DNA of 64,000 bases from Bacteroidota bacterium (GTDB lineage Bacteria; Bacteroidota; Bacteroidia; Chitinophagales; Chitinophagaceae), in the NCBI GenBank assembly GCA_030706735.1, contig JAUZNZ010000006.1, positions 62,001 to 126,000 on the forward strand. The letters run 5' to 3'. The notes under the pieces were generated by a model that had not been told where the DNA came from, did no database searches, and saw only the letters and a program-made list of their open reading frames with translations. The position numbers and the translations under genes are program-made. Every line of letters starts with the position of its first letter. Positions within the stretch are counted from its first letter, which is position 1. Positions 1 to 64,000 of the stretch are shown here, piece after piece.

Positions 1-1
1 C

Positions 2-2071
2 TTTTTGCACGACGTTCTCCAACCTGCGCTGGGCGCCGGCATGGAAAAAAGAGGATGGCCGATGACGCCCTACGTGAATTTCGAGGATGGCAGTCCGGAG
101 AATGGATGGGAGGCTTTCTACGATACACCCCGATACTCCTCGGGTTATGCCACCCTGTCCCATACCATAGCGTTCATGCCGGAAACGCACATGCTGAAGC
201 CGTTCCATGACCGCGTGCTGGCGACCTATGCGTTGTTGGAGACCATGATCGCGCAGGCCTCGATCCATGCGCAGGAGATCATCGAAAAAAGAAAGAAGGA
301 TGCAGCGGCGGATATCCGCGCGGCCGAATTGCCGCTGGCCTGGAAGCCCGACAGCACGCGGTTCGATCTTATCCCATTCAAAGGGTATGAGGCGGAGCAC
401 AAGACCAGCGAGGTAACCGGTCTCCCGCGCCTGTTTTACGACCACGCCAGGCCATCCGAAAAGCAAGTGAAATTCTACGACTATTTCAGGCCCACGCAAT
501 TCGTTTCCGTTCCAAGGGCCTATATCCTTCCACAAGGCTGGCACGAGGTCGCCGACCTGCTCGAACTGAATGGCGTCCGGATGCGGCATTTGCCGACGGA
601 TACCATGATCGATGCCGAGGCGTATCATATAGAGGACTACAACAGTTCCCCAAGAGCCTATGAGAAACATCATCGCAATACCAGCACGAAGGTGACCGCC
701 ATCCGTCAGCAGATCCGCTGTCTCAAGGGTGATTATTACATCCCTACCGATCAGACCGCGCGAAGATTTCTTACAGAGATGTTGGAACCGACCGGCGATG
801 ATTCTTATTTTTCATGGAATTTCTTCGACGCGGTATTGCAGGAGAAGGAGGGGTATAGTGACTACCGCTGGGAAGACATTGCCGCCGCATGGCTGAAGGA
901 ACATCCCGGATTGCGTGAACAGCTGGAAGAGAAAAAAAGATCGGAGGCCTCATTTGCAAAGGACCCGGAGGCGCAATTGTATTTTATTTATCGACATTCT
1001 CCCTATTATGAACCGGCGCATTTACGCTATCCTGTTTACCGCATTCCCATCGAGGAGGGCCTGTCTGCCGGCCCGGGCGATCCGCATATCCACTATGAAG
1101 GCCGGATTGGGCGGAGGAATGGAGCCGCCTTGTTCTATTGGGCCGGAACGTCGGCTACCGTCAACTTTTCGGGAACAGGGCTTTCGGCCGAAATGGAAGA
1201 CGCCGACACCTCCAACTATTACAATGTCATTGTCGACGGGTCGTTCTTCGCCAGGATCCATACGGACAGGATCAGGCAAAATTATGTCCTGGTATCCGGA
1301 TTGCCTGATGGAAGGCATACATTGAGCTTGTTCAAGCGCACGGAATTATATGGCGGCCCCACCAGTTTCTATGGATTCCTGCTGGATAAAGGCGGCAAAT
1401 GGCTCGATCCGCCTTCCCGTCATAAGAAGATCGAGTTTTACGGCAATTCCATTACCTGCGGCTATGCCGACGAAGACTCCAGCGGGAGGGACAGGGGCGT
1501 CGGTCGTTTCGAAAACAATTATGTCAGTTATGCGGCCCTTACCGCACGACATTTCGACGCCGATTATACCTGCATCGCTAAAAGCGGCATCGGGATCACG
1601 GTCAGCTGGTTCCCATTGATCATGCCCGAAATGTATGACCGTCTCGATCCATCGGATCCGACCAGCAAGTGGGACTTTTCCTCTTATCGCCCCGACCTGG
1701 TCGTCATCAATTTATTCCAGAACGATTCGTGGCTGGTGGAAAAGCCCGACCATGATCAGTTCAGAGCCAGGTTCGGCACGGTAAAACCCGATTCAGGCAA
1801 TATGATCCATGCTTATTCGTCCTTTTTGAAAAGTTTGCGCGCCAAGTACCCCGGTATTCCGATCATCTGTTCATTGGGCAGTATGGATGCCACGCGGGAG
1901 GGCTCCCCCTGGCCGGGCTATATCAGGTCGGCAGTGAATGCATCGGGGGACAAAAAGATATTCACACATTTTTTCCCATATAAAGGCACTCCCGGCCATC
2001 CCAGTACGGCAGAACAAAAGATGATGGCGGAGAGTCTGATCCATTTTATCGAACAAACATTCAAATGGTGA
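2..2071 (+). CDS. C-terminal part of M14-family zinc carboxypeptidase-like protein fused in frame to a CE2-type SGNH/GDSL esterase (5' end truncated by window edge)
   Basis: Frame open to the window edge (listed start is a TTG at nt 5). N-part resembles the end of a Bacteroidetes M14 protein (FMPETHMLKPFHDRVLATY ... RHSPYYEPAHLRYPVYRI); C-part has CE2 jelly-roll-like sequence and GDSL-like block KKIEFYGNSITCGYADED. Confidence 0.75.
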   Translation, partial: FLHDVLQPALGAGMEKRGWPMTPYVNFEDGSPENGWEAFYDTPRYSSGYATLSHTIAFMPETHMLKPFHDRVLATYALLETMIAQASIHAQEIIEKRKKDAAADIRAAELPLAWKPDSTRFDLIPFKGYEAEHKTSEVTGLPRLFYDHARPSEKQVKFYDYFRPTQFVSVPRAYILPQGWHEVADLLELNGVRMRHLPTDTMIDAEAYHIEDYNSSPRAYEKHHRNTSTKVTAIRQQIRCLKGDYYIPTDQTARRFLTEMLEPTGDDSYFSWNFFDAVLQEKEGYSDYRWEDIAAAWLKEHPGLREQLEEKKRSEASFAKDPEAQLYFIYRHSPYYEPAHLRYPVYRIPIEEGLSAGPGDPHIHYEGRIGRRNGAALFYWAGTSATVNFSGTGLSAEMEDADTSNYYNVIVDGSFFARIHTDRIRQNYVLVSGLPDGRHTLSLFKRTELYGGPTSFYGFLLDKGGKWLDPPSRHKKIEFYGNSITCGYADEDSSGRDRGVGRFENNYVSYAALTARHFDADYTCIAKSGIGITVSWFPLIMPEMYDRLDPSDPTSKWDFSSYRPDLVVINLFQNDSWLVEKPDHDQFRARFGTVKPDSGNMIHAYSSFLKSLRAKYPGIPIICSLGSMDATREGSPWPGYIRSAVNASGDKKIFTHFFPYKGTPGHPSTAEQKMMAESLIHFIEQTFKW

Positions 2072-2074
2072 TCT

Positions 2075-3196
2075 ATGAAAAGGTACTATTTTTCCATCGC
2101 CGCGTTCCTTCTCTTTCATGCCGTCCTGGTTGCTCAGGATCGCGCCGATAGCGTGATGCCTGTACGGGGACTTTGCATTGATATTCCGCGTCCCGCGGGA
2201 GTAGACTCGTTTGTGCGGTTTATCGACCGGGAATTGCCCTCGCGTAAGGTGAACACCTTAATCCTGCTCGTGGATTATCGTTATCAGTTCAAGAGCCACC
2301 CGGAGCTGACCGACAGTTTTGCCATCTCCGGGCAGGACGCGAAGAAAATTGTCCGCGCGTGTGCGAATCATCATATCCGCATCGTTCCGCAGATCAATAT
2401 GCTGGGGCATCAGGGCTGGGAAGAGCGGCCTGGAAAATTATTGCAGGTTTATCCGCAGTTCGATGAGACCCCCTGGGTGAAGAATCCGGTCAAATATGTC
2501 TGGCCCAATGACGACAACCTGTATTGCCGTAGTTACTGCCCACTCGCGCCCGGGCTGCACGAGATCCTGTTCGCCGTGATCGATGAGCTCTGCGATGCCT
2601 TCGAAACGAATGCCTTTCATGCCGGCATGGACGAGGTATTTTACCTGGGCGAGGACAAGTGCCCGCGATGCGCCGGAATGGACAAGGCTGTGCTGTTTGC
2701 GAATGAAGTGAGAATGTTTCACGATCATCTGGCTGGCAAAGGCCGTGAATTGTGGATCTGGGGCGACAGGTTGCTGGACGGCAAAACAACGGGACTGGGA
2801 CTCTGGGAAGCCAGCTATAATAACACCTATCGGGCGGTCGATCTGATCCCCCGCGACGTAGTGATCTGCGACTGGCATTACAATCGCGCCGACAAGACGG
2901 CCGTCTTTTTTGCCATGAAAGGCTTACGGGTCGTCTCCTGTCCCTGGAGACAACCAGGTATCGGCGTAGCACAGGTCAACGATATGCTTGCATTCCGGCA
3001 GGAATCTACCCCGGAAATGAAGGACCGGTTCCTGGGTATTGTCGAAACGACCTGGTCGCGAACGGATCTTTTCCTCAAGGGGTTTTATGGAACCTTGCCG
3101 CCCGCAGAGGGCAGGCCGGGAAAAGACAATGGGGAGAATACTCCCTGGAGTTGCTTTAAGGCCGTGTTTTCCAGGATCAACGAGTTGACAAAATGA
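2075..3196 (+). CDS. Secreted GH20-like (beta-N-acetylhexosaminidase-like) TIM-barrel glycoside hydrolase
   Basis: Signal peptide MKRYYFSIAAFLLFHAVLVAQ; D-E pair in NAFHAGMDEVFYLGEDKCPRC resembling the GH20 catalytic motif; starts 3 nt after the upstream stop. Confidence 0.65.
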   Translation: MKRYYFSIAAFLLFHAVLVAQDRADSVMPVRGLCIDIPRPAGVDSFVRFIDRELPSRKVNTLILLVDYRYQFKSHPELTDSFAISGQDAKKIVRACANHHIRIVPQINMLGHQGWEERPGKLLQVYPQFDETPWVKNPVKYVWPNDDNLYCRSYCPLAPGLHEILFAVIDELCDAFETNAFHAGMDEVFYLGEDKCPRCAGMDKAVLFANEVRMFHDHLAGKGRELWIWGDRLLDGKTTGLGLWEASYNNTYRAVDLIPRDVVICDWHYNRADKTAVFFAMKGLRVVSCPWRQPGIGVAQVNDMLAFRQESTPEMKDRFLGIVETTWSRTDLFLKGFYGTLPPAEGRPGKDNGENTPWSCFKAVFSRINELTK

Positions 3197-3257
3197 TGGG
3201 TGGGGACGTGCCTTTCCTGAGGGGTCGCGTGGTATAGCCTTTGCATAGATTTATGGT

Positions 3258-4220
3258 ATGAAAGCAGTACAAATCCATCATTACGGCGGCCCCGAAGAAT
3301 TAAAGTATGAGGACGCCGACGATCCCGTCATCAATCCGGACGATGTGCTGATCCGGGTGCATGCCACCAGTGTCAATCCCGTGGATTGGAAGATCCGAAA
3401 CGGCGCGCGGAAAGAGCAGGGCTCCGCCCATTTTCCCCTGATCCTGGGATGGGACGTCTCCGGCGTCATTGAACGGGCCGGCGCCCGGGTGAAAGGATTC
3501 AACGAAGGAGATGAGGTATATGGGCGACCTGATCCGGGCCGAAACGGCGCCTATGCGGAATACATCGCGGTCCGCGCCAGCGAGATCGCCCTAAAGCCCA
3601 AGACGCTTGACCATTCGGTGGCTGCCGCAGTCCCCCTGGCCGGCCTGACTGCCTGGCAAGGATTATTCGATCATGGAAAGTTGAAAGCCGGACAAAAGGT
3701 CCTTATCCATGGCGCCGCAGGAGGCGTAGGCACCATGGCGGTGCAGCTCGCGAAATGGAAGGGGGCCTATGTGATCGGGACGGCGGCGAAGGACAATATC
3801 GATTTTCTGAAAGAGTTGGGTGCGGACGAGGTGATCGATTATCAGGCAGAACGTTTTGAAGAAAAATTAACAGATCTCGACCTGGTATTCGATACGATCG
3901 GCGGCGAAGTACAAGCCAGATCACTGAACGTATTAAAGCCTGGCGGCACCATTGTCAGCACGGTAGGAATCCGGGACAAGGAAATGGTGAAATCCAAAGG
4001 ACTGCATGGCGAACAGTATATGGCGCAGTCCGACCCCGAACAACTCAGGCAGTTGGCTCACCTGATCGATCAGGGCAAGCTCATACCGGTCATCGCAAGA
4101 ACGATGCCCCTGAAAGAGGCTGCTCAGGCGCAACAGATCAGCGAAGAGGGGCATACCCGGGGGAAGATCGTTCTCAAGGTCAGCGATGGCCCGAGGGGCG
4201 ACCGGCTGGATACCCGATGA
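3258..4220 (+). CDS. NADP-dependent oxidoreductase, zinc-less MDR/quinone oxidoreductase family
   Basis: MKAVQIHHYGGPEELKYED start; HGAAGGVGTMAVQLAKWKGAYVIGTA nucleotide-binding motif. Confidence 0.9.
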   Translation: MKAVQIHHYGGPEELKYEDADDPVINPDDVLIRVHATSVNPVDWKIRNGARKEQGSAHFPLILGWDVSGVIERAGARVKGFNEGDEVYGRPDPGRNGAYAEYIAVRASEIALKPKTLDHSVAAAVPLAGLTAWQGLFDHGKLKAGQKVLIHGAAGGVGTMAVQLAKWKGAYVIGTAAKDNIDFLKELGADEVIDYQAERFEEKLTDLDLVFDTIGGEVQARSLNVLKPGGTIVSTVGIRDKEMVKSKGLHGEQYMAQSDPEQLRQLAHLIDQGKLIPVIARTMPLKEAAQAQQISEEGHTRGKIVLKVSDGPRGDRLDTR

Positions 4221-4257
4221 TCGCCGGAAAAAAGAATAGCCAGGACAATCAAACCTA

Positions 4258-4515
4258 ATGCCCTCCGATATGGCGACAGAACTAAAAAGATTCCCCGTAG
4301 ACAATCAGGAACAGGCTTTCGAGCTCATCACCAAATTGAGCCAGCAATATCATTTGCAGCAAGATGCAAACCGACATCAATTCCATGTCTCCAATGACCG
4401 GTATTCCGCATACTATGATGCGGAGGAGCGCGTCGTGAAGATCGAGGCCATTCATCCCCATGTGACGCAAGAGCAAATCAGGGAATTCCTGATGGAATTC
4501 CCGCCGTTCCTTTAA
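4258..4515 (+). CDS. Small hypothetical protein (85 aa)
   Basis: ORF between two confident genes on the expected strand; no recognised family. Confidence 0.5.
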   Translation: MPSDMATELKRFPVDNQEQAFELITKLSQQYHLQQDANRHQFHVSNDRYSAYYDAEERVVKIEAIHPHVTQEQIREFLMEFPPFL

Positions 4516-4531
4516 TTAATGGCCGAATAAA

Positions 4532-7500
4532 CTATTGCAGCACTTTTATCGTTCCTGCTCCATTGTAGGAATGATATTCACCATTGTACATCGCGTCCGC
4601 GCTGACGGGCCCCATTCGATAGATTCCCGGCGATACGGCACGGACGGCATAGTAGTAAACCTGCTTGTTATCATTCAGGTCAAGGAACAGGTTGATGCGG
4701 TCATCACGTACGTCGAGGGCCGTGGGTGAATCTCCATCCTTGATCCAATCCATTCCCGGTATATCCTTCGTGCGGGGATTTTCGATCTCGAAGCCGGCCG
4801 GGAGAAGGTCTGTGATCACTACGTTGCTGATATCCGTGCTGTATGTCTTCTCCAGCGTGAGTTGGACGATCACCAGGTCATTTTGTTTGAACGTGTTGCC
4901 GTAAATGGGTTTGCCAAAGCGGTCAAAGAAACGTTTGCGGACTTTCAGATAATTGTCTTCTTCCTTATATGCGCCGCTTGCGGAGATCCCTTCGACCTCC
5001 CAGAAGTAGTACAAGCTGCCGCTACCCCTGGTTACGATCTCCCGGTTACTCCCGTTCAACTCCTGCGTTCCCAGCTTTAGCGGATTGCCGTTCATCGTTC
5101 CGACCGTGCGGCCATCGACACGGATGTCTGCGGTCGCGGTCGACTGGCCCGCCTTTCTGGCGATCTTGCCCAGGGCGAGGAAGCTGAATGCCAGTTCCTG
5201 CGTGCTAAACCAGTATCGTTGAGCCAGCTTGTCGGAGACATGTCTGGCCATGACGCCGATCTGCGGGTTATCCGGATCCACGTCCAGCAGCACGTTCAAC
5301 GCCAGGGATTCGTCCCGGATATCCGAGTAAAAGCTGCCTCCTGTCTGGGCCACTGATTCCTCGCCGGCAAATTGTGCGGGAAGGAACTCGCGGAAGCTTT
5401 TTTTATCGCCCGCCAGGGCATATGCGGCAGAGAGCAGGTATTTGCAATCCAGGCTGAGTAAGGCGGGATTGGACTTATAATAATTCATCACACTGACATT
5501 CGGTCTACCCGCCAGTGCGAGTACGTAGAGACCATAGGATACCTCTTTCGGCGCGATCTTCCTGTTCTGGTCGCGGTTATAATAATAGGTGATCGTTTCC
5601 CGGTTCTTCAGCCGGTTATTGATATAGCCGAGCATGGTCTCGAGCAGTCCCTTATCTACGTCGAATCCTGCCCTTTGGGCCTCCAGAAGGAAGTGCGCAG
5701 AATAGATCGTCGCCCACCAATTCTCGGTTCCTTCATTGTCCCAGAGTGTGACTGCGCCACTGTACAATTGCCGCATTTTGATCTTCCGGATCGCTTCGAG
5801 GATATTTCCGTTAGCGGATGCCCGTTGGCCGGGGCTATTTTCCCTTCGGACCAGATCGGCCAGATCGCCATAGTACAATTGCGGAAAGGCGATTGACACC
5901 GTCTGTTCCGTGCAGCCATATGGATACTCGACCAGCCAGCCCAGGTATTTCGATAATTTGATCGCGGGAGAGCGACTAACCACCAGCTTATAGCCGATGC
6001 TGGAAGGGATAAAGTCGCCGGGACCCATCGTCAACGGCTGACTGGCGCCACCATTTACCGTACCACTGCCGGTTATCTTCTGCAGGCCCGCTGCCGGCCT
6101 TACTCCTATCTCGGTCTCATCGGTAAAGGTCTCGCCCATGCTCTTCACTTCCACGTTCACCTTACCTGTTCCGATCGAAGGAGGAGCCACCAGGTGGAAA
6201 CTGGCGCGGCCCTCGCTGTTGGCGGACAGATTCAGCGACTGCTCACTTTCCCCAGTCAGGCGCAGGGTCCCGCTGACTTTCAGGCGCGCCATCGCAGAAG
6301 CCGCACCCGAAGTGGTATTGGTGATCGTTACGGGAACAATAACCGTATCCCCCGGGCTAAGGAACCTGGGCAGCGCGGTACTCAATACGATCGGATCTGC
6401 TACCGTCATGTTGGACTCTTTTGAACCAAAGCGTTCATTGCGGTAGGCCACCGCCATTAGCCTGACCTGGCCGGAAAATTGAGGGATGTCGAATTCAAAA
6501 TCCGCTTCTCCGCTGCCGTCCGCCTGTCTGATGCCGCTCCAATACGAAACGATCTTTATACGCTTGGCCGGCATGGGATTAACTCTCTTTTTCATATCGC
6601 TCTCCGCATCACCGCCGGTGCTGCTGAGGCTTGGCCGGACCTCAGGGAAGAGCAGGGGATACAGATCATAGCCGGATACTTCCAGGGCCCGTTTGGCGTA
6701 GAACCAGGCGTAGGGGTCAGGGGAGGCAAAATCGGAGATCTGCAGGACCCCGTTGTCCACAGCGGCCAGCGTAACCATGCTCCCCGGAGCCGCCCTTACC
6801 TTGATCTTCTGATGCGTGTGCGACCGGACCTTCTCCTGCGCCAGTATCTCTACGGGGATCCGGCGATCTTTCTCTTCCACCTTCACGGACTGGAAGCCGT
6901 GAGCCACGGTCAGCGGGATGTCAGACATTTCATGCGGCTTGATGAGGGTGGCCGTAATGTACACATTGGGGATCATTTCCGCGTTGAGCGGCAGGGTAAG
7001 CGAGACCGAGCGACTGGCCACGTCGACGTATTGATAAGATACCACTTTATCCGTCTCGAGGGAGACCAGCATCCTGCCGCTGAATGGCGTTTTGAATAAG
7101 GCCACCACGCTCTCGCCGGCATAATAGGAGGATTTATCGAGGCTGATATCGACATGACCTTCATTGTTCACTCCGAACGAGGAATTATCCCCGCCCCATG
7201 AACCATAGCTGTAGAATCCTTTGCTGACGTAACTCGTTGCACCGGGGACGGAGATCCGCAGTTCATAGTCTCCCGGCGAACGGGGAACAAATGAATACGT
7301 CGTTTTGTCTCCTCCGACGGTAATGATGCCGGAGCTAATCAATTTGTCCTCCTTCTGGGACTCATACCGAAAATAGCTTCCACTCTTTGTCAGCACAGTG
7401 CGGTATTCGTGCTTGACCACCTGTACCCTGGCGGCGACGCCATTCAACAGCTTCCCGCTTCTGTCGAGAGCAATCACCGGGAACCGGACGGTTTGATTCA

Positions 7501-9970
7501 GGGGGTAGTAGTAATATCCATCATCGGCTACGCCGAAGAAGACCGGCTGGGTAAAGATATCGACGGAGGTGCTTCGACTGACGGGCCGGCCCGTCTCATC
7601 GAAAACGGTTGCAAAGAAGGTAGCCTGTAACAAACCCAGGTTCTTATAGAGATCGGGCACCTCGTATTTTTCAATCGCGTCTCCGTGATCGTCGGTTTTG
7701 CCTTCCCTGACCACCTTGTCGAATGATGCGCCGTCGGTGGACAAGCCAAAATCATAGTTGGTGAAATTTTTTGGATTGAAGGACCGCTGTTTGACCTGGA
7801 TCTCGCATTCGTAGTTGCGGTTGGAGGCCGGGGGGCCGAAGAAATTCACCGCATGAATGTGCAGCCTTGAGACATCACCCCCTTCAAGGAATGACTTATC
7901 GAGGCTGGCGGTCACTTTGATCCGGTCCGGCACGAACTCTTCTATCCTGAAGGGTTGGGTGGCAAGCAGTACGTCGTTGGACGTATAGACTTCGAGCGAA
8001 TAGCTCCCTGTAATGGCGGCCTCCGCAATATCCACGCTGCCTTCCAGCGAGCCCTGGTCGTTCAGGTTCTTTCGGAAGGTCTTTAGTTCCTTGCCGTTCG
8101 GCAACAGGAACTTCAACTTCACGGGCAGGTCTCCCGGGGATCGCCACCGGCGGTCACGCACAATGACTGAAAAATTGACACGTTCGCCGGGTCGATAGAT
8201 ATCCCTTTCCGGATATATGAAGGCATCGAGCCCGGTGCTATTGCTGCGCTTGCCTCCCACTTCAAAGCGGGACATATTGACCTTCGTCGTGCCGAATGGC
8301 AGGTAATTAAAGTCTTCCGCCGTCTTGGCGATGATCATGGCGGGGCGGAACCCAACCATATCTTTGCGGGTGTAGCTGATCTCGGCAACGCCGTCGGCGC
8401 CGGTAGCCGCCGTTCCCAATAGTTGGTTGTTGGCCCCGTAGGCGATGATATTGACTCCCGGCAAAGCCGCTGCATTCTTGATCGAATTGGCAAATACGAA
8501 GATCCTGTCACTGCCTTGTTTGGCGATGAGCCCGATGTCGGACAAAGACACGAACCGGCTGTCTTTCACCCAATAATTTTTCGTGGACCGGATCATGACG
8601 TGATAGATGCCTTTGAAGTCCGGTAATTTGTCGGAAATTTTGAAATTGAAGAGGCGGTTACTTCCGTTGCGCTGCAAGGACCGGGTATCCACCTCCTGCT
8701 CGTAGATCACGTCCCCGAGCGTGGCATCGCCATTGTCGCCTTCATAATAGTCGCCGCGATACCCCTCCTCGTCACCCTCCGATCCCTCGTCAGCCGCGGG
8801 ACGTTTGCTGGTCTCCGCGGGTGTATAACCGTAACGGGTCGCCGCCAGGAGGTTGTTCTCATAGATCTTGGATATCACCACCTTGACCTTCGGGACGTTG
8901 ACGATCTTCACTTCAATGTTCTGCGCCCCCTTGCCGGACAGGTAGATGCCCTTGTCGTTTGCAAAACTGACGGAAGGCGCCAGCTGGCCGAATGTGATAT
9001 TCTTATTATATTCTTCGTGCAATATGCCTCCGATCCGGCCACGCAAGCCCCGGGAAAGGGTAAGGTCATAGCTTTTTTCCTGGTCAAAATTATCGCTTCG
9101 GATCAGGAAACCATCATCGGTCGGTTCAACGGTGAATTTCACCGCAGGGTCCAATTTAATGAAGGCCGCCAGCCCGGTCGCGACCACCTGCTGACTGGTA
9201 GAGACTTTCAATACGCCGCTCTCTCCGTCATGTTCCGTAGTCACGTCGTTGATCTGCAATACGAAGGGAGAGGGGATATTGGTCTGCGTCTCCGTCTTGA
9301 CCTGGCTTCCGTTGGAGCCTCCTTCAGGGACTAGTCCCTTATCGATGGATATTTTCGCATCGTAGGTTTTGTCCTCCATCTTCAGATTGAGCAACTGAAG
9401 AGTTATCTTATCGTCTGCGGATAATGTCTGAAGCGCGTAAGCAACGGGTTGGCCGCCCACCTGGATCTGCAATTTCTCCTTCAGACTGGCGGGGTTGACC
9501 CGGTAATTGAAATACAGGTCGACCTGCGGGATCGCCGTGGCATTGCTTTGATCCTGTTGCACCCAGGTGACGTTCGTGCTGGCGAGTTTCAGGTCAGGCG
9601 TATGGAAGGTAAGGTCATCCGCCTTTTTGATCCGTCCGTAGGAACTATGCTGAAGGACATCATTTCTCACGGTCGCGTGAAAGGTAGTTGCAGGGGATAG
9701 AGGCGTAGCCGGCGAGAAGACGAGTTCGTCCGTTTGCTCCCAGCGGAAGCGACCCGGTAGCTTCGGTTCGAACGTGATATACTCGGTAGAATCCCAGCGG
9801 TCAAGGAGTGAATCGGTCACCAGGGACTTGTCGAAACGAAAGACGAGATTGCCCAGCGGGGGAACTTCATCCCGGGCATTTGTAAATTCGAGGTTAACGA
9901 TGCTCCGGTTACAGCCGGACAAAAAAATAACAACCGAAACGGTTGCCAGCAAACGGGCATGCATATGCAT
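4532..9970 (-). CDS. Bacterial alpha-2-macroglobulin family lipoprotein (YfhM-like, thioester-containing)
   Basis: ~1.8 kaa protein with MG-type domains; lipobox-like MHMHARLLATVSVVIFLSGCN; thioester motif YPYGCTEQTV (codons at 5903-5914); divergent from pbpC. Start moved from 10123 to the Met preceding the lipoprotein signal. Confidence 0.9.
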   Translation of the reverse strand: MHMHARLLATVSVVIFLSGCNRSIVNLEFTNARDEVPPLGNLVFRFDKSLVTDSLLDRWDSTEYITFEPKLPGRFRWEQTDELVFSPATPLSPATTFHATVRNDVLQHSSYGRIKKADDLTFHTPDLKLASTNVTWVQQDQSNATAIPQVDLYFNYRVNPASLKEKLQIQVGGQPVAYALQTLSADDKITLQLLNLKMEDKTYDAKISIDKGLVPEGGSNGSQVKTETQTNIPSPFVLQINDVTTEHDGESGVLKVSTSQQVVATGLAAFIKLDPAVKFTVEPTDDGFLIRSDNFDQEKSYDLTLSRGLRGRIGGILHEEYNKNITFGQLAPSVSFANDKGIYLSGKGAQNIEVKIVNVPKVKVVISKIYENNLLAATRYGYTPAETSKRPAADEGSEGDEEGYRGDYYEGDNGDATLGDVIYEQEVDTRSLQRNGSNRLFNFKISDKLPDFKGIYHVMIRSTKNYWVKDSRFVSLSDIGLIAKQGSDRIFVFANSIKNAAALPGVNIIAYGANNQLLGTAATGADGVAEISYTRKDMVGFRPAMIIAKTAEDFNYLPFGTTKVNMSRFEVGGKRSNSTGLDAFIYPERDIYRPGERVNFSVIVRDRRWRSPGDLPVKLKFLLPNGKELKTFRKNLNDQGSLEGSVDIAEAAITGSYSLEVYTSNDVLLATQPFRIEEFVPDRIKVTASLDKSFLEGGDVSRLHIHAVNFFGPPASNRNYECEIQVKQRSFNPKNFTNYDFGLSTDGASFDKVVREGKTDDHGDAIEKYEVPDLYKNLGLLQATFFATVFDETGRPVSRSTSVDIFTQPVFFGVADDGYYYYPLNQTVRFPVIALDRSGKLLNGVAARVQVVKHEYRTVLTKSGSYFRYESQKEDKLISSGIITVGGDKTTYSFVPRSPGDYELRISVPGATSYVSKGFYSYGSWGGDNSSFGVNNEGHVDISLDKSSYYAGESVVALFKTPFSGRMLVSLETDKVVSYQYVDVASRSVSLTLPLNAEMIPNVYITATLIKPHEMSDIPLTVAHGFQSVKVEEKDRRIPVEILAQEKVRSHTHQKIKVRAAPGSMVTLAAVDNGVLQISDFASPDPYAWFYAKRALEVSGYDLYPLLFPEVRPSLSSTGGDAESDMKKRVNPMPAKRIKIVSYWSGIRQADGSGEADFEFDIPQFSGQVRLMAVAYRNERFGSKESNMTVADPIVLSTALPRFLSPGDTVIVPVTITNTTSGAASAMARLKVSGTLRLTGESEQSLNLSANSEGRASFHLVAPPSIGTGKVNVEVKSMGETFTDETEIGVRPAAGLQKITGSGTVNGGASQPLTMGPGDFIPSSIGYKLVVSRSPAIKLSKYLGWLVEYPYGCTEQTVSIAFPQLYYGDLADLVRRENSPGQRASANGNILEAIRKIKMRQLYSGAVTLWDNEGTENWWATIYSAHFLLEAQRAGFDVDKGLLETMLGYINNRLKNRETITYYYNRDQNRKIAPKEVSYGLYVLALAGRPNVSVMNYYKSNPALLSLDCKYLLSAAYALAGDKKSFREFLPAQFAGEESVAQTGGSFYSDIRDESLALNVLLDVDPDNPQIGVMARHVSDKLAQRYWFSTQELAFSFLALGKIARKAGQSTATADIRVDGRTVGTMNGNPLKLGTQELNGSNREIVTRGSGSLYYFWEVEGISASGAYKEEDNYLKVRKRFFDRFGKPIYGNTFKQNDLVIVQLTLEKTYSTDISNVVITDLLPAGFEIENPRTKDIPGMDWIKDGDSPTALDVRDDRINLFLDLNDNKQVYYYAVRAVSPGIYRMGPVSADAMYNGEYHSYNGAGTIKVLQ

Positions 9971-10325
9971 ATAGAGGTCTGGTTTGAAGATGTTTAGGAA
10001 GCTGGTTTGAAAAACCGCTGTTAATATACAAAAAGCAATAAAATACCATTCCGAATTCTTTCGGGAGCCCGAGGCATGGGCACGCGGAGACGCAAAGGAC
10101 CCGGGGCAACTTCTTACAGGCAAGTTGCCGGCCAGTGGAACCTCGCTGGCATTATTTGATGTAAATTAGCTAGGGGGGGTGAATGTCGGAGTTCATATCG
10201 GGGAGAAAAAATTCCCGGATAAATGTACATCAAGCCCAGCCCGGTTTGCAATAGCCGGTACGATAAGAATTTGTTAAACCCCGAAAAAATACTGTACCAC
10301 GGTGTAGGTTGCCATTTGAAAGTTT

Positions 10326-12707
10326 ATGAAAAAGCCCCCCGACCTGGTTAAGCGACTATTCAGCCGGCGCACAGGCAAGCGGCTGCTGGTCTCCATGGCA
10401 GCCCTGTTCCTTGCCTTCTTGTTCCTGAATTGGATCTTCCCTCTGCCGGACCGGATCGAATATTCCACGATCATCACAGACAGCAGGGGTGAAGTCATTC
10501 ATGCCTTCCTGACCAGCGATCAGCAATGGCGGATGAAAACAGATCTGAGCGAGATCTCCCCGCTGTTGCGCAGGACTATTGTGGAAAAAGAGGACAAGTA
10601 TTTTTATTATCATCCGGGCATCAATCCCTTTGCCATGGTCAGGGCCTTGTTCAAGAATGGCTGGAGGATGAGACGCACTTCCGGGGCGTCGACGATCACC
10701 ATGCAGGTAGCCAGGGCGCTGGAGCCGAAGAAGCGAACCTACTGGAACAAACTCAGGGAGATATTCAGGGCCCTTCAGCTGGAATGGAAATACAGTAAGG
10801 ACGAGATCCTTCAGATGTACCTGAACAAGGTTCCATACGGAGGTAACATCGAGGGAGTGAAGTCGGCGTCCATATTCTATTTTTCGAAGAACCCCGATCA
10901 TCTTTCTCTGGCAGAGATCACCGCCCTGTCTATTATTCCCAACCGTCCATCTACCCTGGTGCCGGGAAAAAATAATGACCTGATCGTGGAGGAGAGGAAC
11001 AAATGGTTGCGCGAGTTCGCGAGGGAGAAGGTCTTTTCCGAAAGGGAGATCGCCGATGCGCTGAAGGAGCCGCTGACCGCAGTCCGGGGAAACGCGCCCC
11101 ATTTCATCCCGCACCTTGCATGGAAACTGAAGAAGCAGGGAACCGGAGATATTATCCGGACGCCCATCGAGCTGAACACACAACGAAAGATAGAAAAACT
11201 CGTCAAGGATTATTCGCGGCAACTTGCCCTGAAGAATATCCATAATGCGGCCGTGATCGTAATCAACAATGCCACCCACCAGGTGATCAGCTATACGGGC
11301 TCTGCGGATTTCAAAGATACGACAGACGGCGGCCAGGTGAACGGGGCGAGTGCCGTCCGCCAACCAGGCAGTACGCTAAAGCCGCTGTTATACGGCTTGT
11401 GCATCGATGAGGGTCTGCTCACGCCCAAAATGGTCATCAATGACGTCCCCGTGAACTATCAAGGATATGCGCCCGAGAATTATGACCGAAAATTCCGCGG
11501 ATATACGACCATGGAATTTGCGCTGGAACATTCGCTGAATATTCCAGCGGTGAAAAGTCTGAAGATGCTCGGCAAGGATAAGCTGATTGGAAAGTTGGCC
11601 GTTTGCGATTTCGGACAGGTCAGGAAAGATCAAAAAAAACTGGGGTTGTCGATGATCCTTGGGGGCTGCGGCGCAACGCTCGAAGAACTCACGGGACTCT
11701 ACTCCGTTTTCGCCAATGAAGGGATATACTACCGGCCAGTCTACCGGATCGATGATACGATGCAGGTCAGAAAGGAACGGTACGGCGATACGGCAGTGCA
11801 CGTCAGGCACGGGGGGGGCCAGCGGATATTAAGTCCCGCAGCCACCTTCATGATCAACGAGACCTTGTCAAAAGTCAATCGCCCGGATTTCCCGCTCAAC
11901 TGGGAGAGTACCATGCACCTGCCAAAGATCGGGTGGAAAACAGGCACCTCTTATGGCCGCCGGGACGCGTGGAGCATTGGCTATAATAAGCGCTACACAG
12001 TTGGTGTATGGATCGGGAACTTTTCCGCTACGGGCGTCCCTGAATTAAGCGGCGCCAGTGTAGCCACTCCGTTGTTGTTCACCGTCTTCAATACCATCGA
12101 CTATGACGATGACCAACCCTGGTACAGTCAGCCAAAGGACTGCGACCTGCGGATAGTTTGTTCCGAGACGGGGCTGCCGCCGGCAGATCACTGTACCAAC
12201 CTTGTTACCGACTATTTCATCCCACTGGTATCCCCTTCGAAAAAATGCGACAATATGCAGGAGGTTATGGTCTCACCGGACGAAAAGATCTCCTATTGCC
12301 GGCTATGTGCGCCACCAAGCGGATACAAAAAAAAATTATATAAACTGATCGCCCCCGAGATGAAGGAATATTTCGAGGAGAACGGCATTGCCTTCCAGCA
12401 GATCCCCAAGCATAATCCGCAGTGCGAAAAGGTATTTCGCGAGGGTGGGCCGGTAGTAGTCTCCCCGGCAAATGGGAATGAATACCTGATCAGTAAAAAG
12501 GACCCCGAGCCCTTACAGCTGCGATGCCGGGTGAGCAATGACGTGGCCAAGGTCTATTGGTATATCAACAACAAGTTTTATCGCTCCACTCCGGCGGGCA
12601 GCAGGCAATTCTTCATTCCGGAGGAGGGACCCGTAAAGATCTCCTGCACGGACGATAAGGGGAGGAACCGGGATGTCTGGATCAGGGTGAGGTATGTTAA
12701 TTTGTGA
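10326..12707 (+). CDS. pbpC: Penicillin-binding protein 1C
   Basis: Glycosyltransferase block VEKEDKYFYYHPGINPFAMVRA and TITMQVARAL; transpeptidase GSTLKPLLYG and KTGTSYGRRDAW; C-terminal PBP1C-like domain; next to alpha-2-macroglobulin as in other bacteria. Confidence 0.93.
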   Translation: MKKPPDLVKRLFSRRTGKRLLVSMAALFLAFLFLNWIFPLPDRIEYSTIITDSRGEVIHAFLTSDQQWRMKTDLSEISPLLRRTIVEKEDKYFYYHPGINPFAMVRALFKNGWRMRRTSGASTITMQVARALEPKKRTYWNKLREIFRALQLEWKYSKDEILQMYLNKVPYGGNIEGVKSASIFYFSKNPDHLSLAEITALSIIPNRPSTLVPGKNNDLIVEERNKWLREFAREKVFSEREIADALKEPLTAVRGNAPHFIPHLAWKLKKQGTGDIIRTPIELNTQRKIEKLVKDYSRQLALKNIHNAAVIVINNATHQVISYTGSADFKDTTDGGQVNGASAVRQPGSTLKPLLYGLCIDEGLLTPKMVINDVPVNYQGYAPENYDRKFRGYTTMEFALEHSLNIPAVKSLKMLGKDKLIGKLAVCDFGQVRKDQKKLGLSMILGGCGATLEELTGLYSVFANEGIYYRPVYRIDDTMQVRKERYGDTAVHVRHGGGQRILSPAATFMINETLSKVNRPDFPLNWESTMHLPKIGWKTGTSYGRRDAWSIGYNKRYTVGVWIGNFSATGVPELSGASVATPLLFTVFNTIDYDDDQPWYSQPKDCDLRIVCSETGLPPADHCTNLVTDYFIPLVSPSKKCDNMQEVMVSPDEKISYCRLCAPPSGYKKKLYKLIAPEMKEYFEENGIAFQQIPKHNPQCEKVFREGGPVVVSPANGNEYLISKKDPEPLQLRCRVSNDVAKVYWYINNKFYRSTPAGSRQFFIPEEGPVKISCTDDKGRNRDVWIRVRYVNL

Positions 12708-12726
12708 GTGATAGGATTGTCCCTGC

Positions 12727-13236
12727 CTAAGAGGCCCAATTCAGGCTATTGCCAATTATCTTCCAGGCGGCGGGGCCGATTCGTCTGAACAGGCAGGTGT
12801 ATCCCGAAGTACAGCCCCGGCCGCAATGTATGACGACATCGATGATCGCATACCGGCCGTCGTCCGTAAATTCAGGTTTTGAAAGATCAAAGTGAGGATG
12901 TTTAATGGAATCACCGGCCAGGGGGCTCACACAAACCGCTTCGGCCAGGCTGTCCTGCTGCCATGTGGCATGGCGACGGTCGCGGTAGCATTTCTCCGCC
13001 AGCTCATCAAGGATATAAATGGGAACGTATTCTTTGAGATTATACTTGAACCATTCCTCATAATTATATTTAATGAAGCCACAAGGATATGCGTCGCGGC
13101 TGAGGTAAAATCCGGACGCTGTACTATCGACGATATGACAATAAACCTCGTTGAGAAAGGCTTCTTTGGAGGGGATCGGCTGTGCACTGGCTGCGCCGCA
13201 TGCCGCAAGGAACAGGAGAATGAGTCCTTTTCGCAT
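12727..13236 (-). CDS. Secreted hypothetical protein
   Basis: Signal peptide MRKGLILLFLAACGAASAQ; start moved from 13326. Confidence 0.6.
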   Translation of the reverse strand: MRKGLILLFLAACGAASAQPIPSKEAFLNEVYCHIVDSTASGFYLSRDAYPCGFIKYNYEEWFKYNLKEYVPIYILDELAEKCYRDRRHATWQQDSLAEAVCVSPLAGDSIKHPHFDLSKPEFTDDGRYAIIDVVIHCGRGCTSGYTCLFRRIGPAAWKIIGNSLNWAS

Positions 13237-13270
13237 GCGACAATATCCGCAAAATAAAGTTAAACAGGCG

Positions 13271-13993
13271 TTAATTGACCTTCGACACGCTCCCGGCGCC
13301 ACTGACGTGTTCGCTGACCTGTGCATTTCCCTTGTAGTTGACGCTGCCCACGCCGCTCACTTCTGCGTCCAACTTGATGCTGGCGAAGATATCCGCAGAC
13401 CCGGCCCCTGAAATGTTCACGCTGGCATTTTCTGCAAGCAGGTCAAAGCAATGCGCATGGCCTACGCCGCTGAGGGTGATCTCGATGTCCTTGGTTTGTC
13501 CCTTCAGGTCCACGGAGCCGGTGCCCGAAATATCTGTCCTGACCTTGGGAGCGTCCAATTCCATTTTAATATCTCCCACCCCGGAGACTTTTAATTCAAG
13601 TTCTTCCGGATTGGTGATCTTGTTTTGCGCGACAATATCGCAGGCGCCGGACGTTTCAATGCTATTGAACACCGGGGCCGTCACGTAGACGCGGATGTCC
13701 CCAGTCGATCGCAGGTTAAAACCGGGCCTGTCCCGGACCAGGATCCTGTCCCCTTCCTGGGTGACTTCGATATATGGCAGGAGATTTTCATCTCCCTCTA
13801 TCTTTACGGAATGCTCGTCTCCCTGAGAGATATAGACATTGGTCGCACCGCTGGCAGATACGCTTTTAAAGCTGTTGACCGACCGGGTTTCCGTTTTGAT
13901 GTGACCATTCCCCCTGACGGTCTTGCCCCAAAAATGGCGGCATGATCCAAGGAAGAGCGGCAGGACCGCCAACATCCAAAAATATTTTCTCAT
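13271..13993 (-). CDS. Head GIN domain-containing (DUF2807) protein
   Basis: Signal peptide with lipoprotein-like Cys (FLGSCRHFWG); repeated SGAG/SGVG motifs typical of head-GIN beta-helix proteins. Confidence 0.85.
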   Translation of the reverse strand: MRKYFWMLAVLPLFLGSCRHFWGKTVRGNGHIKTETRSVNSFKSVSASGATNVYISQGDEHSVKIEGDENLLPYIEVTQEGDRILVRDRPGFNLRSTGDIRVYVTAPVFNSIETSGACDIVAQNKITNPEELELKVSGVGDIKMELDAPKVRTDISGTGSVDLKGQTKDIEITLSGVGHAHCFDLLAENASVNISGAGSADIFASIKLDAEVSGVGSVNYKGNAQVSEHVSGAGSVSKVN

Positions 13994-14101
13994 GTTTTGT
14001 GCTTTAATTTTGTTTTAAGGTGACAAAAATTACGCTTTTCCGCCGTAATTAAAAACCGTTCTTCCATAAGACGCGCTTTTGGCCGAGAGGTTACCATGAT
14101 T

Positions 14102-14109
14102 TACCTTCG
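14102..14109 (+). promoter_or_regulatory. Bacteroidetes-type -7 box (TACCTTCG) for guaA, with TTTTG about 20 nt upstream (14077-14081)
   Basis: One mismatch to TAnnTTTG; ends 7 nt before guaA ATG at 14117. Confidence 0.5.
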
Positions 14110-14116
14110 CAGCACC

Positions 14117-15649
14117 ATGACGGAAAAAATCCTCATTCTCGACTTCGGTTCACAGTATACCCAGTTGATTGCCAGGGCTGTGCGAGAGGCGAATGTGTAT
14201 TGCGAGATCGTCCCCTACCACAAGCCCGTCGAGTCCGATCCTGCCTTGAAAGGCGTCATCCTTTCGGGTTCTCCATTTTCCGTGAATGATGCTAACGCGC
14301 CGCTCGTCGATATTGCTGGCCTGTACAGGCAATGGCCGGTCCTGGGTGTCTGTTATGGCGCCCAGCTGACCGCCAAACAATTCGGCGGCAAGGTTGCGAA
14401 CAGCAACAAGCGGGAATATGGTCGTGCCTTGCTGCACAAGCAAAGCAATGATAAGCTGCTGAATGGCGTGACCGATCTGTCGCAGGTCTGGATGAGCCAT
14501 GCCGACACGATCCTGGATCTTCCGGGCGAATTCGAGGTGCTGGCCAATACGGAGACCATTCCTTTTGCCGCCTTCAGACTCAAGGATGACTTGCATCCCT
14601 TGTATTGTCTCCAGTTCCATCCGGAGGTCTATCATTCCATCGAAGGGAAGAAGATCATCCGTAATTTTCTGCTGGATATCTGCGGCTGTTCGCCGGATTG
14701 GACCCCTGCTCATTTTGTCAGCGATACCGTGGCCCAATTAGGCAGACAGATCGGGAACCGGAAAGTAATCATGGCCCTGAGCGGAGGCGTGGATTCGACG
14801 GTGGCCGCCACCCTGATCCACCGGGCTATCGGCGACCGGCTGATCGGGATCTTTGTAGATAATGGCGTGCTGAGGAAGGATGAGTTCGAGCAGGTGCTCC
14901 ACACATACAAGTCGATCGGATTGAATGTGCGCGGGATCGATGCAAAGAAGTTATTCTACGGGGAACTGAAGGGTAAGAGCGATCCGGAATCAAAGCGAAA
15001 GACCATCGGCAGGCTGTTCATCGATATCTTCCAGGAGGAGGCGGCCAAGGTGGAGGGGATTGAACTGTTGGGGCAAGGCACGATCTATCCCGATGTAATC
15101 GAAAGTGTTTCCGTGCACGGCCCTTCCATGACGATCAAATCGCACCACAATGTCGGAGGCCTGCCTGAGAAAATGCATCTGGGTCTGGTCGAGCCTTTAC
15201 GGTACCTGTTCAAGGATGAGGTGCGTAAAGTCGGACACGAACTGGGCATACCCGATGACCTGCTGCAAAGGCATCCGTTCCCGGGTCCCGGCCTGGCGAT
15301 CCGAATCCTGGGCGAGGTCACTGAAGAGAAGGTACAGTTATTGCAGGCAGCAGATGATCTGTACATACGACGATTGAAAGATCAGCATTTATATAATTCG
15401 GTCTGGCAAGCAGGCGCCATACTGCTGCCGGTAAAGAGCGTCGGTGTCATGGGCGACGAAAGGACCTATGAATTCACGGTCGCACTGCGCGCGGTGACCT
15501 CGGTCGACGGGATGACGGCGGATTGGGCACATCTGCCCCATTCCTTTCTCGCAGATATCTCAAGCGAGATCATCAACAATGTGAAGGGGATCAACCGGGT
15601 GGTATATGATATCAGCAGCAAGCCGCCGGCGACGATCGAGTGGGAATAA
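14117..15649 (+). CDS. guaA: GMP synthase (glutamine-hydrolyzing)
   Basis: [44 protein letters not shown]-terminal [18 protein letters not shown]. Start moved from 14096. Confidence 0.97.
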
Positions 15650-15655
15650 ACCGAT

Positions 15656-16864
15656 ATGAACCATATTCTCCGATATGCTATGGGCTGCCTTGCCGGCGCC
15701 TTTTCCTTCACGTTCTGCGTGGCGCAGGCGGACAGCCTGGCCCGCAGGACCGATTCTGCCGGGACCCGTCGCCAACTGGCGATCTTTGCCCCTCTATACC
15801 TGGATTCGGCATTCGATGCAACGGGCAATTATCGTTACGATAAGAATTTCCCCAAGTTTATCAACCCTGGCCTGGAATTCTATGAGGGGGCGAAGCTGGC
15901 GATGGATTCCCTGGCAGCGGAACATGCCATGCTGGAGGTGCATGTTTATGATACCCGCTCGGCTACCCAAAGTCTGGGCCAGATCCTGCAGAGTACAGAC
16001 TTTCAGCAAACAGGGCTTATCCTGGGCCACGTCAACGCAGGGGAAATGCTGCAGCTGGCCGCAGCGGCATCTCGGTTGAACATTCCCTTCGTCAACGTCA
16101 ATTACCCGAATGATGGAGGCATCACCAACAATCCGGATGTGGTACTCCTGAATTCGACGCTGAGGACGCATTGCGAAGGGATCTACCGGTATGTGCAACG
16201 AAATTATGCCACCAAACCAATCATTGCCTTCCGAAAGAAGGGTCCCCAGGAAGATCGGCTGAAAAATTATTTCATCGAGATTGAAAGAACGACTGCCTCC
16301 GTTCCTCTTAAAATAAGGTATGTTACCCTGGACGACAATTTCGACGCTGCCGTACTTGCGCCATACCTCGACAGCAATACACAAACCATTTGCCTGGCTG
16401 CGAGTCTCGATGAAAATTTCGGCAAATCATTGTGCCTGGCCCTGGCCTCTCTGAGCAAGACCTACCACAGCACGGTTATCGGCATGCCCACCTGGGACAA
16501 CATCTCCGATTTCTCCTTACCGGAATACGCCAATGAGGAGATCATCTACACCACCCCCTTCTATGTCAATCCGACCGACAACCTGACGATACGCATCCAA
16601 CAATATTTCAGGACGAAATTTTATTCGCGCCCCAGCGACATGGTGTTCCGCGGTTATGAGACCACCTGGCGCTTTGCGAAACTGCTGATCCAATATGGGA
16701 AAGACGTTGCCGGCAGCGTCGGAGTGAAGAAATACAAAGTATTCAATGACTTCGATATCCAGCCCGTCTTTCTCAACAAACAGACGATGACCCTGGATTA
16801 TCTGGAGAACAAGAAGCTCTATTTCATCAAGAAGCTTGACGGGAACGTCACCACCGTGAACTGA
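15656..16864 (+). CDS. Secreted periplasmic-binding-protein (PBP1 / branched-chain amino acid receptor)-like protein
   Basis: Signal peptide ending FCVAQA; PBP1-like fold segments (LEFYEGAKLAMDSLAAEH, FVNVNYPNDGGITNNPDVV). Confidence 0.65.
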   Translation: MNHILRYAMGCLAGAFSFTFCVAQADSLARRTDSAGTRRQLAIFAPLYLDSAFDATGNYRYDKNFPKFINPGLEFYEGAKLAMDSLAAEHAMLEVHVYDTRSATQSLGQILQSTDFQQTGLILGHVNAGEMLQLAAAASRLNIPFVNVNYPNDGGITNNPDVVLLNSTLRTHCEGIYRYVQRNYATKPIIAFRKKGPQEDRLKNYFIEIERTTASVPLKIRYVTLDDNFDAAVLAPYLDSNTQTICLAASLDENFGKSLCLALASLSKTYHSTVIGMPTWDNISDFSLPEYANEEIIYTTPFYVNPTDNLTIRIQQYFRTKFYSRPSDMVFRGYETTWRFAKLLIQYGKDVAGSVGVKKYKVFNDFDIQPVFLNKQTMTLDYLENKKLYFIKKLDGNVTTVN

Positions 16865-16897
16865 ACGGCAAGATTCAGGCAAGCTGAAGCGTTCACC

Positions 16898-17938
16898 ATG
16901 CCACTCATAGAATTTACCGATAAAGGATTGTATTGTCCGCAAGGCGCTTTTTACGTCGATCCCTGGCGACCGGTGGGATCGGCGGTCATTACGCATGCGC
17001 ATAGCGATCATGCGAGGGCCGGATGTTCGTCCTATCTCTGCCATAGGCTGACCCGGCCGCTGTTGGAATTGAGGCTGGGCCCTTTGTCCTATGAAAGCAT
17101 AGAATGGGGTCAACCGGTCTACCGGAATGGGGTACGCATAAGTTTACATCCTGCGGGGCATATCATCGGCTCTTCGCAGGTTCGGGTCGAGTTCCAGGGC
17201 GAGGTCTGGGTGGTCAGCGGAGATTACAAATTGGAGAATGACGGCCTGAGCGGGTCATTCGAGCCGGTTCCCTGTCACAGCTTTATTACCGAATCCACTT
17301 TCGGATTGCCCATTTACGACTGGAAACCTCAATCGGAAATTTTTGCCAGCATCCGGAATTGGGTCTCCGGGAACAGGGAAGAGGGTAAGTCATCGATACT
17401 TATCGCCTATAGCCTGGGAAAGGCGCAACGACTCTTATCCTGCCTGAAGGAGGCGACAGATATGATCTTTGTGCATGGGGCCATTTGGAACGTGCACCAG
17501 GCCTTGGTCCGTGCCGGCGTTAGGCTGCCACCGGTTCACTGGGTAACCGCGGAGACGCCGAAAGATATCCTGAAGGGGGCCGTTGTAATCGCCCCGTCCG
17601 GGGCGGAAGAGTCTCCCTGGATCAGGCGCTTCTCTCCTTATGAGGTGGGTGTGTGCAGCGGCTGGATGCAGGTTCGCGGAAATTTCCGGAGAAGGAACGT
17701 CAACGCCGGTTTTGCCCTGAGCGATCATGCCGACTGGAAAGGGTTGCTGCAGGCCATCGGGGCCACCGGAGCTAGAAAAGTATTCGTCACGCATGGATTC
17801 CAGGCTGCGCTGAGCCGATATTTAAATGAGAAAGGCGTCGAATCGGGAGAAGTAAAGACGGAATTTGGAGAGGATGAGGACGCAGGCGGGTCCTTGCCGG
17901 CGGAAGATGCAGCGAAAAAGGAGGGCGGGCATGGGTGA
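16898..17938 (+). CDS. Ligase-associated DNA exonuclease (metallo-beta-lactamase/beta-CASP-like fold)
   Basis: HAHSDHARAG motif, HPAGHIIGSSQVRVE, VVSGDYKLE; overlaps the downstream ligase start. Confidence 0.88.
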   Translation: MPLIEFTDKGLYCPQGAFYVDPWRPVGSAVITHAHSDHARAGCSSYLCHRLTRPLLELRLGPLSYESIEWGQPVYRNGVRISLHPAGHIIGSSQVRVEFQGEVWVVSGDYKLENDGLSGSFEPVPCHSFITESTFGLPIYDWKPQSEIFASIRNWVSGNREEGKSSILIAYSLGKAQRLLSCLKEATDMIFVHGAIWNVHQALVRAGVRLPPVHWVTAETPKDILKGAVVIAPSGAEESPWIRRFSPYEVGVCSGWMQVRGNFRRRNVNAGFALSDHADWKGLLQAIGATGARKVFVTHGFQAALSRYLNEKGVESGEVKTEFGEDEDAGGSLPAEDAAKKEGGHG

Positions 17939-19583
17939 GACATTGCCAGGCAACGGCGGGCTGAAGCAGTTCGCGAGTCTCGTGAATCTGCTCGGCTCGA
18001 GCACGGGAACAAATGACAAACTGGAGGCATTGCAAAATTATTTTGCCGAGGCCTCCGATGCGGATAAGGTTTGGGTTATCGCCTTATTCAGTGGCAGGAA
18101 GCCGAAGAGAACGGTGAATTCGACGCAACTTCAGGAATGGTGCCGGGAATTGACAGGCTATCCGAAATGGTTATTCGAGGAATGCTATCATACGGTAGGA
18201 GACCTGGCTGAAACGATCGCGTTATTGTTGCCGGAAGAGCGGACCGGAGACGCGGATATCAGGCGGCCCGGTGCCGGTCTCTCCTACTACCTTGAAAAAC
18301 TGATGGACATCGGGAAGGAAGATGAACCGGGCAAGAAGAAATTCGTCCTGGGTTGCTGGAACTTGATGGATCGGGAAGAGCGTCTTGTATTCAATAAACT
18401 GATCACCGGCGGTTTCCGGATCGGTGTATCGCAGAAGATGATGGTGAATGCGCTGGCGGCTTCAGTGAACCTAAGCCCTTCTGTAATTGCACACCGGATC
18501 AGCGGTAACTGGGATCCCTCATCGACCTCCTTTGACGCGCTTCTGAGCGAACAATCGGTGGAGCAGGATATTTCAAGACCCTATCCATTCTATCTGGCGT
18601 ATGCCCTGGAAAGTGAACCGTCTGCCCTGGGCAGGCCGGAGCAATGGCAGGCCGAGTGGAAGTGGGATGGGATCCGTGGACAACTCGTCAAAAGGGCGGG
18701 GCAATTATTCGTATGGAGCCGGGGTGAAGAATTGATGACCGGGAAATTCCCGGAATACCAGGAATTGATTCCTCTGTTGTCCGACGGCGTCGTGCTTGAC
18801 GGGGAGATCATCGGGTTGCAGGAAGGAGCGGAGATCAAGCCACTTCCCTTCGCGGCATTGCAAACGCGGATCGGCAGAATAAAGGTCACTAAAAAGCAAT
18901 TGACCGAAGTACCGGTGGCCTTCATTGCTTACGATCTGCTGGAATCCGAAGGCGCAGACTGTCGTGAACAGCCCCTGGGGCAGCGCCGGGAGTGGCTGGA
19001 GAAGATCGTGAAGGAGGCAGACAATCCGATCCTTCGCCTGTCGCCGCTGATCCATTTTTCGGAGTGGGAAGAACTCAGGCGATCGCGCGAATTGTCGAGA
19101 GAAACGGGGAGCGAGGGGATCATGTTGAAAAAGAAGAACTCTCCGTATCAGGCGGGCCGGCGGCGAGGCGACTGGTGGAAATGGAAGATCGATCCTCTTG
19201 TGATCGATGCCGTCATGATCTATGCTCAAAAAGGCCATGGGCGCAGGAGCAATCTGTATACGGACTATACTTTTGCCGTGAGGGATGGGGATAGGTTGGT
19301 GGGGTTCACCAAGGCTTATTCCGGACTGACAGACAAAGAGCTGGCCGAGGTCGACGCCTTTGTCAAGCGGAATGCGATCGAAAAATTCGGGCCGGTGCGC
19401 ACCGTTAAACCGGAATTGGTCTTCGAAATAGCCTTTGAAGGCATTGCCGCCTCTTCAAGACATAAATCCGGAGTGGCTTTACGGTTCCCGCGAATCAACA
19501 GATGGCGGAAAGACAAGAAGATAAATGAGATCAATACCCTCGAAGACCTCCAAAGGATCTTGCGGGAGGCGGCAAGAAAATAA
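17931..19583 (+). CDS. ATP-dependent DNA ligase
   Basis: Adenylation motif AEWKWDGIRGQL, VVLDGEIIG, EGIMLKKKNSPYQAGRRRGDWWKWK. Start moved from 17865 to ATG overlapping the exonuclease stop. Confidence 0.93.
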   Translation: MGETLPGNGGLKQFASLVNLLGSSTGTNDKLEALQNYFAEASDADKVWVIALFSGRKPKRTVNSTQLQEWCRELTGYPKWLFEECYHTVGDLAETIALLLPEERTGDADIRRPGAGLSYYLEKLMDIGKEDEPGKKKFVLGCWNLMDREERLVFNKLITGGFRIGVSQKMMVNALAASVNLSPSVIAHRISGNWDPSSTSFDALLSEQSVEQDISRPYPFYLAYALESEPSALGRPEQWQAEWKWDGIRGQLVKRAGQLFVWSRGEELMTGKFPEYQELIPLLSDGVVLDGEIIGLQEGAEIKPLPFAALQTRIGRIKVTKKQLTEVPVAFIAYDLLESEGADCREQPLGQRREWLEKIVKEADNPILRLSPLIHFSEWEELRRSRELSRETGSEGIMLKKKNSPYQAGRRRGDWWKWKIDPLVIDAVMIYAQKGHGRRSNLYTDYTFAVRDGDRLVGFTKAYSGLTDKELAEVDAFVKRNAIEKFGPVRTVKPELVFEIAFEGIAASSRHKSGVALRFPRINRWRKDKKINEINTLEDLQRILREAARK

Positions 19584-19597
19584 CTAAATTTACAGGT

Positions 19598-20980
19598 ATG
19601 AAAAGATGGGTGGCGCTAGCCGTGATCGGGAGCCTGTTGCTGGCATTTACCAGGATCCTGGATGACTATTCGGAAGACAAACCAGTTCCCATTCCGCCCA
19701 GTCCGCAGCGAAGCGGCGATGTCAAGAAAGGCTATGCCTATCTTACAACCGGAGACTATCTGAAAAGCGGGATCCCGTATGGTCTTTTTCTTATCGGCAC
19801 TGGAAGGAACCGGGAGAATTACCTGCAGCGGGACTCCCCCAATACCTATATCAGCCATGAGTACACCGCCGTCGCGGCGCCCAATGGCGAGCTCGTCGTT
19901 GCGCCAAATTGTCTGCAATGTCATTCCGAAGTTTTCAACAATAAGCTATATATCGGCCTTGGGAACAGCCTGATCGATTTTACCGACCGCCGAAAGCTGA
20001 ATCCCCGTAATGCGGCCATTGCCGAATCACTACTGAAAAGAGGAGATCCGAGGAGGCTGGAAGCGGCCGAGCCGTTCATCAAGGCGATGAAGGCCATTGC
20101 CGGGCAGTTGTATACGGAAGTGCGTGGTGTTAATTCTGCGGATAGATTGGCCGACCTGCTGGTCTCGCACAGGGACCCGGTCACCTTCCGTTGGAGCGAC
20201 GAACCGCTTATGGATGTTCCGCAAGGGGTCGTACCGACGGATGTTCCTGCGTGGTGGCTGCTCAAGAAAAAGAACGCCATGTTCTACAACGGATTTGGGC
20301 GGGGCGACTTCGGCCGGTTTCTCATGGCTTCGAACCTGCTGACGGTCAGCGATACGTCGGAGGCCAGGGAAGTGGACAATCATATCAATGATGTACTCGC
20401 CTATATTTATTCGCTTGAGCCCCCAAAATATCCATATCCGGTAAATACCGCATTGGCAAGGCAAGGCAGCGTTCTGTTCGTTCAGCACTGTTCCAAGTGT
20501 CATGGAAACTATGGTCATGGCGGGGATTATCCCAACCTCCTGATCCCCGAGTCGTTGATTGGAACCGATTCTCTTCTGTTCAAGGCCAACTATCAAAGCC
20601 CGCAGTTCATAGGGTGGTTCAACAAGAGCTGGTTCGCCCAGGGTGATCATCCAGCCAGGCTGGAAGCCTTCGACGGCTATATTGCGCCGCCTCTTGACGG
20701 CATCTGGATCACCGCGCCTTACCTGCACAATGGTTCTGTCCCCGACCTCGAAGGGGTTTTGAACAGCAAGGCCAGGCCGCGTTATTGGTCCAGGGACTAT
20801 GCCAATCTTCAGTATGACTATACCCGGGTAGGCTGGAAATATTCCAGGATGGAAGCGCCCGGGGGGACCACGGTCTACAATACGACCTTGCCCGGCTATG
20901 GTAATTACGGGCACAGCTTCGGGGATCAACTGACGGAAAAAGAAAGAAGAGCCATCATCGAATACTTAAAGACACTTTAG
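19598..20980 (+). CDS. c-type cytochrome (two CXXCH motifs)
   Basis: CLQCH and CSKCH motifs; N-terminal signal/anchor MKRWVALAVIGSLLLAF; stop 3 nt before the helicase ATG. Confidence 0.85.
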   Translation: MKRWVALAVIGSLLLAFTRILDDYSEDKPVPIPPSPQRSGDVKKGYAYLTTGDYLKSGIPYGLFLIGTGRNRENYLQRDSPNTYISHEYTAVAAPNGELVVAPNCLQCHSEVFNNKLYIGLGNSLIDFTDRRKLNPRNAAIAESLLKRGDPRRLEAAEPFIKAMKAIAGQLYTEVRGVNSADRLADLLVSHRDPVTFRWSDEPLMDVPQGVVPTDVPAWWLLKKKNAMFYNGFGRGDFGRFLMASNLLTVSDTSEAREVDNHINDVLAYIYSLEPPKYPYPVNTALARQGSVLFVQHCSKCHGNYGHGGDYPNLLIPESLIGTDSLLFKANYQSPQFIGWFNKSWFAQGDHPARLEAFDGYIAPPLDGIWITAPYLHNGSVPDLEGVLNSKARPRYWSRDYANLQYDYTRVGWKYSRMEAPGGTTVYNTTLPGYGNYGHSFGDQLTEKERRAIIEYLKTL

Positions 20981-20983
20981 TTC

Positions 20984-23533
20984 ATGCATCTCAGGGAGAC
21001 GGTCGGATATCGCGTCATCCGGGAATGGATGGCTGCGGGGGGGCGCGAGCCTTTTGCCTTCCAGGAAACGACCTGGCAGCATATCCTGGATGGTCGATCC
21101 GGATTGGTCAATGCGCCTACGGGCTGCGGCAAGACCTATTCGGTATTTCTGGGGGCCCTCATCGATTTCATCAATCTCCATCCTGACACCTATAAGACAA
21201 AGTCAGCTAACGGCCTGCAGTTGCTTTGGATCACGCCATTGAGAGCCCTTGCGAAGGACATCGGCCGCGCGATGGAGGAGGTCATCCGAGAAACGGGGAT
21301 GAGCTGGCGGGTGGGCATACGGAATGGCGATACGGAGCTTAGCGAGCGTCAAAAACAAAAGCGGCGGATGCCCGAGGTCCTGATCACCACGCCCGAAAGC
21401 CTTCATTTATTGTTGGCTCAAAAAGACTATCCCGGCTTATTCCGGTCGCTGAAGATCCTGGCTGTCGATGAGTGGCATGAGCTGCTGGGCAGCAAGCGTG
21501 GCGTTCAGGTAGAACTCGCCGTGTCGCGGATCGTAGGCATAGCCTCAAGCCACAAGCCACAAGTTGCAAGTGGGGGCGAAGAAGATGCGATGGTCAAGGA
21601 TATTTCCGTTTGGGGGATCAGTGCAACCATCGGCAACCTGGATGAAGCGAAAGAGGTATTGCTATCGCCTTTGAATGCATCCGCGGCCCCCGCCGCGGGC
21701 GTCATTGTCAGGGCGCAAATCGACAAGCCCATCGACGTGGAGTCCATCCTGCCGGACGAGATCGAGAACTATCCCTGGGCGGGTCATCTGGGACTGAAGC
21801 TCATCCATAAGGTGATACCTATTCTGCTGGAGAGCCGGACGACGCTGATCTTTATAAATACGAGGGGCATGAGTGAGACCTGGTATCAGTCCCTGTTGTC
21901 TGCCTGTCCTGACCTGGCCGGAGCCATCGCTTTGCATCATGGATCGATCGATATGGGGTTGCGCACCTGGGTGGAGGAGGCTCTGCATGAAGGCAAACTG
22001 AAGGCCGTAGTGTGTACGGCAAGCCTGGACCTGGGTGTGGACTTTCGGCCGGTGGAGACCGTTATCCAGGTCGGCAGCCCGAAAGGCGTGGCGAGATTTT
22101 TACAAAGGGCGGGAAGGAGCGGGCACCAGCCCGGGCAGGTTAGCAAGATCTGGTTCCTGCCTACACACTCCCTCGAGTTGGTGGAGGCTGCAGCCCTTAA
22201 ATCGGCGATCCGCATCAATTTTATTGAGAGCCGGACTCCGATGACGATGTGCTTCGACGTGCTGATACAATACCTCTCCACGCTGGCCATTTCAGACGGC
22301 TTTTTCCCGGACGATATTTTAAGGGAGGTGAGATCCACCTATTGCTTTTGCGACCTCAGCGAAGACGAATGGAATAATATCCTGTATTTTATCACGGAGG
22401 GGGGCGCGGCCCTGGGCCAGTACGATGAATTCAGGAAGGTCGAGGTGACCGAAACCGGCCTATATAAGATCAACAGTCGCCGTATCGCCATGCGACACCG
22501 GTTGCATATCGGGACCATCGTCAGCGATACGATGCTGAAGGTAAAATTTATCAGCGGAGGCTATGTTGGCGTCATCGAAGAATATTTTATTTCCAGGTTA
22601 AGTCCGGGAGATGTATTTACTTTGGCCGGGCGCCGGCTTGAATTCGTGATGATCAAGGATATGACGGCGCTGGTGAGAAAGTCCGCCGCCAGGAAGTCCA
22701 TTGTCCCGAGCTGGAATGGTGGGCGGATGCCGTTGTCTGCCAATCTGGGCCTGATGTTGCGCAGGAAACTTAACGAAGCGTCTGCCCTGGTGAGCCGTCG
22801 TTCCGGAAAGCAGGCGGCAGATATCGAACTGGAGGCCTTGAAGCCACTCTTCGCCTTGCAGGCGGGACTTTCACATGTGCCGGTGGAGGATGAATTGCTT
22901 ATCGAACAGATCGAGACCCGGGATGGTTTCCATCTTTTCGTTTACCCCTTTGAAGGCAGGTTGGTGCATGAGGCGATGGCGGCCCTATTGTCATTCCGGA
23001 TCAGCCGGATCACGGCGATCAGTTTTTCGTTTGCGATGAATGACTACGGGTTCGAGCTTCTGAGCGATCAACCTATTCCCGTGGACGATTCGAACGTTTA
23101 TGAGCTCTTTGCCTGTGGGGACCTGAGCGGCGATATTCAGCGAAGCGTGAACAGTGCCGAAATGGCCAGGCGAAAATTCAGGGATATTGCCGTGATCGGG
23201 GGACTGATCTTCCAGGGATATCCCGGAGAATTCAAAAAAGCCAGGCACCTGCAGTCATCGGCCTCTTTGCTATTCAATGTATTCAGCGAGTATGATCCGC
23301 ATAACCTGCTGATCCGGCAGGCCTATAATGAAGTAATGGCCCAACAGATGGAAGAGGAGCGATTGAGGAATATGCTGGAACGGATCCAAAAAGGCCGGAT
23401 CGTCCTCCGTTTTCCGCAGCAATTGACGCCATTCTGTTTTCCCCTGAAAGTCGATAGCATGCGGGAGGATCTCTCTTCGGAAAAATTGGAGGACCGGGTC
23501 AGGAAAATGCAAGCGCAGTTAAACAGAATTTAA
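20984..23533 (+). CDS. Ligase-associated DNA damage response DEXH-box helicase (Lhr-core-like)
   Basis: NAPTGCGKTYSVFL (Walker A), AVDEWHELL (DEVH-like box), VWGISATIGNL, FLQRAGRSGHQPGQ (motif VI). Confidence 0.92.
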   Translation: MHLRETVGYRVIREWMAAGGREPFAFQETTWQHILDGRSGLVNAPTGCGKTYSVFLGALIDFINLHPDTYKTKSANGLQLLWITPLRALAKDIGRAMEEVIRETGMSWRVGIRNGDTELSERQKQKRRMPEVLITTPESLHLLLAQKDYPGLFRSLKILAVDEWHELLGSKRGVQVELAVSRIVGIASSHKPQVASGGEEDAMVKDISVWGISATIGNLDEAKEVLLSPLNASAAPAAGVIVRAQIDKPIDVESILPDEIENYPWAGHLGLKLIHKVIPILLESRTTLIFINTRGMSETWYQSLLSACPDLAGAIALHHGSIDMGLRTWVEEALHEGKLKAVVCTASLDLGVDFRPVETVIQVGSPKGVARFLQRAGRSGHQPGQVSKIWFLPTHSLELVEAAALKSAIRINFIESRTPMTMCFDVLIQYLSTLAISDGFFPDDILREVRSTYCFCDLSEDEWNNILYFITEGGAALGQYDEFRKVEVTETGLYKINSRRIAMRHRLHIGTIVSDTMLKVKFISGGYVGVIEEYFISRLSPGDVFTLAGRRLEFVMIKDMTALVRKSAARKSIVPSWNGGRMPLSANLGLMLRRKLNEASALVSRRSGKQAADIELEALKPLFALQAGLSHVPVEDELLIEQIETRDGFHLFVYPFEGRLVHEAMAALLSFRISRITAISFSFAMNDYGFELLSDQPIPVDDSNVYELFACGDLSGDIQRSVNSAEMARRKFRDIAVIGGLIFQGYPGEFKKARHLQSSASLLFNVFSEYDPHNLLIRQAYNEVMAQQMEEERLRNMLERIQKGRIVLRFPQQLTPFCFPLKVDSMREDLSSEKLEDRVRKMQAQLNRI
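21541..21568 (+). repeat. Heptanucleotide tandem repeat (AGCCTCA AGCCACA AGCCACA AGTTGCA) inside the helicase gene
   Basis: Four consecutive 7-mers of consensus AGYYNCA, encoding the linker SSHKPQVAS. Confidence 0.7.
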
Positions 23534-23542
23534 CGATTGAAT

Positions 23543-24016
23543 ATGAAAAAAACGCTCTTTATCATTCTGATCGTGCTGGGTCTTATCCAGTTCATCCGGC
23601 CGACCTTGAACGTATCCACGGTTGTGTCCTCCAATGATATCAATCGGCGCTATCCCGTACCAGACAGCGTATTGAAGCTATTGAAGCGCTCCTGTTACGA
23701 TTGTCATAGCAACAATACGGTTTATCCCTGGTATGACAGGGTGCAGCCCGTTGCCTGGTGGCTGCAATATCACGTCAATCATGGAAAGCGGGGCCTGAAC
23801 TTCTCTGAATTCCTGACCTATACCCCAAAACGGAAAGTGCACAAATTGCAAAGTATCAGCGACCTGATCAAGAGCGATGACATGCCGCTGAGCAGCTATC
23901 TGTGGATACATACCTATGCGAAGCTGAATGACGGCGACAAATCGCTGATCACGCATTGGGCGGATAGCCTGCGTGAGGTTATCGCTCCCGACACCCTTGC
24001 CCAAGCCGGCAAGTAG
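23543..24016 (+). CDS. Membrane-anchored haem-binding domain protein (one CXXCH)
   Basis: MKKTLFIILIVLGLIQFIRP anchor; RSCYDCHSNNTVYPWYDRVQPVAWWLQYHV resembles the haem-binding domain family. Confidence 0.8.
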   Translation: MKKTLFIILIVLGLIQFIRPTLNVSTVVSSNDINRRYPVPDSVLKLLKRSCYDCHSNNTVYPWYDRVQPVAWWLQYHVNHGKRGLNFSEFLTYTPKRKVHKLQSISDLIKSDDMPLSSYLWIHTYAKLNDGDKSLITHWADSLREVIAPDTLAQAGK

Positions 24017-24532
24017 CTAGGATAGATGCTTGAGCTGGGTCGCGTAAAGGATGATGAAGACAGCCGGTATGATCAGGCTGGTCACCAGGGTAACTCCTAT
24101 CATCGCGCCCGTCCCGATAAAGATGAACAGCGCTACCACAGGCACGATCTCACCGATCACATATAACGAGAAGCCCATTTTTTTTCGCTGGCGCATCTGG
24201 GTGGCCCCATAAAAACACAGCACGTACCCAATCAATGCAAGGAGTAAGATGGGAATCCTGTTCTCAAACATCTTATGATACATTTCGAGCATTTCCGGTC
24301 CCATCATCTTTTTTGCAAAGTCAGGGAGATTATCGAGGCTTCCCTGCTTTTGAAGCATCAATTCATAGGTCGCCTGTGCGGTGAAGAATCCGTACACCGA
24401 AAAGATTAAACCCAGGCCGCATCCGATATAGGTCAGGATGGTGAGGACATTAAGGGTCTCGGGGACCTTCTTCTTTTCGGGATCCCAATTTGCTGCATTG
24501 CCGGCCGGTTGTTTTTGTTGGATATCCGTCAT
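24017..24532 (-). CDS. Integral membrane hypothetical protein
   Basis: Multiple hydrophobic segments; intact ORF with good start. Confidence 0.7.
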   Translation of the reverse strand: MTDIQQKQPAGNAANWDPEKKKVPETLNVLTILTYIGCGLGLIFSVYGFFTAQATYELMLQKQGSLDNLPDFAKKMMGPEMLEMYHKMFENRIPILLLALIGYVLCFYGATQMRQRKKMGFSLYVIGEIVPVVALFIFIGTGAMIGVTLVTSLIIPAVFIILYATQLKHLS

Positions 24533-24614
24533 GAGTTAGTTATTTTTGTCGGTCTAAGTAAATACAATTTTTAATCACTTCAAAGCGGATCACCCCATTA
24601 TTTCAGCATTTATT

Positions 24615-25277
24615 ATGCAACCTCCCGTTCCATTCCATTTCAAAGAGCAGCATTTATGGCTTTCGGCTGACCGGTGTATCTTCTGGGAAGAGGAGCAGGC
24701 GCTGATCGTTTCCGATCTGCATTTCGGGAAGACGGGGCACTTCCGGAAACATGGGATCGCGGTGCCGCAGGCCGTTTACCGTGAGGACCTTCAACGATTG
24801 CTGATGCAGATCCAATATTTCCGACCCAGGCAACTGCTGATCGCGGGCGACCTTTTCCATAGCCGTGAAAACAAGGAATTGGAATTATTCTTAAAGTGGA
24901 GGAAAGACTTTGCCGGCCTGGCGATCCGGCTTATCAAGGGCAATCATGATATTCTGCATGAGGACTGGTATGAGGCGGCGGAGATCATGATCAGTCCGGA
25001 CAAATGGCAGGCAGGGGATTTCCTCTTTATGCATGATATCGGGTCTTCGGCCGGTGAGACGGATTCCGGCCTTTATGCCTTTACCGGCCATATCCACCCG
25101 GGGATCCGGATAAATGGGATGGGTAAGCAAAGCTTACAATTCCCTTGTTTTTACTTCGGGGCCAGCCATGCGCTGCTGCCTGCATTTGGACGCTTCACCG
25201 GAATGGTCAGTATCGAGCCAGGTGGGGATGACCATGTTTTCGCCATTGTTAAGGACAAGGTCATGCAATTTCAGTGA
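24615..25277 (+). CDS. pdeM: Ligase-associated DNA damage response endonuclease PdeM (metallophosphoesterase)
   Basis: VSDLHFGKTGHFRKHG, IAGDLFHSR, KGNHDIL, FTGHIHPG metallophosphoesterase motifs; locus context. Confidence 0.9.
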   Translation: MQPPVPFHFKEQHLWLSADRCIFWEEEQALIVSDLHFGKTGHFRKHGIAVPQAVYREDLQRLLMQIQYFRPRQLLIAGDLFHSRENKELELFLKWRKDFAGLAIRLIKGNHDILHEDWYEAAEIMISPDKWQAGDFLFMHDIGSSAGETDSGLYAFTGHIHPGIRINGMGKQSLQFPCFYFGASHALLPAFGRFTGMVSIEPGGDDHVFAIVKDKVMQFQ

Positions 25278-26027
25278 TCAGTTCATTTTCTTCTTTAGCA
25301 CGCTAACCTGATCCTGAAGATTACTCACCAGGCTGGCCAGCTGATTTACATCCCATCGTTGCTGCGTATTCGCCTTGCTCATGATCATCTGGGCCTTCCA
25401 TACTTCAAGCACATCATCGGCATTCATGTTGTATGGTTGGTATGCCGTATTGTCGCTGACCATGGTCAGTTTAGTCCTGGATTTGTTGTTCTTCAGCACT
25501 CTCTTATACACTATCCCTTCATTGCGCGAAACGACGACATAGGTTTGGTTGCTCTTCACAGCCTCCAGATCCTCTACCTTTTCGCCGACGATGATCGAGC
25601 CGCTTGGGGTAGGCAGCATGGAATCGCCGACGATCTCAAATGCGCGATAGGTGCCCGGCGCAAGCATGGGCAAAGTGAAGGTGTTCAATTCGTCCAGGAA
25701 TTCGGGATCGGCATAACCCGCAAGGTAGCCGGCAGCCGCCTTAACGGGAACAAGCTGTATCTCGTTGGAGGCCGCAGCCATTTTCTGCGCCCGCCTCTTG
25801 GAGAGGTAGCTGCCCTTGGTATCGCTTAGCTCTTTGCGAAGCAATTCATCCAGGGTTAGTTTGAACAGGTCGCCAACGATCTCGAGCACTTCGATCCGGG
25901 GCTCCGCCCGCTCCTCCTCATAAGCTCCCAGAAGCGATCGCTTGATCTTCAGCTTAGTAGCAAACTCTTCCTGGGTCCAACCCCTCAGCTTGCGAAGGTA
26001 TTTCAGGTTTTTTCCTGCAACAGACAT
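25278..26027 (-). CDS. HTH (XRE) + S24/LexA-like peptidase transcriptional regulator
   Basis: N-terminal HTH (NLKYLRKLRGWTQEEFATKLKIKRSLLGAYEEERAEP); S24 serine motif GDSMLPTPSGS, lysine motif VYKRV, candidate Ala-Gly site in VKAAAGYLAGY. Confidence 0.85.
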   Translation of the reverse strand: MSVAGKNLKYLRKLRGWTQEEFATKLKIKRSLLGAYEEERAEPRIEVLEIVGDLFKLTLDELLRKELSDTKGSYLSKRRAQKMAAASNEIQLVPVKAAAGYLAGYADPEFLDELNTFTLPMLAPGTYRAFEIVGDSMLPTPSGSIIVGEKVEDLEAVKSNQTYVVVSRNEGIVYKRVLKNNKSRTKLTMVSDNTAYQPYNMNADDVLEVWKAQMIMSKANTQQRWDVNQLASLVSNLQDQVSVLKKKMN

Positions 26028-26029
26028 AG

Positions 26030-26086
26030 ACTAATAAATTTAGTTTACTTGAGGGAAAAATTACTAAATAATCCTAAAATTACTAG
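26030..26086. promoter_or_regulatory. Candidate operator: clustered ACTAA/TTAGT half-sites upstream of the S24 regulator
   Basis: ACTAA (26030), TTAGT (26040), ACTAA (26063), ACTAG (26082), plus direct repeat AAAATTACTA at 26057 and 26076 (19 nt apart). Confidence 0.4.
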
Positions 26087-26247
26087 TTTTTTTTGTCGCT
26101 CCAAAAAAACTTTTATCGCAGCGGATCGCAATCACCTGGCCGGGAGCTGAACCTGGGCTGCATTATGGCCAAGCGTAGTATTCAAGACATTGCAAATCAG
26201 CCGTATATCAGCATGCCGGCCAAAATCAGCTTCACAATGGTTTTCCG

Positions 26248-26255
26248 TACCTTTG
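26248..26255 (+). promoter_or_regulatory. Bacteroidetes -7 box TACCTTTG upstream of secA
   Basis: Exact TAnnTTTG; about 92 nt upstream of secA ATG. Confidence 0.45.
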
Positions 26256-26347
26256 CTTCCCTGTCAATTTGGCCTACAAGCAAGCGTAGCACCATATTTG
26301 ACCTTGTAACCTGTTTTTTGACAAGAATCATTCAACCTTACAATATT

Positions 26348-29300
26348 ATGTTAGGCATATTATCGAAGATATTTGGAGGGAACAAGTCCGAAAAAGATAT
26401 CCGTATCATCCGTCCTCTTGTGGAAGAGATCAACGGGCATTTTTCAGCCCTCCAATCCCTTACCAACGACCAATTGCGGGCGAAGACACAGGAGTTCAAG
26501 GGACGGATCCGCGAATACCTTTCGAAGATCGATACCGACATGGCCGAGCTCAGCAAAAGAGCCGAGGAGTTGCCATTCAGCGATATCGGCGGGAAGGACC
26601 TCCTTTACCAGGAGGTGGATAAACTTAAGAAAGAGCGCGACGATCAGATCGAAGAAGTGTTGGAGACCCTGCTGCCCGAGGCATTCGCCGTTGTCAAGGA
26701 GACAGCCCGCCGCTTCGCGCAGAACCAGGAGGTCATTGCCACAGCGACGGATCTGGATCGTGAATTGAGCGTCAGGAAAGATTTTATCCGTATAGAGGGC
26801 GACCAGGCCGTTTACAGCAACAGTTGGATGGCTGCAGGCAGCATGGTCACCTGGAACATGATCCATTATGATGTGCAATTGATCGGCGGTACGGTCCTGC
26901 ACCAGGGAAAGATCGCAGAAATGGCCACGGGCGAAGGCAAGACGCTCGTATCGACCCTGCCGGCCTATCTGAACGCATTGGCAGGCGAAGGCGTTCATAT
27001 CGTAACGGTGAATGACTACCTGGCCCGGCGCGACTCCGAATGGAACGGGCCGATCTTCGAATGGCTTGGGCTTACGGTGGATTGCATCGACAAACATGAA
27101 CCGAACAGCGAATCCCGTCGCAGGGCTTACTATGCAGATATCACCTACGGCACTAATAACGAATTCGGATTTGATTACCTCCGGGATAATATGGTCCACT
27201 CTCCCGATGAAATGGTGCAGCGAAAGCATCACTATGCCATGGTGGACGAAGTCGACAGCGTCCTGATCGACGATGCCAGGACACCCCTCATCATTTCAGG
27301 TCCGGTGCCGAAAGGCGACGATCAGCAATATCATATTTTGAAAGGCCGGGTAGAAAAGCTGTTCGAGGCGCAGCGGAGAGTGACGAATCAGTTCCTGAAC
27401 GAGGCGAAGAAGAAGATCGCCGAAGGCAATGACGACCCGAAAGATGCCGGGCTGGCCCTGGTGAGGGCGCATCGCGGGTTGCCCAAATCGGGTCCCCTGA
27501 TCAAGTTCCTGAGCGAACCGGGGATCCGTGTCAAACTCCAAAAATCGGAGAACTATTATCTTGCCGACCAGCAAAAGGAAATGCCGAAGGTGGATGCGGA
27601 GCTCTACTTCCATATCGATGAGAAGAACAACTCGGTGGACCTGACCGATAAGGGCATTCAAATGATCACGCGAGAAGGCGAAGATCCGGAATTCTTCATC
27701 ATACCGGACATCGGCATACACCTTGCCGAAATTGAAAAGAGCGAACTGACCCCCGAAGAACGACTTCAACGCAAAGAGGCGCTCCTGAACGATTATGCCG
27801 TTAAGGCCGACCGCATCCATACGGTTCAGCAATTGCTCAAGGCCTACACTCTCTTCGACAAGGATATCGAATACGTAGTGCTCGACGGCCAGGTCAAGAT
27901 CGTCGATGAGCAGACTGGCCGTATCCTCGATGGCCGGAGATATAGCGACGGGTTGCATCAGGCCATCGAAGCCAAGGAGAACGTAAAGATCGAGGCGGCC
28001 ACGCAGACTTACGCCACCGTAACCCTGCAGAACTATTTTCGTATGTACCACAAGCTGGCGGGCATGACCGGGACGGCCGAAACAGAAGCCGCCGAGTTCT
28101 GGGATATCTATAAACTGGATGTGGTCACCATCCCTACCAATGTGCCGGCGATCCGTAAAGATTCCCAGGACCTGGTGTATAAGACCAAGCGGGAAAAATA
28201 TAAGGCGGTTATCGACGAGATCGAAAGATTGCGGGCGGCCGGGAGACCGTCGCTGGTCGGCACGACCAATGTCGAGGTCAGCGAGTTGCTAAGCAAAATG
28301 TTGCAGGTAAAGAAGATCCCCCACAATGTGCTTAACGCCAAACAGCATGCCCGCGAAGCCCAGATCGTAGCGGAAGCGGGATTGGCCGGCGCCGTGACGA
28401 TCGCCACCAATATGGCCGGTCGGGGTACGGATATCAAACTCGGGCCCGGCGTCAAAGAGGCGGGCGGCCTGGCGATCATCGGCACGGAGCGGCATGAGAG
28501 CCGGCGGGTGGACAGGCAGTTGCGCGGACGTTCGGCCCGCCAGGGAGATCCGGGCACCACGCAGTTCTACGTATCCCTCGAAGATGACCTGATGCGCATG
28601 TTCGGTAGCGAACGCATCGCGGCGATCATGGATAAGATGGGCTATAAGGAAGGGGAGGTGATCCAGCACAGCATGGTGACGAAGAGTATCGAGCGGGCGC
28701 AGAAAAAGGTGGAGGAGAACAATTTCGGCATCAGGAAAAGGTTGCTCGAGTATGACGACGTCATGAACAAGCAGCGCAATGTGGTCTATAAGAAGCGCAG
28801 CCATGCCCTGTTCGGGGAAAGGCTTGCCCTGGATCTGGACAATGCATTTTATATTGTGGCGGAAGGAAATGTGAGTTCATTCAAGGAACAGGACGACTAT
28901 GAAGGGTTTAAAATGTCAGCCATCGTCAATTTCGGTATCGATACGTCGATCAGCCAGGACGAATACCTGAAAGGCGACACGAATCAGCTGGCGGAAAAAT
29001 TATACCAGGAGGCTACCCAGAATTATGAGCGCAAGCTCGATGAGCTGCGTAAGCAGGCCTATCCCGTATTCAAGAATATCCGCCTCACGCGCGGTCCTCA
29101 GATCGAGAACGTGGTCGTTCCATTTACGGATGGAAAGAAGGCGATCAACGTTCATGCCAACCTGCAGCGTACCCTCAACACCGAAGGGCGCGAGCTAATG
29201 AATGCCGTCGAACGCCAAATCACCTTGTCCATTATCGATGAGGCATGGAAGGAACATCTCCGGTCCATGGATGACCTGAAGCAAAGCGTTCAGACCGCCT

Positions 29301-29695
29301 ACCTGGAACAGAAAGATCCCCTGATCATCTATAAGATGGAGGCATTCAACCTATTCAGGCTCATGGATAGTGAAGTCAACAGGGATATAGTCGGCTTTCT
29401 CAGTCATTGCGGCATTCCGGGAGGCAGTCAGCCCAATGAGATACGTGAAGGAAGGGAACAGAAGACGGACATGAGCAAGCTCAGGGTGCGGAAAGACGAA
29501 ATGATCACCGCCCCGGGCAATGGCGCGCCCTCCGGACCGCCGCAGGAAGGAGGAAATGATTATTATGATCCTTCGGCGACGCCTGTCAAGCAGGCGCCCG
29601 TCAAAGTCGGTCCCAAGATAGGCAGGAACGATCCCTGTCCCTGCGGCAGCGGTAAGAAGTTCAAGAATTGCCATGGCAAGGAGTCGGCTGCTTGA
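26348..29695 (+). CDS. secA: Preprotein translocase subunit SecA
   Basis: MLGILSKIFGGNKSEKDI start; MATGEGKTLVSTLPAYLNAL; GRSARQGDPGTTQFYVSLEDDLMRMFG; C-terminal zinc motif RNDPCPCGSGKKFKNCHG. Start moved from 26093. Confidence 0.97.
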   Translation: MLGILSKIFGGNKSEKDIRIIRPLVEEINGHFSALQSLTNDQLRAKTQEFKGRIREYLSKIDTDMAELSKRAEELPFSDIGGKDLLYQEVDKLKKERDDQIEEVLETLLPEAFAVVKETARRFAQNQEVIATATDLDRELSVRKDFIRIEGDQAVYSNSWMAAGSMVTWNMIHYDVQLIGGTVLHQGKIAEMATGEGKTLVSTLPAYLNALAGEGVHIVTVNDYLARRDSEWNGPIFEWLGLTVDCIDKHEPNSESRRRAYYADITYGTNNEFGFDYLRDNMVHSPDEMVQRKHHYAMVDEVDSVLIDDARTPLIISGPVPKGDDQQYHILKGRVEKLFEAQRRVTNQFLNEAKKKIAEGNDDPKDAGLALVRAHRGLPKSGPLIKFLSEPGIRVKLQKSENYYLADQQKEMPKVDAELYFHIDEKNNSVDLTDKGIQMITREGEDPEFFIIPDIGIHLAEIEKSELTPEERLQRKEALLNDYAVKADRIHTVQQLLKAYTLFDKDIEYVVLDGQVKIVDEQTGRILDGRRYSDGLHQAIEAKENVKIEAATQTYATVTLQNYFRMYHKLAGMTGTAETEAAEFWDIYKLDVVTIPTNVPAIRKDSQDLVYKTKREKYKAVIDEIERLRAAGRPSLVGTTNVEVSELLSKMLQVKKIPHNVLNAKQHAREAQIVAEAGLAGAVTIATNMAGRGTDIKLGPGVKEAGGLAIIGTERHESRRVDRQLRGRSARQGDPGTTQFYVSLEDDLMRMFGSERIAAIMDKMGYKEGEVIQHSMVTKSIERAQKKVEENNFGIRKRLLEYDDVMNKQRNVVYKKRSHALFGERLALDLDNAFYIVAEGNVSSFKEQDDYEGFKMSAIVNFGIDTSISQDEYLKGDTNQLAEKLYQEATQNYERKLDELRKQAYPVFKNIRLTRGPQIENVVVPFTDGKKAINVHANLQRTLNTEGRELMNAVERQITLSIIDEAWKEHLRSMDDLKQSVQTAYLEQKDPLIIYKMEAFNLFRLMDSEVNRDIVGFLSHCGIPGGSQPNEIREGREQKTDMSKLRVRKDEMITAPGNGAPSGPPQEGGNDYYDPSATPVKQAPVKVGPKIGRNDPCPCGSGKKFKNCHGKESAA

Positions 29696-29948
29696 GGAGG
29701 GCGGGCGGACCATCCGCCGCATAAGGAAAAGGTTGTGAATATTCATCCGGACGCAGAAATTTAGATATATTTTTCAAGAATATTGTTTAAACATTGAAAA
29801 TACTCAATCCAAGAAGGTAATCATTTAACTTTCTTCGATCTCCCTACCATCCCTGATCGCCCGCTCGTCATTTTATCGGGCCGTGAATCTTAAGGGTTTG
29901 TTAATTTCAGCCACTATTTTTCATTCATTTACACAAAGCTTTACGCTC

Positions 29949-32540
29949 ATGAGAAGAATTTTGACTGTACTAACCTTTTTAAGCATCGGCCTGTCCGGGG
30001 TCATCGCCCAACAACGGCCGAATGTTCCTCCCCAAAATCCGGGAGCGGGCACCAATCCGGCCGGTGGCCCGGGCCAGCGCAATGGTGCGGCTGCCCCAAA
30101 GCAAGAACCCAAGCCTTATAAAGAGGTGATCACCGAAAAAGCGATCACGCATCGTGGATTATTTACGGTTCACCGGATCGAAGACAAATGGTATTTTGAG
30201 ATCCCCGATTCGCTCTTTGGCAGGGATATTCTGGTCAGCACCCGATACACCCGAACGCCTGCCGGCGGCAATTACGGCGGTGAGCAGGTCAACAATCAGA
30301 CCATCCGGTTTGAGACAGGACCTTCCCATACCCTGTTCATTCATGTCCTGACCATTATCAATGTGGCCAAGGACTCTTCCGATCCGATCGCACAAGCCGT
30401 GCGCAATTCAAATCTCAACCCCATCGCCGCCGCCTTTGATATCCGGGCCTATAACCGGGATTCGAATAGTGTCGTCATCGAGGTCACCGATTTCTTCAAG
30501 GGGGACAACCAGGCGTTTAGCCTTCCGCCCAATATCAAGAGAAGAGATAACCTTGGCGCGCTAGCCGCGGATCGCTCCTATATTGAAACGATCCATACCT
30601 ACCCCATTAACACGGAGGTCAGAACAGTAAAAACCTTTATCTCCACGCCGCCACAGGGTGGACAAGCCGCGCCTACAGGCCCCAATAGCCCCACCACCCT
30701 ACCTGCCGCCGAAGTCACCGGGGCGGTGACCTTCGAATTGAACAACTCCTTCCTCCTGTTGCCGAGGACGCCGATGCGACGCAGATTGTTCGATCCGCGC
30801 GTCGGATACTTCGCCAGCGAATACACGCAATATGGCGATGACCAGCAGCGGATCGACGTCACCACCTTTATCCACCACTGGAGGTTAGAGCCGAAGGACG
30901 AGGACATCGAGAAGTGGAAACGGGGAGAGATGGTTGAACCCAAGAAGCAGATCGTTTACTATATCGATCCGGCCACGCCGAAGAAATGGAGGCCCTATCT
31001 CATTGCCGGCATCAACGACTGGCAGGCTGCCTTCGAAAAAGCCGGCTTTAAGAATGCCATCGTCGGTAAAGAGTGGCCCGAGAACGATCCGACCATGAGC
31101 CTGGAAGACGCACGATACTCCGTGATCCGCTACTTCGCATCGGACATCGAAAATGCATACGGCCCGAATGTAGCCGATCCCCGGAGCGGAGAAATCCTCG
31201 AAAGCCATATCGGCTGGTACCACAATGTCATGAAGCTGGTTCATGACTGGTACATGGTGCAGACGGCGGCGGTTGATCCCCGCGCACGCAAGATGAAATT
31301 CGACGACGCATTGATGGGCGACCTGATACGCTTCGTATCTTCCCATGAAGTAGGGCACACGTTGGGACTGCGCCATAATATGGGCAGCAGCAGCAAAACG
31401 CCGGTAGAAAAACTGAGGGATAAGGCGTGGGTGGAGGCCAATGGCCATACCGCGTCGATCATGGACTATGCGCGGTTCAATTATGTAGCACAGCCGGAAG
31501 ATGGCATTAGCCCCAAAGGATTATATCCGCGGATCGGCGCCTACGACAAATGGGCCATTCAATGGGGCTATTCGCCGATCCCGGGAACAAAGGACGATGA
31601 AGAGGATAAAAAGGTCCTGAATAAATGGATCATCGACAGCCTTGGATCGAATCCCCGTCTTTGGTTCGGCGGCGAAGGAAGGAACTTCGATCCCCGCGCC
31701 CAAACGGAGGACCTCAGCGATAATGCCATGAAGGCGAGCGAATACGGGATCAGGAATCTTAAACGCATCCTGCCTAATCTGCCCGAATGGACCAAAGAAG
31801 AGGCTGATCGTTTTGAGAACCTTGAAGAGATGTATGGGCAGGTGGTCGGACAATTCGGGCGTTACATGGGGCATGTTACGAAGAATGTCGGGGGTATAGA
31901 AGAAACGTTCAAGAGCATAGAGCAAACAGGAGACGTTTACGAGCCAACGCCAAAGGCCAGGCAGAAGGAAGCCGTTGATTTCCTGAACAAGCAATTATTC
32001 GCCACACCGGCCTGGTTGTTGAATAAAGACATTCTCAATAAATTCAGCGATCCGGCAGCGACCGAGGCGGTAGCCACCTTGCAGGCCAATATATTGAACA
32101 GCCTGCTGTCTGCCGAACGCCTGTTCCGCATGACCGTTTGCTCCGGGCGATATGGCTCCGGCAATACGTATGGCATCGACGACCTGCTCGCTGATGCAAA
32201 AAAAGGTGTTTGGGGAGAGTTGGGCGCAGGATCCTCGATCGATATTTACCGCCGTAACCTGCAAAAAACGTATGTAGCGGCACTGATCAACCTGATCAAC
32301 CCGCCGCCCCCGGCAGCTCCGGCTCCGCAGGCAGGTGGACGCGGCGGAAGAGGTTTCGGAACGCCATTCACGGGAAATATCCGGAATACGGATATTCCGT
32401 CGGTAGCGAGGGCCCAACTGGTGGACCTGCGGAATGAGATCGGAGCCGCCATCCCGAGGATGACAGACAGATTGAGCAGAGATCACCTGCAGGATGTGCA
32501 GGAAAGGATCAAACAGGCACTAAACCCCCCAAAGCAGTAG
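29949..32540 (+). CDS. Secreted zinc-dependent metalloprotease (DUF5117/DUF5118 type)
   Basis: Signal peptide MRRILTVLTFLSIGLSGVIAQ; zinc motif SSHEVGHTLGLRHN; ASIMDYARFNYVA. Start moved from 29883. Confidence 0.88.
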   Translation: MRRILTVLTFLSIGLSGVIAQQRPNVPPQNPGAGTNPAGGPGQRNGAAAPKQEPKPYKEVITEKAITHRGLFTVHRIEDKWYFEIPDSLFGRDILVSTRYTRTPAGGNYGGEQVNNQTIRFETGPSHTLFIHVLTIINVAKDSSDPIAQAVRNSNLNPIAAAFDIRAYNRDSNSVVIEVTDFFKGDNQAFSLPPNIKRRDNLGALAADRSYIETIHTYPINTEVRTVKTFISTPPQGGQAAPTGPNSPTTLPAAEVTGAVTFELNNSFLLLPRTPMRRRLFDPRVGYFASEYTQYGDDQQRIDVTTFIHHWRLEPKDEDIEKWKRGEMVEPKKQIVYYIDPATPKKWRPYLIAGINDWQAAFEKAGFKNAIVGKEWPENDPTMSLEDARYSVIRYFASDIENAYGPNVADPRSGEILESHIGWYHNVMKLVHDWYMVQTAAVDPRARKMKFDDALMGDLIRFVSSHEVGHTLGLRHNMGSSSKTPVEKLRDKAWVEANGHTASIMDYARFNYVAQPEDGISPKGLYPRIGAYDKWAIQWGYSPIPGTKDDEEDKKVLNKWIIDSLGSNPRLWFGGEGRNFDPRAQTEDLSDNAMKASEYGIRNLKRILPNLPEWTKEEADRFENLEEMYGQVVGQFGRYMGHVTKNVGGIEETFKSIEQTGDVYEPTPKARQKEAVDFLNKQLFATPAWLLNKDILNKFSDPAATEAVATLQANILNSLLSAERLFRMTVCSGRYGSGNTYGIDDLLADAKKGVWGELGAGSSIDIYRRNLQKTYVAALINLINPPPPAAPAPQAGGRGGRGFGTPFTGNIRNTDIPSVARAQLVDLRNEIGAAIPRMTDRLSRDHLQDVQERIKQALNPPKQ

Positions 32541-32554
32541 TCAGCACATTAAGA

Positions 32555-32582
32555 AAAGAGCCCGCCGGATGGCGGGCTCTTT
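32555..32582. terminator. Bidirectional rho-independent terminator between convergent genes
   Basis: AAAGAGCCCGCC-GGAT-GGCGGGCTCTTT perfect 12-bp stem with A/T flanks. Confidence 0.9.
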
Positions 32583-32592
32583 ATTATAAGAG

Positions 32593-33909
32593 CTATTGCA
32601 GCCCGTACTTGGTCATATAGCGGTGATACAATTGCGTTTGCTTGTTCTCGAGGCTTACCTCACGACCGTGGATAAAGGCATGCTCGATGATGCTGGTGCG
32701 CATGTCCAGGATATCCCCCGCGCAGATCAGGATATTTGCGTCTTTTCCCACTTCCAGCGAACCGGTACGGTCATCGATGCCTAAAATCTTCGCGCTGTTC
32801 AGGGTGATCGCCTGAAGGGCTTGCTCCCTCGTCAAACCATATGCGGCAGCGGTACCTGCATTGAACATCAGGTTACGGTAGCGGCTCTCGTCATGAGAAT
32901 CATTCAAGGCGAACAGGACGCCTGCCCTTTGCAATTCAGCGGGCGTCTTGTAGGGTTGATCCACATCGTCATCCTCGGTCGTTGGCAGGCTATGTTCCTC
33001 CTGCAGGACAACCGCAATATGATTCTCCCTGAGCAGGTCCGCGATCAACCAGCTTTCGCTACCGCCGACCACGACCACATCGAAGCCGAACTCCTTGACA
33101 AAATCGATAGCTACCAGCATCTGTCTGACCTGGTCGCCGTGGATGAATAGCTTCTGTTGTTTGTTGAAAAGTCCCTTCACCGATTCGAATTTGAGATTGC
33201 TTTCCTTGTGGACGGGCTCGTCCAGATACGCTTTGGCCTCGCGGAAGAAGCTTTTCAGCTGTTCAATTTTCTCGAGGGCCTGCTTGACGGGGTCGGGCGG
33301 CGCCTCCTGACCGGGGAAACGGCCCGCTCCGCCACGGCGGGGTCGGATGATAAAAGTCGGGAGGTTCATGTGGATATTATTATCCACCTTGTAGGCGGCA
33401 TCCTCCCAGTTCCAGGCGTCGAGTTGCACGACACTGGAGGACCCGCTGATAGAGCCCCCCTGCGGGGTCACGCCGGCCAGCAGAATGCCATTTGCTTTGA
33501 GGGTATTGATCACCTTCGAATCCGTGTTGTAAGCAACTATTGAACGGACTTCGGGATTCAGATCGCCGAGCTCCTGGAAGTCGTTCGAGCCCCTGACGCT
33601 GCCTGCAATCTCCTTCAAACCCAGATCCGTCACCGGGAGGATCAGACCAGGGTAGACCTGCCTGCCTTTGGCGTCGATGACCTTTGCATCCCCGGCCGAA
33701 GCATCAGCCTGCGCTCCTACCTGCACGATCTTGCCATTATCCACCACGATCGTGCCGTCTTCGATGACCTGCCCATTGCCGACATGGATCGTTCCGTGAG
33801 TTATAACTAACCTGCCCTGATAAGGTTTTGCCGGGTAGATATCGTCCTGCGCCATCGATACGCCGGAGATCAGCAACAGGGCCCCTGTATAGAGAAGAAA
33901 CTGGTTCAT
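32593..33909 (-). CDS. Secreted amidohydrolase-family protein (no HxH at the expected position)
   Basis: Signal peptide MNQFLLYTGALLLISGVSMAQ; amidohydrolase composite domain (IEDGTIVVDNGKIVQVG; TGSLEVGKDANILI). Start moved from 34002. Confidence 0.8.
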   Translation of the reverse strand: MNQFLLYTGALLLISGVSMAQDDIYPAKPYQGRLVITHGTIHVGNGQVIEDGTIVVDNGKIVQVGAQADASAGDAKVIDAKGRQVYPGLILPVTDLGLKEIAGSVRGSNDFQELGDLNPEVRSIVAYNTDSKVINTLKANGILLAGVTPQGGSISGSSSVVQLDAWNWEDAAYKVDNNIHMNLPTFIIRPRRGGAGRFPGQEAPPDPVKQALEKIEQLKSFFREAKAYLDEPVHKESNLKFESVKGLFNKQQKLFIHGDQVRQMLVAIDFVKEFGFDVVVVGGSESWLIADLLRENHIAVVLQEEHSLPTTEDDDVDQPYKTPAELQRAGVLFALNDSHDESRYRNLMFNAGTAAAYGLTREQALQAITLNSAKILGIDDRTGSLEVGKDANILICAGDILDMRTSIIEHAFIHGREVSLENKQTQLYHRYMTKYGLQ

Positions 33910-33919
33910 GAATTGATAT

Positions 33920-36900
33920 TTACTTGTTTTTGATATTATCCGTATTTCCATAAGTTGCCTGTATCTCATCGATGCCATCGGAACCGTCTCCGTCCTGTTC
34001 ATCGATCGTCAGAAGTCCGTCATGATGCTCATGATCACCGCAGCTGAGCTGGACCTGGAAATGGGGCCTTGCGGGCGTCGTCGGAGCGCCTGTTTTCTTT
34101 TCTGCGATCATTCGCTGGATCAGGCGGTTCCGCTCCTCCGAAATTCGCTTGCGAAGGACCAGGTCCCGCTCCATATCATAATATACGATCCCATCCACGA
34201 TCGTTTTCTCGGCCCTGGCGTAAATGCTAAGGGGGTGATCGCTCCAGAGTACGAGGTCGGCATCCTTACCCACCTTGATGCTGCCCACGCGGTCCGCCAC
34301 GTGGAGCGCTGTTGCCGGATTAAGCGTCACCATCTTCAATGCATCCTGCTCACTCATCCCGCCATATTTTACGCTTTTGGCGGCCTCCTGGTTAAGCCTT
34401 CGGGCCTGTTCGGGATCGTCAGAATTGATACATACGTTAAGCCCCATTTTCTGCATGATGGTGGCGTTGTAGGCGATCGCATCCTGCACTTCCATCTTAT
34501 ATTCCCACCAGTCTGAAAAGGTGGACACGTTGGCGCCATGGGCCTTCATCTTGTCTGCCACCTTATACCCTTCGAGGATATGCGTGAACGTATTGACCCG
34601 AAACCCAAACTTTTCCGCCACCCGCATCAGGGCGGTGATCTCGCTCTGTACATACGAGTGACAAGTGATGAAGCGCTTGTGATTCATGATCTCGACCAGG
34701 GCGTCCAACTCCAGGTCCCTCCGGACGACCATTGGCGCCGCACCCTTTTTCCTGCTGTTTTCTTCCGCCGACTTCCACTCATTCTGATAGTCGGTTGCCC
34801 TGGTAAACGCATCCATGAGTACGGCTTCAACGCCCATGCGGGTATCGGGAAACCGGTTATTATTCGGTGATGTGGTCCTTTTCACATTCTCTCCAAGGGC
34901 GAACTTGATAAACGGATCCCAGTTCCGGAATTTCAAGCCTTCGTCGTTCACGCCCCAGCGCAATTTGATCAACTGCGTCTGGCCTCCTATCGTGTTGGCG
35001 GACCCGTGCAGGATATGAGAGGTCGTCACGCCTCCGCTGAGTTGGCGGTAAATGCTGATATCTTCAGGATTCAGATTATCGCCGATCCGGACCTCGGAAG
35101 TCACAGACTGGGCCCCTTCATTTATGGACATGGCTGCAATATGAGAATGCTCGTCGATAATGCCTGCCGTCAGATGTTTGCCCGTTCCGTCGATGATGCG
35201 TGCACCCTGCACGGATAAGCCCTTGCCGATCTGGGCGATCTTCCCATCCCTCACCAATACATCCGTATTTTCCACCTTGCCTTCCTGTTCGTTGGTCCAA
35301 ACGGTAGCATTTTTTATCAGGAGATCCTCCTGGTGGGGAAGGCTGTCCCATCCATACCCATCGAAAGGATAGACCACATGGCCGATCCGGGGGATCCTTT
35401 TTCTGGCTGAATCCGGAAGGGGGGGCGTTGCTTTCACGAAGGATGCGGTCCATGTGACGGCATTCCCATCGGCATCAGCGCCATTGCCGTTCCACGCATC
35501 TCCGTTCGCCGTGCCGCTAAGGTGGATGGAGGCAGCGCGGGCCTGTCGTCTGCCCCCGCCGGGATTGGGACCGAAGCTCAGCGTGATCAGCTTTCCATCA
35601 TAGCTAAATTTGCCGGTCAGGGTATCTTTACCGATAACGTTGGCGGAAGACTCCGACCTGACGTCGAGCGTGTATTCCGTTGAAGTCGCCGGTCCATTTT
35701 CCGCATGGATCGGGCGTACGACAAGACGGTATTGGCCTTTAATATCCTTCCAGGCTCCCTCTTTTATCCCGTATTTTTTCCCCTGTATCCAGTTCTCCAC
35801 AATGCTCGTCTTTTCGCTGAATACCGGGCCGGTAGTAATGAGGAAATTGGCGAGTTTGCCGGCGTCCAGGCTGCCTACCTTGTCATAGATATGCAACAGG
35901 GTAGCCGGTGTCCTGGTCAGGGCCTCAAGCGCCTTTTTTTCACTCAGTCCGTAATCGAGGGCTTTGCGCAGGTTGGTCATGAATTGCTTTTCATCTTTGA
36001 TGTCCGAAGAGGTCAGGCAAAACGGGATACCCGCCTTTTCAAATGCGCCGGGGTTCGTTGGCGCCAATTCCCAATGCTGCATATCGGCCAGCGAAACGAA
36101 CCTCGCGTCGTTCGGATCTTCGACGTCCATGGTTTCAGGGAAATTCAGCGGAAGAATGAAGGCGGCGTTCGTGGCTGCCATCTCGGGCATCCGCTGGTAT
36201 TCATTCCCCCCTCCCTTTATGATATAGTGCACTCCGAACTCGTCGCCGATCCGATCGCCCCGGATATCGCTCCATTTATCGTCCCCCTCAAATAGCTGGG
36301 GAAGGGACTGATCGTCCAGCCAGGCCTGGAGGCTCAGGTTTACTCCCTCGTGAGCGGGCTGGCTCTTATACCATTGGGCGTCCAGATAAGTTTGTCTCAG
36401 CAGGGCGATCGCCCCCATCATCGAGCTGGGATAACTCTGCGTCGAAGTCCCCTTATTCAGTGAATAGTGGGCGGAAGCCTTTTGCCTGATGATCACCAGG
36501 TTTTCCTTTTCATTGGCCAGCGTAACGATCGCCCCGGTGCCGCGCGCAATACCATCTTTAAGATGCGTTAATACAGTGCCGAATCCATTGTCGCGAAGCG
36601 GCCTGGCTTTCGCATCATCCACGGTGAACAAGCGGGAGGCGTCAGTCTCGGGATGGATCGCCTGATTCCAGTTGTACGCGCCTTTCGTATTTGACGTCAA
36701 TTGTGCAGGCGCCCTGAAATCGAAACCGGCGCGTTGCCTCTCCGGAGCGGGAATGCCATAATCAGTATAGGCATCGATGAAGGAGGGGTAAATATATTTT
36801 CCGCTGCAGTCGATGATCACGGCATTCTTTGGCAGCGCCAATCCGGCGCCCACTCCGATAATAACGCCATCCCGGATAATTAGGGTGGCATCGGTCAGTT

Positions 36901-37075
36901 CCGTCTGCCCGTCCTTCACGATCGTGGCATGGGTGAAAGCGTAGCCGCCTTCCCGCGGGTCGGCGACTCCGTTAACCGGAAAAGTAGTTTGTGCAGGAGA
37001 AATTATGGAGAGGGACAGAAGCCCGATGAGCAGGCCACCCACCCTACTCCTCGGGCGATACCGGGAAATTCTCAT
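33920..37075 (-). CDS. Large secreted amidohydrolase-family protein with two tandem amidohydrolase-like domains
   Basis: Two domain starts (IIRDGVIIGVGAGL ... YIYPSFIDAYTDYG; LVRDGKIAQIGKGL ... LTAGIIDEHSHIA); VNTFTHILEGY; VCINSDDPEQARRL. Confidence 0.85.
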   Translation of the reverse strand: MRISRYRPRSRVGGLLIGLLSLSIISPAQTTFPVNGVADPREGGYAFTHATIVKDGQTELTDATLIIRDGVIIGVGAGLALPKNAVIIDCSGKYIYPSFIDAYTDYGIPAPERQRAGFDFRAPAQLTSNTKGAYNWNQAIHPETDASRLFTVDDAKARPLRDNGFGTVLTHLKDGIARGTGAIVTLANEKENLVIIRQKASAHYSLNKGTSTQSYPSSMMGAIALLRQTYLDAQWYKSQPAHEGVNLSLQAWLDDQSLPQLFEGDDKWSDIRGDRIGDEFGVHYIIKGGGNEYQRMPEMAATNAAFILPLNFPETMDVEDPNDARFVSLADMQHWELAPTNPGAFEKAGIPFCLTSSDIKDEKQFMTNLRKALDYGLSEKKALEALTRTPATLLHIYDKVGSLDAGKLANFLITTGPVFSEKTSIVENWIQGKKYGIKEGAWKDIKGQYRLVVRPIHAENGPATSTEYTLDVRSESSANVIGKDTLTGKFSYDGKLITLSFGPNPGGGRRQARAASIHLSGTANGDAWNGNGADADGNAVTWTASFVKATPPLPDSARKRIPRIGHVVYPFDGYGWDSLPHQEDLLIKNATVWTNEQEGKVENTDVLVRDGKIAQIGKGLSVQGARIIDGTGKHLTAGIIDEHSHIAAMSINEGAQSVTSEVRIGDNLNPEDISIYRQLSGGVTTSHILHGSANTIGGQTQLIKLRWGVNDEGLKFRNWDPFIKFALGENVKRTTSPNNNRFPDTRMGVEAVLMDAFTRATDYQNEWKSAEENSRKKGAAPMVVRRDLELDALVEIMNHKRFITCHSYVQSEITALMRVAEKFGFRVNTFTHILEGYKVADKMKAHGANVSTFSDWWEYKMEVQDAIAYNATIMQKMGLNVCINSDDPEQARRLNQEAAKSVKYGGMSEQDALKMVTLNPATALHVADRVGSIKVGKDADLVLWSDHPLSIYARAEKTIVDGIVYYDMERDLVLRKRISEERNRLIQRMIAEKKTGAPTTPARPHFQVQLSCGDHEHHDGLLTIDEQDGDGSDGIDEIQATYGNTDNIKNK

Positions 37076-37129
37076 GTTGCGTTAGTTTTTAGTCGTGTAA
37101 AAATGATCCCCTAATTTACTGAAATAGAG

Positions 37130-37137
37130 TAATTTTG
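37130..37137 (+). promoter_or_regulatory. -7 box TAATTTTG upstream of deoC
   Basis: Exact TAnnTTTG, about 29 nt before the ATG. Confidence 0.45.
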
Positions 37138-37166
37138 GAATCTTATTATTATTAACGGCAGCGTAC

Positions 37167-37847
37167 ATGCAGATTGCCTCCTATATCGATCATACTGTCC
37201 TGAAGCCTACAACCAATCACATTGAAATAAAAAAAATATGTGCTGAGGCCCTGCAGTATCATTTCGCCGCGGTTTGCATTCCCCCCTCGATGGTCAGACT
37301 GGCCAAATCGCACGTGGCGGGTGGGTCCGTCTCAACGGCAACCGTCATCGGGTTCCCATTCGGATATTCCGTGACGAAGGCCAAACTGGCGGAGATAGAG
37401 CAGGCTATCGACGAAGGCGCTGACGAACTGGATACCGTCATCGATCTAACCGCCCTTAAGAGCGGGGAATGGAACGAGTTGGAACGGGAGATGGAAGCCA
37501 TTGCGGAGGCCGTCCATCGGCGTGGCAAACTGCTGAAGGTGATCATCGAGAGCGGAATATTGAACGATGCAGAGATCATCCGTTGCTGCGAGATCTATGG
37601 ACGGATCGGCGTGGATTTCTTAAAGACGTCTACCGGTTATGCGGAAAAAGGGGCCTCCGTGAATGCGGTACGATTAATGCGTCAACATCTGCCGGCGTCC
37701 ATACGTATCAAGGCGTCCGGGGGCATTCGCAGCTATGTGTTCGCCAGAGAGCTTATCGAGGCGGGGGCTGACAGGCTGGGCGCCAGCGCAGGGGTTGATC
37801 TCGTGAGAGAGGAGGCGGCCATGGAAAGGACAGGCCTTGAGAAATAA
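37167..37847 (+). CDS. deoC: Deoxyribose-phosphate aldolase
   Basis: IDHTVLKPTTNHIEI; DELDTVIDL; VDFLKTSTGYAEKGAS; IRIKASGGIRS. Confidence 0.95.
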   Translation: MQIASYIDHTVLKPTTNHIEIKKICAEALQYHFAAVCIPPSMVRLAKSHVAGGSVSTATVIGFPFGYSVTKAKLAEIEQAIDEGADELDTVIDLTALKSGEWNELEREMEAIAEAVHRRGKLLKVIIESGILNDAEIIRCCEIYGRIGVDFLKTSTGYAEKGASVNAVRLMRQHLPASIRIKASGGIRSYVFARELIEAGADRLGASAGVDLVREEAAMERTGLEK

Positions 37848-37858
37848 AAAAAGACACT

Positions 37859-38308
37859 ATGCATAGAACGATCATGTTCCTGTCCTCCTTCCTTGTTCTC
37901 AGCTTGCTGATCAGAGATCAGGCCATGGCGCAGGTGGATTCCGGTACGGTTATCGTGCATAAAGACCCGCGAGTCGATGATTTGGTCCGCAAGCAGATAC
38001 AGATCAATGAGGAGACAACCCGGGATAGCCGCCGCAACATACCGGGCTTCCGGATCCAGGTGATCAATTCGACGGACCGGAACAAGGTTTTCGCAGCAAA
38101 AACGAGAATATACCAGGAATTCCCCGATCTGAAACCTTACCTGTTATATCAGGCGCCGAACTATAAGTTGAGAGTGGGGAATTTCCGGACCCAGGAAGAA
38201 GCGGAGGAATTTGAAAAGCAATTGACCCGATTATTCCCATCCGGCCTGTTCATTATCCGGGATGTCATTGAGGTGAGCCCTAACGATATGCCCCTCCCAA
38301 ATCCATGA
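37859..38308 (+). CDS. Secreted SPOR domain-containing protein
   Basis: Signal peptide; C-terminal GFRIQVINSTDRNKVFAAKTRIYQEFPDLKPYLLYQAPNYKLRVGNFRTQEEAEEF. Confidence 0.85.
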   Translation: MHRTIMFLSSFLVLSLLIRDQAMAQVDSGTVIVHKDPRVDDLVRKQIQINEETTRDSRRNIPGFRIQVINSTDRNKVFAAKTRIYQEFPDLKPYLLYQAPNYKLRVGNFRTQEEAEEFEKQLTRLFPSGLFIIRDVIEVSPNDMPLPNP

Positions 38309-38340
38309 TCCGAGGCCTTACGAACAAATCCTGATCTTTC

Positions 38341-39528
38341 ATGCTGTCAAATACCATAAAACAACTTGCCCGTCAATACGCACCCGATCTGATCCGGATC
38401 AGGCACCATTTGCATGCCCATCCCGAATTAAGCTACAAAGAATTCGAAACGGCGAAATTCGTTCGCAAAAAACTCGAGGAGACAGGCATTCCCTGCCAGA
38501 TCATGGCGGAGACGGGTGTGGTAGGGATCATTCGGGGAAATGATCCGGAGAAGCGAACGGTGGCCTTGCGCGCCGATATGGACGCATTGCCGATCAGGGA
38601 GGAGAATGATATCCCGTATCGTTCCGTGCACGAGGGCGTCATGCATGCCTGCGGGCATGATGTACATACGACTATCCTGCTGGGCGCAGCCAGGATCCTC
38701 CATGATCTCAAAGACCAATGGGAGGGTACAGTCAAGCTGATCTTTCAGCCAGGCGAGGAGAAAAATCCGGGTGGGGCCAGCCTGATGATCAAAGAGGGCG
38801 TTTTGACAGATCCCGCGCCGCAGGCCATATTCGGCCTGCATGTTCACCCGGGGCTGGAAACCGGCAAGTTGAGCTTCCGGGGAGGCATGGTCATGGCCAG
38901 CGCGGACGAATTGTATATCACGATACGCGGCAAGGGAGGCCATGCCGCCGCCCCGCACCTTACGGTTGACACGATCCTGGTCGCCTCTCAACTTATCGTA
39001 TCGCTGCAACAGATCATCAGCAGGAACCGAAACCCGCTGTCGCCATCGGTGCTCTCGATAACTTCTGTGCAAGGGGGACATACCACGAATGTCATACCCA
39101 GCGAAGTCAGGCTGATGGGGACTTTCCGGGCCATGGACGAGCAATGGCGGTTCAGGGCGCATGAATTGATCCGCAAACAAGCCACGGAATTGGTACACAG
39201 TATGGGGGCTGACATAGACCTGCATATCGACGTCGGATATCCCATGGTATATAACAATGAATCGCTGGACAACGTGGCGCGAACGGAAGCGGCTGCATTC
39301 CTCGGAAAAGAAAATGTGCTGGAGACGGAGATCCGAATGGGCTCCGAAGACTTCGGTTATTATACCCGGCAGATCCCGGGATGCTTTTACCGACTCGGCG
39401 TAATGAATATCGACAAGGGGATCACGTCCGGCGTGCACACACCTACTTTCAATATCGACGAATCGGCGATCGAGATCGGAGCGGGCATGATGGCCTGGTT
39501 TGGCAGCCGGATTGATTTTAAAGGTTAA
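38341..39528 (+). CDS. M20 family metallopeptidase / N-acyl-L-amino acid amidohydrolase
   Basis: LRADMDALPIREENDIPYRSVHEGVMHACGHDVHTTILLGAA; IFQPGEEKNPGGASLMIKEG. Confidence 0.93.
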   Translation: MLSNTIKQLARQYAPDLIRIRHHLHAHPELSYKEFETAKFVRKKLEETGIPCQIMAETGVVGIIRGNDPEKRTVALRADMDALPIREENDIPYRSVHEGVMHACGHDVHTTILLGAARILHDLKDQWEGTVKLIFQPGEEKNPGGASLMIKEGVLTDPAPQAIFGLHVHPGLETGKLSFRGGMVMASADELYITIRGKGGHAAAPHLTVDTILVASQLIVSLQQIISRNRNPLSPSVLSITSVQGGHTTNVIPSEVRLMGTFRAMDEQWRFRAHELIRKQATELVHSMGADIDLHIDVGYPMVYNNESLDNVARTEAAAFLGKENVLETEIRMGSEDFGYYTRQIPGCFYRLGVMNIDKGITSGVHTPTFNIDESAIEIGAGMMAWFGSRIDFKG

Positions 39529-39553
39529 TGCGCATTTTCGTAATTTGCCGTGT

Positions 39554-41884
39554 ATGCAGAAAAAACAACTCCGAAGAGAGCAGGCGCTGGAATATCACTC
39601 CAAAGGCAGGCCGGGGAAGATAGAGGTCGTGCCGACCAAGGAGGCGAAAACGCAAAGGGACCTTTCCCTGGCCTATTCGCCAGGCGTCGCTGAGCCCTGC
39701 AAGGAGATCAGCAAGAATGTCGAGGACGTCTATAAATACACGGCTAAAGGGAACCTCGTTGCGGTGATCAGTAATGGAACGGCGGTATTGGGGCTGGGAG
39801 ATATCGGTCCTGAGGCGTCCAAACCCGTCATGGAGGGGAAAGGGGTTTTGTTCAAGATCTTCGCCGATATCGACGTCTTCGATATCGAGATCAATGAAAA
39901 GGATCCAGAGAAATTCGTTCAGATCGTCAAGGCGCTGGAACCCACTTTCGGGGGCATCAACCTCGAAGACATCCGGGCCCCGGAGTGCTTTTATATTGAA
40001 AAGCAACTAAAAGAGGCATTGAAGATCCCCGTCATGCACGACGATCAGCACGGGACTGCCATTATCAGCAGCGCAGCCCTGCTGAATGCGCTGGAACTCC
40101 AAAAAAAGAAGATCGACCGGGTACACTTCGTCATTAATGGCGCAGGCGCCGCGGCAATGGCCTGTACCAAGCTCTATGTCGCCCTGGGTGCGAAACCGGA
40201 AAATTTTATTCTCTTTGACAAGGACGGGGTATTGCACGACGGCCGTGCGGACCTGGATGAGGAACAAAAGAAATTCGCCATCAAGAGGAGCGACATGACG
40301 CTGGAGAAAGCGATGAAGGATGCCGATGTATTCGTCGGATTGAGCGTGGGCGGCGTCGTGACCGGAGAGATGGTCAAAAGCATGGGCAGGAGGCCGATCG
40401 TATTCGCCATGGCCAATCCGGACCCCGAGATCACCTACGAGGCGGCCACCGCGGTACGTGACGACATCATCATGGCCACGGGCCGGAGCGATTATCCCAA
40501 CCAGGTAAACAATGTGCTGGGTTTCCCGTTCATCTTCCGCGGCGCCCTGGATGTCCGGGCAACGCAGATCAATGAAGAGATGAAGCTGGCTGCTGTCAAG
40601 GCACTTGCCGATCTTGCCAAGACCCCGGTACCCGACATCGTGAACATGGCGTACAATGAAAAAAATATTGTTTTCGGCCCTACCTATATCATTCCCAAGC
40701 CACTCGACCCACGCCTGTTGTCTACCGTCACCCCGGCCGTGGCACGGGCCGCCATGGAAAGCGGAGTAGCCCAGACCACGATCACGCACTGGGACTCGTA
40801 CGTGATCGAGCTGAACAAGCGCCTCGGTCTCGACAATCAGTTGATCCGTGTTCTGGGCAGCAAGGCCCGCAATAATCCCAAACGCCTGGTCTTCGCCGAG
40901 GCCGACAATCCGAAGATCCTGAAGGTGGCGCAGATCCTGCATGACGAAGGAGTGGCGTTTCCGATGCTGCTGGGTGACGAAAAGAAGATCCGGCACATCG
41001 CATCCGTAAATAGCATCGATCTGGAGGACATGCCCATCATCAATCCGCAAAAGGATGAGTATGATGAGCAGCGCAAACGGTTCAGCGAGCTCTTCTTTGC
41101 CAAACGGCAACGGCGGGGTTTTAATAAATATGAGTCCCAAAAGATCATGCGCGACAGGAATTACTTCGGATGCATGATGGTAGAGACCGGAGAGGCGGAC
41201 GCGATGATCTCCGGCCTGACCAAAAATTACCCGGATACGATAAGGCCCGCCCTGCAAGCCATTGGCACGGAAGAAGGCGTGCAAAAGATCGCCGGCATGT
41301 ACCTGCTGTTGACCAAGAAAGGGCCCCTGTTCCTGGCAGACACGACAGTAAATTTCAACCCGACCCCTGAAGAACTGGCCGATATCACCCTGCTGGTGGC
41401 GCGTGCCGTGCAGAATTTCAATCTTACGCCGCGCATTGCCATGCTGAGTTATTCCAACTTCGGCACCAGCGATTCCCCGGAAGCGAGGCTGGTTGCCAAG
41501 GCCACCAGCCTGGTAAAGCAAAGGAACCCCACCCTGGTCGTGGACGGCGAGATGCAAGCCAGCGTCGCTCTGAATAATGACCTGATCAAGGAAAATTATC
41601 CCTTCAGCGAATTAGTCGATCAGGAAGTGAATACCCTGATCTTCCCGAACCTGGCGGCAGGCAATGTGGCCTATAATCTTCTGAAAGAAGTTGGGGGCGC
41701 CGATGCCATCGGGCCGATCCTGCTGGGTTTGAAAAAACCGGTTCACGTGCTTCAATTAGGCAGCTCGGTTCGCAGCATATACAATATGGCGCTTATTGCG
41801 GTCGTCGACGCACAGATCAAGTGCAAGACGGTGGGGGAACCGGAGCAAAAATCACCCTGGTGGAAGAAGAGCAAGGCCCACTAA
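39554..41884 (+). CDS. maeB: NADP-dependent malic enzyme with C-terminal phosphotransacetylase-like domain
   Basis: [51 protein letters not shown]-terminal PTA-like region. Start moved from 39500. Confidence 0.94.
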
Positions 41885-41901
41885 AAATCGTATTTTCATT
41901 C

Positions 41902-42639
41902 ATGAACATTTTTACAGAATTCGGTAGGTACCTGTTGATGCTGAAGGGAATGTTCTCCAAGCCGGAGAATGCCAAAATGTATTGGAAGGAGTTCATGCAT
42001 CAATGCTCGGATATCGGGATCGGGTCCCTGGGTATCGTCGTGATCATATCTGTCTTCATGGGCGCGGTTTCGACACTGCAAACGGCTTACCAATTGGTAA
42101 GCCCTTTTATTCCCTTGTCGACCATCGCCCAGATCGTTCGCGACACGGTCATCCTGGAATTCTCTCCTACCCTGGTATGTATCGTGCTGGCAGGCGTCGT
42201 AGGCAGTAAGATCGCAAGCGAACTTGGAAATATGCGTGTGAGTGAACAGATCGACGCACTCGAGATCATGGGCATCAATACGAAGACCTATTTGATATTG
42301 CCGAAGCTGCTGGCTGCCTTTGTGGTGATCCCGATGCTCGTGGTCGTTTCCGCTGTGCTTGGGATCTGGGGCGGACGCCTGGCAGCCACGCTGACGGGGA
42401 TTGTGTCCGGGGCGGCCTTCGACAAAGGATTGCATCAGTTCTTTAAGCCATACAATGTATTTTTCGCGCTGGCCAAGGCCTATACGTTTTCCTTCATCAT
42501 TTCCAGCATCCCCGCCTACTATGGTTACTATGTGCAAGGAGGAGCGCTGGAGATCGGGAGGGCGAGCACGCGGTCTGTCGTGGTCAGTTGCGTGCTGGTC
42601 CTGTTTGCGGATTATGTGCTGGCGGCGGTGCTGTTATGA
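41902..42639 (+). CDS. MlaE/YrbE-family ABC transporter permease
   Basis: GAVSTLQTAYQLVSPFIPL; EFSPTLVCIVLAGVVGSKIASELGNMRVSEQIDALEIMGINTKTYLILPK. Start moved from 41821. Confidence 0.93.
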   Translation: MNIFTEFGRYLLMLKGMFSKPENAKMYWKEFMHQCSDIGIGSLGIVVIISVFMGAVSTLQTAYQLVSPFIPLSTIAQIVRDTVILEFSPTLVCIVLAGVVGSKIASELGNMRVSEQIDALEIMGINTKTYLILPKLLAAFVVIPMLVVVSAVLGIWGGRLAATLTGIVSGAAFDKGLHQFFKPYNVFFALAKAYTFSFIISSIPAYYGYYVQGGALEIGRASTRSVVVSCVLVLFADYVLAAVLL

Positions 42640-42685
42640 GTGATCCAAAGGAAGTTGATTGCGTTTATACATACGTCAAAACAAG

Positions 42686-42720
42686 TCTGGCTTGAAGCGT
42701 GTAGCTTGGAGCTCGCAGCT
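42686..42720. repeat. Heptanucleotide tandem repeat (TGNRGCT)n immediately upstream of the ABC ATPase start
   Basis: TCTGGCT TGAAGCG TGTAGCT TGGAGCT CGCAGCT, five imperfect consecutive 7-mers. Confidence 0.7.
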
Positions 42721-42725
42721 ATCAA

Positions 42726-43535
42726 ATGATCGAAGTAAAAAATATCAAGAAGGGATTCGGCGAAAAAATGGTGATCAATGACGTCAGCGCAGTTTTCCAA
42801 ACCGGAAAATGCAATCTGATCATCGGAACCAGCGGCAGCGGCAAGACGGTCCTCATGAAGTGCATGGTCGGCCTGTTCGAGCCCGACAGCGGCGAAATAT
42901 GCTATGACGGGCAAAATTTTTCCGAGATGAACACCGATCAGCGAAAAGAACTGCGGCAGCAGATCGGCATGTTGTTTCAGGGATCGGCCTTGTTCGACAG
43001 CATGACGGTGGAGCAGAATGTCCTGTTCCCGTTGGATATGTTCACGAAAAAAACATATGCAGAAAAATTGCGACGTGTCAATGAAGTGCTCGACCGCGTG
43101 AACCTGAAAGATACCAATAATAAATTCCCGGCGGAGATCTCCGGAGGGATGAAGAAAAGGGTGGGCATTGCCAGAGCCATCGTGTTGAACCCAAAATACC
43201 TGTTCTGCGACGAGCCCAATTCCGGTCTCGACCCGCAAACTTCATTGCTGATCGACAAACTGATCAAAGAGATCACGATTGAGTACAATATTACCACCGT
43301 CGTCAACACCCACGACATGAACAGCGTCATGGAAACGGGCGATCACATCATTTACATGTACCAGGGGCTGAAAGAATGGGAGGGCAGCAACAAAGAGATC
43401 ATTTTCAGCAAGAATGAGCGTTTGAACAATTTTATATTCGCCTCGGAATTTTTGCAGGACGCCAAGGATATGCGGATGCTGGAAATGAAGGGCAAGATCG
43501 ATAACAACCGGAATATGGACGACATGCTGAAGTGA
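42726..43535 (+). CDS. MlaF-like ABC transporter ATP-binding protein
   Basis: GTSGSGKTVLMKCMVGL (Walker A), EISGGMKKRVGIARAIVLNPKYLFCDEPNSGLDP (signature/Walker B). Confidence 0.93.
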   Translation: MIEVKNIKKGFGEKMVINDVSAVFQTGKCNLIIGTSGSGKTVLMKCMVGLFEPDSGEICYDGQNFSEMNTDQRKELRQQIGMLFQGSALFDSMTVEQNVLFPLDMFTKKTYAEKLRRVNEVLDRVNLKDTNNKFPAEISGGMKKRVGIARAIVLNPKYLFCDEPNSGLDPQTSLLIDKLIKEITIEYNITTVVNTHDMNSVMETGDHIIYMYQGLKEWEGSNKEIIFSKNERLNNFIFASEFLQDAKDMRMLEMKGKIDNNRNMDDMLK

Positions 43536-43561
43536 GAGGCGGGAAGAACCGGGATTTTCCC

Positions 43562-43569
43562 TATTTTTG
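43562..43569 (+). promoter_or_regulatory. -7 box TATTTTTG upstream of sucD
   Basis: Exact TAnnTTTG, about 20 nt before the ATG. Confidence 0.4.
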
Positions 43570-43589
43570 CGCGATCTCAACCAATCCCC

Positions 43590-44462
43590 ATGGCAATTTT
43601 AGTCAATAAGAACTCGAGGATCATCGTACAGGGCTTTACCGGAACAGAAGGAACCTTTCATGCTACTCAAATGATCGAATACGGCAGTACCGTTACCGGC
43701 GGTGTGACCCCGGGCAAAGGCGGCAGCAGCCATCTCGACAGACCAGTTTTCAATACTGTTGCCGATGCCGTGAAGAATACGGACGCCAATGTATCCATCA
43801 TTTTCGTTCCTCCCGCCTTCGCTGCCGACGCCATAATGGAAGCCACGGAAGCGGGCATCGAGCTGGTGGTTTGTATCACTGAAGGGATCCCGGTACAGGA
43901 CATGGTGAAGGCCAAGAGCTATTTGCAGGGGAAGAAGACGCGGCTGATCGGACCCAATTGCCCGGGAGTGATCACGGCTGGGGAATGCAAGGTAGGTATC
44001 ATGCCGGGGTTCGTATTCAAGCCGGGCCGGATCGGCATCGTATCCAAGTCGGGTACACTGACCTATGAAGCAGCCGACCAGGTCGCCAAGGCCGGTTTGG
44101 GTATTTCTACTGCCGTGGGGATCGGCGGTGATCCCATCATCGGAACGCCTACCAAGGAGGCCGTAGAGCTGCTTATGAATGATCCCGGCACCGACGGCAT
44201 CGTGATGATCGGTGAGATAGGCGGGAATATGGAGGCCGAGGCGGCGCGCTGGGTGAAGGACAATTCGCGTAAACCGGTGGTCGGCTTCATTGCCGGTCAG
44301 ACGGCGCCCCCCGGGCGGCGCATGGGGCATGCCGGCGCCATTGTCGGAGGTGCGGACGATACGGCGGCTGCAAAAATGAAGATCATGGCCGAGTGTGGCA
44401 TCCACGTCGTGCAAAGTCCGGCGGATATCGGTGCGACGATGGCCAGGGTAATGAAGAAATAA
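43590..44462 (+). CDS. sucD: Succinyl-CoA ligase subunit alpha
   Basis: [50 protein letters not shown]; active-site region [15 protein letters not shown]. Confidence 0.96.
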
Positions 44463-44478
44463 GGATATTGATGATATG

Positions 44479-44509
44479 AAAGAGGCCGCCCCGATGGGGC
44501 GGCCTCTTT
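44479..44509. terminator. Bidirectional rho-independent terminator
   Basis: AAAGAGGCCGCCCC-gat-GGGGCGGCCTCTTT perfect stem with A/T flanks between convergent genes. Confidence 0.9.
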
Positions 44510-44528
44510 ATTTTATGCCGGTCAAAGG

Positions 44529-44816
44529 CTATCTGCAGGAGCGATCGAACCGGAGGTCCCGGCGATCACTGCGCAGGTCCCGACGGTCGTGCCTGAAATC
44601 CCTCACGTCGTGCCGCATGTCCCTGCGATCATATGCGAAGTCGTGACGGTCATTACGGAGGTCATGACGATCGTTGCGGATATCATGGCGGTCGTTACGG
44701 ATGTCCACCTTATCCTGGCGAATATCCCGGCGATCTTTGGGCTGGCCCTGGGCCTGGCTGGCAACGGACAGCAACAGTCCGGCGGCGATCAGTATGGAAG
44801 TAAACTTGGTGTTCAT
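44529..44816 (-). CDS. Secreted D/R-rich heptad-repeat protein (95 aa)
   Basis: Signal peptide MNTKFTSILIAAGLLLSVASQAQG followed by nine heptads DR[RH]D[ILMF]R[NHSQ]. Confidence 0.75.
   Translation of the reverse strand: MNTKFTSILIAAGLLLSVASQAQGQPKDRRDIRQDKVDIRNDRHDIRNDRHDLRNDRHDFAYDRRDMRHDVRDFRHDRRDLRSDRRDLRFDRSCR
44547..44735 (-). repeat. 9 x 21-bp degenerate tandem repeat encoding the D/R heptads
   Basis: 189 nt = nine exact 21-nt units at codon level (DRRDIRQ DKVDIRN DRHDIRN DRHDLRN DRHDFAY DRRDMRH DVRDFRH DRRDLRS DRRDLRF). Confidence 0.85.
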
Positions 44817-44976
44817 AACGGTTCTTTTTTAAATTGTTAGTAAATAGTAAGTTCCTATATAGGATTGCGCGGGCAACGGGTCGTTTAAGGACGGATAGTT
44901 AGATGTATGTTAAAAGGAACCAGCCATTTATGCAATCGGTTTTATGAATGTATCTTTTCGAATAAAGCCTACTCCC

Positions 44977-47900
44977 ATGCTGATCAAGAACTTGCCGGCC
45001 ATCCTGTGTCTGTGCCTGATCCCTGCTTTGCTCCATGCACAACGGGGCCGCACGGATTATGACGCAAAATGGAAGATCGTGGATTCGCTGGCCGGCAAGA
45101 AAGGGCTGACGAGGTCCGCGCTGGCCAGGGTGAACAAACTGTACGCCATCGCAAAAGAAGAAAAGAACGAAGGTCAGTCCCTTAAGGCTCTGATCTACCG
45201 CATGGGTCTCCGGGATCAGCTTGGAGAAGATTCCATCCAGAGAGACGTCCGGGAATTGGGGACGGAAATAGCGAACACGGATGAGCCAGCCAGGTCAATA
45301 TTGAAGAGTATGTTGGCAGATGTCTACCTCAATTATTTAAGACAGCATAGCTGGCAACTGCGTGAGCGGACCCGTACAGTTAACTTTAGGAAAGCGGATA
45401 TCGAATCCTGGGGAACTGACGACTTTCAGAGAGAGATCGACCATTGCTTGCTCGGCTCCCTGAAAGAAGACAAACTGCTCTTTCAGACGAGCGTGAAGCC
45501 TCTTGATCCAATCATCATTAAAGGTAATGCCCACAATCTTCGTCCCACTCTCTATGATCTGTTGGCGACGCGAGCCTTGAATTACTTTACGAATGCGGAA
45601 CAGTACGGCAGCCGGCCGGAATTTGCCTTTGAAATGGACGACCCCATGGTATACGCCGTTGCCGAAGCGTTTACCGGCCACCCCTTCCAAACACGGGATC
45701 CACAATCGCCCCATTATCAGGCCCTGCGTTTATACCAGGCACTTACGCGTATTCACCTGGGAGATTCTCATCCGGATGCCCTGGTGGATCTGGAGATTGA
45801 ACGCCTGAAGTTCGTCCATGCCTATTCAGTCATGCCTGACAAGGACAGCCTGTATATGCGTGCGTTGGGCGAAATAACGTCCAGGTACGGCGACCTGTCT
45901 GCGGCGGCCGAAGCCTGGTACCTTCAGGCGCAGCAATACGCGAACCTGGCAGAGCAGTATAACCCGCTCGGTGATACGACGAATCGATATGCCTATCTGA
46001 AGGTGGTCGGAATTTGCGAAAAGGTGACCGCTGAAAAAGATAGCAGCGAAGGAAAGTCTGGATGCCGGCGATTGCTGGTCAGCGCACTTGCCAAAGAATT
46101 AAAATTGGAGACCGAAAAAGTCAACAGCCCGGGATTGCCGTTTCGGGCACTACTCACCTGGCGTAATATCTCCCGGTTACATTTCCGGCTAATCTCATTG
46201 GATCACAACCTTAGGGTGGAATGGGAAGACAAATTGTCCCATGATGAAAATGCTGCATGGAAACAAATCCTGGGTCAACCGTCTATGAGGGCTTATTCGC
46301 AAAATCTGCCCGAAACGGGTGACCACCAGGAGCACCGCATGGAGATCCGGATCGATGCCTTGCCCGTCGGAGAGTACGCTTTGATTGCCAGTGTGGACGA
46401 GAATTTTGGTCTCAATAAGAATCTTCTGGCCGCTCAGTTGTTATATGTTTCTTCTATTGCGTACGTCAACTATGGGCTGAATTATTTCGTCCTGGACCGT
46501 GAAACCGGGCAACCCGTGGCCGGAGCGAAAATCAAGGATTGGTTCAGGCATTCCGGCAAGGACAGTAAGGATAAAATGGATACACCAGCCACCTATCGAA
46601 CTGACGAACATGGTTATTTCCGTTTGAAGCGAAAGATCAACAACCGTGACGGGCGTATGCATATGCTGGAGATCAGTACGCAGAACGACCATCTTTTTCT
46701 GAATGAAGCGTCTGGAAATTATAGATATGACGGAGATAAGCCCGACGATCAGGAACCCGCCGATGATGCTAAATTTGAAAGAGAACAGCGTCGGGCATTT
46801 CTTTTCACGGATCGAAGCATTTACCGGCCAGGACAAACGCTCTACTTTAAAGGCATCGTCACGACCCGCCATCCCGCCGACATGAGACCGGAAGCGTTGC
46901 CTGGTTCCAGGTCAAGAGTTGTATTGTACAACGCCAATTCGGAACCGATCGACTCGGCAGAAGTGACCAGCAATGAATTTGGGTCCTATCAAGGAAAATT
47001 CCTGCTGCCTGACCGCGGCGTAACGGGCGTATTCTCCATCAGGAACGACTCCGGCAAGGCCTACCTTGGATTTTCGGTTGAGGAATACAAACGGCCAACA
47101 TTCTATGTAGAGTATCAACATCTGCAGGGCAGTCCCCGCCTGGGCGATTCCATTCGTATTTCCGGAGCGGCCAGGGCTTATTCCGGAAGCATGATCGGAG
47201 GCGCGCTGGTCAGGTTCAACGTGACACGGCAGGCGAGGTTCCCGTACGCCGCCCGGTCATGGCGCGGGGAATATCCTTCCAGCCGTGCGCAACAGATTAC
47301 GCATGGCGAGGTCCGGACTGGCCAGGACGGCACGTTTAGCATCCCATTCATCGCTCTACCGGACCGTTCCATAGTCAAAGAACAGCATCCCGTTTTCGAG
47401 TTTTTGCTGTCGGCCGATGTGACGGATATAAGTGGCGAGACCAGAAGCCAGACAACGACCGTTGCCATAGGGTATCAGGCTCTGGAGCTGTCGATCCAAC
47501 TTCCGCAAGGCGGTCACTTGCCGGCTGACAGCATGCAACGCATTTCGGTCAGCAGCACCAATCTTTCGGGAGAAGCTGAATCGTCCATCGTCCATACGCG
47601 CATCTTCGGACTGAGATCACCGGATAGGCTGATCAGGGACCGGTATTGGCAGGAACCCGATCAATTTAGTATGAGCAGGCAGGAATGGCTTACTTTTTTC
47701 CCCCGTGACGAATACGATCATGAAAAGAAGAAAGAAAGTTGGGGACGAGCCAGGATGGTCTTCGAGAGCTCCGATTCCAGCGAAAAGGAACAGAATTTCC
47801 ATCTTAAGCGGGGCTGGTATGTTATTGAAGCCACCGCAAATGATCGATATGGGCAGGAAGTCAAAGATGTCGCCTATATCGATCTGTACGACCAGATGAC

Positions 47901-50900
47901 CGGTGAGCCCGCATCGCCCGCTTATATATGGGACATGCCGGCTGCGGAGACTAAGGATCCAGGCAAAGAAATCCGCGTACCGGCCGGCTCTTCGGCCACC
48001 AATCTGTTCGTGATACGGAAAGCGGATAAACCCGCCGAAGACAGCTTCCGGTTCATCGCGCTGGACCAAGGGTCGAAGACCATGTTGATCCCCCATTTTA
48101 AGAGTACGGAATGCTGGATGACCCTATCCGATATCTTTGTTAAGGACAATCGGGTGCATATCAAAACAAATCCCATCTGGATCGCTCCGAATAAGAAGGA
48201 ACTCGACGTCCACGTGACGAGTTTCAGGGATAAGACCCTCCCCGGGAGCGATGAAACCTGGGCGCTCCAGGTAACCGGGGAAAAGAAAGAAAGGGTCAAT
48301 GCCGAAATATTGACCAGCATGTATGATAGTTCATTGGACCAATTCAGCGTGCAACGTTGGGCGATGCCGGAATTCTGTCCATATTATGGAGTTCGGTCGG
48401 AATGGGAACAGTCCAATTTTGCCGAGGTCAATGCCACAGAATGGGCGCCTGACGAAGATGAACAACCCTACTTTTCGAAAGAATATGATGAATTGCTCAG
48501 GCCATCGCTGATCGTGGAGGAAAGACTCGCCCCGAGACGGGTCATCAGGGGCGGATCGTGGAGGGGCACCAACTTTTACGTCAGCGAAAATAATGCTGGT
48601 CCCAAAATGAGCCTGGCCGCAAAATTCAGCTCCGATGCGGACAGCACGAAAGTCTTGAGTGGTGATTTGTTTGTTCATGCCGTTCCGGAAAAGCGCCTGA
48701 AAATTCCGGCGGACGGACAGGCGAGGCTGGAGGACCTCGCTAAGCCGCCGGCACGGGTGCAGGTGAGAAAGAACCTCCAGGAGACCGCTTTTTTCCTGCC
48801 GGACCTGCATACCGACAGCGCGGGCAATGTGTCCTTCCGCTTCACGATGCCGGAAGGGCTGACCACCTGGAAGTGGATGACCCTGGCGCATACGAAAGAC
48901 CTGGCATTCGGCTATGCAGAAAGGTCGGTGATCACGCAGAAGTCGCTGATGGTGCAGCCGAATGCACCGCGATTCCTGCGCGAAGGCGATCGGATGGAAC
49001 TCATGACTAAGATCGTGAACCTCACCGATTCCGAAATGACGGGGCAGGCCGAATTGCGTCTGACCGATCCGACGACCGGTCAATCCGCCGATGGCTGGTT
49101 CACCAACCGGCAGGCCAACCAGTTCTTTACCGTCGGGGCGCGGCAAAGTATCACGGTGAGCTGGCCCATTGAGATCCCGTTCCAATATAACCGGCCGCTG
49201 ACTTACCGGATCACTGCCAGCGCCGGCAATTACGGCGATGGGGAAGAGGCGGTCCTTCCGGTTGTAAGCAACCGCATGTTGGTGACGGAAAGCCTGCCTC
49301 TGAATATGATATCCGCACCTGGCGGAGCGGGGCAGGATCGGCATTTCGTATTCGACAAGCTGCTGCAAAGCGGCGGCAGCGAAACGCTCAGCCAGCACGC
49401 CCTGACCGTCGAATTTACTTCCAATCCGGCCTGGTATGCCGTGCAAGCACTCCCTTTCCTGATGGAATATCCGTATGAATGCGCCGAACAAACATTCAAC
49501 CGGTTCTATGCGAATGCCCTGGCCTCTCATATCGTCAACGGTTCGCCGAAGATCAGAGCAGTCTTTGAAAAATGGAAGACGGCGGACACGGCGACCCTGC
49601 TGAGCAACCTGGAGAAGAACCAGGAATTGAAATCCGTTCTGCTGGAAGAAACGCCCTGGGTATTCGAAGCCAGAAGCGAGTCACAGCAAAAAAAGAATAT
49701 CGCCCTGCTATTCGACATGATACGAATGCAACGCGAACTGGGAGCCGCACTGGACAAGCTAAAAGACTTACAATCTTCCGATGGCGGCTTTCCCTGGTTC
49801 AAGGACGGCCCGGTTGACCGCTATATCACACAATATGTCGTGACGGGCATCGGCCGCTTGATAAAATTAAATGCCCTTCCGGAGGACCTGGCGAAAAAGG
49901 CAACCCAAATTGCGGAAGCCGGATTACATTATGCAGATGAAAGGATCAAGCAAGACTATGCGGAACTCAAACAGCAGCTTAAGCGGGGACCGGTATCTGC
50001 ATATCCCGTGAGCGAGGTGATACAATACCTCTATATGCGGAGCTTTTTTCCGGACTTCGGTATCCGCGGCGACATTTTCCCCGCGGTCAATGAATACCGC
50101 AAACGGGTAGGACGGTCCTGGCTGAAGGTGAATCGACAGTTGCAAGGGATGGTCGCCCTGGCCCTTTATCGGACCGGGGATGTCCGCACGGCGAAAGAGA
50201 TCGTGGCCTCATTAAAAGAGAATGCCATCTCTGACAACGAACAAGGCATGTACTGGAAGCAAACGGGGAATGCTTTTTATTGGGATGACGCCCCAATCGA
50301 GACCCAGTCCCTGTTGATCGAAGTCTTCCGCGAGATCAGTCCCGACGGCACGATCGACTCAAAGCTCAAGACCTGGTTATTGCGACAAAAGCAGACGCAG
50401 AGCTGGGCCACTACAAAAGCCACCGCTGATGCCTGCTATGCACTGTTGACCGGAGGCGGCGACTGGCTGAATGCCGAACCAGAGGTAACGATACGACTTG
50501 GCGAGAAAACCATCTCTTCATCGGGAGGCGAAGAAGCCGGCAAGGCAAATGGCGTGGAAGTGGGGACGGGCTATTTCAAGAAAGTTTTCGATGGGCCCTT
50601 CGTCCATCCTTCCATGGGCAATATCACCTTGTCCATGACAGGCGGTCCCGCCGGCGCCAGGCCTGCCTGGGGCGCCGTATACTGGCAATATTTCGAGAAC
50701 CTGGATAAGATCGTTCCGCCTGACGGCCAGGTTGCGCCTCTTCGTTTAAGCAAGAAGCTCTTTATAGAAAAGAATTCCGACAAAGGGCAGGTGCTGGAAC
50801 CTGTCGAAGCCAATGGAACGCTAAAACCGGGCGATAAAGTGGTGGTCCGGATCGAGTTGCGGTCGGACAGGGACCTGGAATACGTACATATGAAAGATAT

Positions 50901-51162
50901 GCGAGGGGCATGCATGGAGCCGCTGGACGTAATGAGCGGATACAAATGGCAGGGAGGCCTGGGCTATTACGAGAGCACAAAGGACGCCAGCACGGATTTT
51001 TTCTTCGACAGGCTGCCTAAGGGCGTGTTTGTCTTTGAATATGCCGTATTCGTGGGCCAGGCCGGCAATTTCAGCAACGGGGTCACCAGCATCGAATGCA
51101 TGTATGCGCCAGAATTTGCCTTCCATAGCGAAGGTATCCGGGTGAATGTGGAAAGGCCCTAA
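44977..51162 (+). CDS. Second, very large alpha-2-macroglobulin family protein (CAEQ thioester variant)
   Basis: Signal peptide MLIKNLPAILCLCLIPALLHAQ; MG2-like RRAFLFTDRSIYRPGQTLYFKGIV; thioester EYPYECAEQTFNRFYANAL (codons 49480-49491). Start moved from 44944. Confidence 0.92.
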   Translation: MLIKNLPAILCLCLIPALLHAQRGRTDYDAKWKIVDSLAGKKGLTRSALARVNKLYAIAKEEKNEGQSLKALIYRMGLRDQLGEDSIQRDVRELGTEIANTDEPARSILKSMLADVYLNYLRQHSWQLRERTRTVNFRKADIESWGTDDFQREIDHCLLGSLKEDKLLFQTSVKPLDPIIIKGNAHNLRPTLYDLLATRALNYFTNAEQYGSRPEFAFEMDDPMVYAVAEAFTGHPFQTRDPQSPHYQALRLYQALTRIHLGDSHPDALVDLEIERLKFVHAYSVMPDKDSLYMRALGEITSRYGDLSAAAEAWYLQAQQYANLAEQYNPLGDTTNRYAYLKVVGICEKVTAEKDSSEGKSGCRRLLVSALAKELKLETEKVNSPGLPFRALLTWRNISRLHFRLISLDHNLRVEWEDKLSHDENAAWKQILGQPSMRAYSQNLPETGDHQEHRMEIRIDALPVGEYALIASVDENFGLNKNLLAAQLLYVSSIAYVNYGLNYFVLDRETGQPVAGAKIKDWFRHSGKDSKDKMDTPATYRTDEHGYFRLKRKINNRDGRMHMLEISTQNDHLFLNEASGNYRYDGDKPDDQEPADDAKFEREQRRAFLFTDRSIYRPGQTLYFKGIVTTRHPADMRPEALPGSRSRVVLYNANSEPIDSAEVTSNEFGSYQGKFLLPDRGVTGVFSIRNDSGKAYLGFSVEEYKRPTFYVEYQHLQGSPRLGDSIRISGAARAYSGSMIGGALVRFNVTRQARFPYAARSWRGEYPSSRAQQITHGEVRTGQDGTFSIPFIALPDRSIVKEQHPVFEFLLSADVTDISGETRSQTTTVAIGYQALELSIQLPQGGHLPADSMQRISVSSTNLSGEAESSIVHTRIFGLRSPDRLIRDRYWQEPDQFSMSRQEWLTFFPRDEYDHEKKKESWGRARMVFESSDSSEKEQNFHLKRGWYVIEATANDRYGQEVKDVAYIDLYDQMTGEPASPAYIWDMPAAETKDPGKEIRVPAGSSATNLFVIRKADKPAEDSFRFIALDQGSKTMLIPHFKSTECWMTLSDIFVKDNRVHIKTNPIWIAPNKKELDVHVTSFRDKTLPGSDETWALQVTGEKKERVNAEILTSMYDSSLDQFSVQRWAMPEFCPYYGVRSEWEQSNFAEVNATEWAPDEDEQPYFSKEYDELLRPSLIVEERLAPRRVIRGGSWRGTNFYVSENNAGPKMSLAAKFSSDADSTKVLSGDLFVHAVPEKRLKIPADGQARLEDLAKPPARVQVRKNLQETAFFLPDLHTDSAGNVSFRFTMPEGLTTWKWMTLAHTKDLAFGYAERSVITQKSLMVQPNAPRFLREGDRMELMTKIVNLTDSEMTGQAELRLTDPTTGQSADGWFTNRQANQFFTVGARQSITVSWPIEIPFQYNRPLTYRITASAGNYGDGEEAVLPVVSNRMLVTESLPLNMISAPGGAGQDRHFVFDKLLQSGGSETLSQHALTVEFTSNPAWYAVQALPFLMEYPYECAEQTFNRFYANALASHIVNGSPKIRAVFEKWKTADTATLLSNLEKNQELKSVLLEETPWVFEARSESQQKKNIALLFDMIRMQRELGAALDKLKDLQSSDGGFPWFKDGPVDRYITQYVVTGIGRLIKLNALPEDLAKKATQIAEAGLHYADERIKQDYAELKQQLKRGPVSAYPVSEVIQYLYMRSFFPDFGIRGDIFPAVNEYRKRVGRSWLKVNRQLQGMVALALYRTGDVRTAKEIVASLKENAISDNEQGMYWKQTGNAFYWDDAPIETQSLLIEVFREISPDGTIDSKLKTWLLRQKQTQSWATTKATADACYALLTGGGDWLNAEPEVTIRLGEKTISSSGGEEAGKANGVEVGTGYFKKVFDGPFVHPSMGNITLSMTGGPAGARPAWGAVYWQYFENLDKIVPPDGQVAPLRLSKKLFIEKNSDKGQVLEPVEANGTLKPGDKVVVRIELRSDRDLEYVHMKDMRGACMEPLDVMSGYKWQGGLGYYESTKDASTDFFFDRLPKGVFVFEYAVFVGQAGNFSNGVTSIECMYAPEFAFHSEGIRVNVERP

Positions 51163-51167
51163 TTTTG
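51160..51167 (+). promoter_or_regulatory. -7 box TAATTTTG overlapping the upstream stop codon
   Basis: Exact TAnnTTTG; its TAA is the stop of the 44977-51162 gene; ATG of the next gene lies 6 nt downstream. Confidence 0.4.
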
Positions 51168-51172
51168 GACAC

Positions 51173-52246
51173 ATGCAAACGGACACATTGATCGTCGGCC
51201 AGGGTATTTGCGGCAGCATGCTGGCCTGGTGGCTAGAGCAGGCCGGCCTGTCCTTCGTGGTGATGGATGAACCGCGGCCCTTTACGGCATCCCGGGTCGC
51301 TGCCGGCCTGATCAACCCCGTTACGGGCCGGCGGATCGTTAAGACCTGGATGATCGATGAATTATTGCCGTTTGCGGTTAGTACCTATCGGGAGATCGGC
51401 GCCACCCTGGGCATCGATTGTATCTCGCCGGCCAGGGTGATCGAGTTCTTTCCAACCCCGCAAATGCGCCATGCATTTCTGGACCGTTATGCGGATGACC
51501 GGGAGCATCTCGTCCTCCCTGTCCATGAGGGAGATTGGAGGGCGCAATTCCAATATGATCTCGGATATGGCATAATCCGGGGTTGCCAGCTGGTCGATCT
51601 CCCGGCATTGCTTGAAGCAACCAGGAAACGCCTTAAGGAGCATGGACGATTGAGAGAAGAGCGGTTTGAACAGGGATCGTTGATCACCGGGATAACGGAC
51701 GTTCGATATAGGGACATTCAGGCCGGGCGGGTTATTTTTTGCGATGGCGTGGAAAGCACCGCGAATCCATTGTTCTCCAGGCTCCCCTTTGCACCGAATA
51801 AGGGGGAGTTCCTGATCATCGAGGCTTCGGACCTGGTGGGGAGGGGCGATATTCAAACGGTGTTCAAGAAGGGCATCAGTCTGGCGCCATGGAAGGAAGG
51901 ATTATATTGGGTGGGCTCCTCCTACGAGTGGTCGTTCGACGAGGAAGGGCCAACCGAGTCTTTTCTGAAAAGGACCGGGGCGATCCTGAAGGATTGGTTG
52001 AACGTTCCGTATAAGATTGTAGGGCATTATGCCTCAGTGCGTCCGGCCACGCTGGAGAGGAGGCCATTCGTAGGCTTTCACCCTTTGCACCCGCAAGTCG
52101 GCATCTTGAACGGAATGGGCACCAAGGGTTGTTCACTGGCGCCTTTTTTCTCGTATCAGCTTGTGGAGCATATCACCAAGGGGATAGCCATTCGTCCAGA
52201 CGCCGACGTGCGGCGATTTACGAAGGTGCTGAGCCATTCTAGTTAG
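51173..52246 (+). CDS. FAD-dependent oxidoreductase (DAO/glycine oxidase-like)
   Basis: MQTDTLIVGQGICGSMLAWWLEQAGLSFVVMDE Rossmann motif; ASRVAAGLINPVTGRR. Start moved from 51146. Confidence 0.85.
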   Translation: MQTDTLIVGQGICGSMLAWWLEQAGLSFVVMDEPRPFTASRVAAGLINPVTGRRIVKTWMIDELLPFAVSTYREIGATLGIDCISPARVIEFFPTPQMRHAFLDRYADDREHLVLPVHEGDWRAQFQYDLGYGIIRGCQLVDLPALLEATRKRLKEHGRLREERFEQGSLITGITDVRYRDIQAGRVIFCDGVESTANPLFSRLPFAPNKGEFLIIEASDLVGRGDIQTVFKKGISLAPWKEGLYWVGSSYEWSFDEEGPTESFLKRTGAILKDWLNVPYKIVGHYASVRPATLERRPFVGFHPLHPQVGILNGMGTKGCSLAPFFSYQLVEHITKGIAIRPDADVRRFTKVLSHSS

Positions 52247-53078
52247 CGGCCACTGAAGGAACGGAACGGCGGATGATCGTCGTACTGCCTTCGGGGAATT
52301 GGAGGGGATCCTGGTTAAGTACCCGGGACATAGCCTCGTAAAGAGCCGGAAGTTCGTGCCTGAACTGCACGGGGTTCTCAAAGAACACCTCGACGGATAC
52401 AGCCCAAAACTCGTGGTAATTGGTTGATGCGTATTCCCCAAGGAGATTCTTGCGACCTTCCTGCATCGCCGTAAAAATGGGGCGGGCCACCTTGGAGAAC
52501 TCGGTGAATTCCTTTTTGAAGTGCTTATCTTCTTCCGTCTGCGTCACAAAATTGACATAGGCCAGGGCGTGACCCATTTCATGCAAGCCGACGTTACAAT
52601 TGGCCGTTTGACCTGAAATGCCCTTTATAAAATTATCCCAGGAAAGGTAGATGCCGGTCTGATCGACGTGGCCCATGAACGGCCGGGAATAAAAGCCATA
52701 GTGGTAATCGTCCCTGAGGATGAAGATATCATCGAAGTAGTTGAGTTTGAACTTGTCAAGGCCAAACGTGAGCTGCACGGCAGCGGCGCTGACCAGGATG
52801 GGCATTTCTGTATTCGCCTGCACCTCGATATAGTGGAAATGCTTGGACTGCTGAAATTGGTAGGTACGAAACAGAAATTTGCGCTGTTCGTCGAGGCCAA
52901 GGCGGTTATAATATCCGAAATAGCGGGAAACGACGGAGTGATAAAAGGTTTCCCTGGCGATGAACTTCTTAAACTGTTGCCGGGTATATAGGCGCTGAAA
53001 AAGCGCAGTGACCGGACGATTCAGAACAAGCACCCCCAAGACCAAAGAAGCAATGACAATGATTTCCATAAGGTTCAT
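52239..53078 (-). CDS. Zinc-dependent peptidase, MtfA/M90-like, membrane-anchored
   Basis: N-terminal TM segment; NVGLHEMGHALAYVNF (HExxH); ends overlap convergent neighbour by 8 nt. Confidence 0.82.
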   Translation of the reverse strand: MNLMEIIVIASLVLGVLVLNRPVTALFQRLYTRQQFKKFIARETFYHSVVSRYFGYYNRLGLDEQRKFLFRTYQFQQSKHFHYIEVQANTEMPILVSAAAVQLTFGLDKFKLNYFDDIFILRDDYHYGFYSRPFMGHVDQTGIYLSWDNFIKGISGQTANCNVGLHEMGHALAYVNFVTQTEEDKHFKKEFTEFSKVARPIFTAMQEGRKNLLGEYASTNYHEFWAVSVEVFFENPVQFRHELPALYEAMSRVLNQDPLQFPEGSTTIIRRSVPSVAAN

Positions 53079-53358
53079 TTTTCTTTTTGCTAGAATCGAT
53101 TGCTACAATCGGGTCTTACATTGGTCTTGGATACAGAACTACGGGTTTCGAATTAGAGAGGAAAGCCTATAGGTGGGTTTAATCAAGAGGAATGAATCAT
53201 ACGGATTGAGAACAAGATAGAAATAATTTTCAAAAACAAAAAGTCCGGCTGGATGGAATTTACACGATTTTTGCAACGGTTTGATAATCAGTATCATTAT
53301 GAATACAAGCGTGGGAGATCCGTCACCAATCCGCTTTGAAACGTTCTGCATTTTAAAT

Positions 53359-53366
53359 TACCTTTG
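53359..53366 (+). promoter_or_regulatory. Bacteroidetes promoter: -33 TTTG (53335-53338) and -7 TACCTTTG for aspS
   Basis: TTTG-N20-TACCTTTG, about 27 nt before aspS ATG. Confidence 0.6.
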
Positions 53367-53393
53367 CCCCTCTCATTAAATGGATTTAACGAA

Positions 53394-55235
53394 ATGTACA
53401 GGACGCATACCTGCGGGGAATTAAGAAAGGAGCATAACGGCTTGGAGATCGTGCTGGCGGGCTGGGTACAGACCGTACGGAAGTTTGGAAGCATTAGTTT
53501 CATCGATCTGCGCGACCGGTATGGCGTGACCCAGCTATTATTTGGCGAAGAACTGAATAAGGAACTGACGGAAAGTCCGTTAGGCAGGGAATACGTGTTA
53601 CAGGTGAGGGGTACGGTCAGCGAAAGGAGCAGTAAGAATGCCAACCTGGCCACAGGAGATATTGAGATCAATGTGCGGTCCTTTTCGATCCTCAACAAAT
53701 CGGTTACCCCGCCTTTTACCATACAGGATGACACGGATGGGGGCGACGATCTGCGGATGAAGTATCGATACCTGGACCTTCGCCGTCAGGCAGTAAAAAA
53801 GAACCTGGAATTGCGTTATGCTGTCGGGCGGGCGGCAAGGAATTATCTTCATGAGCATCAATTCATGGATCTGGAAACCCCTTTTCTGATCAAATCGACC
53901 CCGGAGGGGGCCCGCGATTTTGTCGTGCCTTCCCGGATGAACCCCGGCCAGTTCTATGCTTTGCCGCAATCTCCGCAGACCTTCAAGCAATTGCTGATGG
54001 TCAGCGGCTATGATCGCTATTATCAGATCGTCAAGTGTTTCCGGGACGAGGACCTCCGGGCAGACCGGCAGCCTGAATTCACACAGATCGACTGCGAGAT
54101 GAGTTTCGTGGAACAAGAGGATATCCTGTCCATGTTTGAAGGGATGATCAGGCATATTTTCCGGGAGGTAAAGGGCATCGACTACAGCGAAAAAGTGGTT
54201 CGGATGACCTGGGAAGAAGCGATGTGGCAATACGGGAATGACAAGCCGGACATCCGTTTTGGGATGAAAATACTCAACCTGAAATCTGCTTTTGTCGCTG
54301 ACGGGGGTCAGGTCGCAAGGGGTGAACTGATCGCCGGCGCGGGTTTCGGCGTATTCGACCAAGCCGAGACGGTACTCGCCATTGCCGTGCCGGGATGCAG
54401 TGAATATACCCGCAAACAGACAGACGAGCTGACCGAATGGGTCAAACGCCCGCAGATCGGCATGCAGGGCCTGGTTACCATCCGGTATAACCAGGATGGC
54501 AGCCTGAAAAGCAGCGTCGATAAATTCTTTGGGCAGGATAAGCTAAAGGCCATTGCGGAGGCTGCCGGGGCCGAACCCGGCGATCTCCTACTCATCCTCG
54601 CCGGAAGGGAGGAAAGAACGCGCAAGGCAACCAGCGAGTTACGCCTGGAAATGGGGAAACGGCTGGGCCTGCGTCGGGAGAACGAATTCAAATTATTGTG
54701 GGTTCTCGATTTCCCCCTGTTCGAATATGCTGAAGAAGACAATCGATGGGTCGCACGTCATCACCCCTTCACTTCACCCAAACCCTCGGACATTCCAGTT
54801 ATGATCGGAAATGATCCGCGCATTGCAGATGCCGATAAGTATCTGGAGCATCCGTATGCGAGGATCAAAGCGAATGCATACGACATGGTACTGAACGGGA
54901 ACGAGATCGGGGGCGGTTCGATACGGATCTACCAGCGGGAATTGCAGGAAAGGATGTTCGCTGCCCTTGGGATGAGCAAGGAGGAGGCGCTGCATAAATT
55001 CGGCTTTTTACTGGGGGCTTTCGAATATGGCGCGCCGCCGCATGGAGGCATCGCCTTTGGGTTCGACCGGCTCTGTGCGATCCTGGGCGGCAGTGAAAGC
55101 ATTCGCGACTTTATCGCCTTCCCGAAAAACAATAGTGGGCGCGATGTGATGCTGGATGCGCCTGCCACCATCGACAAAAAGCAATTGATTGAACTGGGCA
55201 TAATTTCCATCCGGCCGGAGGGAGAACAATCATGA
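53394..55235 (+). CDS. aspS: Aspartate--tRNA ligase
   Basis: [68 protein letters not shown]. Start moved from 53364. Confidence 0.97.
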
Positions 55236-55711
55236 GGATCGTATTAAAAATATCCACGGTACTCTCGTGGATCAACCTGGTCATCGGAGGATTACTTACT
55301 CTCCTGGGGCTTCTTACGGTTCTGACCGCGAGAAATTTTTCCATGCTGATCATGCCACTCTTTTTTTCCTCCATTATCCTTCACAGCTATGCCGCCCTGC
55401 AATTGCGCCGGAGTATCATAAATCCAACCCGGCCGCTCAGTTCGCAAACACCCACCGGCATCCGCTTCATCGGCGCGGTGGCTTTGTTCTTCGGGATCGG
55501 GGCTTTTGCAAATAGTATCGCGTTGCTTCAGAACTCAAGGGAATACCTGAAAGTGATCCAGCCGGGATTGCCTGAAGGCTTCCATTTCGGGTTGCGGGAA
55601 TTAAGGCTGACAGGGATAATTACTCTCTTAGTGGGCTCCGGCATCGCGCTCAACGTGATGCTTAATTTCAGGCTGCTCCGCTGGTATTACTTAATGAAAG
55701 GGATGATGTAG
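55232..55711 (+). CDS. Membrane hypothetical protein, translationally coupled to aspS (ATGA overlap)
   Basis: Hydrophobic segments; ATG overlaps aspS TGA. Confidence 0.65.
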
Positions 55712-55712
55712 C

Positions 55713-57083
55713 CTATTTCCGGCCTTTGACCCAAACAATCAGACCAAAAAGGACAATGAAGGCCCCGATGCATAGGAGGATATTTTCGACAGGGCCCGAA
55801 GTCCTGCTCTTGCCGAGGTTATTTCTACACTCCGCGATATATCCATAGATGCCGGGATAGCCGTCATTCAGCTTGCGGACCGCCTCGAACTGCTTTAATG
55901 CCGCCCCAAAATATTGCCTGTCAAAATAATAGAGGCCGCTTGCAAATAATTCGGAAGCTTTACTGGGGCGCGGTGAAATGCCCGCACTGTCCAGATATTC
56001 GTCGAGGATCGCCACAGGCACGGCAAAATTCAGCCCGGCCGCAAGACCTCCTGTATTCTCGATGCTTCCGAAGGTCGTCAACCCAACTACCTCCCCCTCA
56101 TCATTGCACACGGGGCCGCCACTACTGCCATGATTGATATTCGCATCCATCTGGATCACCGGCCATCCGTTGACCGATTTCTTTATCGCGCTGACAATGC
56201 CGGTAGTCAAGGTGGGTTCGATTGCTGATTCAGCCGACACATAATCGTTGTGCGTGACCGGACCGGGATAACCATATACAAACAGCTGCGCCCCCACTTC
56301 AGGCAAGCGTATGCCTGCAAGAGGAAGTACCGGCATCTGACCTTCCGTTTCGATCTTCAGAATGGCAATATCCTTTCCCGGCATCGGCTGCCCTTTGATG
56401 ATGATCGAAGCCGGTTTCTCCACGCTTTCAGGTTCCGTACGCTCACGATCGCTCCGATAGACCACATAGATATTTTTTCTGAGATCATAGAGCACCATCG
56501 AGAAAAGCCGGGAATAGACCGATGAGTACGTCTCATAGAGCAAGCTGCGCTGCTGGTCGGTAAAGGTGGTAGCCCAGGAACTCTCCAAAGCTGAAATATT
56601 GGCATCGGTGATCTGCCGGAAAGCGGTAAGGATGAACTGCCTCCGGATGAAGGCATTGTCCCTGTCGATCATGTGACAGTTCGTTGCCACATAGCCGTCC
56701 CCCGTCAGGAAGAAGCCGGTTCCCGTGGCCGTGATCTGTTCCGGCTGTTTGATGTAATCGAAGGTGGTCTGAATATAACGGGCGGGATTATTGTTAAGCT
56801 CTTTCAATACGATGTCAAGTTTTTGTTCCGCAAGCACCCCCCCGCCATTGTCGAGCTTCTGAATGGAATCCAGGAGCCTATTGAACGCCCGTTGGTCCAT
56901 CTTCATATTATTCACATACACGTTGGCGCTATATTCCGTGCGGATCATGACCACGCCGGAGCGGTTACGGGCATAATTTTCCGAGCCCGACAGCCGTGTT
57001 CTTCCTTCCTGGCCTTCGGTTCGAATGCCGGTCGCCAGGAGAAGGAGCCCAATGAAAATCTGCATCCGCGACATACCCGCCAT
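55713..57083 (-). CDS. S1-type (trypsin-like/HtrA-like) serine protease with C-terminal TM
   Basis: TGTGFFLTGDGYVATNCHMI; DIAILKIE; MDANINHGSSGGPVCNDEGEVVGLTTF catalytic Ser region. Confidence 0.85.
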   Translation of the reverse strand: MAGMSRMQIFIGLLLLATGIRTEGQEGRTRLSGSENYARNRSGVVMIRTEYSANVYVNNMKMDQRAFNRLLDSIQKLDNGGGVLAEQKLDIVLKELNNNPARYIQTTFDYIKQPEQITATGTGFFLTGDGYVATNCHMIDRDNAFIRRQFILTAFRQITDANISALESSWATTFTDQQRSLLYETYSSVYSRLFSMVLYDLRKNIYVVYRSDRERTEPESVEKPASIIIKGQPMPGKDIAILKIETEGQMPVLPLAGIRLPEVGAQLFVYGYPGPVTHNDYVSAESAIEPTLTTGIVSAIKKSVNGWPVIQMDANINHGSSGGPVCNDEGEVVGLTTFGSIENTGGLAAGLNFAVPVAILDEYLDSAGISPRPSKASELFASGLYYFDRQYFGAALKQFEAVRKLNDGYPGIYGYIAECRNNLGKSRTSGPVENILLCIGAFIVLFGLIVWVKGRK

Positions 57084-57143
57084 TTTGAAGTAAAAACTGG
57101 AAAAAGGGCTAACTTGTTGTACTATTGACGTTTAAATTTTGTT

Positions 57144-58409
57144 ATGAATTCTCCGCAAGCTCCGCTGGCCGAACGACTTCGTCCCCAGACGCTGGATCAG
57201 CTGGTCGGACAGGAGCATCTAACCGGCAAATCTAGCGTATTACGGACTGCCATTGAGCAAGGAAAGCCCCCTTCCATGATCCTCTGGGGACCGCCGGGTA
57301 CGGGAAAGACCACTATTGCAGGCATCATCGCCAATACGTTGAATGCTCCCTTCTATACGCTCAGCGCGATCTCGTCGGGAGTTAAAGACGTGAGGGAAGC
57401 TATATCGGAGGCCAGGGATAAGTCGCGCGCCATTCTGTTCATCGACGAGATCCACCGGTTCAATAAAGGGCAGCAGGACGCTCTGCTGGGCGCAGTAGAA
57501 AAGGGGATCGTGACCCTTATTGGCGCCACGACCGAAAACCCATCCTTCGAGGTAAATAGCGCCCTGCTGAGCCGATGCCAGGTGTACATCCTGAAGCCAC
57601 TGACGGAAGGCGATCTCATTCGTCTCCTGGAGAATGCCCTGAAACAGGATGAATTCCTGAAGGGATTGAACGTAGAATTGAAAGAGACCGAGGCCCTGGT
57701 CACTATCTCCGGAGGCGATGCACGTAAATTGCTTAACCTGCTCGAATTGGTTTGCACCGTAGCCGGCCCGGGCGCGGTAATCACCGATGAGCGTGTCATG
57801 GAGATCGCGCAACAGCGTATTGCACTCTACGATAAGCAGGGAGAACAACACTATGATATCATTTCGGCATTTATCAAGTCAATACGAGGCAGTGATCCAA
57901 ATGCTGCCGTCTATTGGCTGGCGCGGATGGTCGAAGGCGGCGAGGATGTGAAATTCATAGCACGCAGACTCGTGATCCTGGCGAGCGAGGATATCGGCAA
58001 TGCCAATCCGAATGCCCTATTGTTGGCGAATGCAGGCTTTGAAGCGGTCAACAAGATCGGATACCCGGAATCTTCACTCATCTTATCACAGTGTGCGACC
58101 TATCTGGCCTCTTCACCAAAGAGCAATTCAGCGACCATCGCAATCGGAGCCGCACAGGCAGCCGTACGCGAGAAAGGCGACCTGCCCGTGCCATTGCATA
58201 TCAGGAATGCGCCGACCAGGCTCATGAAGGATCTGAACTATGGGAAGGGCTATGAATACAGCCATATTTATGAGAAGAACTTCTCACCTCAGGAATACCT
58301 GCCTTCGGCGATAGCGGGTACAAAGTTCTATGAGCCCGGCGCCAATGCGCGTGAAGAGGAATTGAGAAAATTCCTGCGTAGTCTCTGGCAGGATAAGTAT
58401 GGATATTGA
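57144..58409 (+). CDS. rarA: Replication-associated recombination protein A (AAA ATPase)
   Basis: [86 protein letters not shown]. Confidence 0.95.
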
Positions 58410-58439
58410 CTATCAGATCAAAAATTTCGACTGTCCGTT

Positions 58440-58889
58440 ATGGTATGGATCTTCAAAAAATTCGATGAATTGACGCCCTCCGAGTTATATGCCGCGCTGG
58501 CTTTGCGAAGCGAAGTATTTGTAGTGGAGCAACATTGTATTTTCCAGGATATGGACAACAGGGACCAGTTCTCGCATCATCTGTTGGGCTGGGAAGGAGA
58601 CAAACTCCTTGCGTATGCGCGGATTGTGCCGCCCGGAGTCGCCTATGTGGAATCTTCGATAGGACGTATCGTAACTTCACCATCGGCAAGAAGACAGAAT
58701 ATCGGCAGGGAGCTGGTAAGGCGCAGCATAGAGCTCTTATATACCCTTCATGGCAAGTCAGTTATACGCATCGGCGCACAATATTATCTACGGGATTTTT
58801 ACGAGTCTTTCGGCTTTGATCAGGCGGGAGACATATACCTCGAAGATGGCATCGAACATATTGAAATGCTTCTCCTTACAAATTCATAA
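58440..58889 (+). CDS. GNAT family N-acetyltransferase, ElaA-like
   Basis: FDELTPSELYAALALRSEVFVVEQHCIFQDMDNRD; IGRIVTSPSARRQNIGRELV. Confidence 0.88.
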   Translation: MVWIFKKFDELTPSELYAALALRSEVFVVEQHCIFQDMDNRDQFSHHLLGWEGDKLLAYARIVPPGVAYVESSIGRIVTSPSARRQNIGRELVRRSIELLYTLHGKSVIRIGAQYYLRDFYESFGFDQAGDIYLEDGIEHIEMLLLTNS

Positions 58890-59037
58890 AAATTTTTCCA
58901 CGAATGGGAAATTGGGGAATAAAATAGTTCGCTTTTTATACACAATTTAACATCCTTTTTTCGTTTCTTGTGTGATACCCCGGTTTCTGTAACAGGGAAC
59001 CGGAATCCAAACCATCGGAAAACTAAATCTAATATTC

Positions 59038-60015
59038 ATGAAACAGAGTCTACACTCTTTGTTGCTGAAGTGTGTGTTCTTGCTGGTAGTAACTCTATCG
59101 CTGCATTTCCCCTCTTACAGCCAGGATGACCAAGGAATGATCGTTGAAGGCGGCATCACGGTAGGGCCCATGGTCTTTTTAGGTGACCTGGGCGGTCACT
59201 TCGGAAAAGGAACAACCTTTATCAAGGACTATAATATGGCAACCACCAAGATCGCCTTTGGCGCATTCGTGAGGGCCTATCCCCAACAGTGGCTGGGGTT
59301 CCGTTTATCTCTCAATTATGGACATATTGAAGGGGATGACGGCCTGATCAAAGGAAAAGGCGGCGATGAAGAAACGCGTCTTGCCCGAAACCTCAATTTT
59401 CGCTCCATTATTATGGAAGGCACCTTAATGGCGGAAGTCTACCCCACCGTATTCCTGGAAGACGAACCGGATGACGTGATGGGAAGGCTGAGGCCTTATG
59501 GAGTGATCGGCCTCGGGGTCTATCATTTCAATCCACAGGGCAGCTACGTCAATCCCGCAACGGGTGAGGTCGAGTGGGTGAATCTCCAGCCCCTGCATAC
59601 CGAGGGTCAGGGATTTCCCGAATATCCCGACCGCAAGAATTATTCCCTTACCCAGTTGAACATTCCGATGGGTGCGGGTATCAAATATTTCTTCAGCGAA
59701 GATCTGAACGTATCTTTCGAGGTCATCCACCGCAAATTATTCACTGACTATGTCGATGACGTGAGCACCAGGTATGTGGACCCGAACCTGTTCTCGAAGT
59801 ACCTGTCGCCCTCGCAGGCAGTGATCGCGAAGGCCATATCAAACAAGAGCGTGAGCGGATATAATACCCCCGGTTATGGAGTCAATGAGAGAAGGGGTGA
59901 TCCGCATCAGAATGACGCCTATTTTACGGCCGGCTTTACCGTGGCGTTCCGGATCAACGGCAGCAGCTCAGAACGCTGGAGGAATTCGACCCACTGTCCG
60001 TTGTTGAGATTCTAA
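59038..60015 (+). CDS. Outer-membrane beta-barrel protein
   Basis: Signal peptide; alternating amphipathic strands; C-terminal Phe (LLRF). Confidence 0.75.
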   Translation: MKQSLHSLLLKCVFLLVVTLSLHFPSYSQDDQGMIVEGGITVGPMVFLGDLGGHFGKGTTFIKDYNMATTKIAFGAFVRAYPQQWLGFRLSLNYGHIEGDDGLIKGKGGDEETRLARNLNFRSIIMEGTLMAEVYPTVFLEDEPDDVMGRLRPYGVIGLGVYHFNPQGSYVNPATGEVEWVNLQPLHTEGQGFPEYPDRKNYSLTQLNIPMGAGIKYFFSEDLNVSFEVIHRKLFTDYVDDVSTRYVDPNLFSKYLSPSQAVIAKAISNKSVSGYNTPGYGVNERRGDPHQNDAYFTAGFTVAFRINGSSSERWRNSTHCPLLRF

Positions 60016-60119
60016 GAATGATTTTCCTGTCTTTCGCCTTCGGGCGGAAGGCTGAAGGCTTAAGATATTGTTGATCCGTACCCTATTTTTTTTATTGATC
60101 GGAAACGATCGATAGGCTC

Positions 60120-60557
60120 ATGTTAAAACTGTACCCCTTGAGAACAAGATCCTTAAGACTGTTCACCGGCCTCATGGCCATGAACCTGGTGCTGGCGCTG
60201 GCCATCAGCAGCCCCTCCTTTGCGTCCGGCAGAACCAAAAACTCCGTCTTTCCACCGGTCTCCGCAGACACTAATAACGTCCACAGCATTTTGGTGAACA
60301 AGTCGCTCGTCAGCAAGAAATACAAGATCGGCTTATATCCTGACGCCAGGAATGAAGTTCTTTTCTTCTCGGCGAACGGCGGAGAGAAGAAAGTCTATCA
60401 GTTATACCTTTTCGATATGGATGGCAAATTGGTCAACCAGGCCATCATCCGGAACCGGGAGACCACGGTACTGACCAACATACCTGAGGGTAGCTACCTG
60501 TTCCAGGTGTTCAGCAATGACGAACGCATTGAAGACGGTCAATTGACCGTGAATTAA
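60120..60557 (+). CDS. Small secreted protein resembling a stand-alone T9SS-type C-terminal domain
   Basis: Signal peptide; YQLYLFDMDGKLVNQAIIRNRETTVLTNIPEGSYLFQVFSNDERIEDGQLTV matches the general Por_Secre_tail pattern. Confidence 0.6.
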   Translation: MLKLYPLRTRSLRLFTGLMAMNLVLALAISSPSFASGRTKNSVFPPVSADTNNVHSILVNKSLVSKKYKIGLYPDARNEVLFFSANGGEKKVYQLYLFDMDGKLVNQAIIRNRETTVLTNIPEGSYLFQVFSNDERIEDGQLTVN

Positions 60558-60697
60558 AATAACTAAAAAAACAACCAATAAGCAGGCGGGGAAATTGGTA
60601 AAATCCGAATATCCGAAAGGTTGAACAAACCTGATCCGTTCCCTATTTTTAAACACCCTTTAAAAACAAAGATTTTATTGATCACTCCCCGCTGCGC

Positions 60698-63577
60698 TTA
60701 TTGGGATTTTAGCTCTTCTTTCAGGAAGGCGGCCGTGAAGCTGCCTGTATCTTTTACCAGGTCCTCAGGCAGTCCTTCGAAAAGGATTCTTCCGCCTCCA
60801 TCGCCGCCCTCCGGGCCCAGGTCGATTATATGATCGGCAACCTTAATGACATCCATATTGTGCTCGATTACCAGCACCGTATTGCCGCGGTCCACCAACT
60901 TATTAAGTACATCCAGCAGATGGCGTATGTCCTCGAAGTGAAGGCCTGTCGTCGGCTCGTCGAGGATATAGAAGGTTTTTCCCGTATCCTTTTTGGATAG
61001 TTCCGTCCCCAACTTCACGCGTTGCGCCTCGCCGCCGCTCAGGGTAACTGCCGATTGCCCGAGGGTAATATAACCCAGGCCGACTTCCTGCAGCACCTTG
61101 ATCTTGCGGAAGAGGTAGGGTACGTTCTGAAAAAAAGCTACGGCTTCATCAACGGTCATGTCCAGGACATCGCTGATCGATTTGCCCTTGTACCTGATCT
61201 CCAGGGTCTCGCGATTGTATCTTTTTCCGTTGCATTTCTCGCAATGCACGTATACATCCGGCAGAAAATTCATTTCAATCACCCGCATGCCGCCGCCTTC
61301 ACAAACGTCACATCGGCCACTCTTTACGTTAAAGGAGAAGCGACCTGCATTGTAACCCCGGATCTTTGACTCCGGCACCGAGGCGAACAGGGTCCGTATA
61401 TCCGCAAAAAACCCGCAATACGTCGCAGGATTGCTCCTGGGTGTGCGGCCGATCGGGGACTGGTCAATTTCAATGACCTTGTCGATATGTTCCAATCCTT
61501 TTATGGTCTTATGTTCCAGGGCGGTCATCCTCGATCCGAAAGCATGCCGGCTCAATACCGGATATAATGTTTCATTGATGAGTGTGGATTTGCCACTGCC
61601 ACTGACACCGGTCACGACGATGAACTTTCCGAGAGGAAATTTCACATCGACGTTCTTGAGATTGTTACCCCTGGCTCCCTTTAACTCCAGGAAATTCCCG
61701 TTCCCTTTCCTCCTTTCAACAGGAACCGTGATCTTCCGGTGCCCATTGAGATAGGACGAGGTCAGGGTATCCAGCTTCAGCAGGGCCGGAGGACGTCCCT
61801 GCGCTACGATCCGACCGCCATGAGAACCCGCCCGGGGTCCGATATCCACCAGGTAGTCGGCAGCCATCATGATATCCTTATCATGCTCCACGACCAGCAC
61901 GCTGTTGCCGATATCCCTGAGATTTTTCAACGCAACGATTAGCCGTTGATTATCGCGCTGGTGAAGACCTATGCTGGGCTCGTCAAGCACGTAGGTGATG
62001 CCCTGCAGTTGGGATCCGATCTGCGTAGCCAAACGGATGCGCTGGGATTCGCCGCCGCTCAGGGTTCGCGAAGGGCGATCCAGGCTAAGATAGGTGAGGC
62101 CCACGTCTGTCAGGAATTGGAGCCTTTCGCGAATCTCTTTCAGGACGTCTTTCGCAATGCTGTTCTGTTTTGCACCGAGCCTGTCCTCTACCCCATCGAA
62201 CCAGTCTACCAATTTATTCAGGTTCATAGCATTGAGCTCCGCGATATTTTTGTCGGCTACTTTGAACCAAAGGCTCTCTTTCTTCAGGCGTGCGCCGCCG
62301 CAGGTCTCACAGGTCTTCAACTCCATAAACTGTTCCACCCATTCCCTCAGCGAGTCGGAAGAATTGTTTCCGGCAAACCAACGTTTCAACTGGTTGACAA
62401 GACCTTCATATTCGGTCGTGTAGATCTCCCCACTGGCCGCCGCCTCATCAAAGTCCAGGTCTATCTCTACCGGCCCCGTCTCATTCCCGTATAGGATGAG
62501 GTTCAGGGACCGCTTCGACATGTCCTTCACGGCCGTATCGAGGCTGAAGCGGTTCTTTTTGGCAAGTGCCTGTACCTGCCTGAAGAAATAGGAGTCCCGT
62601 TCTTCCCCCAGGGGTGAGATCCCCCCTTCATTGATACTCTTTGATGGGTCGGGGATAATGGCGTCCATGCTGATCTGGTAAACCGCCCCAAGGCCTTTGC
62701 AGGTCGGGCAGGCGCCATAAGGAGAATTAAAGGAAAAGCTGTTGGGTGAAGGTTCCTGGTAGCTTATACCCGTGTCTTCACACATGAGCTGCTTGCTGTA
62801 TTGAAATAGCCGGTTATCGTCGTTTACCAGCAGGAACAGGAGATCCTTTCCCAACTGCAGCGATTTTTGCACACTTTGACCAAGTCGTACCTTCATTTCG
62901 TCCGTTGCGGCCATGCGGTCCACCACCACCTCGATATCGTGGATCTTGTATCGATCCACCTGCATTTTGGGCGCCAGGTCCTTGATCTCGCCGTCAATAC
63001 GCACCTTCAGGTAACCCCGCTTCCGAATGTCTTCAAACAATTCCCGATAATGGCCTTTACGGCCCCGAACGAGCGGGGCCAGGATGGTGATCTTTTTATT
63101 CCTGAATTTCCTGTAAATGTTGTCGATGATCTCCTCCTCACTGAATTTGACCATCTTCCGGCCGGTATTATAGGACCAGGCCTCCCCGATACGGGCATAG
63201 AGGAGACGAAGGAAGTCATAGATCTCCGTAACGGTGCCCACAGTGCTGCGAGGGTTCTTGTTGGTCGTTTTTTGTTCGATCGAGATCACCGGGCTCAGGC
63301 CGGTGATCTTATCTACGTCCGGCCTCTCCATGTCCCCGATGAACTGACGGGCATAGGCCCCGAAACTTTCCATGTAGCGCCGCTGGCCTTCCGCATAGAT
63401 GGTATCAAAGGCGAGGGAGGACTTGCCGCTCCCGCTGATACCGGTAATCACGACCAGCTTGTTACGGGGAATACTAATATCGATATTCTTCAGGTTGTGC
63501 ACGCGCGCGCCGAAAACCTCGATGTTCTCCTCTTCAGGATCGCCGATCGCCTGTACCACTTTTTCTGAGATCTTCAT
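60698..63577 (-). CDS. uvrA: Excinuclease ABC subunit A
   Basis: VFGARVHNLKNIDISIPRNKLVVITGISGSGKSSLAFDTIYAEGQRRYMESFGAYARQF; two ABC signatures (TLSGGESQRIRLATQIGS, TLSGGEAQRVKLGTELSK). Confidence 0.97.
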   Translation of the reverse strand: MKISEKVVQAIGDPEEENIEVFGARVHNLKNIDISIPRNKLVVITGISGSGKSSLAFDTIYAEGQRRYMESFGAYARQFIGDMERPDVDKITGLSPVISIEQKTTNKNPRSTVGTVTEIYDFLRLLYARIGEAWSYNTGRKMVKFSEEEIIDNIYRKFRNKKITILAPLVRGRKGHYRELFEDIRKRGYLKVRIDGEIKDLAPKMQVDRYKIHDIEVVVDRMAATDEMKVRLGQSVQKSLQLGKDLLFLLVNDDNRLFQYSKQLMCEDTGISYQEPSPNSFSFNSPYGACPTCKGLGAVYQISMDAIIPDPSKSINEGGISPLGEERDSYFFRQVQALAKKNRFSLDTAVKDMSKRSLNLILYGNETGPVEIDLDFDEAAASGEIYTTEYEGLVNQLKRWFAGNNSSDSLREWVEQFMELKTCETCGGARLKKESLWFKVADKNIAELNAMNLNKLVDWFDGVEDRLGAKQNSIAKDVLKEIRERLQFLTDVGLTYLSLDRPSRTLSGGESQRIRLATQIGSQLQGITYVLDEPSIGLHQRDNQRLIVALKNLRDIGNSVLVVEHDKDIMMAADYLVDIGPRAGSHGGRIVAQGRPPALLKLDTLTSSYLNGHRKITVPVERRKGNGNFLELKGARGNNLKNVDVKFPLGKFIVVTGVSGSGKSTLINETLYPVLSRHAFGSRMTALEHKTIKGLEHIDKVIEIDQSPIGRTPRSNPATYCGFFADIRTLFASVPESKIRGYNAGRFSFNVKSGRCDVCEGGGMRVIEMNFLPDVYVHCEKCNGKRYNRETLEIRYKGKSISDVLDMTVDEAVAFFQNVPYLFRKIKVLQEVGLGYITLGQSAVTLSGGEAQRVKLGTELSKKDTGKTFYILDEPTTGLHFEDIRHLLDVLNKLVDRGNTVLVIEHNMDVIKVADHIIDLGPEGGDGGGRILFEGLPEDLVKDTGSFTAAFLKEELKSQ

Positions 63578-63662
63578 ACCAGGATGCTGACTTATATGGG
63601 GGATAAAAATGAAGGGCTAAGGTAAGAACATTTATCAAGGCGGATGGTTTGAAACGGTCAAC

Positions 63663-63697
63663 AAAAAAAAGGGACTGGCGCGCATTGCGTCAGTCCC
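63663..63697 (-). terminator. Rho-independent terminator for the minus-strand gene at the window end
   Basis: GGGACTGACGC-loop-GCGCCAGTCCC followed by T8 on the minus strand (11-bp stem with one G-T wobble). Confidence 0.85.
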
Positions 63698-63721
63698 CGG
63701 GCTCCCGATGGAGGTAATCGC

Positions 63722-64000
63722 TTATTTATGAAGGGTAATGGTAGGAATCTGCACCACTTTCATCGAATCCACGACGATGTTGTTGATGGTGGTGTCCTTA
63801 TATCCATTATGCCCCTTGAAGTTGATCGAATAGGTGCCGGCCGGAACGCCCCTGAAAAGGTAATTGCCGCCATAATTAGGTATCGCATAAAGCGTATCGC
63901 CCGCATTGTAGGCTGTCACCAGCGGAGAAGCGCCTTGCGGCAATATCCTGCCCTGTATCTTCGCCATGACGTGATCATTGAACACGGTGAAATAAGGCTT
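63722..64000 (-). CDS. C-terminal part of a carboxypeptidase-regulatory-like / DUF4382-type protein (truncated by window edge)
   Basis: Frame continues past the listed Met to the edge (KPYFTVFNDHVMAKIQGRILPQGASPLVTAYNAGDTLYAIPN); LFRGVPAGTYSINFKGHNGYKDTTINNIVV. Confidence 0.6.
   Translation of the reverse strand, partial: KPYFTVFNDHVMAKIQGRILPQGASPLVTAYNAGDTLYAIPNYGGNYLFRGVPAGTYSINFKGHNGYKDTTINNIVVDSMKVVQIPTITLHK

Follow-up and report, generated by a model that had tools for sequence, protein, structure and literature searches.

The window, that is, the whole analysed stretch of 64,000 nucleotides from a Bacteroidota bacterium of the Chitinophagaceae, contains all four enzymes of the ligase-associated DNA damage response cluster within 8.4 kb (Table 1). 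Members of TIGR04120, TIGR04121, TIGR04122 and TIGR04123 were all found above the curated cut-offs, in the order exonuclease (EXO), ligase (LIG), helicase (HEL) and PdeM. LIG is the single copy found in the source genome and is absent from both congeners. LigB, Lhr helicase, phosphodiesterase and MBL nuclease have already been described as an operon (PMC10140301), and work on the cluster in Pseudomonas putida refers to its enzymes by the names Lhr-Core, MPE, LigB and Exo (Ejaz & Shuman 2018, as cited in PMC8301817 and PMC10140301). Our analysis agreed with a preliminary description of this DNA in that the enzymes represent a recurring known cluster, and open reading frames and profiles supported all eight genes named there at their places. 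As proposed for the known cluster, the four enzymes would act on damaged DNA in the cytoplasm, processing it and sealing it again. The locus differs from this cluster by a di-haem protein gene (CYT) between LIG and HEL, by a mono-haem protein gene (HAEM) and an inverted membrane protein gene (MEM) between HEL and PdeM, and probably by a separate transcript for PdeM.

Table 1. Genes and sites of the repair locus, with positions in the window
Feature	Description	Position	Strand	Basis or remark
EXO	Ligase-associated MBL-fold exonuclease	16898..17938	+	TIGR04122, 451.3 bits, cut-off 325
LIG	Ligase-associated ATP-dependent DNA ligase	17931..19583 (ATG 17931)	+	TIGR04120, 618.2 bits, cut-off 400
CYT	Di-haem c-type protein, predicted exported, RoxA-like fold	19598..20980	+	PF21419, two CXXCH
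HEL	Lhr-type ligase-associated DEXH helicase	20984..23533	+	TIGR04121, 1052 bits, cut-off 850
HAEM	Mono-haem, N-terminally anchored Haem_bd protein	23543..24016	+	PF14376, 153.3 bits, cut-off 27
MEM	Small membrane protein	24017..24532	-	DUF4064-like, below cut-off; stop abuts HAEM stop
Promoter-like site	Bacteroidetes type, TTG-N-TAnnTTTG	24515..24548	+	66 nt upstream of PdeM; consensus match only
PdeM	Ligase-associated endonuclease	24615..25277	+	TIGR04123, 210 bits, cut-off 150
S24 regulator	Most likely non-canonical (Bacteroidetes) LexA, HTH_3 + Peptidase_S24	25278..26027	-	Profile matches, residues; PMC8565304
SOS operator	CTAATAAATTTAG, exact CTAA-N5-TTAG	26031..26043	.	3 nt upstream of repressor ATG
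Second operator	CTAAAATTACTAG, one mismatch	26074..26086	.	Relatives repeatedly have a second site ~23 nt further upstream

EXO, LIG, CYT, HEL and HAEM are encoded on the same strand with successive gaps of -8, 14, 3 and 9 nt, the first being an overlap of 8 nt. Judging from this arrangement, the five genes probably form one transcript. The preliminary description had correctly given 3 nt from the CYT stop to the HEL ATG and 9 nt from the HEL stop to the HAEM ATG. Its proposal of co-transcription is plausible for CYT with the helicase in view of the gaps of 14, 3 and 9 nt, the common strand and the family-conserved CYT-HEL order. The start of the transcript may even lie upstream at guaA, given that the gaps between guaA, the following gene for an exported protein, and EXO are only 6 and 33 nt. 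PdeM would be separated from the EXO-HAEM transcript by the oppositely oriented MEM and has a promoter-like site of its own. On both strands, this site is the sole TTG-N-TAnnTTTG match between positions 16600 and 26400, and 4 overlapping matches occur in the 64 kb. Scans for Sigma-70 promoters and Rho-independent terminators yielded matches at no more than shuffle level.

The S24 protein most likely is the general SOS repressor of this genome, the known non-canonical Bacteroidetes LexA, as predicted for this Puia-related organism from operator and residues. It combines an N-terminal HTH_3 domain (PF01381) with an S24 peptidase domain, and the Ala99-Gly100 cleavage site, Ser136 and Lys175 were invariant among 16 regulator sequences. 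The winged HTH of canonical LexA (PF01726) was not detected; profile matches comprised only HTH_3, HTH_19, HTH_31 and, weakly, HTH_25. UmuD is the only other S24 protein in the source genome. A group of non-canonical Bacteroidetes LexA proteins with the operator CTAA-N5-TTAG has been described, and Chitinophagaceae were named in it (Sanchez-Osuna et al. 2021, PMC8565304). Our regulator resembles these proteins in HTH_3, S24 domain, Ala-Gly site, Ser-Lys dyad, and the presence of operators both at the regulator's promoter and at genes of the SOS response. No difference was found; the gene here adjoins the ligase-associated cluster, which is unmentioned in the main text of that paper.

An exact operator was found at the regulator gene in 48 out of 51 homologous loci, compared to 0.6 expected. 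The 5.05 Mb genome contains 20 exact CTAA-N5-TTAG sites. Core SOS genes carry them: one lies 66 nt upstream of recA, one 18 nt upstream of umuD (umuDC), and two each are located upstream of imuA and of a dnaE-type gene. The repressor would silence its own promoter via CTAA-N5-TTAG as well as recA, umuDC, imuA-imuB and the dnaE-type polymerase elsewhere in the genome, and RecA-stimulated self-cleavage would lift this repression. Upstream of the repair and haem genes, exact operators were absent throughout about 100 related loci (0/33 EXO, 0/36 LIG, 0/34 CYT, 0/99 HEL, 0/12 HAEM, 0/74 PdeM). At the source locus itself, no CTAA-N5-TTAG site lies upstream of EXO, LIG, CYT, HEL or PdeM. Operators with one mismatch occurred at or below chance level upstream of the repair and haem genes except for PdeM, where 15 were seen and 11.8 expected, a non-significant excess given the shuffle maximum of 17. 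By the operator evidence, the ligase-associated cluster appears to lie outside the regulon of the SOS repressor, and LexA control of the cluster through this operator is not supported. LexA may act on the repair genes via a diverged or distant site, or another damage regulator may do so.

CYT belongs to the RoxA-like di-haem fold, as indicated by PF21419, two CXXCH, the MauG motif PYLHNGSVP and the predicted fold. Both the CXXCH pair and PYLHNGSVP are conserved across 21 CYT homologues and are common to the RoxA and fatty-acid di-haem peroxidase family (RoxA, PDB 4b2n; PA2077/PA2078, PMC4496055). A fold search of the PDB returned RoxA 4b2n as best and only significant match (E 9e-10), with a model of mean pLDDT only 62. 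CYT has 460 residues versus 662 in the 4b2n chain. In RoxA, F301, W302 and F317 surround the catalytic haem, and F317 is needed for rubber cleavage (PMC6797691, PMC4496055). In the alignment, F301 corresponds to F229 of CYT, W302 to Tyr230, and F317 to an invariant Ser245. CYT was therefore not classified as a rubber oxygenase RoxA, for which it also scores 115 bits against an NCBIfam cut-off of 1000. Its score for di-haem cytochrome c peroxidase is likewise below the cut-off (NF040606, 123 bits, cut-off 150). A hydrophobic N-terminal segment predicts export. This fits the lipobox-like sequences, e.g. LVFAC and GFAAC, at the start of CYT relatives outside the Chitinophagaceae. CYT probably carries out a redox or oxygenase reaction on a periplasmic substrate. 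Both CYT and HAEM would be exported and matured as c-type haem proteins, CYT sharing expression with the helicase and acting in another compartment.

In a sample of 150 Chitinophagaceae genomes, CYT and HEL were both present in 38. CYT was located directly upstream of HEL (at most 300 nt, same strand) in 18 of these and within 5 kb in 25 (66%); for comparison, LIG and HEL were adjacent in 32 out of 68 genomes and within 5 kb in 50 (74%). The 18 direct neighbourhoods show that the CYT-HEL arrangement is not due to chance. Many family loci have a CYT-HEL gap of 1-40 nt, and ten genomes without any ligase keep the pair. CYT is rarely found without HEL (2 out of 40 genomes), and co-occurrence of the two exceeds expectation (odds ratio 10, Fisher p 1.3e-4, uncorrected for relatedness or genome size). 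A tie of CYT to the ligase was rejected, as the two do not co-occur (p 0.35). Within the clade of the window, 18 out of 19 loci kept CYT, and the helicase tree as a whole shows 13 CYT changes. The CYT-HEL arrangement is old within the Chitinophagaceae; some lineages have retained it and others have lost it. In a check on close relatives set out in the preliminary description, both congeners have CYT beside the helicase, but both lack the ligase altogether and neither has HAEM at that place.

HAEM is a single-copy gene in the source genome, and its product has a hydrophobic N-terminus and the single CXXCH in the Haem_bd domain typical of the family. Unlike HAEM at this locus, genes of this family are mostly unlinked to the repair cluster: in the Chitinophagaceae sample, only 7 out of 125 genomes possessing a Haem_bd gene have one within 6 kb of the helicase. 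With 118 genomes encoding it elsewhere, HAEM was rejected as a cluster member and is regarded as a patchy neighbour. About a dozen Chitinophagaceae loci have MEM in the place between HEL and PdeM. Outside this family, neither CYT nor HAEM was present at 20 helicase loci, and none of 11 CYT loci had an adjacent helicase, the CYT relatives being located elsewhere. Two loose cases, an inverted exonuclease about 2.5-3.5 kb from CYT and an inverted helicase 13 kb from CYT, were taken as probably coincidental and not as a CYT-repair tie. A literature search for papers joining Lhr helicase to cytochrome c found none.

It is likely that two ordinary systems are neighbours here, a ligase-associated repair cluster with CYT and HAEM, and an SOS repressor gene that does not control this cluster via its operator. 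Gene identities, operator positions, conservation pattern and operator absence enter this reading as direct observations. The locus is best read as a family-specific gene-content variant of the known cluster, and a redox-sensing repair function is not supported. The preliminary description had regarded the S24 regulator capping the locus as its damage-responsive switch. The self-cleaving type of this repressor and its location near helicase or PdeM in approximately half of those family loci whose flanks are long enough speak for this model, and its role as a damage regulator is borne out by the invariant residues and by the operators at its own gene, recA, umuDC and imuAB. Control of the locus itself is very unlikely, since the operator is present at the regulator gene but missing from EXO, LIG, CYT, HEL and PdeM, in 33 to 99 loci per gene; moreover, none of the 20 helicase loci outside the Chitinophagaceae has an S24 neighbour. 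A haem or redox component of the repair operon, also put forward there, is not supported as a general feature of the repair system, given the lack of either haem gene at helicase loci outside the family, the location of CYT relatives elsewhere, and the mostly distant Haem_bd genes even within it. The interleaving of two CXXCH proteins with repair genes might suggest a haem-based redox sensor directly modulating the enzymes. We consider this extremely improbable: c-type haem attachment takes place outside the cytoplasm, CYT and HAEM both carry N-terminal export or anchor segments, the CYT fold is enzyme-like, and HAEM is mostly unlinked.

A role of CYT beyond that of a passenger is conceivable, because its linkage to HEL nearly reaches that of the accepted partner LIG and its excess co-occurrence is with HEL and not with LIG. 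The protein might function in partnership with the Lhr-type helicase, with periplasmic oxidant or lipid-peroxide chemistry and DNA repair responding together to oxidative stress. The close spacing, the persistence in ligase-less genomes and both congeners, and the rarity of CYT without HEL agree with such a role. Nevertheless, we regard it as unlikely. The pairing is not conserved outside the family and was repeatedly lost within it, and CYT is predicted to be exported. Furthermore, the guaA block surrounding the locus is also syntenic, so that the linkage may reflect shared inheritance, and genomes without the helicase are often of small size, a trend that by itself could account for the co-occurrence. 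At present, simple operon hitch-hiking accounts for CYT beside HEL. The remaining oddity is the occurrence of a RoxA-like di-haem gene next to an Lhr helicase in many Chitinophagaceae genera, including ligase-less genomes. That the periplasmic protein and the helicase form a conserved co-expressed response in Chitinophagaceae, e.g. to oxidants, even after loss of ligase and exonuclease, is a quite doubtful proposal; if true, it would provide a useful genetic link of the Lhr cluster to oxidative chemistry.

The locus is a known ligase-associated repair cluster that contains an additional, family-specific cytochrome and adjoins a known SOS repressor. All genes named in the preliminary description and their spacings were confirmed at the given places. 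The helicase (HEL) is closest to Puia-related Chitinophagaceae sequences, sharing 81% identity with locus L005. MBL-fold exonuclease (EXO), ATP-dependent ligase (LIG), di-haem protein (CYT), Lhr-type helicase and mono-haem Haem_bd protein (HAEM) form a plus-strand run with gaps of -8, 14, 3 and 9 nt, the 8 nt overlap resulting from the best-set ligase start. From this sequence arrangement CYT and HEL are likely to be co-transcribed. Because guaA and a gene for an exported protein of unknown family precede EXO in the same orientation, separated by 6 and 33 nt, the transcript may extend beyond the locus first delimited. A minus-strand membrane protein gene, whose stop abuts that of HAEM, separates this run from the endonuclease gene PdeM. 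PdeM is probably transcribed separately from the EXO-HAEM run, since a promoter-like match of the Bacteroidetes type, the sole one in the region, lies 66 nt upstream of the PdeM ATG.

Coordinates of the window (genome G000, 5.05 Mb) and of features in it and in related loci
Feature	Sequence	Position	Strand
Window	G000:C57	62001-126000	
LIG start (ATG)	Window	17931	plus
HTH_3-S24 regulator gene	Window	25278-26027	minus
Exonuclease and CYT relative	L160	13783-18872	
PF00850 gene	L009	13217-14131	
DUF5916 gene	L048	12163-14634	minus
Second two-CXXCH protein	L039	14981-15958	

Canonical LexA is missing from Bacteroidetes, where an HTH_3-S24 repressor takes its place; in Chitinophagaceae, among others, the operator of this repressor is CTAA-N5-TTAG (Sanchez-Osuna et al. 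2021, PMC8565304). The regulator carries every feature of this non-canonical LexA that was checked in the sequence. It comprises HTH_3 and S24 domains with invariant Ala-Gly, Ser and Lys. Upstream, 3 nt separate its ATG from an exact operator, and a second operator, with one mismatch, is located 30 nt farther out. Besides the regulator, the genome encodes a single S24 protein, UmuD. Among 20 exact operators genome-wide are those upstream of recA (66 nt), umuD (18 nt), imuA (16 and 38 nt) and a dnaE-type polymerase gene (two sites). The regulator is thus predicted to be a global SOS repressor of known kind, its gene adjoining the repair cluster.

The regulator had been proposed as a damage-responsive switch of the locus. 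No operator with up to one mismatch was found in the window upstream of EXO, LIG, CYT, HEL, HAEM or PdeM. Across about 100 related loci, the region from -300 to +120 of the regulator gene carried an exact operator at 48 of 51 genes, against 0.6 expected from dinucleotide shuffles, whereas none occurred at EXO (0/33), LIG (0/36), CYT (0/34), HEL (0/99), HAEM (0/12) or PdeM (0/74). One-mismatch operators at these genes were at or below chance except for PdeM, where the excess was non-significant (15 versus 11.8 expected). Since operators are found at the regulator gene and not at the repair and haem genes, neither the proposed switch nor LexA control of the repair locus is supported.

Exact SOS operators were also located no more than 25 nt upstream of three further genes: one with an ORF6N domain (G000:C8, L106), an HTH gene in divergent orientation to a HEPN gene (G000:C16, L111) and a panC-like gene (G000:C68, L117). 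A frequent neighbor of the SOS repressor in family loci is a large DUF5916 gene on the minus strand, between PdeM and the S24 gene; the window has none. In two related loci (L039 and L096) the S24 gene lies next to a gene for a second protein with two CXXCH motifs (about 325-343 aa).

Among 150 Chitinophagaceae genomes, HEL (whole or large part) was present in 110, LIG in 68 and CYT in 40. CYT lay within 300 nt upstream of HEL on the same strand in 18 of the 38 genomes with both, and within 5 kb in 25; LIG-HEL gave 32/68 and 50/68 by the same measures. CYT co-occurred with HEL (odds ratio 10, p 1.3e-4, uncorrected for relatedness), and showed no significant co-occurrence with LIG in these genomes (p 0.35). 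The CYT-HEL pair occurs in ten genomes that lack the ligase altogether, the two congeners included. Mapped onto the helicase tree, linked loci are spread through the family (13 changes versus 30.5 when shuffled), and within the clade of the window 18 of 19 loci retain the linkage; this pattern fits a single old arrangement with many losses since. Outside the family the order of all four repair enzymes is often kept; none of 20 helicase loci had CYT, HAEM or S24 nearby, and HEL adjoined none of 11 CYT loci. The guaA block is likewise syntenic within the family, so shared inheritance without shared function could explain the CYT-HEL linkage. Redox control of repair found no support in this analysis. 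In L160, outside the family, a ligase-associated exonuclease gene and a CYT relative are oppositely oriented and a few kb apart, with neither ligase nor helicase nearby. The family genome G114 has ligase and helicase in three copies each (contigs C1, C30 and C43).

C-type haem is attached outside the cytoplasm. An extracytoplasmic location is predicted for CYT because its N-terminus is hydrophobic and relatives outside Chitinophagaceae start with lipobox-like sequences. Two CXXCH motifs and the PYLHNGSVP (MauG) motif are conserved across 21 homologues. Its Pfam match is a RoxA-like domain, and RoxA is both its best PDB match by sequence (1.9e-31) and its only significant fold match (9.4e-10; model of middling confidence). 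Rubber cleavage as by RoxA is unlikely, since in an ungapped alignment RoxA residues F317 and W302, whose roles are given in PMC6797691 and PMC4496055, are replaced by Ser and Tyr.

HAEM is single-copy in the genome. A Haem_bd gene occurs in 125 of the 150 family genomes, in just seven within 6 kb of HEL. HAEM lies directly upstream of PdeM in several loci, and in L036, L042, L044 and L084 the pair is kept even where it is inverted with respect to the helicase or relocated; this adjacency may be worth a separate look. In three of these four loci the pair adjoins nucleotidyltransferase and APH-type kinase genes. A histone-deacetylase-family gene (PF00850), absent from the window, often follows PdeM with a 4 nt overlap in many family loci.
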